This document shows, piece by piece, positions 1-46,119 of a DNA stretch of 46,119 nucleotides. A program made the position numbers and the translations under genes. The DNA lies in contig JAIBCD010000022.1 in NCBI GenBank assembly GCA_019694335.1, positions 1 through 46,119 on the forward strand, read 5' to 3'. The stretch's first letter is position 1. The number at the start of each line of letters is the position of its first letter. Below the pieces are notes generated by a model. That model made no database searches. It was not told the DNA's origin and saw nothing but the letters and a program-made list of their open reading frames with translations. Origin of the DNA: Rhodospirillaceae bacterium (GTDB lineage Bacteria; Pseudomonadota; Alphaproteobacteria; Rhodospirillales; Rhodospirillaceae).

Positions 1-257
1 GCTTGCCGGGAAACTCCGCGAGCGCGGGCAATTGTACCTACCGCAGGATAGCAATACCCATGTTCGTCTGCGTAGCCAGCGATTAAGCCAAGAACACGGT
101 AGGTGGCGTCGCTAATATGGTGGTCTGCGCCTGCCGCCTTGCTGACTTTTGCAAAGCCGGTAGGAGCATCTGGCCTTAGTGGGCCTTCGCCAGCGGCGCG
201 GCGGCACTTGGTCCTACGCACCAGCCCAGCTACTACTGCTCCGAGCTTCTGTGTCAC
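1..257 (-). CDS. Partial HTH protein of phage replication-initiator type
   Basis: An open frame reads leftward from a GTG at 257 and runs off the left edge, giving about 85 residues. The stretch around residues 45-80 (DATYRVLGLIAGYADEHG, followed by a tyrosine/proline turn and a TIARARGVSRQ helix) resembles the N-terminal winged-helix domain of phage replication or replisome-organiser proteins, which open with a similar growth-phase HTH. It starts 12 bases after the stop of the upstream HTH gene and in the same direction, so the two are probably co-transcribed. No clear ribosome binding site precedes the GTG, so translation may be coupled. The family call is from pattern memory only, and the C-terminal half is missing. 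Confidence 0.5.
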   Translation of the reverse strand, partial: MTQKLGAVVAGLVRRTKCRRAAGEGPLRPDAPTGFAKVSKAAGADHHISDATYRVLGLIAGYADEHGYCYPAVGTIARARGVSRQ

Positions 258-269
258 CGGCGATGCCGA

Positions 270-494
270 CTAGCGGAAAGCTTTGACCGAGCGGACGTCA
301 TTGCCAGACGTTCCCTGATTTTCCATACCTTCAATCCACCTCAGGAGCGTGGATCGCCTCGCGCACAGTGTGGCGCCAAGTCGAAAGACAGGGAGTCGTT
401 CAGTCTCTGCGAGGTGATACACACGTCGCACTTTCAGGCCCATGAAGGCAGCAATAGCGTCTGCGCCGCTTAGGAGATCCAATTCATTGGTCAT
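270..494 (-). CDS. Small HTH DNA-binding protein, excisionase-like
   Basis: This 74-residue protein has the one-domain plan of the MerR-like/excisionase HTH_17 family: an N-terminal helix pair (LLSGADAIAAFMGLKVRRVY), then a basic wing with FRLGATLCARRSTLLRWI. Such proteins bind attachment-site or operator DNA and steer an integrase towards excision. The ATG at 494 is preferred to one five codons earlier because GGAG lies five bases upstream of it. It overlaps the end of the preceding gene by 11 bases, so it belongs to a leftward operon that starts near 1296. Its place next to an integrase supports an excisionase or control role, but a role in replication control is equally possible. Confidence 0.6.
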   Translation of the reverse strand: MTNELDLLSGADAIAAFMGLKVRRVYHLAETERLPVFRLGATLCARRSTLLRWIEGMENQGTSGNDVRSVKAFR

Positions 495-1296
495 CGCGTC
501 TCCGCTCATGTGGCTGGTATTCGATTGGGAGGCCCTGCAAACTTCTCACGCATCGCAGCAGGCTGAGAGCTAGGTTGATGACCACCAGCGTTTTGCAGAC
601 GATGTCGTCGATTGCAATAATCTGATGGGGCACACCCTTCGGCAGCACTGCAGTCGGAATCGTCCGACCCTTCCGCGGCCTAAGGTATTTTTCGTTTATC
701 AATAGAGATGACCGCTCAATCTCGGCGGCATCCACGGTGCGTGGCAGATCCAATTCTTCGGTCGTGCCCGACCCATATTGGAAGGTGTAAGGACTGGACC
801 AAGTTGGGTAGACGATTGAGGCACCCTGATCGATTACCGCCATCAGGTAAGGCGAATCGCCGAGACAATCTGAATACAGATAGCGGCCATCGACCAGAAC
901 CGTAAGGCTCCCCAGGTAGCGGTCATTCGGAAGATCGGGCTGTGAAGGATCAGTGAGCTGCTGAAGCATAAAAGCGTCCCACTGGTCCTTTGACTTTGCG
1001 GCCACCGCTCGCATCATCGCGGGGTCGTACGCGTGCAGGAGATCATCGAGCGGCAAGCAATAGGTCACGGTGTGGGCCATTTGCAGGCTGAAGCCCGCAT
1101 CGACCAGATGTGCAGTTATTGCGATCCGCAGGGCCTGCCGCGTCGTCCACTTCCGAACTCGGCCCCGTCCCCCACCGCCCTGCGCCGGCCGAACGGCCCC
1201 CCAGGTGATCAGCTTACGCAGGTTATCGACATGCAACCCTGTGGCTGTCGTCACCTGTTCGTCCGTGTAGGTTTCGCTCTGTGGGGTCGCCGTCAT
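484..1296 (-). CDS. MerR-like HTH protein of unknown function (element-borne)
   Basis: A 270-residue protein. Residues 8-70 look like a MerR-type winged helix (TYTDEQVTTATGLHVDNLRK, then a glycine/arginine-rich wing GGGGRGRVRKW and a helix with RIAITAHLVDAGF). The remaining 200 residues contain repeated hydrophobic strands and a YLYSD segment, and I do not recognise them. The start at 1296 is chosen over in-frame ATGs at 1302 and 1332 because GGAG sits eight bases upstream of it. It is the first gene of the leftward operon and faces the integrase across a short control region with repeated CTTGCG sites, so it may be the element's master regulator. Function beyond DNA binding is unknown. Confidence 0.6.
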   Translation of the reverse strand: MTATPQSETYTDEQVTTATGLHVDNLRKLITWGAVRPAQGGGGRGRVRKWTTRQALRIAITAHLVDAGFSLQMAHTVTYCLPLDDLLHAYDPAMMRAVAAKSKDQWDAFMLQQLTDPSQPDLPNDRYLGSLTVLVDGRYLYSDCLGDSPYLMAVIDQGASIVYPTWSSPYTFQYGSGTTEELDLPRTVDAAEIERSSLLINEKYLRPRKGRTIPTAVLPKGVPHQIIAIDDIVCKTLVVINLALSLLRCVRSLQGLPIEYQPHERRRDDQ

Positions 1297-1412
1297 CAGC
1301 ATTGCTCCAGCATATAAACTTGCGCTGACCATCGCAAGATAATACTTGCGCTTCGTATCGCAGGTTTATACCATTCTCTCCTAGCTATTCCCAATGGCTT
1401 CAGGAGCGACAA
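1297..1412. promoter_or_regulatory. Divergent control region with repeated CTTGCG operators
   Basis: Between the leftward operon and the integrase lie three copies of one half-site: CTTGCG at 1319-1324, CGCAAG at 1333-1338 and CTTGCG at 1345-1350. The last two form a perfect inverted repeat around a 6-base AT-rich spacer. The nine-base string ACTTGCGCT occurs at 1318-1326 and again at 1344-1352, 26 bases apart. TATA-like boxes on both strands (TTTATA near 1368, TATAAA read near 1316) suggest divergent promoters. This looks like an operator for one of the element's HTH proteins; which one is inference. Confidence 0.5.
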
Positions 1413-2585
1413 ATGGCAAGCATCAGAAAGCGCACTTTGCCTTCCGGTGAAACGCGATGGCTGGTGGACTACAAGGATGGGGCTGGCGGCCGGCGAGCGA
1501 AGATGTTCATCGCCAAACGCGACGCTGACGCTTATCTCGTGAAAGTCCGGGCTGAAGTTTCCGCTGGCACTCACGTCGCCGACAGCCAGTCCGTAACCGT
1601 GGCCGAAGCCGCCGATCTGTGGGTCGCTTCCGGTCAACGCGACCAACTCGAAGAAACCACGATCCGCCAGAGGCGGCAGCATGCGGACCTGCATATCAAG
1701 CCGCTCATTGGAGAAACCAAGCTGTCTCGCCTCACCGCACCAGCGGTTCAAACCTTTGTGGACCGCCTTTTAGAAACTCGCTCGCGCCCGATGGCCCGAC
1801 GGGTTCTGACCAGCCTTAAAGGCCTCTTAGGCGAGGCCCAGCGCCGAGGATTGATAGGCCATAATCCAGCCGCGGTATCGCGGGTGCCGAAACGGCGCTC
1901 GGAAGGGGGAGACGACCAGCGGGCCCCCATCCCCTCCAAAGATCACCTGAGAGGGATGATCTCTAAGTCCAGCGAACTATGGCCGCTCGTTCGCCGCAAC
2001 ACTTCCGGCAATACCGTAACCTGCTGCTGGCGTCCTCTGGTCGTCACCGCTGTTTTCACCGGCATGCGCGCCAGCGAATTGCGGGGCCTAACTTGGTCCC
2101 ATGTTGATCTGGAACAAGGCGTTATCAGGGTTCGGCAACGCGCCGACCGCTACGGAAAGCTCGGTTCACCAAAAAGCAAAGCCGGGCGCCGCGACATCCC
2201 CCTGGCACCGATGGTGATTAATACGCTCCGCGAGTGGAAGCTGGCATGTCCTGTGACGCAGCAGGAATTGGTCTTCCCTTCCGAACGAGGCCAAATCCTC
2301 CTGCACAGCAACCTCTACAACCAGTGTTTCATGGCGCTGCTAGTGGCCTGCCACTTGAAATCGGACGAAGTCCCAAGCGCCTACAATTTCCATTCCTTGA
2401 GACATGCCGCAGCATCGTTGTTTATTGAGCAGGGTTGGAGTCCGAAGAAAATCCAGACCGTGATGGGTCATTCTTCGATCCAAGTCACCTTTGACATTTA
2501 CGGGCACCTATTCCCCGACCAGGAGAATGACGCCAAGGCAATGGCTCAGATCGAGGCCCGCCTATTCGCCGTACCGCCGACTTAG
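1413..2585 (+). CDS. int: Tyrosine site-specific integrase
   Basis: A full-length 390-residue tyrosine recombinase. Residues 1-50 form the AP2-like arm-type DNA-binding domain, residues 60-150 the SAM-like core-binding domain, and 170-385 the catalytic domain. All catalytic residues are present: Arg219 (TGMRASELRGL), Lys near 254-256 (SPKSKAGRRDIPL), His327 and Arg330 (FHSLRHAAA), His353 (MGHSS) and the nucleophile Tyr363 (DIYGHLF). The start has AGGAG a few bases upstream. It is transcribed divergently from the HTH operon and points towards the tRNA-Gln attachment site 1.4 kb downstream. Expected function is integration and, with an excisionase, excision at that tRNA. The intact motifs suggest the element may still be mobile. 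Confidence 0.95.
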   Translation: MASIRKRTLPSGETRWLVDYKDGAGGRRAKMFIAKRDADAYLVKVRAEVSAGTHVADSQSVTVAEAADLWVASGQRDQLEETTIRQRRQHADLHIKPLIGETKLSRLTAPAVQTFVDRLLETRSRPMARRVLTSLKGLLGEAQRRGLIGHNPAAVSRVPKRRSEGGDDQRAPIPSKDHLRGMISKSSELWPLVRRNTSGNTVTCCWRPLVVTAVFTGMRASELRGLTWSHVDLEQGVIRVRQRADRYGKLGSPKSKAGRRDIPLAPMVINTLREWKLACPVTQQELVFPSERGQILLHSNLYNQCFMALLVACHLKSDEVPSAYNFHSLRHAAASLFIEQGWSPKKIQTVMGHSSIQVTFDIYGHLFPDQENDAKAMAQIEARLFAVPPT

Positions 2586-2591
2586 TCCCTG

Positions 2592-2605
2592 GTGAATATA
2601 TTCAC
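2592..2605. promoter_or_regulatory. 14-base perfect palindrome after the integrase gene
   Basis: GTGAATATATTCAC is a perfect dyad lying seven bases after the integrase stop. It has no T-run and is too AT-rich in the centre to act as a terminator, so it looks more like a binding site for a dimeric regulator. It may control the gene at 2861 or be an accessory site for the recombinase. Only the symmetry is seen; the role is inferred. Confidence 0.35.
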
Positions 2606-2860
2606 GAGATTTGGATGAAAAATGCATGTGGAAACCGCGGACACCTGAGTTGGTTCTCGGCAGCGTGGCTGACCTTCATGTGCGCCAGAAGCGCCCTCAC
2701 CCACGAGGCCCAATGTTCGGAAAACGGCATAGATACTCCATCCAGCTATATCCGTCGGACTCTTCTCCAATCATCCGCTAGAATGGACAATCACATCATA
2801 CCCAGACCGCCCAGACCTCCACGTAGTCCGCACAAAGGTCCGCTGAAGGATGATTATCCC

Positions 2861-3343
2861 ATGAAAAGCTCCTGCGAATTGATCGTGGATCGCCGCGAAC
2901 TTCTCACTGCCATAGCCACCGACGGTCCAGCTACCCGGCCGATGAAGCCAGATGACGCGGTCATCGCACCCCACCACAGCGGCATCTTGATCTTTACCGC
3001 CTCTCTTACGACCGAGCTCAAAGTTGTGGGACGCTGGGATCGTTTATTGCTCATCGGTCGCGATTCTCTTCAACGTCTGCTAAGCCGTTCGACCAGAGCG
3101 ACTACACAATTGGTTTTGATCAATAATCATCTTCAGGTAGATCGCACGCTCCTGGAAATCGACTTTGTTGACGAGGCGGCACACCCTTACCGGACAATGC
3201 TCCTCCCGCCACCCACAACGCTTCCATACCAGAGGTCATTGTTTCCTTGCGATACCGACTTCGGTAAAGCCAGGACGCCTGAACAAAGACCACATCGCGC
3301 TCTCCCGCTTTTCGAAAGCGATCCAGCCGGCCAATCTCGTTGA
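2861..3343 (+). CDS. Unknown element-borne protein
   Basis: A 160-residue frame starting at the ATG at 2861, preceded by GAAGGA about ten bases upstream. An in-frame ATG at 2615 would add 82 residues of unlikely, low-complexity sequence and is not used. The first 110 residues look like a folded alpha/beta protein: a strand-helix opening (ELIVDRRELLTAIA), a strand pair (GILIFTASLTTELKVVG) and a helix (RDSLQRLLSRS) followed by alternating hydrophobic strands. The strand/helix order recalls one module of a sliding-clamp-like fold, but this is a weak impression. The C-terminal 50 residues are proline-rich and probably disordered. No family recognised. Confidence 0.45.
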   Translation: MKSSCELIVDRRELLTAIATDGPATRPMKPDDAVIAPHHSGILIFTASLTTELKVVGRWDRLLLIGRDSLQRLLSRSTRATTQLVLINNHLQVDRTLLEIDFVDEAAHPYRTMLLPPPTTLPYQRSLFPCDTDFGKARTPEQRPHRALPLFESDPAGQSR

Positions 3344-3990
3344 TACCAGGGTAAAGCCCGTTGAACTAAACGTTGTCCTGTCTGGGCTGAAGGTCGTCTT
3401 CTCGAAAGGGGCATCATCTTGTTTTAGAACTTTTCCAGGCATATCTTCTTCTCGGCCCCGGTGGCGGGGCGGATTGCTCGACAAGGTTTCCTTGCAGCGC
3501 CGCCGATACCACGCCGGGGCTTTTTCTCATGAACCCGCAGGTCTCGTCGGGAAGCCAGCGTCCCCATCGACCAATTTGGCCAATCGCGCTATGGTCGGCC
3601 TCTCCGGAAGCGCCTTCCAATGCGGGTAAGCTGACCTAGGTCGGCTCCCTTTTCGAACCAAGCGAAAAGCTTCCGGAGGCCTTCCTCTATGTCCGAATCC
3701 CTAGATGGCCTGACGCTATACCGCCGCGGTAACCATCGGATTTGCCCGTCACCCGTGCGCTGGAAAGAAGTATGGGAGCCGCTGACTGAGAGGCGAAGGG
3801 ACAGCGCGTTGGATACCTATGTCCGCCCAAACCGGAAATGGTGTGCGGTGAGGGATTTGGCCTCCACATCCTGCCAAAAAATTACGCGACGCGGTGTTGC
3901 ATATCAAATGCTCCGAAGGACTTCGCTCTTCCTACTTGCAACGCCTCGGCAACACATGGCCCGGAAGCGCTTGGAGTCATTTAGCTTCCA
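3344..3990. other. Gene-poor tail of the integrative element
   Basis: About 650 bases without a convincing gene. Several frames of 60-150 codons are open on both strands, but none has a good ribosome binding site, a family-like pattern or a coherent codon bias, and one (3689-4015) would run into the tRNA fragment. The stretch may hold the arm-type sites of the attachment region or the decayed remains of a gene. Nothing else is seen. Confidence 0.5.
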
Positions 3991-4039
3991 GCGCACTCTG
4001 ACTCCGCTAGTCTAGGTTCGAATCCTAGTCCCCCAGCCA
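3991..4039 (+). other. Attachment site: 3' fragment of tRNA-Gln(CTG)
   Basis: From the anticodon loop to CCA this is a tRNA-Gln: loop CTCTGAC at 3996-4002 with anticodon CTG at 3998-4000, a perfect T-stem CTAGG/CCTAG around TTCGAAT at 4012-4028, acceptor strand TCCCCCA at 4029-4035, discriminator G4036 and encoded CCA at 4037-4039. The 5' half is missing: there is no TGGGGGA acceptor strand or D-arm upstream, and the 5' anticodon strand (GCGCA) mispairs with TCCGC. This is what a tyrosine integrase leaves at the far end of an element after recombining within the anticodon loop. The identity block should start near 3996. The complete tRNA is predicted at the other end of the element. Confidence 0.85.
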
Positions 4040-4071
4040 ACTTTCTTAAGTGCTACGCACTTAAGAAAGTT
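4039..4071 (+). terminator. Hairpin after the tRNA-Gln fragment
   Basis: AACTTTCTTAAGTGC (4039-4053) and its exact complement (4057-4071) make a 15-bp stem with a 3-base loop, starting on the last base of the tRNA CCA. The position suggests it was the native terminator of the chromosomal tRNA-Gln gene. No long T-run follows, so its strength is uncertain. Confidence 0.6.
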
Positions 4072-4072
4072 G

Positions 4073-4097
4073 TCCTCGGGCTTGACCCGAGGATCCA
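4073..4097. repeat. REP-like inverted repeat, copy 1
   Basis: TCCTCGGG (4073-4080) and CCCGAGGA (4086-4093) flank CTTGA, followed by TCC. The same unit in the opposite direction occurs at 34031-34055. Short GC-rich palindromes with a CTTGACC core are a common intergenic repeat type in alphaproteobacteria. Here it sits directly after the tRNA hairpin. Confidence 0.55.
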
Positions 4098-4155
4098 GGG
4101 TTCCAAACTCAACTCTTTCGTTCATGAACCGCGCGTAGCAGATAGGCGACCTTAC

Positions 4156-4605
4156 ATGCGTGTGCGCTTGGCTCTCCTCATCTTGCCGCTCGCACTCGCG
4201 GCCTGCGGCAAATCCGAAGCGGACCCGCGGCTCGCGCTGTGCCTCTCGGCCGCGCGGCAAGCCGCTACCAGTCCCGCCTCGGTGAAGATGGTGGACTTTG
4301 AGGCGACGCCAAAGGACGTCAAACAGGCCGCGGCGGCGACCAGCAAGGCCACGATGGATTTCGACGCGGCGAACTCCTTCGGCGGCAAGCGGCGCGAAAG
4401 CGCCACCTGTGCATTCGCCCCGCATCCCCTGCCCGGCCGCAAGGGAAGCTTCCTGCTCACGGCGGCCACGATCGGAACCATCCGCCTGACCGACCAGCAG
4501 CTCGCCGACGCCAACGCCCCGGACGGTTCTGCCCGCGCGGTGATGGAAGCCATAAGCGCCGCGGAAATGCTGAGAGCCAGCAAGCCGGACGGCGAGGCTA
4601 AGTAA
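4156..4605 (+). CDS. Small lipoprotein of unknown function
   Basis: A 149-residue protein with a classic lipoprotein signal: basic start (MRVRLALL), hydrophobic core and lipobox LAAC with the acylated cysteine at residue 17. The mature part is charged and alanine-rich, with two further cysteines that could pair, and no domain I recognise. It is probably anchored to the inner leaflet of the outer membrane or to the inner membrane on the periplasmic side. It is the first chromosomal gene after the element boundary and converges on the gene at 4675, with about 70 bases and no clear terminator between them. GC-rich codon use fits the rest of the chromosome and not the element. Confidence 0.6.
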   Translation: MRVRLALLILPLALAACGKSEADPRLALCLSAARQAATSPASVKMVDFEATPKDVKQAAAATSKATMDFDAANSFGGKRRESATCAFAPHPLPGRKGSFLLTAATIGTIRLTDQQLADANAPDGSARAVMEAISAAEMLRASKPDGEAK

Positions 4606-4674
4606 GACTTGAAAGGAGCGGCACGGTGTTAGGGCATCCCAATCGCCCAGCCAATCCTTTTCGGCCGGCCCACA

Positions 4675-7242
4675 TCATACCTCCTGGCCAATCGGCCACG
4701 GCGCGGTCATGACAGCGCTGCCCGCCGTGTTCCTGGCATGCAGCCGGAATGTGCCCGGCAGGTTGGGAACGTCGCGCGGGATATAATAGATGTGCCGGCC
4801 GGTAGGCTGGCTGCCGAGCGACACCGCAGGCGCGCGGAACACCCGGCCATCGGCATGCTCGAGTTCACCCCAGAGTTCCGTTTCTAAACCCATGGCGTTC
4901 GCGCGCACCCAATAGCAGGCGGGGTCGGCGGGCCGGACCAGGGGTCTGGCTTCCAGAAGCAACGGCGCAGCTGTGACGGGCAAGGCCGTTTCGGTGATTT
5001 CGCCGGCGATCCGTTCGCCACCGTCCTCAAGCACAACCCGTGTGAAAACCCGCGATCCCGGCGCCAAGCCCTCGATTTCCTCCGACACCGAACAGGCCTG
5101 GCCGTCGGGCTGGAACACGGCGCCGGAGCCGTAAATCTCGAAGCCATCCAGGCCGCATCTCTCGGCGCGATATCCGGACAGAATCCTCAAGGTCACGGCG
5201 GTAATTTCCGGCTGCGCCGGCAGATATTCGAGCAGCGACGGCGCCTGACCGAAATCCGGACGGGCTTCCGCGAGGACACCGCGCCACAAAAGATGCATTC
5301 CGCCGCGCGCAAGTTCAGCCGTGATCTCGATTTCGCGCGCGGGCCAGTAGGGATGTTGATTGATCTGGAAGTGCGTCGGCGTCGCCGGATGCCGCAGCGC
5401 CCACCGGAACGTGAGCGGCAGAGACGCGCTGGGGGTGCTGGTCCAAAGGTTCTCGTCGTCGCCGCGCACGCCGGACGTGAGGCACAGTGGGTCGGCGACC
5501 GAACCTTCGGGAAAATGCGCCAACGCCGCGCCGGACGCCCGCGAGAGAAGCGAATGATCGCGGTAGCGCATTTCGGCGGCCGAGACGATCAAAGCCCCCT
5601 GGGGAGGCCGCCGCACGTCGCCGAAGGCAAAGATCAGGACCGACGATGCATTGGACATGCGCAAGGCCGTGTCCAGCGGCGTCCGGCGGTACCGGTTGGC
5701 GCGATCGCCCTGCTCCTCGGGATTGTTGCCGGTGTAAGTCCACATCAGCGGATCGTTGGGCAGCCGCAGCGTGACCGTCGTCAGCCGCGAGCCCATGAGG
5801 GCGTCGTCGGGAACCGGTGCGCCGGTCAATGCCCATTGCGACGAGAATTCGCCGTGCGCGTCGCGCGCGGCGTGGGAAATCCAGAAGTGCAGAGCCGCGC
5901 CTTGCTGCCGCAAGCGATTGCCCGCGAGCGTCAACGCGACCTCCGCGTCACGCAGATCCTGGACGCCGCCGGCAATCGGCGCGAATTTGCGGCCGGGCCC
6001 TTCGCCCTCGAACACATCCCGCGTCTGGCCCCACGCAATGCCCACCGGCATTTCGTGAGCGCCGATACCCGTGAGTTGGTTGCGATCCTTGGCGAACGGC
6101 GCTTCGATGGAGAGCGCCGGGGCCTCGCCGTTGGCGGGGAATAGCCATCTCACCTGGGCGCATGTCGGAAGCCATTCGCCGGTCTGACGATAAAGCGGAT
6201 GAACCGACCGGCCGGTCCGTGGTGGCGGAACATCGGCCCAGGCGGTAGCGCGATCGAGCCGCTCGGCTTCGGCGCCATATTCGAAACGATACCTGGCGCC
6301 GGCGGAAAAGGCGGCGACCTGGCCCCTGACGGCCACGGCGCCAAGACCAACCGCATCGCTTGCCCTTGTGACCGCGCCGTCGCTTTCCGCCAGGGGAATA
6401 TGAAATGCGATCACGGAAGACGGTGCGCCGCCATCGGGGACGAGCTGCACGCCATATGTCCCGCCTGGAAGCAGATCGTCCGCCGCCGCTTCCCAGCGGC
6501 GCCAGGCCCCATCGCCCGCGTCGCTTCGCGTTGCTGCGATCCGGCGTGTGTCGCCGCCGCGCGTAACGATAAAATAAACCGGTGACCATCGCCCGGACAC
6601 CGCGCCGCGAAAGGTAACGCCACCAAAAACATCGACAAGCGGCGCCCAGATTACCGCGTCCGCGTTTTCGGCGCGGTGGAGAGCCGCGGTGAAAGCGGCG
6701 TGATCACATTGATAGAGACGCGTCGCGGCCTCGGGCGCAGCCACTCTCAACGTGCTCTGATCGACGCGCGGGCGAAAATCACCCACGGCAAGGCCAAGTT
6801 CCACGGCTTCATGATAAACCCGGAGCGCGTCCCGAGAACGTTCCGCGTTGAGCAGCCGCCCAGGAAGATCGAAAGCCAGATCCGCGCGCATGAGATCGTC
6901 GCCCGTATCCCATGCGGCGAGCGCCAGCGCCGCCGCCAGCGGCAGCTGCTTCGCGCGGCCGAGAACCCGAAGAATCACCTCCACCTGCGCGAACGTCATC
7001 CCAGCCGCTGGCGCCGCCGACTCGAGACTCACGCCAGCGGGGATGAGGCCCTCGCCGGCCAGCACTTCCGCGCCCTCCTCCGCGGCCCCGGCGCGAATCA
7101 AGCAGGCCGCGGCCTCTTCCAGAGCCTGCCGGCGCCTCTCGGGTTGTTCCGCCGCCGCCGCGAAGAAAGTGGCCGCGGCGGCGCGGAATTCGCCCGCGTC
7201 CCGCTGCGCCCGCGCGCGCGCGATGGTCTCACCAGCAGCCAT
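4675..7242 (-). CDS. Large protein of unknown function with TPR-like N-terminus
   Basis: An 855-residue protein. The first 140 residues are helical and alanine-rich, reminiscent of TPR repeats (AQRDAGEFRAAAATFFAAAA and following helix pairs). From about residue 220 on, the sequence is rich in predicted beta strands, aromatics and short loops, as in several stacked beta-sandwich or lectin-like domains, with no motif I can name. No signal peptide or membrane segment is visible, so it is probably cytoplasmic. The start at 7242 is chosen because its ATG overlaps the stop of the GST gene as TGATG, implying translational coupling; an ATG five codons earlier is possible. Its partner GST gives no obvious clue to its role. 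Confidence 0.65.
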   Translation of the reverse strand: MAAGETIARARAQRDAGEFRAAAATFFAAAAEQPERRRQALEEAAACLIRAGAAEEGAEVLAGEGLIPAGVSLESAAPAAGMTFAQVEVILRVLGRAKQLPLAAALALAAWDTGDDLMRADLAFDLPGRLLNAERSRDALRVYHEAVELGLAVGDFRPRVDQSTLRVAAPEAATRLYQCDHAAFTAALHRAENADAVIWAPLVDVFGGVTFRGAVSGRWSPVYFIVTRGGDTRRIAATRSDAGDGAWRRWEAAADDLLPGGTYGVQLVPDGGAPSSVIAFHIPLAESDGAVTRASDAVGLGAVAVRGQVAAFSAGARYRFEYGAEAERLDRATAWADVPPPRTGRSVHPLYRQTGEWLPTCAQVRWLFPANGEAPALSIEAPFAKDRNQLTGIGAHEMPVGIAWGQTRDVFEGEGPGRKFAPIAGGVQDLRDAEVALTLAGNRLRQQGAALHFWISHAARDAHGEFSSQWALTGAPVPDDALMGSRLTTVTLRLPNDPLMWTYTGNNPEEQGDRANRYRRTPLDTALRMSNASSVLIFAFGDVRRPPQGALIVSAAEMRYRDHSLLSRASGAALAHFPEGSVADPLCLTSGVRGDDENLWTSTPSASLPLTFRWALRHPATPTHFQINQHPYWPAREIEITAELARGGMHLLWRGVLAEARPDFGQAPSLLEYLPAQPEITAVTLRILSGYRAERCGLDGFEIYGSGAVFQPDGQACSVSEEIEGLAPGSRVFTRVVLEDGGERIAGEITETALPVTAAPLLLEARPLVRPADPACYWVRANAMGLETELWGELEHADGRVFRAPAVSLGSQPTGRHIYYIPRDVPNLPGTFRLHARNTAGSAVMTAPWPIGQEV

Positions 7243-7883
7243 CAGTCGTTGCGCCAATCCGTAAGCCCTTCGCGGTCACAGACGTCCTGGAACGCCGTGC
7301 GGGCGCGCATGCGCACGACGTAGGGCCCGATGTGACGCCAGGGCGTGGCGGGGCGCGGCATGTTGCGCGACCACCGCATCAGCATGGTCGCGAGCAGATC
7401 GGCGGTGGTCATCAGGTCGCCAAGCAGGTACGGCCGGCCGTCGCCGAGAAGCGTACTCAGCCGGCCCCACGCGCCCTCGATGCGCCGCTGCGCCAGTCGC
7501 CGGATGGCGGCGGCGTCGGCGGGTTCGCCGTCCTGGTCCGCGTAAAACCAGTCTCGCATGGCGGGCGACAGCGTGTTGGCCAGATAGACCGTCAGTTCAA
7601 GCCATGCCGCGCGCCGGGAATCATCGATGGCCGGCGCGAGGCCGGCTTCCGGGTGCCGCTCGGCGAGCAACATCAGCAGCGCGGCTGACTCGGTGTAGAC
7701 CCGCCCATCGATCACCAGCGCCGGAACCCTGCCGGAGGGATTGATCTGGAGGAAACCTTGCGAGCGTTGATCCCCCGCCGCGAGGTCGAGACGTTCCGTC
7801 CGGAACGCGACCCCAAGCTCGACCAACATCCAATGAACCGCCAGGCTTGCCGCGCCCGGCGCGTAATACAGCACATAGCTCAT
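7242..7883 (-). CDS. Glutathione S-transferase family protein
   Basis: A 213-residue protein of normal GST length. Residues 1-80 form the thioredoxin-like domain, with the substrate-binding start YYAPGAAS, the cis-proline motif NPSGRVPAL and the glutathione-binding ESAALLMLLAE. Residues 90-205 form the all-helical C-terminal domain. The catalytic residue is likely Ser or Tyr in the YAPGAAS turn. It probably conjugates or reduces hydrophobic electrophiles in the cytoplasm. It is the first gene of a two-gene leftward operon and overlaps the start of the 855-residue unknown by one base. About 115 bases separate it from the TonB receptor gene end. The substrate is not predictable. Confidence 0.85.
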   Translation of the reverse strand: MSYVLYYAPGAASLAVHWMLVELGVAFRTERLDLAAGDQRSQGFLQINPSGRVPALVIDGRVYTESAALLMLLAERHPEAGLAPAIDDSRRAAWLELTVYLANTLSPAMRDWFYADQDGEPADAAAIRRLAQRRIEGAWGRLSTLLGDGRPYLLGDLMTTADLLATMLMRWSRNMPRPATPWRHIGPYVVRMRARTAFQDVCDREGLTDWRND

Positions 7884-7999
7884 GATAGGGACGCCTGAAC
7901 GATGGCTTCGGTCATCAGGGCGTAACCTAATATGCGCGTGCCGCCGAAGCTACGGGGAGGACAAGCGGCATGCGCGGGGACCGCCGGCGTCCGGGCCGT

Positions 8000-9946
8000 T
8001 TAAAAATCGACGGCAAGCCGGGCGGAGAAACGTCGCGATCCTTCATAGGTGAATGAACCCGAGGAGCCATTCACCGACCAGCCGAAAGCATTGGTCAGGT
8101 TCTGGACTTGCAGCCGCAACGACGCGGCCGAACCGAACGCATCGAATTTGTAGCGCCCGCCGACATCGACCAACGTCGCCGCGGGTACCTTGAAGGTGTT
8201 TATACGGTCGGCGAAGTTGGCGCCCTTGTGGTCGATCTGGGTCTCCAACGAGAGACCGTGCCAGGCCGGCGGCGCGTAGTTGGCGTTGAAACGGATCAAC
8301 TGGGGCGGACGTCCGGGCGGCACCGGGGCGATCAGCCCCCGGTCCACGGTCGAGCCCGAAACGCGCGGCTGCAACAGCATCACTCCGGCCACCACCGTCA
8401 GATCCGGCACCGGCTGGCCGGCGAGCGAAACCTCGACACCGCGGTGCCGGATGTCACCCACCGAGGTGAAAAGATTGGCGGCGTCACGATCGAAATACGG
8501 CTTGGTCACCTCGAACACCCCGGCGAGCAAGGTGAGGCGCGACGTGATCCGATAGCGGATGCCGGCATCCACCTGCTTGGTCAGGCTGGCGGGCAGGGCC
8601 TCGCCGCGGTTGCTGGCGTTTTCGGGCGCGATACCGGATTCCTCAAGCCCGCGCGTGAAGCTGCTGTAGAACGCCAGCGCATCGGTCGCGAACAGGGTGA
8701 CGGTGCCGTTGTAGATCCAGGGGCTGCTGGTGGTGCTGGCCCGCGGCAGATTGGGCTGCGTCACGTCGCGCCGATAGAACGCCTTCTGCACGCCGAAGCT
8801 GATATCGCCGACGCCCGGCCAAGACCCGATGTAGGAAATCCCGGGCGAGACCTGACGCGCCTTGTCTTGGCTGCTCGGGCCGAAGGTGAACGCCGGTTCC
8901 GGCAGCGGCGTATAGACACCCAGCGTCGCCGGACCGATCACCGCGGCGGCACCCCCGCCGAAAACGCGCTTCACATCACGGCCCTTGGTGGAGACATGTA
9001 CGGTGTGCTGCCTGACGCCGTCGCTGAACACCCGCGTCAGGCGGACCTCGCCCGAATGCGAGAGCTTGCTTTGGGCGGGGTCCGCGAAAGCATCGAGCGA
9101 CGCGGCGCCCGCCGGCTGGACGTTGCGGTAAAACAAGGTGACGTTCTTCGGCTCCTCGCGGGAGGAGCGGAACAGCCCGACCTGCAGGCGCCAATCGCTC
9201 ATCACATCGGCGCGGACAATGACTCCGGCGTTGTAGTCGGTGGTCTCGTGCGCGGCCCATTGTTGGCTGGTGAAAGTTCCGCGATCGACCTCCGGCGGAA
9301 GGTAGGCACCGCCACTCAGGATCAGGGGCTGGGTTTCCTCGTCCTTGAGCTGGAGATTCAAGGTCAGGAGCGGAATGACCTCGACATTGTCGTTGGGGGT
9401 CCAGTGCAGCGTGGCGCCGCCGTTGAAGCCGGTGTTGCCGCCGCGCCATTCCGCCACACGCCGGTACACGCTGGCGCTGATGCCCACACCCAGCCGGCCG
9501 GGAATCGCCGCGATCTCGGCATCGCTGGACACCGAGGCCTGCGGTTGTCCGGTCGGATAGCTGTAGCTGATGGCGGCGCTCGCCTGGGTGTCGTCGCCGG
9601 GAATGCGCAGTTGGATGTCGCCAATGCCGGTCGGCGCCGGGAACGGATAGGACAGCGCGCTGAGGCCGACGCGCATGACCGTCCCTTTGGATATGCGATT
9701 GCCGAACCGGGCCTGCTGGTCGAAGTACAGCCCCTCGATCCTGAGATTGCCCGCCTGTTCGGGGCTGAAGCCGCGTGCGCTCTGGGTGCCATAAAGGCCG
9801 ACGTTTTCATTGCCGACCTGCGTGCCGAAGGCGTCCTCCGCCTTGGTCACCGCATTTTCATTGGCGCGTTGCGCCTGTGCCGTGGTCGCGTTCCCCGCGA
9901 TCACGGTTGCGGCCACGGCGGCCGCCACCCCCCAGTTTACCTGCAC
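8000..9946 (-). CDS. TonB-dependent outer-membrane receptor
   Basis: A 648-residue receptor from the GTG at 9946, which has a strong GAGGGGGA upstream; an in-frame ATG at 10012 would only extend it in front of the signal peptide. Residues 1-26 are a signal peptide ending in TAQAQ. The next 120 residues resemble a short plug domain (YGTQSARGFSPEQAGNLRI, LRIEGLYFDQ), and the rest is a many-stranded barrel ending in the terminal Phe expected for BAM recognition (ARLAVDF). The pattern is closest to siderophore-type receptors, but the plug is short and the ligand is unknown. No TonB/ExbB, ABC importer or regulator gene lies nearby. Confidence 0.85.
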   Translation of the reverse strand: MQVNWGVAAAVAATVIAGNATTAQAQRANENAVTKAEDAFGTQVGNENVGLYGTQSARGFSPEQAGNLRIEGLYFDQQARFGNRISKGTVMRVGLSALSYPFPAPTGIGDIQLRIPGDDTQASAAISYSYPTGQPQASVSSDAEIAAIPGRLGVGISASVYRRVAEWRGGNTGFNGGATLHWTPNDNVEVIPLLTLNLQLKDEETQPLILSGGAYLPPEVDRGTFTSQQWAAHETTDYNAGVIVRADVMSDWRLQVGLFRSSREEPKNVTLFYRNVQPAGAASLDAFADPAQSKLSHSGEVRLTRVFSDGVRQHTVHVSTKGRDVKRVFGGGAAAVIGPATLGVYTPLPEPAFTFGPSSQDKARQVSPGISYIGSWPGVGDISFGVQKAFYRRDVTQPNLPRASTTSSPWIYNGTVTLFATDALAFYSSFTRGLEESGIAPENASNRGEALPASLTKQVDAGIRYRITSRLTLLAGVFEVTKPYFDRDAANLFTSVGDIRHRGVEVSLAGQPVPDLTVVAGVMLLQPRVSGSTVDRGLIAPVPPGRPPQLIRFNANYAPPAWHGLSLETQIDHKGANFADRINTFKVPAATLVDVGGRYKFDAFGSAASLRLQVQNLTNAFGWSVNGSSGSFTYEGSRRFSARLAVDF

Positions 9947-10347
9947 GTCGTCCCCCTCTGCGCGGCCCGTTATAACGTGACACGCCGGGGTGCGCCATCG
10001 CGGAGCGAACACGGGCCCGTGATCTTTGCCCGTGATCTTACCCGTGATCTTACCGGCGATCTTTTCGCTGTCGGACCGGCATCACCCGCCGCAGCGCGTC
10101 CTCCGGTTCGACGCGCGTGAATCGGTTTTGCGGATGTGCCCGAGACCCGGCGTTCGGAGCGGTTCTTTCGGAGCGGTTCTTGGGACAGCCTTCGTTGTCG
10201 CCGGTCGCGGTGATGATCTTGAGCGCAGAGGTCTTGGATCGCCCAGGTTGAGGACGTGCCGCAGGCATTTGTCTCGCCTTGCGGGAACACCGAGCCCTGT
10301 CCTACGGTTTCCACCTCACGCTCCCTTTACTCTCGGAAGGACTTCTC
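9947..10347. other. 400-base divergent intergenic region with short tandem repeats
   Basis: This region separates the leftward TonB receptor from the rightward FMN reductase and holds no credible gene. It contains two repeat tracts described separately: about four units of a 12-13-base repeat at 10016-10065, and two 14-base units near 10155-10183. It must contain the promoters of both flanking genes, though no strong -35/-10 pair stands out. Confidence 0.6.
10016..10065. repeat. Tandem CCCGTGATCTTA repeats upstream of the receptor gene
   Basis: Four consecutive units: CCCGTGATCTTTG (10016), CCCGTGATCTTA (10029), CCCGTGATCTTA (10041) and a diverged CCGGCGATCTTTT (10053). They lie 70-120 bases upstream of the receptor start on its 5' side. 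They could be repeated regulator sites or simple slippage products. Confidence 0.6.
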
Positions 10348-10899
10348 ATGAAAATCGCCATCGTCATCGGCAGCACCCGGCCCGGCCGCAAGGGCGAAGC
10401 CATCGCCAAATGGGTGCATGAGCAGGCCTCCAAGCGCACCGATGCCACCTTCGAGATCGTGGACGTGGCGGCGGCCAACCTGCCGCTCTTGGACGAACCC
10501 ATGCCCGCGATCACGGGCAAATACACCCACGACCACACCAAGGCCTGGGCGAAGACCATCGCCCCGTTCGACGCCTTCGTGTTCGTGGCGCCTGAGTACA
10601 ATCACGGCCTGAACGCGGCCCTCAAGAACGCCATCGACTTTCTCTATGCCGAATGGGTCAACAAGGCGGCGGGGATCGTCAGCTACGGGGCAAACGGGGG
10701 AGCACGGGCGGCCGAACAACTCCGGATGGTCGCCGCTCAGCTGCAATTGGCCGACGTCCAGGCCCAGGTGACATTTTCGATCTTCACGGATTTCGAAGGC
10801 AACGCCCTAAAGCCCGCGCCCAGTCAGGAGAAAGCCCTGACCACCTTGCTGGATCAGGTCGTCGCCTGGGGCTCCGCCCTCAAGGCCCTGCGGAAGTAA
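10348..10899 (+). CDS. NADPH-dependent FMN reductase (flavodoxin-like)
   Basis: A 183-residue protein with the flavodoxin-like fold of the NADPH-dependent FMN reductase family. The N-terminal strand and phosphate loop IVIGSTRPGRKGEAIAKWV bind the FMN phosphate. APEYNHGLNAALKNAIDF is the family's second hallmark and SYGANGGARAAEQLR the third. It likely reduces FMN, quinones, azo compounds or metal ions with NAD(P)H in the cytoplasm. GGAAGGA lies upstream of the ATG at 10348; a longer frame from 10279 adds a non-family N-terminus and is rejected. It is monocistronic, facing away from the TonB receptor gene. Exact substrate is not predictable. Confidence 0.88.
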   Translation: MKIAIVIGSTRPGRKGEAIAKWVHEQASKRTDATFEIVDVAAANLPLLDEPMPAITGKYTHDHTKAWAKTIAPFDAFVFVAPEYNHGLNAALKNAIDFLYAEWVNKAAGIVSYGANGGARAAEQLRMVAAQLQLADVQAQVTFSIFTDFEGNALKPAPSQEKALTTLLDQVVAWGSALKALRK

Positions 10900-11085
10900 G
10901 CGGGCCGGCCGGTCGCCGCCCCGCCTCCCGCCAGCCTCGCGAAGGTGACAGAAATCCCACGGAAACCCCGTCCGGCGGGCAATATTATTGATGCCCCGGG
11001 CTGCGGGCGGACCATATACTTAAGGCGTTACGGCTCCGCTTAAGCTGCCCGTTTCCGGTGTTTGGGTTGCAAGGGAAGGCGCGGA

Positions 11086-12027
11086 ATGAAGAGGAAGGCG
11101 CTTTATAGCTCGTCGCGCGGCGACCGGTCCGGCCGCCCCGGCCCGGTGCGCCTCGCCGAAGTCGCGGTTGCCGAACCCGAACTGCCGCCCGCGCCGCCAT
11201 CGCGATTCTCCCGGGGCATCGGCCGGGTCAAAGCCTTTTACAAGCGCCGCGAAAAATGGTTCGGCCTGCTCGCCAGCGCGGCGGTGGCGATCCTGGCCCT
11301 GGTGCTGTTCCAGGCCTTCGTCCCGGGCGCGCGCAACTTCACCCAGCATGACATCGACCTCGCCGTGCGCTCGACCCTCGAGCACATCCCCGAGCCGCCG
11401 TCGAAAGCCAGCCAGGCCTATGCCGTGATCCGGCCCTCGGTGGTGCGGGTCAGCCAGCTGGAGAAGGGCAAGGATAGCGACGAGCTGGAAGTCAAGGGTG
11501 TGGGCACCGGCGTGATCATCGACGAAAAGGGCACCATCCTCACCAACCTGCACGTGGTGGCGGGCGCGGATAAAGTCGGCGTCGAATATATCGACGGCAC
11601 CAAGTCCGATGCCGAGGTGATCTCGGTGCAGCCCGAGAACGACCTCGCGGTGCTGAAACCCAAGATCCTGCCGGACGACATCCAGCCCGCGACCCTCAAG
11701 TCCACGGCCAAGCTACGCCCCGGCGACGAGGTGATCGCGGTCGGCAATCCGTTCGGCATCGGCGTGTCGGTGTCCGACGGAATCATCTCAGGCCTGCGCC
11801 GCAATTACCAAAGCGCCGACGGCAAGAGCAACCTGACCAACCTTATCCAGTTCGACGCCGCCGCCAATCCGGGCAACTCCGGAGGGCCCTTGGTGACCAC
11901 CGACGGCGAAGTGGTCGGGATCGTCACCGCCATCCTCAATCCCACCAGCCAGCGCGTGTTCATTGGCATCGGCTTCGCGGTGCCGATCGAGAACGCCGCG
12001 GCCGCGGCCGGCCTCTCGCCGTTTTAG
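11086..12027 (+). CDS. Membrane-anchored S1C trypsin-like serine protease without PDZ
   Basis: A 313-residue protease. Residues 1-57 are a basic, proline-rich cytoplasmic tail, residues 58-78 one membrane anchor, and residues 110-313 the DegP/HtrA-type chymotrypsin fold facing the periplasm. The catalytic triad is complete: His156 (TNLHVVAG), Asp186 (ENDLAVLK) and Ser265 (NPGNSGGPL). The frame ends soon after the protease domain, so no PDZ domain is present, unlike DegP or DegS. The start at 11086 has AAGGGAAGG upstream. It is followed after 41 bases by MoxR on the same strand, so it may serve the same envelope process, for example cleaving a signalling or misfolded substrate. Target unknown. 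Confidence 0.88.
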   Translation: MKRKALYSSSRGDRSGRPGPVRLAEVAVAEPELPPAPPSRFSRGIGRVKAFYKRREKWFGLLASAAVAILALVLFQAFVPGARNFTQHDIDLAVRSTLEHIPEPPSKASQAYAVIRPSVVRVSQLEKGKDSDELEVKGVGTGVIIDEKGTILTNLHVVAGADKVGVEYIDGTKSDAEVISVQPENDLAVLKPKILPDDIQPATLKSTAKLRPGDEVIAVGNPFGIGVSVSDGIISGLRRNYQSADGKSNLTNLIQFDAAANPGNSGGPLVTTDGEVVGIVTAILNPTSQRVFIGIGFAVPIENAAAAAGLSPF

Positions 12028-12068
12028 TTTCAGCCTGCTTCATCCGCCCGTTTAAGGAAGATCAGATC

Positions 12069-13094
12069 ATGAGCGATAAACTTTCGCCCAGCTCAGCCGC
12101 CCCGGTCGCGTCGTTGATGGAGCGGGTGCTCTATGAGGTGAAGAAGATCATCGTCGGCCAGGACCGGTTCCTGGAACGCGTGCTGGTGGCGATCCTCGCC
12201 GACGGCCACCTGCTGGTGGAGGGCGTGCCCGGCCTCGCCAAGACTCTGACGGTCAACACCCTGGCCAAGACCTTGCGCGGCAATTTCAAGCGCATCCAGT
12301 TCACCCCCGACCTGGTGCCGGCCGACCTGGTGGGCACGCGCATCTACAACCAGAAGACCGGCGAATTCACCACCTCGCTCGGCCCGGTGTTCACCAACCT
12401 GCTGCTGGCCGACGAAATCAACCGCGCGCCCGCCAAGGTGCAGAGCGCGCTGCTGGAAGTGATGCAGGAACACCAGGTCACCATCGCCGGCGAGACGCAC
12501 AAGGTGCCGCAGCCGTTCCTGGTGATGGCCACCCAGAACCCGATCGAGACCGAGGGCACCTACCCGCTGCCGGAAGCCCAGGTCGATCGCTTCATGATGA
12601 AGGTGATCGTGGGGTACCCGACGGAAGAAGAGGAGTTCGTGATCGTCGAGCGCGTCACCGGGGCCGCCGCCGCGGTCGTGGCCGTCGCCACCACCGACCA
12701 GCTGGTGACCTTGCAGCGGGAATGCCGCAACGGCTATGTCGATCCGGCGCTGATCCAATACGCGGTCAAGCTGGTGAACGCCACGCGCGACCCGGACCGC
12801 GCCGGCATCGCCGACCTCGCGCGCTATCTGCAGTATGGCGCCAGCCCCCGCGCCAGCATCCACTTGGTGGAAGGCGCGCGCGCGCTCGCGTTCCTGCGCG
12901 GAAGGGATTACGCCCTGCCCCAGGATATGATCGACCTGGTGCCGGACGTTTTGCGCCACCGCCTCGTGCTGTCCTATGAAGCCATGGCCGAGGGGGTCAC
13001 AACCGACCAGATTGTCGCCCGAATCTTGAGCCATGTTCCGGCCCCGGATAAGCCGCTGGAAGCCCACGTCAAGGTGGCGGCGCCCGCTGAATAG
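12069..13094 (+). CDS. moxR: MoxR-family AAA+ ATPase
   Basis: A 341-residue AAA+ ATPase of the MoxR family. The Walker A motif GVPGLAKT is at residues 52-59, Walker B LLLADE at 111-116, followed by INRAPAKVQSALLEVMQE, and the sensor region TQNPIETEGTYPLPEAQVDR is typical of the family. The C-terminal lid domain is present (YLQYGASPRAS). MoxR proteins act as chaperone-like ATPases that, with DUF58 and von Willebrand A partners, assemble or activate other proteins, often in envelope stress or metal-cofactor insertion. The DUF58 gene follows after about 20 bases, and the S1C protease precedes. AAGGAAG lies upstream of the ATG. Confidence 0.95.
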   Translation: MSDKLSPSSAAPVASLMERVLYEVKKIIVGQDRFLERVLVAILADGHLLVEGVPGLAKTLTVNTLAKTLRGNFKRIQFTPDLVPADLVGTRIYNQKTGEFTTSLGPVFTNLLLADEINRAPAKVQSALLEVMQEHQVTIAGETHKVPQPFLVMATQNPIETEGTYPLPEAQVDRFMMKVIVGYPTEEEEFVIVERVTGAAAAVVAVATTDQLVTLQRECRNGYVDPALIQYAVKLVNATRDPDRAGIADLARYLQYGASPRASIHLVEGARALAFLRGRDYALPQDMIDLVPDVLRHRLVLSYEAMAEGVTTDQIVARILSHVPAPDKPLEAHVKVAAPAE

Positions 13095-13114
13095 ATGTTG
13101 TTGCCGGCACGTTG

Positions 13115-14095
13115 ATGTTCAAAAGGCCCCAAAAACCCGACCCGGCGCCCGCGCCGGCGAATCACGCCAAGCCCGACCTTCTGCTGCGAAGGCTGGAATG
13201 GACCGTGATCCGCCGCCTCGATGGTTTGCTGCACGGTAATTACCGCACGCTGTTTCGGGGCTTCGGCATGGACCTCGCGGGACTGCGCGAATACCAGTCC
13301 ACCGACGACGTGCGCCATATCGACTGGAACGTGACCGCGCGTCTGCAAGTCCCCCACGTCCGGCAATACAACGAGGACCGCGAGGTCACCGCCTGGTTTC
13401 TGCTCGACCTGTCGCCGTCGGTGGACTTCGGTTCCCAGGAACGCAAGAAGCGCCACATCCTGATCGAATCCGTCGCGGTGCTGGCGCGCATCCTCACCCG
13501 CCACGGCAACCGGGTCGGCGCCATGTTCTACGGCGGCAATGTCGACAACGTCATCCCGGCCAGCGGCGGCCGCGATCATGTGCTGCACATCATGAGTTCG
13601 CTGGAAGCGCGGCCCGAGCTGCCCAACGCCCAGCCCACCAACCTGCGCGAACTGCTGGAAGCCGCGCATCATGTCATCAAGCGCCGCGCGCTGGTGTTCG
13701 TGATCTCGGACTTCATCAGCGCGCCCGGCTGGGACCGGCCGCTGCACCACCTAGCCCGCAAGCACGAGGTGCTGGCGTTGCGCCTGTTCGATCCGCTTGA
13801 ACAGACCCTGCCCGACCTCGGCCTGTTCCTGATGCAGGACGCCGAAACCGGCGAGCAGCTGTATGTGGATACCCACGACAAGGGCTTCCGCAAGCGCTTC
13901 ATGGCGGCGGCCGAGCAGCGTGAACACGATATCCGCGCGGCCTTCGCGGAATCCGGCGTCGATACGCTGGAACTGTCCACCGACGACGACCTGGCCGACG
14001 CCATGTACCGCTTCGCCGATCTCCGCAAGAAGCGCAGCCAGCTGACCGGCGGCGGCGTGCCGCAGAAGCCCGGCCTCCAGGAGAAGCACGCATGA
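13115..14095 (+). CDS. DUF58 domain protein
   Basis: A 326-residue protein with the DUF58 hallmark in the N-terminal third: GMDLAGLREYQSTDDVRHID, followed by WNVTAR and later a von Willebrand-like core (WFLLDLSPSVDFGS) with a degenerate metal site. DUF58 proteins are the standard partners of MoxR ATPases. No membrane segment is obvious, so it is probably cytoplasmic or peripheral. The ATG at 13115 is preferred; a TTG directly before it is in frame. Neither has a strong ribosome binding site, so coupling with moxR is likely. The stop overlaps the start of the next gene as ATGA. Confidence 0.9.
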   Translation: MFKRPQKPDPAPAPANHAKPDLLLRRLEWTVIRRLDGLLHGNYRTLFRGFGMDLAGLREYQSTDDVRHIDWNVTARLQVPHVRQYNEDREVTAWFLLDLSPSVDFGSQERKKRHILIESVAVLARILTRHGNRVGAMFYGGNVDNVIPASGGRDHVLHIMSSLEARPELPNAQPTNLRELLEAAHHVIKRRALVFVISDFISAPGWDRPLHHLARKHEVLALRLFDPLEQTLPDLGLFLMQDAETGEQLYVDTHDKGFRKRFMAAAEQREHDIRAAFAESGVDTLELSTDDDLADAMYRFADLRKKRSQLTGGGVPQKPGLQEKHA

Positions 14096-15180
14096 TCAGC
14101 TTTTTCTGGATCGACATGCTGTGGCTGCTGGCGATCGTGCCGTTGCTGGTCGTGCTTTATATTTTTCTGCTCCGGCGCAAGAAGAAGCTGGCGTTGCGCT
14201 ACGCCAACCTGTCCATGGTCCGGCAGGCGATGGGCGCCGGCGCCACCTTCCGCCGCCATGTGCCGCCGCTGCTGTTCCTGATCTCCCTCACTTTGATGAT
14301 TGCCGCGGTCGCGCGGCCGGCGGCGGTGATCACCCTGCCGTCCCAGCGCTCCACGGTGATCCTGGCCATGGATGTGTCGGGCTCGATGCTCGCCACCGAC
14401 ATACAGCCCGACCGCCTGCAGGCCTCCAAGGCCGCGGCCAAGGCGTTCATCGAGGAACAACCGCGTGACGTTCGCATTGGCGTGGTCGCGTTCGCCGCCT
14501 CCGCGCTCCTGGTGCAGGCGCCGACCTTCGTGCGCGAGGATTTGTTCGCGGCCATCGACCGCCTCGCCACCCAGCGCGCCACCGCCATCGGCAGCGGCAT
14601 CCTGGTGTCGTTGAAAACCCTGTTCCCGGACGGCGATTTCGACATGGGCGGCCGCGGCGGCTTTGGCGGCGCCAACGGCATGAACATGGGCGGCGGAGTT
14701 GCGGGCGCGGGCTTGGGCGGCCGACGCCTGGGCGATGAGCCGAGGAAAGACGAGAAGACTCCCTTCACGCCGGTGCCCGCGGGCAGCAATGGCAACGCGG
14801 TGGTGATCCTGCTCACGGATGGCCAGGCCACGACCGGGCCCGATCCGGTGGAAGCCGCCAAGAAATCCGCCGAACGCGGCGTGCGCATCTTCACGGTGGG
14901 CCTGGGTTCGCCCGAAGGCACCGTGGTCAACTTCGGCGGCCGGTCGTCGCGCGTGCAGCTCGACGAGGAGACCTTGCAGAAAATCGCCGACAGCACCCGC
15001 GGCTCCTACTTCCGCGCCAGCACCGCCGGCGACCTCAAAACCATCTATAAGAGCCTCAACAGCCAGTTGATCATGGAAACCAAGAAGACCGAGATCACCG
15101 CCTTCTTCTGCGCGGCTGCGGCGGCCTTCGCGATCCTGGCGGCCAGCCTTTCGCTGCTCTGGTTCAATCGTATCCTTTAG
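14092..15180 (+). CDS. Membrane von Willebrand A domain protein, BatA-like
   Basis: A 362-residue protein with an N-terminal BatA-type membrane segment (8-28), a second one at about 58-78, a large periplasmic or cytoplasmic vWA domain at 86-320 and a C-terminal anchor. The metal-ion-dependent adhesion site is intact: DVSGS at 94-98 and LTDGQATTG later. A glycine-rich insertion around 183-210 (GGRGGFGG, GGGVAGAGLGG) interrupts the vWA domain, which is unusual. It overlaps the DUF58 gene by ATGA, completing a MoxR-DUF58-VWA module. Full Bat operons usually add a BatB and TPR protein; none follows here, since the next gene starts the pterin-like cluster. Confidence 0.88.
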   Translation: MISFFWIDMLWLLAIVPLLVVLYIFLLRRKKKLALRYANLSMVRQAMGAGATFRRHVPPLLFLISLTLMIAAVARPAAVITLPSQRSTVILAMDVSGSMLATDIQPDRLQASKAAAKAFIEEQPRDVRIGVVAFAASALLVQAPTFVREDLFAAIDRLATQRATAIGSGILVSLKTLFPDGDFDMGGRGGFGGANGMNMGGGVAGAGLGGRRLGDEPRKDEKTPFTPVPAGSNGNAVVILLTDGQATTGPDPVEAAKKSAERGVRIFTVGLGSPEGTVVNFGGRSSRVQLDEETLQKIADSTRGSYFRASTAGDLKTIYKSLNSQLIMETKKTEITAFFCAAAAAFAILAASLSLLWFNRIL

Positions 15181-15190
15181 CTCCGGTTTC

Positions 15191-16150
15191 ATGACTCACG
15201 CGCAAGCGCTCTGGTACACCGGCCCCGGCCAGGTGGCGATCCGCGGTGAAGAGCTAGAGGAGGGAGAGGTGCGTGTACGCGCGCTTTATTCCGGCATCAG
15301 CCGCGGCACCGAGCGCCTGGTCCTGCAAGGCCGCGTGCCTTTGAGCGAGCATCAGCGCATGCGCTGCCCGCGCCAGGACGGCGAGTTTCCGTTCCCGGTG
15401 AAATACGGCTACGCCCTGGTGGGCGAAGTCGAACACGGCCCCAAGAACCTGGAAGGCAAAAGCGTCTTCCTCCTGCATCCCCACCAGACCCGCGCTTCGG
15501 CCGCGCTCGCGGAAGTGCACCGTCTGCCCAAAGGACTGCCGGCGCGGCGCGCGGGACTTACCGCCAATATGGAAACCGCGCTCAACATCATGTGGGATGC
15601 CGGCGTCGCGGCCGGCGATCGGGTGTCGATTGTCGGCGGCGGCGTGCTCGGCCTGCTGATCGCGGGGCTGTGCGCCCAGATTCCCGGCGCCGAAACCACC
15701 GTCGTGGACCCGGACCCCGCGCGCGAGACTCCCGCCCGGACGTTGGGCGCGGCCTTTGCCCGGCCCGCGGATGCGCCCCAGGACCAGGACGTCGTCATCC
15801 ACACCAGCGCGGCCGAATCCGGTTTGACCCTGGCGCTGAACAGCGCCGGGATTGAAGCAAGAGTCGTTGAAGCAAGCTGGTATGGCGACAAGGCTCCGGC
15901 GATTCCGCTCGGCGGCGCGTTCCACGCCCGGCGGCTGCAGTTGATCTCCTCGCAAGTGGGGATGGTTGCGCCGGGCCATCGCCCGCGCTGGACCTATGCC
16001 CGGCGCCTCCAGACAGCCATGACCCTGCTCCTGGATCCGGTGTTCGACATCCTGATCACCGGCGAGCTTGCTTTTGCCGACGCGCCAGGGCAAATGCCGG
16101 GGATCATCGCGGACAACACCGGCCTCATGACCGTGATCCGCTATCCCTGA
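15191..16150 (+). CDS. MDR-superfamily dehydrogenase of the pterin-like cluster
   Basis: A 319-residue member of the medium-chain dehydrogenase/reductase superfamily. The GroES-like N-terminal part is at 1-120, and the Rossmann NAD(P)-binding loop IVGGGVLGLLIAGL is at about 147-160. The classical GHE zinc-site motif is absent, and I see no cysteine tetrad for a structural zinc, so it is probably a zinc-free oxidoreductase despite resembling zinc-type alcohol dehydrogenases. It starts 11 bases after the VWA gene and is followed, with a 12-base gap, by a pterin-synthase-like gene and a glycosyltransferase. That order suggests oxidation or reduction of a side chain on the cluster's product. Substrate unknown. 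Confidence 0.78.
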   Translation: MTHAQALWYTGPGQVAIRGEELEEGEVRVRALYSGISRGTERLVLQGRVPLSEHQRMRCPRQDGEFPFPVKYGYALVGEVEHGPKNLEGKSVFLLHPHQTRASAALAEVHRLPKGLPARRAGLTANMETALNIMWDAGVAAGDRVSIVGGGVLGLLIAGLCAQIPGAETTVVDPDPARETPARTLGAAFARPADAPQDQDVVIHTSAAESGLTLALNSAGIEARVVEASWYGDKAPAIPLGGAFHARRLQLISSQVGMVAPGHRPRWTYARRLQTAMTLLLDPVFDILITGELAFADAPGQMPGIIADNTGLMTVIRYP

Positions 16151-16162
16151 ATTGGAGCAGCA

Positions 16163-16570
16163 ATGTACACCGTTGAAGTCCGCGACCATGTGATGATCGC
16201 CCACAGCTTGAAGGGCGAAGTGTTCGGCCCCGCGCAAAAACTCCATGGCGCCACTTATGTCGCCGACATCTGCTTCATGCGTCCGGAACTGGACGAGAAC
16301 GATATCGTGGTGGACATCGGCCTGGCCTCGGACGTGGTGAAGGAAGTGCTGGGCGGGCTCAATTTCAGCAATCTCGACGATCACCCGGACTTCAAGGGCA
16401 AGCGTTCCACCACCGAGGCCGTCGCCCGCTGGATCTTCGAGAAGATCCAGGCCGCCGCCCGCGCCGGACGCCTGGGCCCTTCGGCCAAGGGCCTCACCCG
16501 CCTCAAGGTAATGCTGCACGAATCCCACGCCGCTCGCGCATCCTATGAGTCGGAGCTCCGACTTGCCTGA
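16163..16570 (+). CDS. Divergent 6-pyruvoyltetrahydropterin synthase-like protein
   Basis: A 135-residue single T-fold domain of the 6-pyruvoyl/6-carboxy-tetrahydropterin synthase family. The N-terminal metal motif is MIAHSLKGEVFG with His14, followed by LHGATY with His28. The family's third zinc ligand, normally the second His of HGH, is Ala30, and the usual catalytic Cys just before it is missing. The later motifs remain: LDDHPDF, the substrate-binding STTEAVARWI and the Glu pair in HESHAARASYE. It may bind a pterin and act by a different mechanism. It overlaps the glycosyltransferase gene by 26 bases. Not a plain queuosine QueD: no QueC, QueE or QueF nearby. Confidence 0.8.
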   Translation: MYTVEVRDHVMIAHSLKGEVFGPAQKLHGATYVADICFMRPELDENDIVVDIGLASDVVKEVLGGLNFSNLDDHPDFKGKRSTTEAVARWIFEKIQAAARAGRLGPSAKGLTRLKVMLHESHAARASYESELRLA

Positions 16571-17597
16571 GGTCTGGTTCGCGGTCCCGGGTGATCCCGA
16601 GACCCGCACCGGCGGCTATATCTATGCCAAGCATCTCGCGCGGGCATTGCGCACCCACGGCTGGACCGTGCATCCGGTGAGGCTGCCGGACGGATTTCCG
16701 CGCGCCTCCTTGGATGATCTCGCCGAAACCCGCCGCCTCCTCGCGGCTCTGCCCGCGCGCGCATGCACGCTGATCGATGGACTTGCCTTCGGCGCAATGC
16801 CCGAAGGCCTGCTGGCCGGCCTGAACCTCGATATCGTTGCCTTGGTGCACCATCCGTTGGCGTTGGAGACCGGTCTTGCGCCGGACCAAGCGGCGGATTT
16901 CGCGCGCATTGAACGAAGCGCACTGCGGTTCGCGCGCGCGGTGATCGTCACCAGTCCCCATACCGCTGACGTGCTGGCCGCCGACTACGGCGTCGCGCGC
17001 GATCGTATCGCGGTGGCCGTGCCCGGCACCGATCGGCGTTCGCGTGCCAAAGGTACACAGCCGCCGTCCCTGCTCACCGTCGCCACGGTCACACCGCGCA
17101 AGGGACATGACGTACTGGTCGCGGCGCTGGCGCGGATCAAAGACCTCGCCTGGACCAGCTGTCTCGCAGGCAGCTTGACCCGGGCACCGGCTTGCGTCGC
17201 GGATCTTCGCGCGCGGATCGCGGCCAACGGCATCGCGGACCGGATCACGCTCGCGGGCGAAGTCGCGGATGACGCCCTGGCTCACCTATATCGCGACGCC
17301 GATGTATTCGTGCTGCCGTCGCGCTATGAGGGCTACGGCATGGTGTTCGCCGACGCGCTCGCGGCCGGGTTGCCCATCGTTGCCTGCGCCGCCGGCGCGG
17401 TGACCGGTACCGTACCCGGGGACGCCGGGGTGTTTGTGCCGGTGGACGATGTCGCCGCGCTCGCCGATGCCTTGCGTGCACTGCTCATCGATCCGAATCG
17501 GCGGCGCGGGCTGGCGGACGCGGCGTGGGCCGCCGGCCAGCAGCTTCCAACCTGGGATCGCGGCGCCGAGATCGCCGCGAAGACGTTAGCCGCGTAG
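16545..17597 (+). CDS. GT4-type glycosyltransferase
   Basis: A 350-residue GT-B fold glycosyltransferase of the GT4 type. The N-terminal acceptor domain opens with VWFAVPGDPETRTGGYIYAK, and the C-terminal nucleotide-sugar domain holds TVATVTPRKGHDVLV, RDADVFVLPSRYEGYG and LAAGLPIVACAAG. The family's EX7E motif is EX7D here (EGYGMVFAD). It probably moves a sugar from a nucleotide-diphosphate donor to a cytoplasmic acceptor. Its start lies inside the end of the pterin-synthase-like gene, and its 3' end overlaps the oppositely transcribed RibD-like gene by 12 bases. The context suggests glycosylation of a pterin, pyrimidine or lipid product, but the acceptor is not known. Confidence 0.88.
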   Translation: MSRSSDLPEVWFAVPGDPETRTGGYIYAKHLARALRTHGWTVHPVRLPDGFPRASLDDLAETRRLLAALPARACTLIDGLAFGAMPEGLLAGLNLDIVALVHHPLALETGLAPDQAADFARIERSALRFARAVIVTSPHTADVLAADYGVARDRIAVAVPGTDRRSRAKGTQPPSLLTVATVTPRKGHDVLVAALARIKDLAWTSCLAGSLTRAPACVADLRARIAANGIADRITLAGEVADDALAHLYRDADVFVLPSRYEGYGMVFADALAAGLPIVACAAGAVTGTVPGDAGVFVPVDDVAALADALRALLIDPNRRRGLADAAWAAGQQLPTWDRGAEIAAKTLAA

Positions 17598-18332
17598 ATC
17601 GCAGTCGGTGAGGATGTCCCCTCCGGGAAGCACGTAGGTCGCGGTCGCCGGGCGGAGCGCATCCGCCAGCGTCGCGATCTCCGGCAGGGCGAGCCCGGGC
17701 TTGCCCGAGCCGATGATCATCGGCCCGGTCATGATATGCAGCCGGTCGAGCGCGCCGGCTTCAAGGAATTTCGACAACGTCATGGCGCCGCCTTCCACCA
17801 GAAGGCGCGCGAGCCCGGCGGCGCGCAAGACGGCGACCATCGCCGCGGGCGCGAAATCCGCAAGCTCGATCCGCTCGATGCCTGGGGGCGTTTTTGCCGC
17901 CGCGCGCGTTAAGACAATGCGGCGCGCGCCGTCATCGGCGAAACACCTTGCGCCGGCGGGCGCGCGACCGTTGGGATCGACGATCACGCGCGCCGGCTGC
18001 GCGCCCTTCACACGGCGCACTGTCAGCTGCGGGTCGTCGGCCATGACCGTGCCCACGCCCACAACGACAGCATCCACGAGCGCGCGCAGCCGGTGGAGAT
18101 GAACCAGCGCGGCCGGGCCGTTGATATAGTGCGAATGGCCCGTAGCGGTGGCAATGCGGCCGTCCAGGGATTGCCCCATTTGGCCGGTCACGAAGGCGCG
18201 CCCCATCAGGGGGCCATAGATTCGCCACAGGATATGCGTTGATAGAGCCGCGGACAGCCTTTCACCGCGGGAAGCCGCCAGAACCTCCAGCCATTGCGGA
18301 GTCTCCGCTTCCCAGGCCAGAATGGCGTCCAT
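17586..18332 (-). CDS. RibD-type reductase domain protein without deaminase domain
   Basis: A 248-residue protein with only the RibD C-terminal (dihydrofolate-reductase-like) domain: QSLDGRIA (54-61), VGVGTVMADDPQLTVR (91-106), IVDPNGRAP and LLVEGGAMT (177-185). The zinc deaminase half of a bifunctional RibD is absent; instead there is a 45-residue helical N-terminus. The ATG at 18332 is used; the upstream open frame is a shadow of the ribA-like gene. It should reduce a ribosylamino-pyrimidine or a pterin with NADPH. It is divergent from the GTP cyclohydrolase II gene, with about 30 bases between starts, and convergent with the glycosyltransferase. Confidence 0.85.
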   Translation of the reverse strand: MDAILAWEAETPQWLEVLAASRGERLSAALSTHILWRIYGPLMGRAFVTGQMGQSLDGRIATATGHSHYINGPAALVHLHRLRALVDAVVVGVGTVMADDPQLTVRRVKGAQPARVIVDPNGRAPAGARCFADDGARRIVLTRAAAKTPPGIERIELADFAPAAMVAVLRAAGLARLLVEGGAMTLSKFLEAGALDRLHIMTGPMIIGSGKPGLALPEIATLADALRPATATYVLPGGDILTDCDLRG

Positions 18333-18363
18333 TACACTTTGCTTTCGCGGTTTCGAGGATTCT

Positions 18364-19500
18364 GTGCCGAACGAGAACGTCAACATTGGGACGCCCGCCG
18401 GGGACTTGGCAAGGTGGTTCGGCGAGCCCGGACGTCTCGCGGTGCTGAGGGCCGTCGCCGAATTGCGCAGTTGCCGGCCGGTGAGACTCAGCCATCCCTC
18501 ACCCGATCCCGCCAACACCGTTTTCGCCGTCGCCGCCGCCGAGATGCTGGGCGGCGCGCGCATCAAGGCCTGGCACGCCGCCAGCATGGGCGCCCTGCGC
18601 CTGATCCTGCCAGGCCCGCGCCTCCTCCACCTCGGCATCGATGCGGCGGGGCCGTCGGCCGTGGCTTTCGACGATCTTTCCGCCGCCGAGATCGACGCGT
18701 TGATCATGGCGGCCGAACCTGCCTTGCCGCCGCTGGTCCACCGCCCGGCCGAAGCCGTGGAGGTCGCGGCGCTCGAGCTCATGAAGCGCGCCTATCTGCT
18801 GCCAGCGGCGGTGATGCTGCCGGTCAGCGAGGATGACGCCGCCATGGTCGAAGTGGATACCGCCGCCATCGCCGATTTCCATGACCAGTCGGCTCGCGAC
18901 CTGACCATCGCCGCACGCACGCGCGTGCCGTTGGCGGAAGCGGTAAACAGCGAGTTCGTGGTGTTCCGCGGCGGCGACGGCCTCCGCGAACAGCTCGCCA
19001 TCATCGTCGGCAAGCCCGATCCCTCCGCGCCGGTGCTGACCCGCCTGCACTCCGCATGTTTGACCGGCGATCTGTTCGCCAGTCTCAAATGCGATTGCGG
19101 CGACCAGCTGCGCGGCGCGGTGCGCGAGATCGCCAAGGCCGGCGGCGGCGTGCTGCTCTATCTCGACCAGGAAGGCCGCGGCATCGGCCTGGTGAACAAA
19201 ATGCGCGCCTACGGCTTGCAGGAGCTAGGCCACGACACCGTCGATGCCGACGCTGCGCTCGGTTACGGCCCCGACGAGCGGCGCTATGCGGTCGCGGGCG
19301 CCATGCTGGCGCTGCTCGGATTCCGTCGCATCACCCTGATGACCAACAATCCGGGGAAAATCGAGGCGCTGGCGGATTTCGGCGTCAATGTTATGGGCCA
19401 TCAGCGCCTGATCGGCGCGGTGAACCCCCACAACCACGATTACCTGCAAACCAAGGCCCGCCGCGCCGGGCACTATCTCGACGAGATCACGGAGCTCTGA
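18364..19500 (+). CDS. ribA: GTP cyclohydrolase II with degenerate N-terminal domain
   Basis: A 378-residue protein. The C-terminal 200 residues are a complete GTP cyclohydrolase II: zinc cysteines at about 232, 243 and 245 (ACLTGDLFASLKCDC), the catalytic loop DQEGRGIGL (268-276) and MTNNPGKIEAL. The reaction opens GTP to the diaminopyrimidine that starts riboflavin synthesis, releasing formate and pyrophosphate. The N-terminal 170 residues occupy the place of a DHBP synthase but lack its acidic metal motifs, as in some alphaproteobacterial RibA proteins. The GTG at 18364 is preferred, with CGAGGA upstream; an ATG at 18322 would overlap the RibD-like start. It probably feeds the neighbouring reductase. 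May be a second, pathway-specific ribA copy. Confidence 0.88.
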   Translation: MPNENVNIGTPAGDLARWFGEPGRLAVLRAVAELRSCRPVRLSHPSPDPANTVFAVAAAEMLGGARIKAWHAASMGALRLILPGPRLLHLGIDAAGPSAVAFDDLSAAEIDALIMAAEPALPPLVHRPAEAVEVAALELMKRAYLLPAAVMLPVSEDDAAMVEVDTAAIADFHDQSARDLTIAARTRVPLAEAVNSEFVVFRGGDGLREQLAIIVGKPDPSAPVLTRLHSACLTGDLFASLKCDCGDQLRGAVREIAKAGGGVLLYLDQEGRGIGLVNKMRAYGLQELGHDTVDADAALGYGPDERRYAVAGAMLALLGFRRITLMTNNPGKIEALADFGVNVMGHQRLIGAVNPHNHDYLQTKARRAGHYLDEITEL

Positions 19501-19573
19501 CGCATTTTCCGGCGAAGGGGGCACCGGTTCGCCGAAGAAAACGCGACAAAATTTCAACCAGCGGCATGATCGC

Positions 19574-20335
19574 TTATGCCGCCGGGCGCCACGCCGCGGC
19601 CGCGAGTTCGTGCAGGGTGGCGAGCGCCGCGCGCGCGGCGTGGTTCACCATCGCCTCGCCCAAGGCTACGTCGGCGAGATCGGCGCGGCCGATCCAACCG
19701 CCGTCCACGAGATCGCTGGTCATCCAACCCCAATTCACGGGGCCGCTCGGAAAAAGGCTGGGCCCGGGCGGCTTGGGTTCGGCGGCGGCGCCCTTGCCCA
19801 CCAGCGCCGGCGCGAGATGCAGCATCACCGACGTCTCGATCCACCCGCCGTGAACATCCTCTTTCACGCCGGCAGGGGTCTTCATGCCGTCAGGCAAACC
19901 GTAGTCCAGCCAATGGGCGCAGGCCGCGAGCATGCCGAACCGCGTCCGCAGCTTCAGCACGGCGATGGCCGCAGCGGCGATATTGCCGCCGTGACCATTG
20001 AACAGAAGAATGCGCTTCACACCGGCGCGGGCGAGGCCCTCACCGATGCTTTCGATCTGGGCGATGAGCATTTCCGGCTCGATCGACACTGTCCCGGCGC
20101 GGTCGGCGTGTTCGGCCGAGGCGCCGACCCACAGCGGCGGCAGGCGCAGGATCGGCTCCGCCGACCGATCCAGGTCACGCACGCAATCCAGGATGCCTTC
20201 CGCGATCAGCGTGTCGGTCGCGAGCGGCAGATGCGGTCCGTGGGTTTCCAGGGCACCCAACGGCAAAACCGCGACGGCCCTAGGATGCGCGACCTGGACC
20301 GGGGGCTGACCGAGGTGTTGGAAGGCGTGGAACAT
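19574..20335 (-). CDS. Creatininase-family amidohydrolase
   Basis: A 253-residue creatininase-family protein with all expected metal ligands: Glu30, His32 and Asp41 in LGALETHGPHLPLATDT, His115 in FNGHGGN, His162 and Glu167 in DVHGGWIETS. Members include creatininase, the mycofactocin protein MftE and the archaeal formylaminopyrimidine deformylase ArfB of riboflavin synthesis. Beside GTP cyclohydrolase and a RibD-type reductase, the ArfB-like activity is the most attractive guess, because it would remove a formyl or amide group from a GTP-derived pyrimidine. The ATG at 20335 follows the sulfatase-like gene stop by one base; an earlier in-frame ATG at 20401 lies inside that gene and is not used. 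Confidence 0.85.
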   Translation of the reverse strand: MFHAFQHLGQPPVQVAHPRAVAVLPLGALETHGPHLPLATDTLIAEGILDCVRDLDRSAEPILRLPPLWVGASAEHADRAGTVSIEPEMLIAQIESIGEGLARAGVKRILLFNGHGGNIAAAAIAVLKLRTRFGMLAACAHWLDYGLPDGMKTPAGVKEDVHGGWIETSVMLHLAPALVGKGAAAEPKPPGPSLFPSGPVNWGWMTSDLVDGGWIGRADLADVALGEAMVNHAARAALATLHELAAAAWRPAA

Positions 20336-20336
20336 G

Positions 20337-21908
20337 CTATTCGGGCGTGAAGGCGGAGAGGATGCGGCCGCGCAGGTCTTGCATCGGTGCCACGGGACCA
20401 TCGGCGGCGGGCGTCATGCCTTCTGCCCAGCCGCCACTCAAGGCCCGCACCAGTTTTTCGTCGCGCGCGATCACATGCACCGGCACTTGGCGGCCCGCGT
20501 TCTCGCCGGCGATGAAGCCCATCGGTTGATGATCGCCCATGACGATGACCAAGGTGTTGTCCCGCCCGTAGGTGGTAATGAAGGAGGTCACGGTCCGCAA
20601 CGTGTACTCCACCGACCGTGCGTAAGCCAGTTCGACGCCGCCCGGCACGCTCCAGACCTCACTGGCGGGTTCCTTGGTGCGGGCGGTCGCGAAAATCGCG
20701 CCATCGCCGACCTCGTTCCAGGGCACCAGTTTGGGCAATGGCGCCCAGGGGATATGGCTGGAGATCAACGCGATCTCGGCCATCAGGGGCGGGCGCTCCG
20801 GTCTCGCGAATTCGCGTTCGTTAAAGGCGTGCAGGACATATTGGTCGGAGGTGGTCATGTAGCCGAACGGCGGTCCGGCATAGCCCAACTCCGGCGCGGT
20901 GTAGATGGCGTCGAAGCCGAAGAAGCGTCCTTCCGGCCACGGTCCGGTGATTTCGGCCATCACGCCCGCGGTGCGCCAGCCGGCGCGTTTGAAATCGGTG
21001 ACCATGGTTGACCGCTTGCTGCGCACCAATGCCTGATAGCGGGCATCGCTGGTGACCGGCAGCCCCGACATCACCGTGCCATGCGCCAGCCAGCTTTGCC
21101 CGCCGAAGGTGGCGGAGGTAAGCCACGCGCTGCGCGCCTGGAAGCCCGCATCCGCCAGGGCGCGCGTGGACTCCGCCAGCGCCGGGCGAACGATCCCGTC
21201 ATAAGGCGCGCGGTCCAGCGCGCTGCGGCCATAGGCTTCGATGAAGATCACCAGGACATCGACGCCGCGAAGGGAGGCGAGCGTCTGTGGCCGGGACGGC
21301 GGCTCCGGCTGCTGCAAGGTGACCTTGAACCGCCGCAAGTCGCGCAGATCCCCGACCAAGGTCTCCGCCTGTTCCCGCATGAGGCCGGTCGTGGCGGCAT
21401 TGGCCACGGGAACCGGCGGATCGCCGACCGTCACGAGGGTCAAAGCGAGTGTTAGCACCGTGAGCGCGCCCGCCACCGTCCCGCGCGAAGCGCGCGCGGA
21501 CGCGCTTAACGTTGTCAGCGCCCACCAGGTGGATGCGGCGATGGCGCCGGTCAGAATCGCCGCGCCGGCCGCGGCCGCAGCCGCAACAAGCACGCTGTTC
21601 ATGGCGAGGGTGCCCAGCGCCACGGGGATCAGCGGCACATCGGTGAGCGGCGCGAACGGGCGGTCAAACCCTTGCAAGGTGCCGATATTCGCGATCTTGA
21701 CCACCACGGCCACCGTCACCACCACGGCGAGGAAGGGCTTCAACCAGCGCCAGACGCGCGGCGGCAGAATTCCGGCCAGCACAAGCAGCACCACCGGCTC
21801 CCACGGCACGTGCGCGAGGCCCAAAAGATCGAATGCCGCGGGTGTGCCCGGCAGCGCGAACAACACATAAAGAATCGCGATAGCAGTGATGACGCGCTTC
21901 CCACTCAT
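20337..21908 (-). CDS. Membrane sulfatase/alkaline-phosphatase-superfamily protein
   Basis: A 523-residue protein. Residues 1-170 hold about four to five membrane segments, and residues 215-515 a periplasmic alkaline-phosphatase-superfamily domain as in LTA synthases and phosphoethanolamine transferases: VLVIFIEAYGRSAL near the N-terminus of the domain, TSATFGGQSWLAHGT, ISSHIPWAPLP and VIVMGDHQPMGF. The nucleophile is expected among the Ser/Thr near those motifs but I cannot fix it. Such proteins move a phospho-headgroup between lipid and acceptor or hydrolyse one. It overlaps the CDP-alcohol phosphotransferase gene by ATGA and abuts the creatininase gene, so the three form one leftward operon. 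Confidence 0.82.
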   Translation of the reverse strand: MSGKRVITAIAILYVLFALPGTPAAFDLLGLAHVPWEPVVLLVLAGILPPRVWRWLKPFLAVVVTVAVVVKIANIGTLQGFDRPFAPLTDVPLIPVALGTLAMNSVLVAAAAAAGAAILTGAIAASTWWALTTLSASARASRGTVAGALTVLTLALTLVTVGDPPVPVANAATTGLMREQAETLVGDLRDLRRFKVTLQQPEPPSRPQTLASLRGVDVLVIFIEAYGRSALDRAPYDGIVRPALAESTRALADAGFQARSAWLTSATFGGQSWLAHGTVMSGLPVTSDARYQALVRSKRSTMVTDFKRAGWRTAGVMAEITGPWPEGRFFGFDAIYTAPELGYAGPPFGYMTTSDQYVLHAFNEREFARPERPPLMAEIALISSHIPWAPLPKLVPWNEVGDGAIFATARTKEPASEVWSVPGGVELAYARSVEYTLRTVTSFITTYGRDNTLVIVMGDHQPMGFIAGENAGRQVPVHVIARDEKLVRALSGGWAEGMTPAADGPVAPMQDLRGRILSAFTPE

Positions 21909-22648
21909 GATCCGCGCACCTGCGCCAGGATGTCGGCGCCGAAGGAATAGACCAGAAGCGCGAGCGCGAGCGCGGCGGCGATGGCGCTGACTGGCGGCTG
22001 GATCGCTGGCGCCAATACGGCACAGAGAACCGTCCCCTGGATCGCCGCGATGATTTTACGACGCCATGCGGGCGCGAGCGGACGGGCAAGCGCGGGCATG
22101 ACCATCGCGGCCAGCACATAGAGGTAGCGGAGCAGGCCGCTCACGATCACCCAGACGCCGGCTTTCGCCAGCATGAAGGCGATCACCGACAGCACCAGAA
22201 TCATGAAGGCGTCGGTCTCCATGTCGAAGCGCGCCCCAAACACCGAGGCCGCGCCGGACCGGCGGGCGGCGATGCCGTCCAATCCATCGAGCATGAGCGC
22301 GACGGCGGCGCAGCCGGAAAACGTCCAGGCGGCCGCATCGCCGCCGGCATTGCCGCGCCCCAGCTCGATCGCGAAGGCCGCCAGCAGGGCCGCCAGCGCG
22401 AGGCGCACCATGGTCAGGGCGTTGGCGAGGCCAAAGTGCTTATGCGGATGGAACAGCGCGGCCTTGCGCGGGATGAAGCAGCCGGCCAGCACAAACACCC
22501 CGCCGGCCTCATACGCGAAAGTGGAGCTGAACCCGAACGGCTTTTCCAGCCACGCGGCGGCAAAGGTCAGGAAAAGCGCCACCGCGCCCGCGGAGAAAAA
22601 CGCCGAAAGCGCCACACGACGCGCGGAGTCGCTCAAGGCCCGCGCCAT
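21905..22648 (-). CDS. CDP-alcohol phosphotransferase
   Basis: A 247-residue polytopic membrane protein with the complete family signature D-G-x2-A-R-x8-G-x3-D-x3-D at about residues 124-146 (DGIAAR, then G, D and D of GARFDMETD). Enzymes of this family join a CDP-alcohol to a second alcohol, such as glycerol phosphate, inositol phosphate or serine, in the membrane. Around six membrane helices are visible. The start at 22648 is chosen because the longer frame to 22726 begins with unlikely arginine/proline-rich sequence, but this is uncertain. It leads the operon with the sulfatase-like and creatininase genes and is divergent from the outer-membrane factor gene. It could make the lipid carrier or headgroup of the cluster's product. 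Confidence 0.85.
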   Translation of the reverse strand: MARALSDSARRVALSAFFSAGAVALFLTFAAAWLEKPFGFSSTFAYEAGGVFVLAGCFIPRKAALFHPHKHFGLANALTMVRLALAALLAAFAIELGRGNAGGDAAAWTFSGCAAVALMLDGLDGIAARRSGAASVFGARFDMETDAFMILVLSVIAFMLAKAGVWVIVSGLLRYLYVLAAMVMPALARPLAPAWRRKIIAAIQGTVLCAVLAPAIQPPVSAIAAALALALLVYSFGADILAQVRGS

Positions 22649-22820
22649 CGCGCCGTTACCCAAGGTTGCAGGCGGCGCGGCGGGAAACGGCCCGGCGGGC
22701 GGATTCCTGCGGCGAACGGCGGCCAATAAATTGCGCGAAGCTGCACAAAATGATGCAATTTCCGAGATGAATCACGGGGTGCGGAGTTTTACACTCCGCC
22801 AGCTCCATACGGGAATAGAA

Positions 22821-24290
22821 ATGCGGCCGGTTGTCCAAAGCGTGATCTCGAAAGCCTTGTCGGGCGCGGCAGTGGCGGCCTTGCTCGGCGCCTGCGCCTC
22901 CTATCCCCCGCCCAAGATCGACAGCCCGCCCGCCTGGCAGGCCCTGGCCGCACCGCCGGCGCCCGAATTCCAGGCCACGCTGGTCAGCGCCGAAACCCCG
23001 CTGCCCGATGCCAAGTGGTGGGCTCAGTTCCAGAGCAGCGAACTCGATGGCCTGATCGCGGAAGCTTTCGCCAACAATCACACCTTGAAGGCGGCGGTCG
23101 ATCGCGTGCTGCAAGCCGAGGCTTCGGCCAAGATCTCGCGTTCGGCGCTGTTTCCGTCCTTGAGCGGCGGCCTGTCCACGACGCGCAATTATCGCGAGAC
23201 ACCCGGTGGCGGCGGCGCCAGGACCACCAGCTACCAGGGCAACCTTCAGGCATCCTACCAAGTGGACCTGTTCGGCGCGCTGCGCGACAACGCCGGCGCC
23301 GCCAATGCGCGGCTGCTCTCCAACATCTACGACCAGCAGACCGTGGCGATCACGCTGGTCTCCAACGTCGTCACCACCTATCTGCAGACTTTGTCGTTCC
23401 GCGAACGCCGCGCGCTTGCGGAGAAACGCATCAGGAACGTGCGCGCCATCCTCGAGGTGCTCGAGAACCAGCGCCGTGTCGGCGTGCTGTCCGACCTGGA
23501 ACTGGCGCAACAGCGCAGCGCGCTCGCCAGCCAGGAAGCCTCGCTGCCGACCTCGCGCCTCAACGAACGTCAGTCGCTGAACGCGCTCGCCGTGCTCCTC
23601 GGCCGCACGCCGGAGAACTTCGACATCAAGGCACAGTCGCTCGCCGACGTGAGCGTGCCCAGGATCGGCGCCGGAATCCCCTCCAACCTCTTGGTGCGCC
23701 GTCCGGACCTGCGGCGCGCGGAATCCGATCTGAAAGCCGCCAATTTCGACGTCGGGGCTGCGCGCGCGGCGCGTTTCCCGTCCATCAACCTCACCGGCCA
23801 AGGCGGCTCCTCCTCGGCCGCGCTCGACACCCTGTTCAGCTCGGGCACGTTCTTCTACAGCGTGGCCGCCTCCGCCGCCGAAACCATCTTCGCCGGCGGC
23901 CGCCTGCAAGGGCAGGAGCAACTGGCGCGCGGACGTTACCGCGAAGTGCTGGAGAACTACCGCCAGGCGGTGCTGGCCGCGTTCAGCGACGTGGAGACCG
24001 CGCTGACCGCCGTGCGCGAGAACAATCTTTCCTACGATTATATCCGCGAGGCCTATGACCAAGCCGAGACCGCATACCGCCTGGCCGAACTGCGCTACCG
24101 CTCGGGCATCGTCGATTTCCAGACCGTGCTGAACGCCCAGAACACGGCATTCCAGGCCGAGGAATCCATGGTGCAATCGGAATTCACCCGCTTCAGCGCG
24201 GTGGTCACCCTGGCCCAGGCCCTGGGCGGCGGCTGGGACGGCATGACCCCCGAACCTCCGCCCTTGAGCCGGCTGTCCGATCCTCTTTAG
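22821..24290 (+). CDS. NodT-type outer-membrane efflux lipoprotein
   Basis: A 489-residue TolC/NodT-family outer-membrane factor. A lipoprotein signal ends in LLGAC with Cys25 as the acylated residue. Two structural repeats follow, each with long helices for the periplasmic tunnel and short beta segments for the barrel (SYQVDLFGALRDNAGAANAR, then VLLGRTPENFDI and NLLVRRPDLRRAESDL, both typical of NodT). The ATG at 22821 has GGGAA upstream; the much longer open frame from 22173 is antisense to the CDP-alcohol gene. These proteins complete tripartite RND or MFS efflux pumps, but no pump or adaptor gene adjoins, so it must serve a distant partner. Monocistronic here. Confidence 0.9.
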   Translation: MRPVVQSVISKALSGAAVAALLGACASYPPPKIDSPPAWQALAAPPAPEFQATLVSAETPLPDAKWWAQFQSSELDGLIAEAFANNHTLKAAVDRVLQAEASAKISRSALFPSLSGGLSTTRNYRETPGGGGARTTSYQGNLQASYQVDLFGALRDNAGAANARLLSNIYDQQTVAITLVSNVVTTYLQTLSFRERRALAEKRIRNVRAILEVLENQRRVGVLSDLELAQQRSALASQEASLPTSRLNERQSLNALAVLLGRTPENFDIKAQSLADVSVPRIGAGIPSNLLVRRPDLRRAESDLKAANFDVGAARAARFPSINLTGQGGSSSAALDTLFSSGTFFYSVAASAAETIFAGGRLQGQEQLARGRYREVLENYRQAVLAAFSDVETALTAVRENNLSYDYIREAYDQAETAYRLAELRYRSGIVDFQTVLNAQNTAFQAEESMVQSEFTRFSAVVTLAQALGGGWDGMTPEPPPLSRLSDPL

Positions 24291-24408
24291 GCCTTCTTGC
24301 ACATGCGAGGAGCGCGCCCCACATAAGGGCCATCCCGGCGGCTTGCTCCGATTTCCCGGCGCGGCAATCCATGCGATAGTTTCACCGCGCAATGCGTGGG
24401 GAGACAGA

Positions 24409-26046
24409 ATGAAGATCAAGCAAATTCTTTGCGGCGCGATCCTGGCGGCCTTTGCTGGCGGCCCGGCTTCTGCGCAAGGCACGGCCGATCCGTCGGCGGC
24501 AAACATCCGCGCGCATATGAGCTTTCTGGCCAGCGACCTCCTGCAGGGGCGTGAGGCCGGAACCCCGGGCTACGATATTGCCGCCGCCTATGTCGCGTCG
24601 CAGATGGCCCAGTTGGGCTTGATGCCCAGGGGCGACCGTCAAGGCGCCGCGGGCGAAGCCTCTTATTTCCAGCATGTCCCGCTGGTCGCTTACCGCGCCA
24701 CGGACCAGGGCAGCCTCGCGCTCAAGAATGCCGCGGGAATGGTAACGCCACTGGTGTTCGGCGAGGACTACGTCGTGCGCGGCGAGCCCACCGCAGGACA
24801 AACACAGCTGAACGCGCCTTTGGTGTTCGTGGGTTTCGGGATCGTGGCGCCGGAGCACAAGCGCGACGACTACAAAGGCGTGGATGTCCGCGGCAAGATC
24901 GCCGTGGCGTTCATCGGCGCGCCAAAGTCCTTTCAGACCGAGGAGCGGGCGTACTACACCGACGCGCGCGGCAAGCGCGCGGCGGCCTTGGCCCACGGCG
25001 CGGTGGGCATTCTGTTCGTCAACACGCCGACGCGCGAAAAGCTCGCGCCCTTCGCGAATGCGGCCCGGCAGTACGCCAGCTGGGCCATGACCTGGCGCGG
25101 CGCGGATGGCGCGCCGTTCCTGCCTTCTCCCCTGCCGTCCGTGGGAACGATCAGTCTAGCCGGAGCGGCCAAGCTGTTCGCCGGCGCCAAAATTCCCCTC
25201 GCCACCGTCATGGCCGCCGCGGAGTCCGAGGCCGGCGCCGTTCCGGCTCTGCCCTTGGCGCAATCGCTGTCCGTCACGCTGCATAGCGAGCTCAAGCCGG
25301 TGGAGAGCGAGAACATCGTCGGCGTGATCCCCGGATCGGATCCGGTCCTGAAGGATCAATACGTGGTCCTGTCCGCGCACCTCGACCACATCGGGATCAC
25401 ACCGCCGGTCAACGGCGACTCGATCAACAACGGCGCCATGGACAATGCCTCGGGGACCGCGATCACATTGGAGGTCGCGCGGCTGTTCGCCGCCAGCGGC
25501 AAGCCGCCGCGCCGTTCGGTGCTGTTCCTGATCGACACCGCCGAGGAGAAAGGCCTGGTGGGCGCGGACTATTTCGCGCGCAACCCCACGGTGCCCGCCA
25601 CAGCTATTGCAGCCGACGTCGACCTCGACATGCCGGTGCTGACCTACGACTTCACCGACGTCGTGGCCTTCGGCGCCGACCGGTCCAGCATCGGCCCGGC
25701 CGTCCGCAAAGTGGCCGAGGGCATGGGCGTCAGGTTATCGCCCGATCCGATGCCGGACGAAGGGATCTTCACGCGTTCGGACCATTATCGTTTCGTGCAG
25801 CAGGGCGTCCCGGCGGTGTTCCTGATGACCGGCTTCGCCAATGGCGGCGAGAAGGCCTTCACGGATTTCATGGCCAACAACTATCACAAGCCGAGCGACG
25901 ACCTCAGCCAGCCGATCCGCTATGACGTCGGCGCAAAGTTCGCACGTTTGAACTATGCGATCACCCGTGAGCTGGCCGATGCCACGGCGCGGCCCGCTTG
26001 GAACAAGGGTGACTTCTTCGGCGATAAGTACGCCAAGCCGCGCTAA
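24409..26046 (+). CDS. Secreted M28-family metallopeptidase with PA domain
   Basis: A 545-residue peptidase with a cleavable signal peptide ending in ASAQ at residue 23. A PA (protease-associated) domain sits around 120-260 ([20 protein letters not shown]). The M28 catalytic domain follows with zinc ligands in [18 protein letters not shown] and [14 protein letters not shown] and a later His in SDHYRF. M28 enzymes are di-zinc aminopeptidases or glutamate carboxypeptidases that trim peptides in the periplasm or outside the cell. GGGGAGA precedes the ATG at 24409. The gene stands 20 bases ahead of msrA on the same strand, so the two may be co-transcribed by chance or for envelope protein turnover. 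Confidence 0.9.
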
Positions 26047-26065
26047 ACACGCTTTGGAGGCCCCA

Positions 26066-26704
26066 ATGTTCTTCACCAAGACCAGGCTCCCCTCCGCCAA
26101 GGACGCCCTGCCCGGCCGCAGCGACGCCATGCCGGTGCCGGACAAGCATTTCGTCAACGGCAACACCATCGTCGCGCCGTTTCCAGACCATCTCGAGACC
26201 GCGATGGTCGGCCTGGGCTGCTTCTGGGGCGCGGAACGCCTGTTCTGGAAAATCCCCGGCGTCTATTCGACCCAAGTCGGTTACGCCGCCGGCATTACGC
26301 CCAATCCGACCTATAAGGAGGTCTGCACCGGCGGCACCGGACACAACGAAGTGGTGCGCCTGCAGTTCGACCCCAAACAGGTGTCTTACGAATCCCTGCT
26401 CAAGACCTTCTGGGAAGCCCACGACCCGACCCAGGGCATGCGCCAGGGCAATGACATCGGCACCCAGTACCGCTCGGGCATTTATGTTTTCAGCCCGGCC
26501 CAGCGCACAGCCGCCGAAGCCTCGAAGGCCGCCTACGACAAGGCGCTCAAGGCCAAGGGGTTCGCGCCCATCACCACCGAAATCCTGGACGCGCCGCGGT
26601 TCTATTACGCCGAGGAATATCACCAGCAGTATCTCGCCAAGAACCCAGGCGGTTACTGCGGCATCGGCGGCACCAAGGTGACTTGTCCGGCCTTCGCGGG
26701 CTAA
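26066..26704 (+). CDS. msrA: Peptide methionine sulfoxide reductase MsrA
   Basis: A 212-residue MsrA. The catalytic [10 protein letters not shown] motif has the nucleophile Cys at residue 52, followed by the family blocks [20 protein letters not shown] and [20 protein letters not shown]. Two C-terminal cysteines ([15 protein letters not shown]) match the resolving and recycling cysteines of the thioredoxin-linked type. It reduces methionine S-sulfoxide in oxidised proteins. There is no signal peptide, so it is cytoplasmic. GGAGG lies six bases before the ATG at 26066; the longer frame from 25955 lies inside the peptidase gene and is rejected. Position right after the peptidase suggests a shared transcript. 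Confidence 0.95.
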
Positions 26705-26763
26705 CCCTCCAGCGGCGCACCGTCTGGCTGGCTTTATCTTGCGCCGGCATTAGGATGGCGCAC

Positions 26764-27828
26764 ATGCATCAAACATTCCCGCAAGCCGACGATGCCGCGC
26801 TGCGCGCTTGCTTTGCGCGCGGCGTGTTCTTCCATGCCGTTGGCGGCAAGCTCACCCATAATGCCGGTTGCCTGGTCGAGGGCCTGACCGCGCTCGGCAT
26901 CCCCGCCAAGCTGTCTGCGCCGGAGTTCACCTCGCGGCCGGTATCCATGCCGCTGGCCGGCGTCGACACCAAAGCGATGGTTTCCCCGCCCTACGGCGAC
27001 TTCGGTGCCTATGTGGTGGACATCAGCCACACCAACGCCGCCGTGCCGTTCGAAAGGATCGACACCAGCCGCTTGGTCTATCTCAACCAAAGCGACGTCG
27101 CGACGTTCTGCGAGACCCCCGCCACGGCGCCCATGTTCGCCACCCATGAGAGCCGGTTCCTGAGCAAGGGTGGACGCCGCCTGCCGCTGGCGTTCGGCCT
27201 CGCCAACAGCCTGTTGGCGGCCACGGAAAAGCGGCCCGCGTTCGCCGCGCGCAAACGAACGGCGCTACGCAATTTCCGCGCCACGCTGAATCAAAGCGTG
27301 CGGTCCCTGCTCGATCTCGCCTTCATACCGCACCTCGAAAAATACATGCCGGTGGACCGGCGCATCCTGGGGCCCAGCGCTTATATCGGCGAGATGTTGA
27401 ACGCCGCGATATGCCTCGCTTACGGCGGTGGGTTCTACAACCCGATCACCGAAAACCCCTGGTTCGCGAAGAACGCGCCCGACCTGATCGCCACCCACAC
27501 CTTCCCGCACATGCAGGGCTCGGCCTTTGTCCTGCGCTGGGACAGCTGGCGTTTCTGGGAAAGCCTGGCCGCCGGCTGCGTCACCGTCCATCTCGACTTC
27601 GAGAAGTACGGCTTCGCCCTGCCGGTGATGCCCAAGGCCTGGGAACACTACGTGCCCCTCGATCTCGACGATCTCAAAGGATCGGTGGAGGCACTCATGG
27701 ATCGCGCCAAGGACTGGGAGAGTATCGCCGAACAGGGCCGCGCTTGGGCGGTGGAGCACTATGCGCCCGCGCCGACCGCGCGTTACGTGCTCTCTGCCAT
27801 GTTGGCCGGGATGCCAAGGCCTAAATGA
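26764..27828 (+). CDS. Glycosyltransferase-like protein
   Basis: A 354-residue protein with a GT-B-like C-terminal part: SWRFWESLAAGCVTVHLDFE is the nucleotide-sugar-binding helix region typical of family-1-like glycosyltransferases, followed by a helix-rich tail ending in a family-typical ARYVLS segment. The N-terminal half (FHAVGGKLTHNAGCLVEGLT) is unlike any domain I know. There is no signal peptide. It may glycosylate a surface molecule. The ATG at 26764 is chosen because AGGATGG lies seven bases upstream; an ATG nine bases earlier is possible. The stop overlaps the next small gene as ATGA. Acceptor and donor are unknown. Confidence 0.6.
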   Translation: MHQTFPQADDAALRACFARGVFFHAVGGKLTHNAGCLVEGLTALGIPAKLSAPEFTSRPVSMPLAGVDTKAMVSPPYGDFGAYVVDISHTNAAVPFERIDTSRLVYLNQSDVATFCETPATAPMFATHESRFLSKGGRRLPLAFGLANSLLAATEKRPAFAARKRTALRNFRATLNQSVRSLLDLAFIPHLEKYMPVDRRILGPSAYIGEMLNAAICLAYGGGFYNPITENPWFAKNAPDLIATHTFPHMQGSAFVLRWDSWRFWESLAAGCVTVHLDFEKYGFALPVMPKAWEHYVPLDLDDLKGSVEALMDRAKDWESIAEQGRAWAVEHYAPAPTARYVLSAMLAGMPRPK

Positions 27829-27953
27829 GTATCTTCTGGTATTTTCTCATGGCGCTCGGCTTCCTGATCATGGTCCTGATGTCGGTGCCGGACGATGCGC
27901 CGCCGGCCCAGTCTCCGCCTCTTGAGCAAGGAACCGACCGGCCCGCGCCGTAA
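27825..27953 (+). CDS. 42-residue single-pass membrane protein
   Basis: A 42-residue frame overlapping the glycosyltransferase-like stop by ATGA. Residues 2-21 form one hydrophobic helix (SIFWYFLMALGFLIMVLMS) followed by a proline-rich, acidic tail (VPDDAPPAQSPPLEQG). The tight overlap and membrane-helix pattern argue for a real small protein that may anchor or regulate its neighbour. It ends six bases before the convergent hydrolase gene. No known small-protein family is recognised. Confidence 0.5.
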   Translation: MSIFWYFLMALGFLIMVLMSVPDDAPPAQSPPLEQGTDRPAP

Positions 27954-27958
27954 CTCGC

Positions 27959-28510
27959 CTACTTGATGAGCTTGGAGAGTTCCTTGAATTCGGGTGTGCC
28001 GGCCCGATGCAGCCATTCGAACACCGCCATCTCGGTATTGGCGAGCGTGACGCCCGCCGCCGACAGACGATCCGTGGCCGTGCGCACGCTTTCGGGCCGG
28101 CGTGAGGTCACGGCATCGGCGATCACCGTCACCGCCAGACCCATGGCCTTGAAGCCCAGCGCGGTCTGGGTCACGCAGACATGGGCTTCGATGCCGCAGA
28201 TCACCAGTTGATTGCGGCCGGAGCGTGAAATCCCCCCGATATGGTCTGCCATGGCGGGATCCGCCGCGCAGGAGAAATGCATCTTCTCCATCACAACCGC
28301 ATCGCCCTTGATATTGTCGAGACGCGCGACCGTCGCCCCCAAACCCTTGCGGTATTGCTCGGACACCGTGACCGGAATCCCCAGCCGCTGCGCCGCTTGC
28401 ATCAGGACCGCGCAACGCTCGACCATGGCGTCGCCCTCATGCATGGCCGGCAACAGCCGGTCCTGCACATCCACCACCAGAAGCTGGGCGCGCGTGCGGT
28501 CGAGCAACAT
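27959..28510 (-). CDS. Isochorismatase-family hydrolase (YcaC-like)
   Basis: A 183-residue cysteine hydrolase of the isochorismatase-like superfamily. The catalytic triad is visible: Asp in LLVVDVQDRLLPAM, Lys in VVMEKMHFSC and Cys in GIEAHVCVTQTALGF. The cis-peptide-forming region between Lys and Cys is normal. Members include nicotinamidase, isochorismatase and YcaC-type hydrolases; the VDVQDRLLPAM and EAHVCVTQTA pattern is closest to YcaC-like proteins of unknown substrate. The ATG at 28510 has AAGGAG upstream and is preferred over one 24 bases earlier. It lies between two small membrane protein genes with no obvious functional link. Confidence 0.88.
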   Translation of the reverse strand: MLLDRTRAQLLVVDVQDRLLPAMHEGDAMVERCAVLMQAAQRLGIPVTVSEQYRKGLGATVARLDNIKGDAVVMEKMHFSCAADPAMADHIGGISRSGRNQLVICGIEAHVCVTQTALGFKAMGLAVTVIADAVTSRRPESVRTATDRLSAAGVTLANTEMAVFEWLHRAGTPEFKELSKLIK

Positions 28511-28548
28511 GGCTATCTCCTTGTTCCTATCCATACTACCATCGCCGG

Positions 28549-28809
28549 ATGGAAGAACGGTTTCAAGAACAGCCGCCCGGTGGCGTCATGAATCCAAGGC
28601 GCGTGATCGTGCTGACCACCATCGGCGTGTTCATCGTGCTGTGCACGGTCGCCACCCTATTCTTCCACGGCATTCCGCCCTGGCCGATGCTGCTGTGGTT
28701 CGCGGTGAGCCACGCTTTCTTCTGCGTCGTGACCGCGCGCGTGAAACCCTACCGCGGCCCCTACGTCGAGCCCATGGCCGATCCCACCACGGAAAACTGG
28801 CAGCGGTAG
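28549..28809 (+). CDS. Small two-pass membrane protein
   Basis: An 86-residue frame (73 if it starts at the ATG at 28588). Two hydrophobic segments (VIVLTTIGVFIVLCTVATLFF and MLLWFAVSHAFFCVVTARV) are followed by a short acidic tail ending in NWQR. It diverges from the hydrolase gene across about 40 bases. Neither start has a strong ribosome binding site. The next gene starts directly after its stop codon, so the two are likely coupled. No family recognised. Confidence 0.5.
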   Translation: MEERFQEQPPGGVMNPRRVIVLTTIGVFIVLCTVATLFFHGIPPWPMLLWFAVSHAFFCVVTARVKPYRGPYVEPMADPTTENWQR

Positions 28810-28980
28810 ATGGCCAAGAAAAAAAGCGACAAACCCGCGCAGGGGGCGGCCAAAGGTTCGGACAAGAAGGCCGAACGGCGCGTGGCGCAATTGCGCGACA
28901 AGCTCACCGACGCCATGCAGGATCCGCTCACGCGCGAGCAGATCGTGCGCGCCATCCGCGCCATGATGCAGGAAAAGTAG
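28810..28980 (+). CDS. 56-residue charged cytoplasmic protein
   Basis: A 56-residue frame whose ATG touches the stop of the preceding gene. It opens with a lysine-rich stretch (MAKKKSDKPAQGAAKGSDKK) and ends in a helix-rich, charged part (VAQLRDKLTDAMQDPLTREQ). It looks like a small nucleic-acid-binding or chaperone-like protein, but this is a guess. It ends three bases before the convergent nucleotide transporter gene. Too short for confident recognition. Confidence 0.45.
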   Translation: MAKKKSDKPAQGAAKGSDKKAERRVAQLRDKLTDAMQDPLTREQIVRAIRAMMQEK

Positions 28981-28983
28981 CGG

Positions 28984-30303
28984 TTACTCCGCGGCGGCTT
29001 CGGCCAGCGTACTCTTGCGGTCGCCGGTGACGTTCTCATAGCGCCGCCCGAGATTGAGCGCGATCCACGCCCAGACCGCGCATACAGCGATCCCAAAGGT
29101 CGCCACGCCGGCGATACCCCAGCCCAGCCACGCCAACCCCGCCTGTACCCAGGCCACGGTGAAATCGCCGCCGCGGTAGACCACGGTGTCGATGACGCTC
29201 TTGGCTTTGTACTTGCTCTCCTGATCGACGATCGTGAACAGCATTTCGCGCGAGGGCCGCGCCACACCGTATTCGGATACGCGCCGCACCACCTGCGCCA
29301 CCAGCAGCAAGACCGGCATCAAAGCCACGCCGATGAACCCGCCGATCATCAGCACGGGATTGAGGATCAGCCCCGTGGTCACGCCGAACCGCGCCACCAG
29401 CCGCCCGGTGCCGAACATCTGGATGCCGATGGTGAGGACATTGACCACCAGATCCACCATCGCGAATGCCTGGGTGCGCGCCTCGCGGGTGTCGAACAGC
29501 CGCGCGATCAGATCCTGCTGCATGAAATAGAGAATGGTCGATACCCAGGTCATCAGCAGCACGAAGCCGGCGATGCCGAGCAGGTAGGGCGAACGCGCCA
29601 CCAGATCGAAGCCCTTGAAGGAATGCGCCGCGAGGGTGTGGTCGAGGCGCGTGCGCTGGGCGTCATGCCCGGCGATACGCAAACGCTCCTTCTCCTTCAC
29701 CAGCAGCAGTACGATCCCGATGGTCAGGACAAACCCCGCCGCCGAGATCAGCAGCAGCATATTGGTGCCGACCACCTTCACCAGCAGCGCGGTGATCGCC
29801 GGGCCGGCCACCGCCCCGGCACTGCCGCCCGCGGCGACCACCCCGTAGACGCGCTTGGCTTGCGTGCGCGAGAACAGGTCGGCCATGAAGCTCCAGAACA
29901 CCGAGGTGATGATCATGTTGAACACGCTCACCCAGATATAGAATCCGGCGGCGATCCAGCGCTCGTCGGCGGCGCCCTGGAACAGGAAAATGAACCCGAT
30001 CAGGGTCAGCACGATAAAGCCGTAGACCCACGGCAGCAGCGTCTGGAGTTTGACGCGATTGGACGCGAAGGCGAACATCGGCACGAAGATCAACGTGCCG
30101 ATGAAGGTTCCGGTCCAGAGCTGGCTCAGGGAGGCGGGATCGGCGCCATAGCTGGTCGCCATCGCGTCGCGCACCGGGCGCAGGATGTAATAGCTGCCGA
30201 GCAGGAAGAAGTAATAGAGGAAGCCCAGGACCACCGCCCGGATCTCATGGGGCTCGACCGCGAAGATCTCCTGATACCAGGGCTTCTTGGCGCTCACGCT
30301 CAT
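28984..30303 (-). CDS. MFS-fold carrier of the Npt/nucleotide-transporter-like type
   Basis: A 439-residue, twelve-helix transporter. The N-terminal signature (YYFFLLGSYYILRPVRDAMA) and ISAAGFVLTIG resemble the ATP:ADP-antiporter-like family otherwise best known from intracellular bacteria and plastids; free-living relatives exist, with unknown substrates. The C-terminal half holds a second repeat with RPSREMLFTIVDQESKYKAK, a conserved loop. The start at 30303 has AAGGGA upstream; an ATG seven codons earlier is less likely. It diverges from an MFS exporter-like gene across about 100 bases. Transport of nucleotides is inferred from the family and is uncertain. Confidence 0.7.
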   Translation of the reverse strand: MSVSAKKPWYQEIFAVEPHEIRAVVLGFLYYFFLLGSYYILRPVRDAMATSYGADPASLSQLWTGTFIGTLIFVPMFAFASNRVKLQTLLPWVYGFIVLTLIGFIFLFQGAADERWIAAGFYIWVSVFNMIITSVFWSFMADLFSRTQAKRVYGVVAAGGSAGAVAGPAITALLVKVVGTNMLLLISAAGFVLTIGIVLLLVKEKERLRIAGHDAQRTRLDHTLAAHSFKGFDLVARSPYLLGIAGFVLLMTWVSTILYFMQQDLIARLFDTREARTQAFAMVDLVVNVLTIGIQMFGTGRLVARFGVTTGLILNPVLMIGGFIGVALMPVLLLVAQVVRRVSEYGVARPSREMLFTIVDQESKYKAKSVIDTVVYRGGDFTVAWVQAGLAWLGWGIAGVATFGIAVCAVWAWIALNLGRRYENVTGDRKSTLAEAAAE

Positions 30304-30403
30304 ACGGGATCCCTTGGCCGGCAAATCTAGGCGCTGAACTTACAGGTAATACGGCCCCGGGTACATATGGCCGGGCGCTAAACCTTGCTGTAGATGTTGC
30401 CGC

Positions 30404-31633
30404 ATGGTCGATCTTTCCATGATCCGCGCCACCTTGCGCGGCAATTTCGCCCTTTTCACCGCCGCCAATTCTGTCTCGGTCGTCGGCACCTGGGTCCAGC
30501 GGGTCGCGGTCGGCTGGCTGACCTGGGATCTGACACATTCGGGAACATGGCTGGGCGCGGTGTCCATGGCCGAGTTCCTGCCCGCGCTGGTGATCGCGCC
30601 CCTGACCGGCGTGCTCTCGGACCGCTTCGACCGGCGGCGCATGGCGGTAGCCGGCCAATGCCTGGCCACGGCGCAGGCCTCCGCGTTGGCTCTGCTCAGC
30701 ATCACCGGCCACATCACCGCCGCGATGGTGTTCGCGCTGCAATTGTTCGCCGGATTTATCCAACCCCTGATCCAGAGCGCGCGCCTGGTGCTGGTGCCGA
30801 CCCTGGTCCCCAAGGAGAACATGGGCAACGCGGTCGCCATCACCTCCATGACCTTCAACATTGCGCGCATCATCGGCCCGGCGTTCTCGGGACTGCTGAT
30901 CACCACCATCGGCGCGGGCTACTCGTTCCTGGTGAACGCGGTGAGTTATATCGGCGTGATCGCGGCGCTCATGGCGCTTAAATTGCCGCCGCATGTGCCG
31001 CGCACCGACCGCCATCCCTGGGCCGGCATCTGGGACGACCTCGCCGAAGGCTGGCGCTACATCTTCGCCCACCCGACCCTGCACTGGCTGATTCCGTTGA
31101 TCACCCTTGTCAGTTCGTTGCTGTGGCCGCTCACCGACCTGATGGCCGGCGTCGCCGCCGAAAACTTCGGCAAAGGCGCTGGCGGACTGGCGGTGCTGAC
31201 CTCGGCGCAAGGCGTAGGCGCGCTGCTTGGCGGGCTCTACCTCGCCAGCCGCAAGCACCACAACGGCCTTCACCGCCTGATGGTGCGGGCAATGGTGGTG
31301 AATGGCCTGCTGGTGGCCCTGTTCGCGAGCATGCCGGTGTTCTGGGCGGCGGTTCCGGTGTTGGTGGTCAACGGCATGTTCAGCGTGATGGTGGGCTCGG
31401 GCTCGCTGACGGTCACGCAGATCAACTCGGAAGAAGTCATGCGCGGGCGCACCGTGAGTCTCTGGTATCTGGTGACGCGCGTGGGCCCGGCCCTCGGCGG
31501 CATGGCGCTGGGCAGTCTCGCCAGCCTCCTGGGATTCCGCACTCCGATCATCGCGGCGGGCGTCCTCGCGGCCGCGGTCGCCACGGTTTTCGTGTTCAAA
31601 TATGGGGGTTCACCTAAAGTTGACCAGGCGTGA
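30404..31633 (+). CDS. MFS transporter, EntS/exporter-like
   Basis: A 409-residue major-facilitator protein with twelve predicted helices. The loop-2 motif GVLSDRFDRRRMAV matches the MFS A-motif, and the N-terminal block NFALFTAANSVSVVGTWVQR is typical of the MFS_3 group that includes enterobactin exporter EntS and related drug or siderophore exporters. It probably expels a small molecule from the cytoplasm by proton antiport. It diverges from the nucleotide-transporter-like gene. No biosynthetic cluster for a siderophore adjoins. The call to exporter is inference from family. Confidence 0.82.
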   Translation: MVDLSMIRATLRGNFALFTAANSVSVVGTWVQRVAVGWLTWDLTHSGTWLGAVSMAEFLPALVIAPLTGVLSDRFDRRRMAVAGQCLATAQASALALLSITGHITAAMVFALQLFAGFIQPLIQSARLVLVPTLVPKENMGNAVAITSMTFNIARIIGPAFSGLLITTIGAGYSFLVNAVSYIGVIAALMALKLPPHVPRTDRHPWAGIWDDLAEGWRYIFAHPTLHWLIPLITLVSSLLWPLTDLMAGVAAENFGKGAGGLAVLTSAQGVGALLGGLYLASRKHHNGLHRLMVRAMVVNGLLVALFASMPVFWAAVPVLVVNGMFSVMVGSGSLTVTQINSEEVMRGRTVSLWYLVTRVGPALGGMALGSLASLLGFRTPIIAAGVLAAAVATVFVFKYGGSPKVDQA

Positions 31634-31705
31634 GACGCCAATAGGCGTGTTTCTCGCCGCCTTCCCCCGTGTATACTTATGCTTCGTTTTTCAGGAGTTC
31701 CGACG

Positions 31706-32254
31706 ATGGCCTTTCGCAAGACCTTGATTGCCGCGCTCTGTGTCGCGAGCGCCGCCATGGCGGCCGATGCCCCCAAACCCGGGCCCATCAACGCCTGCAC
31801 CTTGCTCACGGACGCGGAAGTGGCCGCCGCCATCGGCGCCAAGGTGACGCCCGGCAAACGTCAGGACGAAGGCGATGTCGGCGACCGGGCCGGCGCCAAG
31901 GGCACCTATTCATCCACCTGCTTCTGGAAAGTCATCAGCGACAAGCCCGATGATCCCAACAAGCCCATGGGCGGGGCCACCTTCGCCATCCTCAACGCCA
32001 TGCAGTGGCCGGCGGGATCGGGCGAGGCCAAGAAATTCCTGGAAAGCTTCTTCGACGCCGCAAAGAACGGCGTGATCGACCAGACGCCAGTGCAGCTCAA
32101 GATTGCCGACGACGCGATCTGGTGGGGCGACGGCGTGGCGGCGCGCAAGGGCGACCGCAGCTTCGGGATCTCGGTGTTCTGGCCCGACAAGAAGCGCGAG
32201 GAGCGGCGGACCTTCGAGGAAGCCCTGGCCCGGAAAATCGCGCCGCGGCTGTAG
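31706..32254 (+). CDS. Periplasmic protein of unknown function
   Basis: A 182-residue protein with a cleavable signal peptide ending in AAMAAD near residue 20. The mature part begins with a cysteine-containing segment (GPINACTLLTDAEVAAAIGA) that resembles the opening of DUF3558-like or small secreted binding proteins, and has a second cysteine (TYSSTCFWKV) that could form a disulphide. AGGAG precedes the ATG at 31706. It is alone on its strand between an MFS gene and the DUF1761 gene. Function is not predictable. Confidence 0.6.
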   Translation: MAFRKTLIAALCVASAAMAADAPKPGPINACTLLTDAEVAAAIGAKVTPGKRQDEGDVGDRAGAKGTYSSTCFWKVISDKPDDPNKPMGGATFAILNAMQWPAGSGEAKKFLESFFDAAKNGVIDQTPVQLKIADDAIWWGDGVAARKGDRSFGISVFWPDKKREERRTFEEALARKIAPRL

Positions 32255-32466
32255 GCGCCGCCGCAGGAAACTCCCTAAACGGTGGGTTTCCCGCGCGACC
32301 GGAACGACCGGATACCCCCATGCGAAAGGTGGCGGTCCCGCGCATCGCGCGCGCGGGGCATGCTGTCTTCACGGACGAACGGCCGGAGAGCCGCGGCTCC
32401 ACACTCCCTGGGCATGCGCGCATACCCATAGCCGTGGCGCATCCCGGGGATTGTTTCTCCAAAATC

Positions 32467-32871
32467 TCAGACCAGCGCCATCACCAGGCCCATGGCGAGA
32501 TAGGTCACCACCGTATTGGCGGCGTTGATCAAGGACAGCATCGGCGTCGCGCCGTGAAACCGGTCGCGCAGCAGCTGGTTCGACACCACGAAACCCACCG
32601 CCATCAGCAACGAGGTCACCAGCGCATCTTCAATGTTGTTCACCTGCCGCCAGCTGAACACTTCCGAGAGCGCCAGCGCCGAGATGATGCTCATGGCCGC
32701 GGCGTTGGTGATCGCCGCCGCCGCGCCCTTCTGCGGCGGGCACGGGTATTCCTTGCCCTGGGCCAGCATCCACGGCTTCAGGAACAGCACCGGCGAATAC
32801 CACAGCGCGCCAATGATCATGGCGACCACGGTCGCGGCCCCCACGCCCATATAGTCGATTGGCATAATCAC
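32467..32871 (-). CDS. DUF1761 family membrane protein
   Basis: A 134-residue, four-helix membrane protein of the DUF1761 type: it opens MPIDYMGVGAATVVAMIIGA, has ALWYSPVLFLKPWM, then an acidic loop and two more helices (ISALALSEVF; LINAANTVVTYLAMGLVMAL). Function of the family is unknown; it is confined to the inner membrane. Two in-frame ATGs (32871 and 32865) are possible; the first overlaps the DUF423 stop as ATGA, so coupling is likely. Both genes are leftward and form a small membrane-protein operon with the HD hydrolase upstream. Confidence 0.75.
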   Translation of the reverse strand: MIMPIDYMGVGAATVVAMIIGALWYSPVLFLKPWMLAQGKEYPCPPQKGAAAAITNAAAMSIISALALSEVFSWRQVNNIEDALVTSLLMAVGFVVSNQLLRDRFHGATPMLSLINAANTVVTYLAMGLVMALV

Positions 32872-33287
32872 GCCTCCCCTTCAGAATTTTCCCGCGACGC
32901 CAGCCAGGCGCCGAGGCCGAATAGCGCCCAGCCCGCCATGGCGGACACGCCGCCGAACGGCGCGAATATCACCGGCCCGTTGAAAGACGCCGAATAGAGC
33001 GCGCCCGGGAACAAGATCACCGCCGCGGCCATGAACCCGGCCGCGATTCGCAACACACGCTGGCCCATGCCGGGGAGGACGCGCTCCGACACCAGGGTGA
33101 TCAGCACCAGGGCGAGCGTATGAGTCATCTGGAACGCCGTCGCTTCGCGGAACCAGACCACGGCCTGGTCGCCGGTGGGCGCGATGGCGGCCAGGGCATG
33201 GGCCGCCAGGGCCGCGAGCGCCACCGCCAGCAACCCCGAGAGGCCGGCGAAGGCGAACATCCCGGCGGCAAAGCGGCTGAGTTTCAT
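32868..33287 (-). CDS. DUF423 family membrane protein
   Basis: A 139-residue protein with four membrane helices in the DUF423 pattern: AGMFAFAGLSGLLAVALAAL, AFQMTHTLALVLITL, a helix with AAGFMAAAVILFPGALY and a last helix with FAPFGGVSAMAGWALFGLGA. DUF423 proteins are common in bacteria, and their role is unknown. It sits in the inner membrane. It overlaps the DUF1761 gene by ATGA and lies eight bases after the HD-domain gene, all leftward, so the three probably share a transcript. No regulatory clue is visible. Confidence 0.8.
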   Translation of the reverse strand: MKLSRFAAGMFAFAGLSGLLAVALAALAAHALAAIAPTGDQAVVWFREATAFQMTHTLALVLITLVSERVLPGMGQRVLRIAAGFMAAAVILFPGALYSASFNGPVIFAPFGGVSAMAGWALFGLGAWLASRENSEGEA

Positions 33288-33295
33288 TTTTCCCC

Positions 33296-34006
33296 CTACC
33301 TTGCTTGCAGCAAGATCGCCTCTTCCAGCGCGTGGAAGCCTTCCAGGAACTTCCGCTCGGCCTCGGCCACCGGCAAGGGCGTGAGCTTAACATCTTTGAG
33401 CGGGCGCTCCTTGAAATTGAGCACCGTGCGGCACTCGGCGGCCGTGAATCCGGCCAATTGCACGGCCTCGGTGGCCGCCGCGATCTGGTCCGCGCGCTTG
33501 ATCAAGGCCCGATCGACGGTTGCAAGGACCGGCGTCAAACCAAACCGGATGTGGATTGCCCGGGTCAGGCGCAGTTCCACTTCCTTGAACACATCCCCGA
33601 CCACCGCCTTCAGCGGCGTGATCAGGTCATGGGTGACGTATTCCGAAGCATCATGGAGCTTGGCGGCCATCAGCAGCTTCGCGGACGCACGGGGTTTCAG
33701 GCGCCGGACGATCTCCACCACCAGGTCGGAATGCTGGGCCACGCTCCAGCCGTGCGCCCCCCTGGTCTGGCCGTTCCAGCGGGTATTGCGCGCGAGGCCC
33801 AGGGCGATGTCCTGGATTTCGATGTCCAGGGGCGACGGCTCGATCAGGTTCAACCGCCGGCCGGACAGCATCCTTTGCCAGGTCCGGGGCGCAAAAGATG
33901 CAAGTGGGGCCGCCAGCCGCTGGGACGGGCCGCTGGCCCGCGCGGCAATAGGTGTCGGTTTCACTTTGGAAATCCTTAAAGGCCGGGTTAATTTCCTGAA
34001 TGCCAA
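33296..34006 (-). CDS. HD-domain phosphohydrolase, YfbR-like
   Basis: A 236-residue protein whose core (residues 80-200) carries an HD-type metal site: HGWSVAQHSD and LHDASEYVTHDL, as in YfbR 5'-deoxynucleotidases, where the second block reads HDASE followed by a TxDL motif. Such enzymes hydrolyse deoxynucleoside monophosphates. The first 45 residues are basic and without a fold I know, so translation may start later (MLSGRRLNL). It leads the leftward operon with DUF423 and DUF1761. Substrate preference is inferred. Confidence 0.78.
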   Translation of the reverse strand: MAFRKLTRPLRISKVKPTPIAARASGPSQRLAAPLASFAPRTWQRMLSGRRLNLIEPSPLDIEIQDIALGLARNTRWNGQTRGAHGWSVAQHSDLVVEIVRRLKPRASAKLLMAAKLHDASEYVTHDLITPLKAVVGDVFKEVELRLTRAIHIRFGLTPVLATVDRALIKRADQIAAATEAVQLAGFTAAECRTVLNFKERPLKDVKLTPLPVAEAERKFLEGFHALEEAILLQAR

Positions 34007-34030
34007 TAATAGCTTAAAGTTTACACCCTA

Positions 34031-34055
34031 GGATCCCGGGTCAACCCCCGGGAGG
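34031..34055. repeat. REP-like inverted repeat, copy 2
   Basis: GGATCC-CGGGTCAACCCCCGGG with arms CCCGGG around TCAACC matches the reverse complement of the copy at 4073-4097 in GGATCC, CGGGTCAA and the trailing arm. It lies in the intergenic region between the divergent HD-hydrolase and CheY-like genes, again close to a promoter region and not inside a gene. The repeat may be a wider genome family. Confidence 0.5.
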
Positions 34056-34082
34056 TCTGGGGACGGGGATAGCGGATCGACC

Positions 34083-34667
34083 ATGGCTGCGGCGACTTCA
34101 GATTACCTGAAGCCCATCAGTTTTCTGGTGGCCGACGACCGTGCCTATATGCGCCGGGTGATCAAGAACATTCTTGAGACCCTGGGCTGTAAGCGCATCG
34201 ACGAGGCTCACCACGGCGGTGAGGCCCTGTCGATCATGCGCAGCTGGGCGCCGGATATCGTCATCACCGAGTGGCTGTTCGGGCCGATGAGCGGCCTCGA
34301 GCTGCTGAAAGCCGTGCGCGCCGAGAAAAGCAATCTGCGCTTCACGCCGATCATCATGATCACGTCCGAGACCCGGCGCGAGAAAGTGATCCTGGCCCGC
34401 AACTGCGGCGTCACCGAATACGTCGCCAAGCCGTTCAACGCCAAGAGCCTGATCCTGCGGATTCGTGAAATCATCGAGCGGCCGCGCCCGTTCATTGAAG
34501 TGGGCGGCTATTTCGGCCCCGACCGCCGCCGGCGTACCGAGGTCATGTCCGAAGGCGAGGAACGCCGCGGCAAGGGCAGCCCGCGTCCGCCGGTGGACCC
34601 CAAGGCCAGCCTCACCCAGGATCAAATCGACCGCCTCGTCGCGGGCGATTCCATCCACGAACACTGA
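34083..34667 (+). CDS. CheY-like receiver with Glu at the phosphorylation site
   Basis: A 194-residue protein with a single receiver domain at 10-130 and a charged, proline-rich C-terminus with no output domain. The acidic pair Asp18/Asp19 (VADDRAYMRR), Thr94 (IMITSETRRE) and Lys116 (VAKPF) are in place. The phosphorylated Asp is replaced by Glu63 (IVITEW), which is read directly from GAG in the DNA. Glu often mimics a phosphorylated Asp, so the protein may be permanently active or non-phosphorylatable. It stands alone, six bases before the ferredoxin-reductase gene. No kinase is adjacent. Partner and role unknown; a chemotaxis or motility link is only a family guess. Confidence 0.82.
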   Translation: MAAATSDYLKPISFLVADDRAYMRRVIKNILETLGCKRIDEAHHGGEALSIMRSWAPDIVITEWLFGPMSGLELLKAVRAEKSNLRFTPIIMITSETRREKVILARNCGVTEYVAKPFNAKSLILRIREIIERPRPFIEVGGYFGPDRRRRTEVMSEGEERRGKGSPRPPVDPKASLTQDQIDRLVAGDSIHEH

Positions 34668-34673
34668 CCCTCC

Positions 34674-35900
34674 ATGACCGGCGTTGTGATTGCCCCCGTT
34701 GTGATCGTTGGGGGCGGCCAGGCCGGCGCGCAGTGCGCCCTGTCCCTCCGTCAACACGGGTTCACCAATCCGATCACGATCATCGGCGACGAACCGGTGG
34801 TGCCTTACGAGCGCCCGCCGCTGTCCAAGGATTTCCTCAAGGGCGTCGCGGTGCGCGACCGGCTGTTCATGCGGCCGGCGGAAATCTACGCGGCGCAGAA
34901 TATCGCCCTGCGCCTGGGCGAAACCGTGACCGCCATCGACCGGGCATCGCGCGTGGTGCGCCTCGGCCATGGCGAAGCCGTTCCCTATGCCAAGCTTGTC
35001 CTCGCCACCGGTGGACGGGTGCGCACCCTGGCGGTTCCCGGCGGCGATCTCGCCGGCATCCACTACTTACGCACCCTCGCCCATGTGGAGGAATACCGCG
35101 ACCGGCTCACGCCCGGCGCCCGCGTGGTGATGATCGGCGGCGGCTATATCGGTCTTGAAGCCGCCGCGGCCGCCACCGCGCGTGGCTGCAAGGCCACGGT
35201 GATCGAAGCCGCCGAACGCGTGCTCGCCCGCGTCACCGCGCCCGAACTGTCGCGCTTCTACGAACAGGTTCACCGTGGCCACGGCGTCGAGATCTACACC
35301 AACGAGACCGTCACCGGTTTCGCGAGCGAGGACGGCGTGCTGCAAGTCGAATGCGGAACCGTCCGCCACGCGGCCGACCTGGTGATCGTCGGCATTGGCA
35401 TCTCGCCCAACGTGGAGCTGGCGCGGGCGGCGGGGCTCGAAGTGAACGACGGCATTGTGGTCGACGACTGCACGCGCACCGCCGACCCGGACATCTACGC
35501 GATCGGCGATTGCAGCAATCACCCCGACGCGCTGTACGGCGGCCGGCAGCGCGTCGAATCGGTGCCCAATGCCCTGGGCCAAGGCAAGGCCTGCGCAGCG
35601 GCGATCCTGGGCCAGCCCATGCCGTTCACCGATGTGCCGTGGTTCTGGTCAGACCAGTTCGACCTGAAACTCCAGATGAACGGCGTTCCACGCCCAGGCG
35701 ACCGGGTGGTGATCCGCGGTGACATGGCGGCGCATAAATTCTCGGCCTGTTACTTGCGCAACGGCGTATTGGTCGCCTGCCAGGCGGTGAATTCCGCCAA
35801 GGATTTCATACAATCCAAGAAGCTCATCGCCGCCCGCGCCCGGCCCGATCCGGCGCGGCTTGGCGACGCAAATGTCGCACTCAAGGATCTCGAGGCATGA
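34674..35900 (+). CDS. FAD-dependent ferredoxin/rubredoxin reductase-type oxidoreductase
   Basis: A 408-residue pyridine-nucleotide disulfide-type flavoprotein. The N-terminal FAD motif is IVGGGQAGAQCALSLRQHG, the family segment PYERPPLSKDFLKG follows, then the NAD motif MIGGGYIGLEAAAAATARG and the second FAD motif DIYAIGDCSNHP. It has the C-terminal domain of ferredoxin and putidaredoxin reductases (RVESVPNALGQGKACAAAIL). It should pass electrons from NADH to a ferredoxin for a Rieske oxygenase or P450, but neither partner is adjacent. ATGA overlap with the acyl-CoA ligase gene implies one transcript. Substrate context therefore unclear. Confidence 0.9.
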   Translation: MTGVVIAPVVIVGGGQAGAQCALSLRQHGFTNPITIIGDEPVVPYERPPLSKDFLKGVAVRDRLFMRPAEIYAAQNIALRLGETVTAIDRASRVVRLGHGEAVPYAKLVLATGGRVRTLAVPGGDLAGIHYLRTLAHVEEYRDRLTPGARVVMIGGGYIGLEAAAAATARGCKATVIEAAERVLARVTAPELSRFYEQVHRGHGVEIYTNETVTGFASEDGVLQVECGTVRHAADLVIVGIGISPNVELARAAGLEVNDGIVVDDCTRTADPDIYAIGDCSNHPDALYGGRQRVESVPNALGQGKACAAAILGQPMPFTDVPWFWSDQFDLKLQMNGVPRPGDRVVIRGDMAAHKFSACYLRNGVLVACQAVNSAKDFIQSKKLIAARARPDPARLGDANVALKDLEA

Positions 35901-37414
35901 ACCTGTTCGCCGCTTTTCAGGCCCGCTTCCCCACAGACCGCGCCGCGCCGTTCATCATCGAGCGCGCACGCACCCATACTTACGGCGACCTGGAGCGGGA
36001 AACCGCCGGTATCGCCAACCTGCTCATCGCGCTGAAGGTGAAGACCGGCGACCGGGTAATGGTGCAGGTGGAGAAAACCCCGCAGGCGGTGTTCCTGTAT
36101 CTCGCCTGCCTCCGCGCCGGCGCGGTGTTCTTGCCGCTCAACACCGCCTACCGCGCCGACGAACTGGAATATTTCCTCGGCGATGCCGAACCCGCGGTGG
36201 TGGTCTGCGATCCGGGTGCGGCGGCGCTCATGGACCTGTGCCGCGGCGCGGGTATCGCCAATGTGCTGACTCTGGACGCCAAGGGCGCCGGCAGCCTGAC
36301 AACCCAGGCCGCCGCGCAATCCGGCGAATTCGACACGGTCGCGGTCCGGACCGCCGACCTCGGCGCGATTCTTTATTCTTCGGGCACCACTGGGCGACCC
36401 AAGGGCGTGATGCTCAGTCACGGCGCGCTCGCCGCCAATGCCGCCACACTGCATCGGCTTTGGAAATTCGACGCCAAGGATGTGCTGCTCCATTGCCTGC
36501 CGATTTTCCATGTGCACGGGCTGTTCGTTGCCTTGCACACCACCCTGTGGAACGGCACCGGCATGATCTTCCACGCCAAGTATGCGGTGGATGACGTCGT
36601 CGCCGACCTGCCGCGCGCGACCGTTTTCATGGGCGTGCCGACATATTATGTGCGCCTGATCCAGCACGCGGCGTTCTCGCCGGAACTCACCCGCACGATC
36701 CGGCTGTTCCTGTGCGGCTCGGCGCCGCTGCTGGAGGAGACCTTTGCCACCTTCACGGCCAAGTGCGGCAAACAGATCGTCGAGCGCTACGGCATGACCG
36801 AAGCCGGCATGATCACCAGCGCTCATCTCGACAAGCCGCGCCGCGCCGGGACGGTCGGCTGGCCCCTGCCTGATGTGACTTTGCGGATCGCGGGCGAGAA
36901 CAATGCCGCGGTCGCGAAAGGCGACACGGGCGAGATCCAGATCAAGAGCCCCGCCTTGTTCAGCGGCTATTGGCGCAAGCCCGAGAAGACCGCCGAGGAT
37001 TTCACCGCCGACGGCTACTTCAAGACCGGCGACCTCGCGCAGATCGAACCGGACGGCATGGTGGCGATCGTCGGCCGCGCCAAGGACATGCTGATTTCGG
37101 GCGGATACAACGTCTATCCCAAGGAAATCGAAACCGTCATCGACGGCCTGCCGGGCGTGGTGGAGTCGGCCGTGGTCGGCATGCCGCACCCGGATTTCGG
37201 CGAGGCCGGTCTCGCGGTCCTCACCTTGCAGCCGGGCGCCTCGCTCGATCTCGCGGTGGTGCGCGCCGCACTGAAAGATGCGCTGGCGAACTACAAGATC
37301 CCCAAGCTGATCCTGTTCGCGGGCACCCTGCCCCGCAACGCCATGGGCAAGGTGCAGAAGAACGTCCTGCGCACCGAATACCGCGCGCAGTGGGACAATT
37401 TCCTCGCCGGATGA
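35897..37414 (+). CDS. Malonyl-CoA synthetase-like AMP-binding ligase
   Basis: A 505-residue adenylate-forming enzyme. The AMP signature LYSSGTTGRPKGVMLSH, the core HCLPIFHVHGLFVAL, SGSAPLL-like block LFLCGSAPLLEET, ERYGMTEAGM and the C-terminal GYNVYPKEIE and lysine motif NAMGKVQKNVL are all present. Length and blocks match MatB malonyl-CoA or methylmalonyl-CoA synthetases closely, so malonate or a short diacid is the likely substrate, but a fatty acid cannot be excluded. It is co-transcribed with the ferredoxin-reductase gene by an ATGA overlap. Its stop abuts the convergent ABC exporter gene with no spacer. Confidence 0.88.
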   Translation: MNLFAAFQARFPTDRAAPFIIERARTHTYGDLERETAGIANLLIALKVKTGDRVMVQVEKTPQAVFLYLACLRAGAVFLPLNTAYRADELEYFLGDAEPAVVVCDPGAAALMDLCRGAGIANVLTLDAKGAGSLTTQAAAQSGEFDTVAVRTADLGAILYSSGTTGRPKGVMLSHGALAANAATLHRLWKFDAKDVLLHCLPIFHVHGLFVALHTTLWNGTGMIFHAKYAVDDVVADLPRATVFMGVPTYYVRLIQHAAFSPELTRTIRLFLCGSAPLLEETFATFTAKCGKQIVERYGMTEAGMITSAHLDKPRRAGTVGWPLPDVTLRIAGENNAAVAKGDTGEIQIKSPALFSGYWRKPEKTAEDFTADGYFKTGDLAQIEPDGMVAIVGRAKDMLISGGYNVYPKEIETVIDGLPGVVESAVVGMPHPDFGEAGLAVLTLQPGASLDLAVVRAALKDALANYKIPKLILFAGTLPRNAMGKVQKNVLRTEYRAQWDNFLAG

Positions 37415-39160
37415 CTACATGAAACCGCCGGCCTGGCGTTGCCACAGGCGGGCATAGACGCCGCTCCGCGCCAGCAACGTGGCGTGGTCGCCGTCTTCCA
37501 CCACGCGCCCGTCCTCCAGCACCACGATGCGGTCGAGATGCATGATCGTGGACAGCCGGTGGGCGATGGCGATCACCGTGCGGCCTTCCATCAGCTTCAA
37601 AAGCCCATCCTGGATCAGGTGCTCGGCTTCGCTGTCCAACGACGATGTCGCCTCGTCCAGGATCAGGATCGGCGCGTTCTTGAGGAAGGCGCGGGCGATG
37701 GCGACGCGCTGGCGTTCGCCACCCGAGAGCTTCATGCCTTTCTCGCCGACGATGGACTCGTATCCCTTGGGCCGCCCGACGACGAATTCGTGGCAGTGGG
37801 CTTTTTTCGCCGCGTCGATCACCTCGGCCTCGCCGGCTTCGGGACGGCTGTAGCGGATATTGTCGCGCACACTCCGGTGGAACATGTTGGGGTTCTGCGG
37901 CACCTCGCCGAAGGCCTCGTGCAGCGAATCCCAGGTGACGTCGGTGATATTCTGGCCATCCACCAGGATTCGCCCCGCACGCAAGGGAAACTGCCGGCGG
38001 ATGAGCTTCACCAGGGTGCTCTTGCCCGCGCCGGACGCGCCCACCAGGCCGATGCGTTCTCCCGCACGGATCGAGAGCGAGAACCGCGCGAACACCGTCG
38101 TGCCGTCGGCGTAGCCAAACGTCATGTCCTCGATGACGATGGCGCCACCCTTCACCTGCAACGGCTTGGCGCCCGGCGCGTCCACCACCTCATGCGGGGT
38201 GAGCAGGGTCGCGATGCCGTCGGTGAGCAGGCCGTACTGCTCGAACAGGGCGAACACGTTGTCGCCCAAGGTGCGGATATTGGTCGCGACCAGGATCGAG
38301 AGGGTGATGATGGTGGTGAAACCGCCGACCGTCAGCGTGCCGGCGCGGGTGGCGTCGAAGGCATGCCACGCCAGCACGGCCAGGAACACCACGCTCAAGA
38401 CATGCAGCGTGACGCGCCGGCGCGAGGCGGCGAAACGCAGGCGCACCTGGGCCGCCAGTTCCGCTTCGTTGAACGGCCTCAGTCCGGCCCGTTCGAACTC
38501 GGTCTTGGCGAAGCTGCGCACCGACTCCCAATTGGAGACCGAATCCACCAGCCGCGCGACCTGGGCAGCGGCGGCGGCGGCGGAGGCCTTTGAAAACGGC
38601 CTGAGCCTGCGGGAGAGAATCGTCGAAACCACGGCGAACGCCACCACGAACACGGCAAAGATCGGCAGCAGGTCCGGCGCCTGGTGGAGAATCATGAAGG
38701 TGGTCAGGCTGAACATCACCGAGAGCCGCACCACGTTCGTGCATAGATATTCGACCATGGCCGCCGCCGCCGCCGCCGTGGTGCGGATCTTTTGCGCCAG
38801 GGCGCCGCTGGCCTGATCGAGGAAATACCGGGGCGCATGGCCCATCAGGTAGGCGAACAGCGCGTCATGGATGCGCACCCGCATCGCCATCTGGGTGTAG
38901 TTGGTGAAGGTGGCGTAGGCATGGGCGGAGAGGTAACCGCCCAGCCAGGTGCCGATCAGGGCCGCGAACCAGCCCACCGGGCCGAGGCCGCCAATGGCGG
39001 TCGGCACCCCCGACAACCCGTTCACCAGCTGCCCGAGCACGAAGGTCTGCGAGGTTTCGATGGAGGTGTTGACGGCCAGCAGCAGGACCATCAGCGCCGC
39101 ATGGCCCTTGAACCCGCGCGCGAGGAAATAGGCGACGAAAGCGAAAGGGCGGGAGGGCAT
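37415..39160 (-). CDS. ABC exporter, fused membrane and ATPase domains
   Basis: A 581-residue half-transporter. The membrane domain (about 1-310) has six helices. The ATPase carries Walker A GLVGASGAGKST, a Q-loop, signature LSGGERQRVAI and Walker B ILILDEATSSLDSEAEHL, then the H-loop IAIAHRLSTI. It should work as a homodimer to export a lipid, peptide or drug, most like MsbA or heterologous exporters of the multidrug group. The ATG at 39160 is used rather than one at 39184, since the upstream one lies within the terminator of the CHRD gene. No regulator or adaptor adjoins. Substrate unknown. Confidence 0.9.
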   Translation of the reverse strand: MPSRPFAFVAYFLARGFKGHAALMVLLLAVNTSIETSQTFVLGQLVNGLSGVPTAIGGLGPVGWFAALIGTWLGGYLSAHAYATFTNYTQMAMRVRIHDALFAYLMGHAPRYFLDQASGALAQKIRTTAAAAAAMVEYLCTNVVRLSVMFSLTTFMILHQAPDLLPIFAVFVVAFAVVSTILSRRLRPFSKASAAAAAAQVARLVDSVSNWESVRSFAKTEFERAGLRPFNEAELAAQVRLRFAASRRRVTLHVLSVVFLAVLAWHAFDATRAGTLTVGGFTTIITLSILVATNIRTLGDNVFALFEQYGLLTDGIATLLTPHEVVDAPGAKPLQVKGGAIVIEDMTFGYADGTTVFARFSLSIRAGERIGLVGASGAGKSTLVKLIRRQFPLRAGRILVDGQNITDVTWDSLHEAFGEVPQNPNMFHRSVRDNIRYSRPEAGEAEVIDAAKKAHCHEFVVGRPKGYESIVGEKGMKLSGGERQRVAIARAFLKNAPILILDEATSSLDSEAEHLIQDGLLKLMEGRTVIAIAHRLSTIMHLDRIVVLEDGRVVEDGDHATLLARSGVYARLWQRQAGGFM

Positions 39161-39174
39161 GGAGCTTATGTAGC

Positions 39175-39211
39175 CGAAAAACAAAAGGCCGGGCGAGAGC
39201 CGCCCGGCCTT
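39175..39211 (-). terminator. Intrinsic terminator of the CHRD gene
   Basis: Read on the minus strand, AAGGCCGGGCG (39211-39201) pairs with its complement (39195-39185) around a 5-base loop, followed directly by a T-rich run TTTTGTTTTT. It lies 36 bases after the CHRD stop and just before the ABC exporter start, so the exporter should not be co-transcribed with CHRD. Confidence 0.85.
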
Positions 39212-39246
39212 CCGCCGCCTGAAAAGACGGTGATTACTTCGTGATC

Positions 39247-39678
39247 TTATTTAGTGATTTGGCCGCGGATCTCGCCGCCCTTGTTGGCGGCGGTGTGGAC
39301 GTTCACATAGCTCTTGCCCGCGGTGACATCGGCGATCTGGGCGTCGGTGAGCGGCAGTTCGCCCTTGATCGGGCTCTTGAGGCCGCCGGCCATGCCGATG
39401 TTGACGATCACGCCGGCATTGGCGCCGGCCTCGGCCGGGCCGTGGATATGGGCGGCGACCGCGTCGCCCGACAGACCTTCGAAGTTCACCGTGAACATGA
39501 CCTTCTTGCCGGTGGTGTCGACGGTGATTTCGGCGGTGCCTTTGCCCTTGCTGTCATTGGCGGGCACTTCCTGGGCGGAGGTCAGGTTGGCCTTCATCTT
39601 GACCATTTCGGCATGGGCGGCGGTGAACGAAAGGCCGGCGGCGAGCAAAGCGCCGGTGGTGACGTGAAGCACCTTCAT
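39247..39678 (-). CDS. Secreted CHRD-domain protein
   Basis: A 143-residue protein with a cleavable signal peptide ending AAHAE near residue 24. The mature chain is one CHRD domain (AEITVDTTGKKVMFTVNFEG, then AHIHGPAEAGANAGVIVNIG and GEIRGQI at the end). CHRD repeats bind or fold beside metals and other ligands in extracellular proteins; bacterial single-domain versions are periplasmic or secreted with unknown role. GGGAGAG lies before the ATG. It ends in the terminator at 39175. It has its own promoter region opposite the tRNA-Arg. Confidence 0.88.
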   Translation of the reverse strand: MKVLHVTTGALLAAGLSFTAAHAEMVKMKANLTSAQEVPANDSKGKGTAEITVDTTGKKVMFTVNFEGLSGDAVAAHIHGPAEAGANAGVIVNIGMAGGLKSPIKGELPLTDAQIADVTAGKSYVNVHTAANKGGEIRGQITK

Positions 39679-39945
39679 GACGGTCTCTCCCTGTTATCCT
39701 GGATTGGATTGTTGGCGTGTTCGTGCGGGCCTGGCGCGTCTGCGGCGGGGGCTGCCGGCCGCCAAGCCCGGCAAAGATAGACCTGAATCGAGAGCTGTCC
39801 AGGCGTTTCGCCCACCGGCGAATGACTGTCTCCAAACCGTCGCGGCGCCCTGTAACAGGCATTGAACACGCGGCCGGGGGACTCGCCCGGCGCGGGTTCT
39901 AACGATTTGGGAAACTTAGAGAATCGTCGTTAAAACACGGAAGAG

Positions 39946-40022
39946 TGGCGCGCCCGAAGAGACTCGAACTCCTAACCTTCTGATCCGTAGTCAGATGCTC
40001 TATCCAATTGAGCTACGGGCGC
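39946..40022 (-). tRNA. tRNA-Arg(ACG)
   Basis: A complete 77-base tRNA including encoded CCA. Reading the minus strand: acceptor GCGCCCG pairs with CGGGCGC, a D-arm TAGCTCAATTGGATAGAGCA, anticodon stem TCTGA/TCAGA around CTACGGA with anticodon ACG, T-arm with TTCGAGT and discriminator G before CCA. It decodes CGU and, after A34 deamination to inosine, CGC and CGA. The first bases of the open frame to its right overlap its 5' end and are not coding. No terminator with a T-run is clear after it, though a weak inverted repeat lies at 39902-39934. Confidence 0.95.
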
Positions 40023-40458
40023 TTTGCGAAACGGCTCTGGAACGAACCGTCGCGGGTCTCGCGGGGGTGCCGTCAAGGACGACCCCGCGAGGCCGCATCA
40101 CATACTAACATCGCCGCGGGGCTGCAACAAAAACCTATGGAATTTCATGGTTCAGGGTGAGCGAGGTGCGCTTGCCCGCTTGTTCTGGCTACGAGCATTG
40201 CTGTACAGTCCGCGGAGGTGTGGGGTGATGCCGAAAATTGGTGCATCCGCAAGCCTTTGGGGGCGCTTTCTGAGAAACGGTTTCGGGCAAGACCGAAGGA
40301 TCGGTGGGCTGTTTTCAGCACACTGCTTCAATCGGCCCACGGGGAATGTGAGTGTGAGGATGCAGGTACAGGGGTTGTCGCGGGGGCTAGCCCGCGGACG
40401 AAATCAAAAATCGGCGCAAGCTTCGGTGTCCCAGGCTTCGATTTCTGGGGCTGGCCTC
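40023..40458. other. 435-base leader between tRNA-Arg and the coiled-coil gene
   Basis: No credible gene. An imperfect 14-bp stem-loop at 40055-40068/40081-40094 (GGTCTCGCGGGGGT with GACCCCGCGAGGCC) lies just upstream of the tRNA-Arg 5' end. The rest is moderately GC-rich, open in the frame of the next gene but without family-like sequence, so it probably holds the promoter and a long 5' leader. Confidence 0.55.
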
Positions 40459-41448
40459 ATGCGGTGTCTGGTGGTCGCCGCCCTTGGCGCCGCCCTGGCG
40501 GGGAACCTCGCCTTCGCCGCCGAGGCCCCGGTTCAGGCCACCGCCAACGCCCCGGCCAAGTCGGCTTTCGGCCCCACGGCCGTGGGCCAGAAGGCCGCGC
40601 AATTCCGGGCCGACTTCGAGAAGCTCAAGGCCAACACCACCACCCGCAGCGCCCAGCTCGACGCAGTGCGCGAGCAGACCGTGCGCAACGTTAACGCCTA
40701 CCACACCCTGGTGGGCGGCATCCGTTCGCGCCTGCAGATGGGCTCGACCCCGGGCAACCCGGAACTGCTGGCGCAATGGGCCCAGGCCCAGACCCAGCTG
40801 ACCCAGATCGACGCCGATATCGCGACTCTCAACACCCTGTCGGCGCAGGTGTCCGGCGATGCCGGCACGTCGTCCTATCTCCTGGAAAACATCCGCGCGG
40901 CTTACGGCCTTTCGGGCGCCCTGGAAGAAGACCACCGCAACCTCCGCCTGCTGGAGGACGAGGTCAATCAGAACGCCATCGTCATCGACCGCGCGCTGCA
41001 GAACCTCAACGCCGAGATCAACCGCCAGCAGCAGTACGTGACCACCGAGCGCACCTCGCTGGTGCAGCTGGCCGCCGACATCAACGCCGGCCAGTCGTTC
41101 CCGGCCAACGCGCGCCGCGCGATCCCGGCCCGCGCTGTCGCCACCGTCAGCACGCAGTCGTTCGCCGACAAGAAGCCGCTGGTGGTGATCAAGTTCGACA
41201 AGCCCGACGTGACCTATGAACCGGCCCTGTATCAGGCCCTGAGCCGCGCCCTGGAACGCCGCCCCGACGCGGTGTTCGACCTGGTGGCGGTGTCGCCCGA
41301 CGGCGGCAACCCGTCGGCCGCGCGCACCGACGCCGACGCCGTATTCGCGTCCATGCCCAACATGGGCCTGCCCGCCGAGCGCGTGGTGATGGCCGCCATG
41401 GGCTCCAACAGCGCCAAGACGCCGGAAGTGCATATCTACGTGCACTAG
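40459..41448 (+). CDS. Secreted coiled-coil protein with degenerate OmpA-like C-terminus
   Basis: A 329-residue protein with a signal peptide ending AFAAE near residue 22. Residues 50-200 are a long helical region with heptad character (QFRADFEKLKANTTTRSAQ and later EINRQQQYV), predicted coiled coil. Residues 230-329 fold like an OmpA peptidoglycan-binding domain (VIKFDKPDVTYEPALYQALS, LVAVSPDGGNP, ERVVMAAMGS), but the usual peptidoglycan-binding Asp/Arg pair is not evident. It is probably a periplasmic or outer-membrane structural protein. The ATG at 40459 gives the best signal peptide; an in-frame ATG at 40360 would prepend 33 residues. A strong terminator follows. Confidence 0.62.
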   Translation: MRCLVVAALGAALAGNLAFAAEAPVQATANAPAKSAFGPTAVGQKAAQFRADFEKLKANTTTRSAQLDAVREQTVRNVNAYHTLVGGIRSRLQMGSTPGNPELLAQWAQAQTQLTQIDADIATLNTLSAQVSGDAGTSSYLLENIRAAYGLSGALEEDHRNLRLLEDEVNQNAIVIDRALQNLNAEINRQQQYVTTERTSLVQLAADINAGQSFPANARRAIPARAVATVSTQSFADKKPLVVIKFDKPDVTYEPALYQALSRALERRPDAVFDLVAVSPDGGNPSAARTDADAVFASMPNMGLPAERVVMAAMGSNSAKTPEVHIYVH

Positions 41449-41464
41449 CCCGATATCTTTTGAG

Positions 41465-41497
41465 AAAGGGCCGTGTCGCAAGACACGGCCCTTTTTT
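41465..41497 (+). terminator. Strong intrinsic terminator
   Basis: AAAGGGCCGTGTC (41465-41477) and its exact complement (41482-41494) form a 13-bp stem with loop GCAA, followed by a T-run. It closes the coiled-coil gene and, read on the other strand, lies just after panC, which ends at 41496, so it may serve both. Confidence 0.92.
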
Positions 41498-42368
41498 ATT
41501 TTTGCGGAGAGAGCGGGACGTTGTCGATCAACCGCGCGCGGCCCATGAAGGCGGCGGCGAGGACGCGCCCGGGCTCCTTGCCGCTGGTCAGCGGCGCGAG
41601 CGTGTCGGCGTTGCGGGCCTCGACATAATCGACCTGACGGAAGCCGCTTTCCAGCAGCGCCGCCTTGGCGGCCGCGGCGACCGCGGCGATGTCGCCGCCT
41701 TCCGCGATGGATTTGGCCGCGGCGCAGAGCGTCGCGTACAGCGCCGGCGCCTTGGCGCGCTCCTCGGGCGTGAGGTAGGCGTTGCGCGACGACAGCGCCA
41801 GGCCGTCGGCCTCGCGCACCGTCGGCACGCCGATGATGTCGACCGGGATATTGAGATCCGCCACCAGCCGGCGGATCAGCACCAGCTGCTGATAGTCCTT
41901 CTCGCCGAACAGCGCGATGTCCGGCAGGGTTTGCAGAAGCAGCTTCGCCACCACCGTGCTGACGCCGTCGAAATGCCCTGGGCGATGGGCGCCGTCGAGG
42001 ATTCCTCCGATACCCGTGATCTGGATATTGGTGGAAAAGCCCGCCGGGTACATGACATTCACATCGGGTGCGAACAGCAAATGCACGCCGGCGCTGTTGA
42101 GCAGCTCGAAGTCGGCGTTCTCCTGGCGCGGATAGGCGGCGAAGTCCTCGGAAGGCGCGAACTGCTTCGGGTTCACGAACAGCGACGCCACCACGCAGTC
42201 GGCCATCTTCTGGGCGCGGTCCATCAGCGTGAGATGGCCCTTGTGCAAAGCGCCCATGGTCGGCACCAGCGCGACCGACTTGCCCTCGCGGCGCCAGGCT
42301 TTGACGCGGCGTCGCAGGCTGTCCACGTCGCGGACCGCGATCAGGGTCGAAGTGTTGTTCGCAACCAT
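41496..42368 (-). CDS. panC: Pantoate--beta-alanine ligase PanC
   Basis: A 290-residue pantothenate synthetase. The HIGH-like motif PTMGALHKGHLTLMDRA, FVNPKQFAPSEDFAAYPR and the KMSK-like FGEKDYQQL are present, as is SSRNAYL. It joins pantoate to beta-alanine with ATP in the last step of pantothenate (vitamin B5) synthesis, in the cytoplasm. The ATG at 42368 lies directly after the TAA of panB, so the two genes form one leftward operon. The 3' end meets the terminator of the opposite gene. No sign of truncation. Confidence 0.95.
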   Translation of the reverse strand: MVANNTSTLIAVRDVDSLRRRVKAWRREGKSVALVPTMGALHKGHLTLMDRAQKMADCVVASLFVNPKQFAPSEDFAAYPRQENADFELLNSAGVHLLFAPDVNVMYPAGFSTNIQITGIGGILDGAHRPGHFDGVSTVVAKLLLQTLPDIALFGEKDYQQLVLIRRLVADLNIPVDIIGVPTVREADGLALSSRNAYLTPEERAKAPALYATLCAAAKSIAEGGDIAAVAAAAKAALLESGFRQVDYVEARNADTLAPLTSGKEPGRVLAAAFMGRARLIDNVPLSPQK

Positions 42369-43211
42369 TTAGCGTTTCTTCGCGCGAGTTTTCTTTTTAG
42401 CGGCTTTGGGCGCCGCGCCGTAAACATGTTCCGGTCCCGGGAACCGCCGCGCGCGCACATCGGCGGCGTAAGCGGCGACCGCATCCGAAACCGCGCCACC
42501 CAGTTCGGCGTAACGCTTGACGAACTTGGGCGTGAACGCGCCGTAGAGCCCAAGGATATCCTCGGTCACGATTACCTGGCCGTCGCAGGCGCTGGACGCG
42601 CCGATGCCGATGGTCGGGATGGAAACGGCACGGGTGATGTCGCGCGCCAGAGATTCCACCGTGCCCTCGATCACCACGCAGAATGCGCCCGCGTTCGCCA
42701 CCGCCTTGGCATCGGCCATGATGGCGCGCGCTTCATCGGGCGCGCGGCCCTGGACCCGGAAGCCGCCGACCGCGTTCACCGACTGCGGCTTCAGACCGAC
42801 ATGGGCCATCACCGGAATCCCGCGCTGGGTGAGATGTTCGATGGTCTCAGCCATTTCCTGGCCGCCCTCCAGTTTCACCGCCGCGCAGCCGACTTCGCTC
42901 ATCACCCGCGCCGCCGCCTTGTAGGCATCGACCTTCGAGGCCTGGTAGCTGCCGAACGGCAGGTCCACGACCACGCAGGCCTTGGCGCTGCCGCGCATCA
43001 CGGCCTGGCCGTGGGCGATGGACATATCGAGCGTCACGCCGAGCGTGGTCGCCATGCCGTAAATCACCATGCCCATGGAATCGCCGACCAGCATCAGATC
43101 GACATGCGGGTCCATGAACCCGGCCATCGGCGCGGTATAGGCTGTGACGCAGACGATCGGCGCAGCGCCCTTGCGGCTCGCGATATCGCGCACCGACAAA
43201 CGCTGCGACAT
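42369..43211 (-). CDS. panB: 3-methyl-2-oxobutanoate hydroxymethyltransferase PanB
   Basis: A 280-residue PanB with the family blocks [10 protein letters not shown]-like [51 protein letters not shown] and [13 protein letters not shown]. It transfers a hydroxymethyl group from methylene-tetrahydrofolate to alpha-ketoisovalerate, the first committed step to pantothenate. The ATG at 43211 is preferred, with GGGAGG ten bases upstream; an ATG at 43283 would add a low-complexity proline/glycine N-terminus of 24 residues. A lysine-rich tail ([12 protein letters not shown]) is unusual for PanB. It leads a panB-panC operon. Confidence 0.95.
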
Positions 43212-43315
43212 AATTGGTGTGCCTCCCGCACGGGGGGGCGTTCCGCCGGCGCGGCGGGGAGGTTGTGGAGGTGTGCTCATCAACGTGGGCTCATGACTGT
43301 GGGCTCAGGAGCGCG

Positions 43316-43345
43316 AAGTCTTTGTTCCGGAAGTCTTTGTTCCGG
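43316..43345. repeat. 15-base tandem duplication upstream of panB
   Basis: AAGTCTTTGTTCCGG occurs twice in a row at 43316-43330 and 43331-43345, about 100 bases upstream of the preferred panB start. A nearby GTGGGCTCA also occurs twice (43286, 43300). These are probably slippage duplications in the promoter region. Confidence 0.6.
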
Positions 43346-43409
43346 CGGGGGGTTTTAGCCTATATCGCCGCCCGCGGTAAGCCGCTTCCCCGCATATCAC
43401 CATTCATAT

Positions 43410-43490
43410 TTAGCGTGACCGGTAGTGCCACATGATGACGCCTATGGCCGCCACCAGCACCACTACGCCTAGGAGTTCCGAAGTATCCAT
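43410..43490 (-). CDS. 26-residue membrane protein downstream of the kinase
   Basis: A 26-residue frame starting 11 bases after the histidine kinase stop. Residues 5-20 form one hydrophobic helix (ELLGVVVLVAAIGVIM) followed by a basic end WHYRSR, the positive-inside pattern of small single-pass membrane proteins. No strong ribosome binding site is present, so expression would depend on coupling. It could be a kinase partner. Evidence is limited to the pattern and place. Confidence 0.4.
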   Translation of the reverse strand: MDTSELLGVVVLVAAIGVIMWHYRSR

Positions 43491-43501
43491 GAGAGCCGGG
43501 T

Positions 43502-44926
43502 TCATACGGGAAGCCGCACGGCAAAGCACGCCCCTTGCGGCCCGGTATTCTCCAAAACCACATCCCCGCCCTGCACACGCAAGAGTTCGCGGGCAATGGG
43601 CAGGCCCAGGCCCGACCCCTCGCTGCGGGTCGAGCCCGCGAACGGCACGAACAGGTTGTTGAGCGCCTTGGGATTCAAACCCGGGCCGTTATCGCCGACA
43701 CGGACCACGCCATAACGCTCCTCGCGGCGCACGTTGAGGTCGATGCGGGTGGCGCCGGCTTCGGCGGCATTGCGCAGGAGATTCTCGAACGCCCGGTGCA
43801 ACAACTCGGGGTCTCCTTCGAAGGTGAAATCGGCTGCGTCGCCGAGCACGATCCGCACGCCCGGCAGAGCAGCCTGCAGGCTTTCACGCACTTCCTCCAG
43901 GAATGCGCGGACACTCATGTGGCGGGCCTTCACCTGCGGCAGGCCCTCGCGGGCGAAGCGCAAGGTGGACGCCGACAGCGCCACCGCGCGGTCTATGGCG
44001 CGCACGATGCCGGCGGTGATGCGGCGCACTTCCGGGTCGTTGACCGAATCCAGCCGGTCGGATTCCAGCATGGCGGTGGCGAGGATATTGCGAAGGTCGT
44101 GGGAAATCTTGGTGACGGCGGTGCCAACGCCCGCCAACCGTTCCTTTTGCAGCAGCGCCACGCGCAGTTCCTGCTGCATTTCGGCAAGCGCGCGCTCGGC
44201 GACGCCCACTTCATCGTGACGGTCCGAGGGCGTGATCACTTTATGCGGATCCTCGGGCGCGTCGCGGAAACCGATCATCGAGAGCGTCAGGCGCCGGAGC
44301 GGCCACACCGCCAGCCACTGCAGGCTGAAGTACACCATCGCGGCGGTGGCGAGCGAGATGAACACCGAAATGAACAGGATACGGCGCGCGTAGGTCCACA
44401 TCTCCTCGCGCAGCGGCGCTTCGGCGAGCACGACCTCGACCACCACGGCAGGATCGTCGGGACTGACGCCGGTCACCGCCATGGCGTCGTCCGCCGGCTG
44501 CAGCATGGTGATGAAGGCATCCAGGATGAAATCCGAGATGGTGTCGTTGCGCAGGTCGTAGATCTCGGGGATGTACGAGGGCATGTGCGGCCCCAAGGTG
44601 CGGGGCGGCATGTTGGGGCGAATCGCGGTCATGCCCAGCATCCCGGCCTGGTCCAGGAGGCGGTCGCGCAAGACCGGGTCGACCTGTTCGGGCGAAGCCT
44701 CCAGCGCCGTCAGCACCAGATGGGCCGAGGCCAGCTTGGTATTGAGGTAGTCGAGACGGAACCGCGCCATGCTGGGGGCGAACACGCCGATTTCCGCGAG
44801 CATGACAAAGGCCACGGTCAGCCACAGCAGCCGGGCGGACAGCTTGGAGGTGAGCGGCATAAGGGGAGCCACCCCCGGCTTTGCCGCGGCTTTCAGGCCG
44901 GCCTCAAGGACATGGTCGCTCGCCAT
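43502..44926 (-). CDS. Orphan sensor histidine kinase
   Basis: A 474-residue membrane kinase. One membrane helix at about 32-50, a periplasmic sensor part to 180, a second helix at 182-206 and a linker (HAMP-like) lead to the dimerization motif KISHDLRN with His276. The ATPase has the N-box FENLLRNAAEAGA, G1 VRVGDNGPGL and G2 GSGLGLPIARELL. It probably senses a periplasmic signal. No response regulator is adjacent; the next gene is a tiny membrane protein and then panB. The nearest receiver is the Glu-type CheY-like protein at 34083, which cannot be phosphorylated in the usual way. Confidence 0.88.
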   Translation of the reverse strand: MASDHVLEAGLKAAAKPGVAPLMPLTSKLSARLLWLTVAFVMLAEIGVFAPSMARFRLDYLNTKLASAHLVLTALEASPEQVDPVLRDRLLDQAGMLGMTAIRPNMPPRTLGPHMPSYIPEIYDLRNDTISDFILDAFITMLQPADDAMAVTGVSPDDPAVVVEVVLAEAPLREEMWTYARRILFISVFISLATAAMVYFSLQWLAVWPLRRLTLSMIGFRDAPEDPHKVITPSDRHDEVGVAERALAEMQQELRVALLQKERLAGVGTAVTKISHDLRNILATAMLESDRLDSVNDPEVRRITAGIVRAIDRAVALSASTLRFAREGLPQVKARHMSVRAFLEEVRESLQAALPGVRIVLGDAADFTFEGDPELLHRAFENLLRNAAEAGATRIDLNVRREERYGVVRVGDNGPGLNPKALNNLFVPFAGSTRSEGSGLGLPIARELLRVQGGDVVLENTGPQGACFAVRLPV

Positions 44927-45025
44927 GGCGCCACCTTAACGCCCATATGCTGCAATATCATTGAATTGTAAGAGATTTTTGGGCGATTTTCGGGCGAATA
45001 TCGCCCTCAAGCACCCTCTCTTTCG

Positions 45026-45055
45026 TTGACTCGGGGTCATGGGGGCCCCTATAAA
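45026..45055 (+). promoter_or_regulatory. Sigma-70-type promoter of the rpmH operon
   Basis: TTGACT (45026-45031) and TATAAA (45050-45055) are separated by 18 bases, a near-consensus vegetative promoter. Transcription would begin about 60 bases upstream of the rpmH start. It is the clearest promoter in the window. Confidence 0.8.
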
Positions 45056-45124
45056 GCGCCCGCAATCGCACCCCGCCGGCCCGGCCAGCGGGATTTCTTC
45101 AATGATTTGACCGGAGTGAGAGTC

Positions 45125-45259
45125 GTGAAACGGACCTATCAGCCGAGTAAACTGGTTCGCAAGCGCCGTCACGGATTCCGCTCGCGGATGGCCACCGTCG
45201 GCGGCCGCAAGGTGCTCGCCAATCGCCGCGCCAAGGGCCGCAAGCGCCTGTCGGCGTAA
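45125..45259 (+). CDS. rpmH: Ribosomal protein L34
   Basis: A 44-residue L34 with the invariant pattern [20 protein letters not shown] and [16 protein letters not shown]. It is a small basic protein of the large ribosomal subunit. The GTG start at 45125 has GGAGTGAG upstream; the longer open frame to its left is not used. It leads the usual rpmH-rnpA-yidD-yidC order, just after the strong promoter at 45026. In many bacteria this neighbourhood lies near the chromosome origin. Confidence 0.97.
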
Positions 45260-45322
45260 TTGCCAAGGCGGCGCGGCCGCCTTTATGGGGCAGCCCGCCT
45301 GATACTGGTGGAGCCCTGCCCT

Positions 45323-45721
45323 TTGATCCCGGACAATGCTCTTAAGATCGCTCTCCCGCCTGGCCGGCGTTGGCAGGCGCTGGTGCGTCGTGCCGATTTC
45401 TTGCGCCTCGCGGCCAGCGGCATGCGCCGCGTCACGCCGGGGTTCATCGTGCAAGCCGCGCCGCGCGGCGATCATCCGACGCCGCCCTTGCGCATCGGCT
45501 TCACCGCCAGCCGCAAGGTCGGCAACGCGGTCGCGCGCAACCGCGCCAAGCGCCGGCTGCGCGCGCTGGCGGATCTGGTGATGGCCGACCTTCCCACGGC
45601 CCTCGATTACGTACTGGTGGCCCGGCCCGATGCCGTCACGCGCAATTTCGCGCAGATGGCCGGCGAACTGCACCAGGCGCTCAAGAAGCTGACGTCGCAT
45701 CCCAAGGCGCTTGCTAGATGA
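45323..45721 (+). CDS. rnpA: Ribonuclease P protein component
   Basis: A 132-residue RnpA with the family signature [17 protein letters not shown] and the upstream FTASRK segment. It binds the RNase P RNA and helps cleave the 5' leader of precursor tRNAs. The start is uncertain: a TTG at 45323 with GGAG eight bases upstream gives a normal length, a GTG at 45308 adds five residues, and an open frame from directly after rpmH would add twenty-one. It overlaps yidD by ATGA. The operon position and motif make the identity secure. Confidence 0.93.
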
Positions 45722-45993
45722 AGGGGCGCCTCGTGAAGAACCTGCCCGCCGTTTCGCTGCTGGCGCTGATTCGCGGCTATCAGGTGGCGATCGCGCCGAT
45801 GATCGGCCCGCGCTGCCGGTTCGCGCCAAGCTGCTCGCACTACACCGCCGAAGCCATCGCCGTGCACGGCGTGCGCGCCGGCCTCTTGCTCGGGGCCCGG
45901 CGCATCCTCAAATGTCATCCCTGGGGCGCATCGGGTTTCGATCCCGTACCGGCCACCTACCAGTCCATCACGTACAAGACCGAGTTGAAATGA
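45718..45993 (+). CDS. yidD: Membrane protein insertion efficiency factor YidD
   Basis: A 91-residue YidD with the conserved block [18 protein letters not shown], the three-cysteine pattern and [14 protein letters not shown]. YidD helps YidC in membrane-protein insertion and is found at the membrane surface. An N-terminal amphipathic helix ([18 protein letters not shown]) is visible. The gene overlaps rnpA and yidC by ATGA on both sides, a conserved arrangement. Confidence 0.97.
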
Positions 45994-46119
45994 CCCCTGA
46001 CCGCAATACCGTCATCGCCTTTGCCTTGGCGATCTTCGTCCTTTTGGGCTGGGAATACTACTTCGCGCCCAAGCGCCCCGTGGCGCCGCCCGCGCCGGTG
46101 GCCAGCGCGCCCGCGACCA
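45990..46119 (+). CDS. yidC: Membrane insertase YidC, N-terminal part (cut by window end)
   Basis: The first 43 residues of an open frame that overlaps yidD by ATGA and runs off the window. It opens with a charged tip and one membrane helix ([18 protein letters not shown]) followed by a proline/alanine-rich linker, exactly as in the N-terminus of Gram-negative YidC, whose large periplasmic domain and insertase core should follow. Its place after yidD confirms the identity. YidC inserts membrane proteins with or without SecYEG. Confidence 0.92.

Follow-up and report, generated by a model that had tools for sequence, protein, structure and literature searches.

A conserved gene block around a PTPS-like protein suggests a GTP-derived pathway to a modified pyrimidine or pterin

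Why would an alphaproteobacterium keep enzymes of riboflavin and pterin type side by side with a glycosyltransferase and enzymes of membrane lipid metabolism? The question is raised by one block of the window, by which we mean the whole analysed stretch of DNA (46,119 nucleotides). The original prediction held that eight tightly packed genes act together to make a glycosylated pterin or pyrimidine, perhaps attached to a membrane lipid. Gene calls combined with Pfam and NCBIfam profile searches recovered all eight genes, in the tight packing that had been proposed:

15191..16150, forward strand: MDR-type dehydrogenase without the classical zinc-site cysteine motif; the PTPS-like gene adjoins it nearly always
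16163..16570, forward strand: PTPS-fold (T-fold) protein, Pfam PTPS, with a solved relative, 3d7j (SCO6650)
16545..17597, forward strand: GT4 glycosyltransferase, matching GT4-type Pfam families
17586..18332, reverse strand: RibD_C reductase of cluster type, ATG at 18332, deaminase domain absent
18322..19500, forward strand: GTP cyclohydrolase II (GCHII) with an N-terminal domain of RibB fold lacking the RibB motif; an alternative GTG start at 18364 may be the true one
19574..20401, reverse strand: creatininase-family amidohydrolase (Pfam Creatininase) of a cluster-specific group, candidate formamidase
20337..21908, reverse strand: alkaline-phosphatase-superfamily enzyme ("sulfatase") with N-terminal helices, LtaS/LtaP/pEtN-transferase-like by fold
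21905..22648 or 21905..22726, reverse strand: CDP-alcohol phosphotransferase, starting at ATG 22648 or TTG 22726

Six of these proteins exceeded the Pfam gathering cut-offs (PTPS, GT4, RibD_C, GCHII, creatininase and CDP-OH-P-transf). The sulfatase-like protein fell slightly under its cut-off (24.5 vs 25 bits) and the MDR protein well under that of ADH_zinc_N (18 vs 31.8 bits); the best NCBIfam match of the latter, BchC, was also far below threshold (41.7 vs 291 bits).

The block is not a chance neighbourhood, because its families are found together again at 126 loci in other genomes and plasmids, located via the PTPS-like gene, whereas the flanking MoxR, DUF58, VWA, TolC-like and M28 genes each occur at just 1 to 4 of 81 loci (window counted). 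The block is present in alpha-, beta- and gammaproteobacteria and in Streptomyces, and partially in Haloarcula; one survey behind this covered the best 80 of 139 loci selected by the PTPS-like gene. The families thus form a conserved functional unit in alphaproteobacteria and beyond, in line with the original prediction that they act together. Across the 126 loci, the MDR dehydrogenase is present in 125 and GT4 in 118, a sulfatase-like (LtaS-like) enzyme in 41 and a flippase-like protein in 21. RibA lies nearby in only 63 and creatininase in only 35, so that the GCHII and creatininase steps may fall to housekeeping enzymes or be dispensable. All eight window families occur together in 18 loci, namely, 17 near relatives (L020 to L040) and one locus from another class (L180). 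In an independent plasmid collection, all 13 records with the cluster RibD_C fall within the 23 that carry the PTPS-like gene; RibD_C had no match in the other 10 of these 23, and two of the 12 plasmid regions examined (L184 and L185, Streptomyces) have the PTPS-like gene without the remaining families.

A ninth partner, overlooked in the original prediction, is a SAM methyltransferase encoded outside the window, on another contig of the same genome. Of 150 genomes examined from the order, 14 encode it, and these are exactly the 14 with strong PTPS-like matches; its constancy equals that of the PTPS-like gene. Judged by sequence family and co-occurrence, the recurrent partners are an MDR dehydrogenase, the T-fold PTPS-like protein, usually a GT4 glycosyltransferase, the SAM methyltransferase and RibD_C. 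By the same evidence, GCHII and creatininase are often added, while the CDP-alcohol phosphotransferase, the LtaS-like enzyme and, elsewhere, a flippase-like protein are optional.

We consider it reasonably probable (roughly 60%) that the block makes up the greater part of a dedicated pathway, patchy in its distribution and in some cases carried on plasmids, which departs from GTP via the first riboflavin intermediates. From its enzymes we infer a methylated pyrimidine or pterin as the product, probably glycosylated; a lipid module would be optional.

Is the linkage more than adjacency? Among 385 sampled Alphaproteobacteria genomes, the PTPS-like gene is present in 45 (about one in nine sampled species), the cluster-type RibD_C in 40, and both in 39, leaving six PTPS-positive genomes in which the cluster-type RibD_C is absent. 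Two PTPS-positive genomes, G212 (68% complete) and G244 (93%), have neither this RibD_C nor the CDP-alcohol phosphotransferase. The latter occurs in 24 genomes, 23 of them PTPS-positive; the remaining one (G275) carries RibD_C on the same contig. Since the genomes are related, Fisher values overstate the independence of these co-occurrences. The partners co-occur even where their genes lie far apart, which indicates linkage beyond adjacency. On single contigs, RibD_C is about 950 kb (G525) or 62 kb (G177) from the PTPS-like gene, and the CDP-alcohol phosphotransferase 187 kb (G322) or 78 kb (G380). In G331 and G164 the CDP-alcohol phosphotransferase resides on another contig, with the PTPS-like gene well inside its own. 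A contig break may explain the apparent gene separation in G184 and G352.

Because only 23 of the 45 PTPS-positive genomes encode the CDP-alcohol phosphotransferase, any lipid step is optional. The original interpretation is partly supported: the conserved unit is upheld and both of its refuting conditions fail (see below), whereas the glycosylated pterin or pyrimidine product and its attachment to lipid are predictions. The same optionality, shared by the sulfatase-like enzyme, would fit a soluble product, a pterin or pyrimidine bearing sugar and methyl groups, with the CDP-alcohol phosphotransferase, LtaS-like and flippase-like proteins serving another, linked envelope function. Three genomes of 1.4 to 1.6 Mb (G309, G406 and G483; loci L144 to L146) carry the soluble set with no CDP-alcohol phosphotransferase match anywhere in the genome, and pterin glycosides that are soluble have been described, e.g. 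in Chlorobium (PMC5683033). However, an unrelated envelope gene is disfavoured by the near confinement of this CDP-alcohol phosphotransferase subfamily to pathway genomes (the 23 of 24 noted above), even when it is encoded far away, and a weak relative (75 bits) lies beside the Haloarcula locus. We therefore regard an exclusively soluble product as unlikely, although it is the strongest competitor of the pathway with an optional lipid module.

The CDP-alcohol phosphotransferase of the window retains an intact D-x2-D-G-x2-A-R-x8-G-x3-D-x3-D motif; in an alignment of 39 rows, from which two misaligned rows were left out, D124, D127, G128, R132, G141, D145 and D149 are invariant and A131 nearly so. 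The predicted model of the sulfatase-like protein (pLDDT 91.9) has helices up to residue 199, followed by the catalytic fold, in which E224, D459, H460 and H478 are invariant in 25 rows. Its best PDB matches are LtaP and LtaS (LtaP E-value = 1.4e-11), the 15 top rows showing 11 to 17% identity. The protein probably resides in the membrane.

GCHII, RibD_C and the creatininase-family enzyme are all of riboflavin type, and the precedent of BrbF shows that riboflavin synthesis in alphaproteobacteria can draw on such enzymes (PMC9478397). Accordingly, the block could be an auxiliary riboflavin branch, e.g. for flavin secretion, with the remaining genes incidental. We find this improbable. The MDR, PTPS-like and methyltransferase genes are the constant partners, in contrast to RibA. 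In Pfam searches, the window RibD gene corresponds to the reductase domain alone, the pyrimidine deaminase (the N-terminal domain of RibD) was found neither in it nor in the other seven proteins, and none of the RibB, RibH and RibE families was detected among the eight block proteins. The RibB motif [ED]NE[GA]D is absent in 63 of the 64 RibA proteins at cluster loci and present in one. The cluster-type RibD_C is a class separated by score (234 bits and up vs 173 and down), the window protein scoring 324 bits against the cluster profile in the search of the 385 Alphaproteobacteria genomes. Finally, the genome has a separate RibA on contig C77, also without the RibB motif, a 374-codon RibD candidate, and a RibB that has the motif on contig C197. 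Separate riboflavin genes thus exist and the neighbourhood is conserved in other genomes, so that neither of the two refuting conditions named in the original prediction applies.

The window GCHII itself has zinc cysteines C246, C257 and C259 invariant in 32 rows and a core matching E. coli GCHII (2bz0) with a TM-score of 0.94 (by target length). A GCHII of the SCO6655 type, which releases a formylated product, was considered and rejected, as that type has Met at the position of E. coli Tyr105, where the window enzyme has Tyr in the E. coli alignment. Among the 64 RibA proteins this position is Tyr in 62 and Met in one (Streptomyces L104), the remaining one being a partial, misaligned sequence. 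Tyr at this position leads to the deformylated product, so a formamidase would be unnecessary for the window GCHII. Beside Tyr-type GCHII, creatininase is present in 31 cases and absent in 31. Three GCHII types could be distinguished at such loci. One is that of the window, another resembles the C77 enzyme and occurs at two Burkholderiaceae loci, and the third, from Streptomyces, is short, has Met at the Tyr105 position and is adjoined by a creatininase.

The window creatininase (Pfam Creatininase, 201 bits), with E-x-H-G, D and HGG motifs conserved in 36 rows, scores only 23.5 bits against the curated ArfB model, for which the cut-off is 180; MftE, the NCBIfam model that it matches best, gives 106 of the 172 bits needed. 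In the tree, creatininases from the loci of Proteobacteria, Streptomyces and Haloarcula lie on one side of a branch and seven paralogues from this genome on the other. By analogy with BrbF, a family member that deformylates a GTP-derived intermediate (PMC9478397), the window protein is a candidate formamidase.

The PTPS-like subfamily is defined by the motif EVRDHxMIAHS...FGPAQxxHGAT. Assignment to catalytic PTPS or QueD (COG0720) was rejected: the catalytic Cys, the Asp-His pair and the three zinc histidines are not all in place. The FGPAQ motif has no Cys, the Asp-His of PLDHKNLD aligns to Asn plus Tyr or Phe, and HGH aligns to HGA, so that the triad is lost and one zinc ligand is missing. 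T83, T84, E85 and E120 are invariant in 30 aligned rows; we take the Thr-Thr-Glu (TTE) and the C-terminal Glu to be the pterin-anchoring contacts of PTPS, and likewise assume the roles of the triad and zinc ligands. The PTPS homologue SCO6650 of Streptomyces coelicolor (3d7j) belongs to the same subfamily (190.7 bits against the A1 profile, with positions 1-131 of its 132 covered). Its structure paper reportedly describes loss of zinc and the catalytic triad with pterin-binding residues kept; the nearby SCO6655 is a GCHII giving the formylated product. In the MDR protein, an SRGTE motif occupies the site at which classical ADHs have their zinc-site cysteine.

Alternatively, the block could be a glycolipid or polysaccharide locus whose GTP-derived enzymes supply a modifying group instead of a pterin. 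This would account for GT4, the flippase-like and LtaS-like proteins and an FkbM-type methyltransferase (27 matches in 133 loci, query counted), but is the least probable alternative. GT4 was not found at six loci of Rhodobacterales where the MDR, PTPS-like, methyltransferase and RibD_C genes are retained (L050, on a short contig, L057, L060, L064, L072 and L108), and neither polymerase nor nucleotide-sugar genes were recognised among the recurrent families inspected.

For the dedicated pathway, the following scheme can be proposed. GCHII would open GTP to yield 2,5-diamino-6-(phosphoribosylamino)pyrimidinone; in cases in which GCHII halts at the formyl compound, the creatininase would remove formate. 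RibD_C would then reduce the ribosyl to a ribityl chain, presumably without deamination, since a deaminase is not encoded. The T-fold protein may bind the 2-amino-4-oxopyrimidine through its retained TTE/Glu contacts and, since the PTPS triad is lost, would catalyse a different reaction, while the MDR dehydrogenase may work on the side chain. Glycosylation would be the task of GT4, and methylation that of the methyltransferase. Where a species has the membrane set, its CDP-alcohol phosphotransferase might link the product, or a phosphate of it, to a CDP-activated lipid; flippase-like and LtaS-like proteins might then handle it on the outer face of the membrane. Tentatively, the end point could be a new class of membrane lipids in bacteria and haloarchaea, with a glycosylated, methylated ribityl-pyrimidine or pterin head group derived from GTP and a T-fold protein re-purposed for a new pyrimidine reaction; we hold this bolder version to be possible, if rather doubtful.

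The gene set reaches other proteobacterial classes, actinomycetes and at least one haloarchaeon, and even genomes of 1.4 to 1.6 Mb. Its members are currently annotated as queuosine, riboflavin, creatininase or sulfatase enzymes. Knowing the product would correct these annotations and explain the "uncharacterized" structure 3d7j with its unusual active site; a novel cofactor, redox compound or lipid might come to light as well.

Several known systems resemble parts of the block. Toxoflavin and other azapteridine clusters also bring together GCHII, RibD-like and methyltransferase genes; to our knowledge, that pathway has no PTPS-like, GT4, MDR or CDP-alcohol phosphotransferase component. QueD and PTPS-I, -II and -III (COG0720) share with the window protein the Pfam PTPS family and the TTE and Glu contacts. 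They differ in having a Cys-xxx-HGH type motif instead of FGPAQxxHGA; the function of PTPS-V is described as unclear (both PMC5041015). SCO6650 carries the label "uncharacterized" in the PDB and is a lone protein not known to belong to an assigned pathway. BrbF and ArfB formamidases belong to the creatininase family and act on the first GTP-derived intermediate (PMC9478397), whereas the window protein is set apart by its score under the ArfB cut-off and its cluster-specific group. LtaS, LtaP and phosphoethanolamine transferases have a fold in common with the sulfatase-like protein at the low identity given above. Pathways to pterin glycosides have GTP cyclohydrolase I, along with a catalytic PTPS, at their start; in the window, GCHII and RibD_C stand in their stead. 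In tetrahydrobiopterin glucoside, cyanopterin and limipterin, the glycosyltransferase acts on a pterin (PMC5683033), whereas for the GT4 enzyme of the window the pyrimidine or pterin acceptor is predicted.

All eight genes of the original prediction were recovered at their predicted positions in the window (15191 to 22648/22726), and the family assignments hold too. They are arranged in three strand blocks:

Block 1, + strand: MDR dehydrogenase, PTPS-like protein (T-fold subfamily), GT4 glycosyltransferase
Block 2, head to head: RibD_C (- strand) and RibA, a GTP cyclohydrolase II or GCHII (+ strand)
Block 3, - strand: CDP-alcohol phosphotransferase, sulfatase-like protein, creatininase

Overlaps in window coordinates are 26 bases for PTPS/GT4, 12 for GT4/RibD_C, 65 for creatininase/sulfatase and 4 for sulfatase/CDP-alcohol. 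The RibD gene encodes the reductase domain alone, without the deaminase. An alignment of the PTPS-like subfamily (30 rows) has 38 invariant columns. Set against PTPS and QueD chains, the subfamily has HGA in place of the zinc motif HGH, and Asn and an aromatic residue in place of the Asp-His pair, while Thr-Thr-Glu and Glu120 are retained. Among solved chains, 3d7j ('Uncharacterized protein SCO6650') is closest at 190.7 bits, and the paper describing that structure is reported to note the same residue loss. In PMC3610822, a table on differentiation shows raised values for SCO6652, which it names as a hypothetical protein.

The original prediction also raised the question of whether these families form a conserved block elsewhere, and they do, both in other genomes and on plasmids. 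A scan of genome contigs for the PTPS-like protein turned up 139 relatives, and the best 80 of them were taken further; adding 6 plasmid regions and 40 genome regions (35 of 44 other hits in the class and 5 of 11 from other classes of the phylum) resulted in 126 loci, some near-identical and hence not independent, others cut by contig ends. Within these loci the PTPS-like protein (126, being the query), dehydrogenase (125), GT4 (118) and a class I SAM-dependent methyltransferase (112, mostly directly after GT4) are the most frequent, followed by RibD_C (89), RibA (63) and creatininase (35). Membrane and redox families comprise CDP-alcohol phosphotransferase (53), cytochrome b561 (46), the sulfatase-like protein (41) and a flippase-like protein (21). 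The complete set of eight window families is found in 18 loci; 17 of these belong to near relatives (L020 to L040), and the other, L180, comes from another class. Cytochrome b561 recurs next to the cluster (e.g. L103 13011-13544), a hint of a redox role. Several RH-23may17 records (L019, L020, L038 and others) are closely related to the window yet carry the public label Candidatus Marinimicrobia, whereas other near relatives are Rhodospirillaceae; these labels are probably wrong.

Six further plasmid regions were scored apart from the 126 loci. The Streptomyces globisporus plasmid locus has 9 of 11 families, missing cytochrome b561 and the sulfatase-like protein. The Haloarcula plasmid locus has creatininase, CDP-alcohol phosphotransferase, dehydrogenase, PTPS-like, GT4 and a methyltransferase-like gene, with weak scores (PTPS 60, CDP-alcohol 75 and methyltransferase 93 bits). 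Four loci speak against a strict all-or-none rule for the set: in the Streptomyces plasmid regions L184 and L185 none of the scored families other than the PTPS-like gene was found, L186 (Arthrobacter) has only the dehydrogenase, PTPS-like and GT4 genes of the scored families, and in L189 (Palleronia) the membrane genes of the set were not found. The PTPS-like genes of L184 and L185 are located near cupin, MBL-fold, BTAD regulator and sigma factor genes. PfkB-type kinases adjoin a short Rhodobacterales version of the cluster (L064, L072, L108 and L189, the kinase of the last being only distantly alike). Three small genomes (G309, G406 and G483; 1.4 to 1.6 Mb, 94 to 96% complete) retain dehydrogenase, PTPS-like, GT4, methyltransferase, RibD_C, RibA and creatininase at loci L144, L145 and L146, and this retention points to a function of value to streamlined cells.

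Linkage beyond adjacency was assessed in 385 Alphaproteobacteria genomes, the same set for every profile as far as genome handles show. The PTPS-like profile matched 45 genomes (threshold 1e-25, weakest match 1.4e-42) and the cluster RibD_C profile matched 40 with a clean separation: each of the 40 reaches at least 234 bits, and the other matches listed score at most 173 bits. Both are present in 39 genomes. In the only RibD_C genome without a PTPS-like match (G275, 74% completeness), one contig carries both RibD_C and the CDP-alcohol gene; the latter is also present in four of the six PTPS-positive genomes lacking cluster RibD_C. The CDP-alcohol phosphotransferase subfamily occurs in 24 genomes, 23 of them PTPS-positive. 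Fisher p-values, with related genomes counted as independent, are 7e-46 for PTPS-like with RibD_C and 1.6e-23 for PTPS-like with CDP-alcohol. Partners may lie far apart on one contig, the PTPS-like gene being separated from RibD_C by about 950 kb in G525 and 62 kb in G177, and from the CDP-alcohol gene by 187 kb in G322 and 78 kb in G380; in G331 and G164 the CDP-alcohol and PTPS-like genes are on different contigs. Separation in G184 and G352 proves nothing, because there the PTPS-like gene is near a contig end. Among 81 loci, window counted, the upstream MoxR-DUF58-VWA and downstream TolC-like flanks recur in only 3 to 4 and the flanking M28 gene in 1, and thus these genes are outside the cluster. 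A chance neighbourhood is ruled out, since the block is kept across loci, the flanks are not, and co-occurrence persists at a distance.

The strongest sign of the set acting together comes from the methyltransferase. The window lacks a gene of this type, but the window's own genome, G000, encodes one on another contig (C19 7090-7905, 271 aa, 297 bits to the cluster profile). The profile of this protein (alignment sample of 32 rows; 39 for RibD_C) matched 14 of 150 genomes from the order, in one of them (G023) as two pieces, and these are exactly the 14 with strong PTPS matches; the fifteenth PTPS match is a distant relative (E 8e-5). The displaced gene is found beside mtnB, mtnC and mtnD-like methionine salvage genes, as read from translations (L201 5086-7905). 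Next to the cluster itself, mtnA is present in five of 133 loci, query counted (L064, L065, L072, L108 and L162). Methionine salvage neighbours of both kinds raise the idea that the SAM enzyme might release methylthioadenosine; because three of the five are Rhodobacterales we keep this idea as a lead only. FkbM-type methyltransferases gave 27 matches in the same 133 loci; in rhizobial loci (L073, L074, L076, L078, L092 near 6123, and others) the gene is positioned between the sulfatase-like and CDP-alcohol genes.

G000 (4.0 Mb, 96.8% complete) has two RibD_C and two PTPS-family genes, and its three GCHII-family genes rule out the cluster RibA as the sole GCHII. The second ribA/ribD set that the original prediction had asked about is present: contig C77 encodes a RibA with zinc cysteines, and contig C197 a 374-codon RibD candidate, matched over its reductase half, followed by a RibB that has the ENEGD motif and lacks the GCHII cysteine motif. 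The window rib genes are therefore extra. The two RibA proteins share 42.6% identity and belong to different clades. In the window protein a normal GCHII makes up the C-terminal half (TM 0.94 to 2bz0) and a RibB fold without the RibB motif the N-terminal half. Loss of this motif was dropped as a pathway hallmark, because the C77 RibA lacks it as well.

A Met at the Tyr105 position of GCHII results in release of the formyl intermediate. The GCHII encoded at the Streptomyces locus L104 is short (219 aa), has Met at this position and lies alongside a creatininase. The intermediate from a Met-type enzyme would go on to a formamidase, in the way that BrbF processes it (PMC9478397). The Met/Tyr difference failed as a rule for creatininase presence, there being a single Met case and Tyr cases divided into 31 with and 31 without (n=62). 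Two Burkholderiaceae loci have a RibA of the C77-like type in a tree constructed without the Streptomyces GCHII. It thus seems that the locus acquired GCHII on up to three occasions, and such repeated recruitment speaks for the GCHII product feeding the pathway. In PMC2853524, SCO6655 is given as a GCHII of riboflavin metabolism. The creatininase tree, containing seven of nine G000 paralogues and omitting the fragment L034, places Proteobacteria, Streptomyces and Haloarcula locus proteins on one side of a branch and the seven paralogues on the other, with a program warning that long branches, Haloarcula included, leave the joins uncertain. In total, G000 (4 Mb) has ten creatininase-family genes.

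As for the lipid module, the model of the sulfatase-like protein (pLDDT 91.9) best matches LtaP/LtaS, with phosphoethanolamine transferases and sulfatases lower down. The CDP-alcohol phosphotransferase motif is complete in an alignment excluding L148 and L152 (12 and 15% identity).

The partner set is observed directly, and family chemistry makes the following reactions likely. GCHII would open GTP in the first step, followed by deformylation where needed and reduction without deamination. The T-fold protein may then catalyze a new reaction together with the dehydrogenase, after which the product would be glycosylated and methylated. A lipid step would be added in about half of PTPS-positive Alphaproteobacteria (23/45).

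No published description of the gene set was found in the part of the open-licence PMC literature covered. A search of a pterin-glycoside paper (PMC5683033) found no GT-family terms, and a word search of a 2026 review of bacterial pterins (PMC13259868) found no lipid, glycosyl, riboflavin, 6-pyruvoyl or gene cluster, and cyanopterin in the references only. A pterin- or pyrimidine-headed lipid, if true, would be a new kind of thing. Already known are single parts (3d7j and SCO6655) and every enzyme family, and the proposed pathway branches from a known one.
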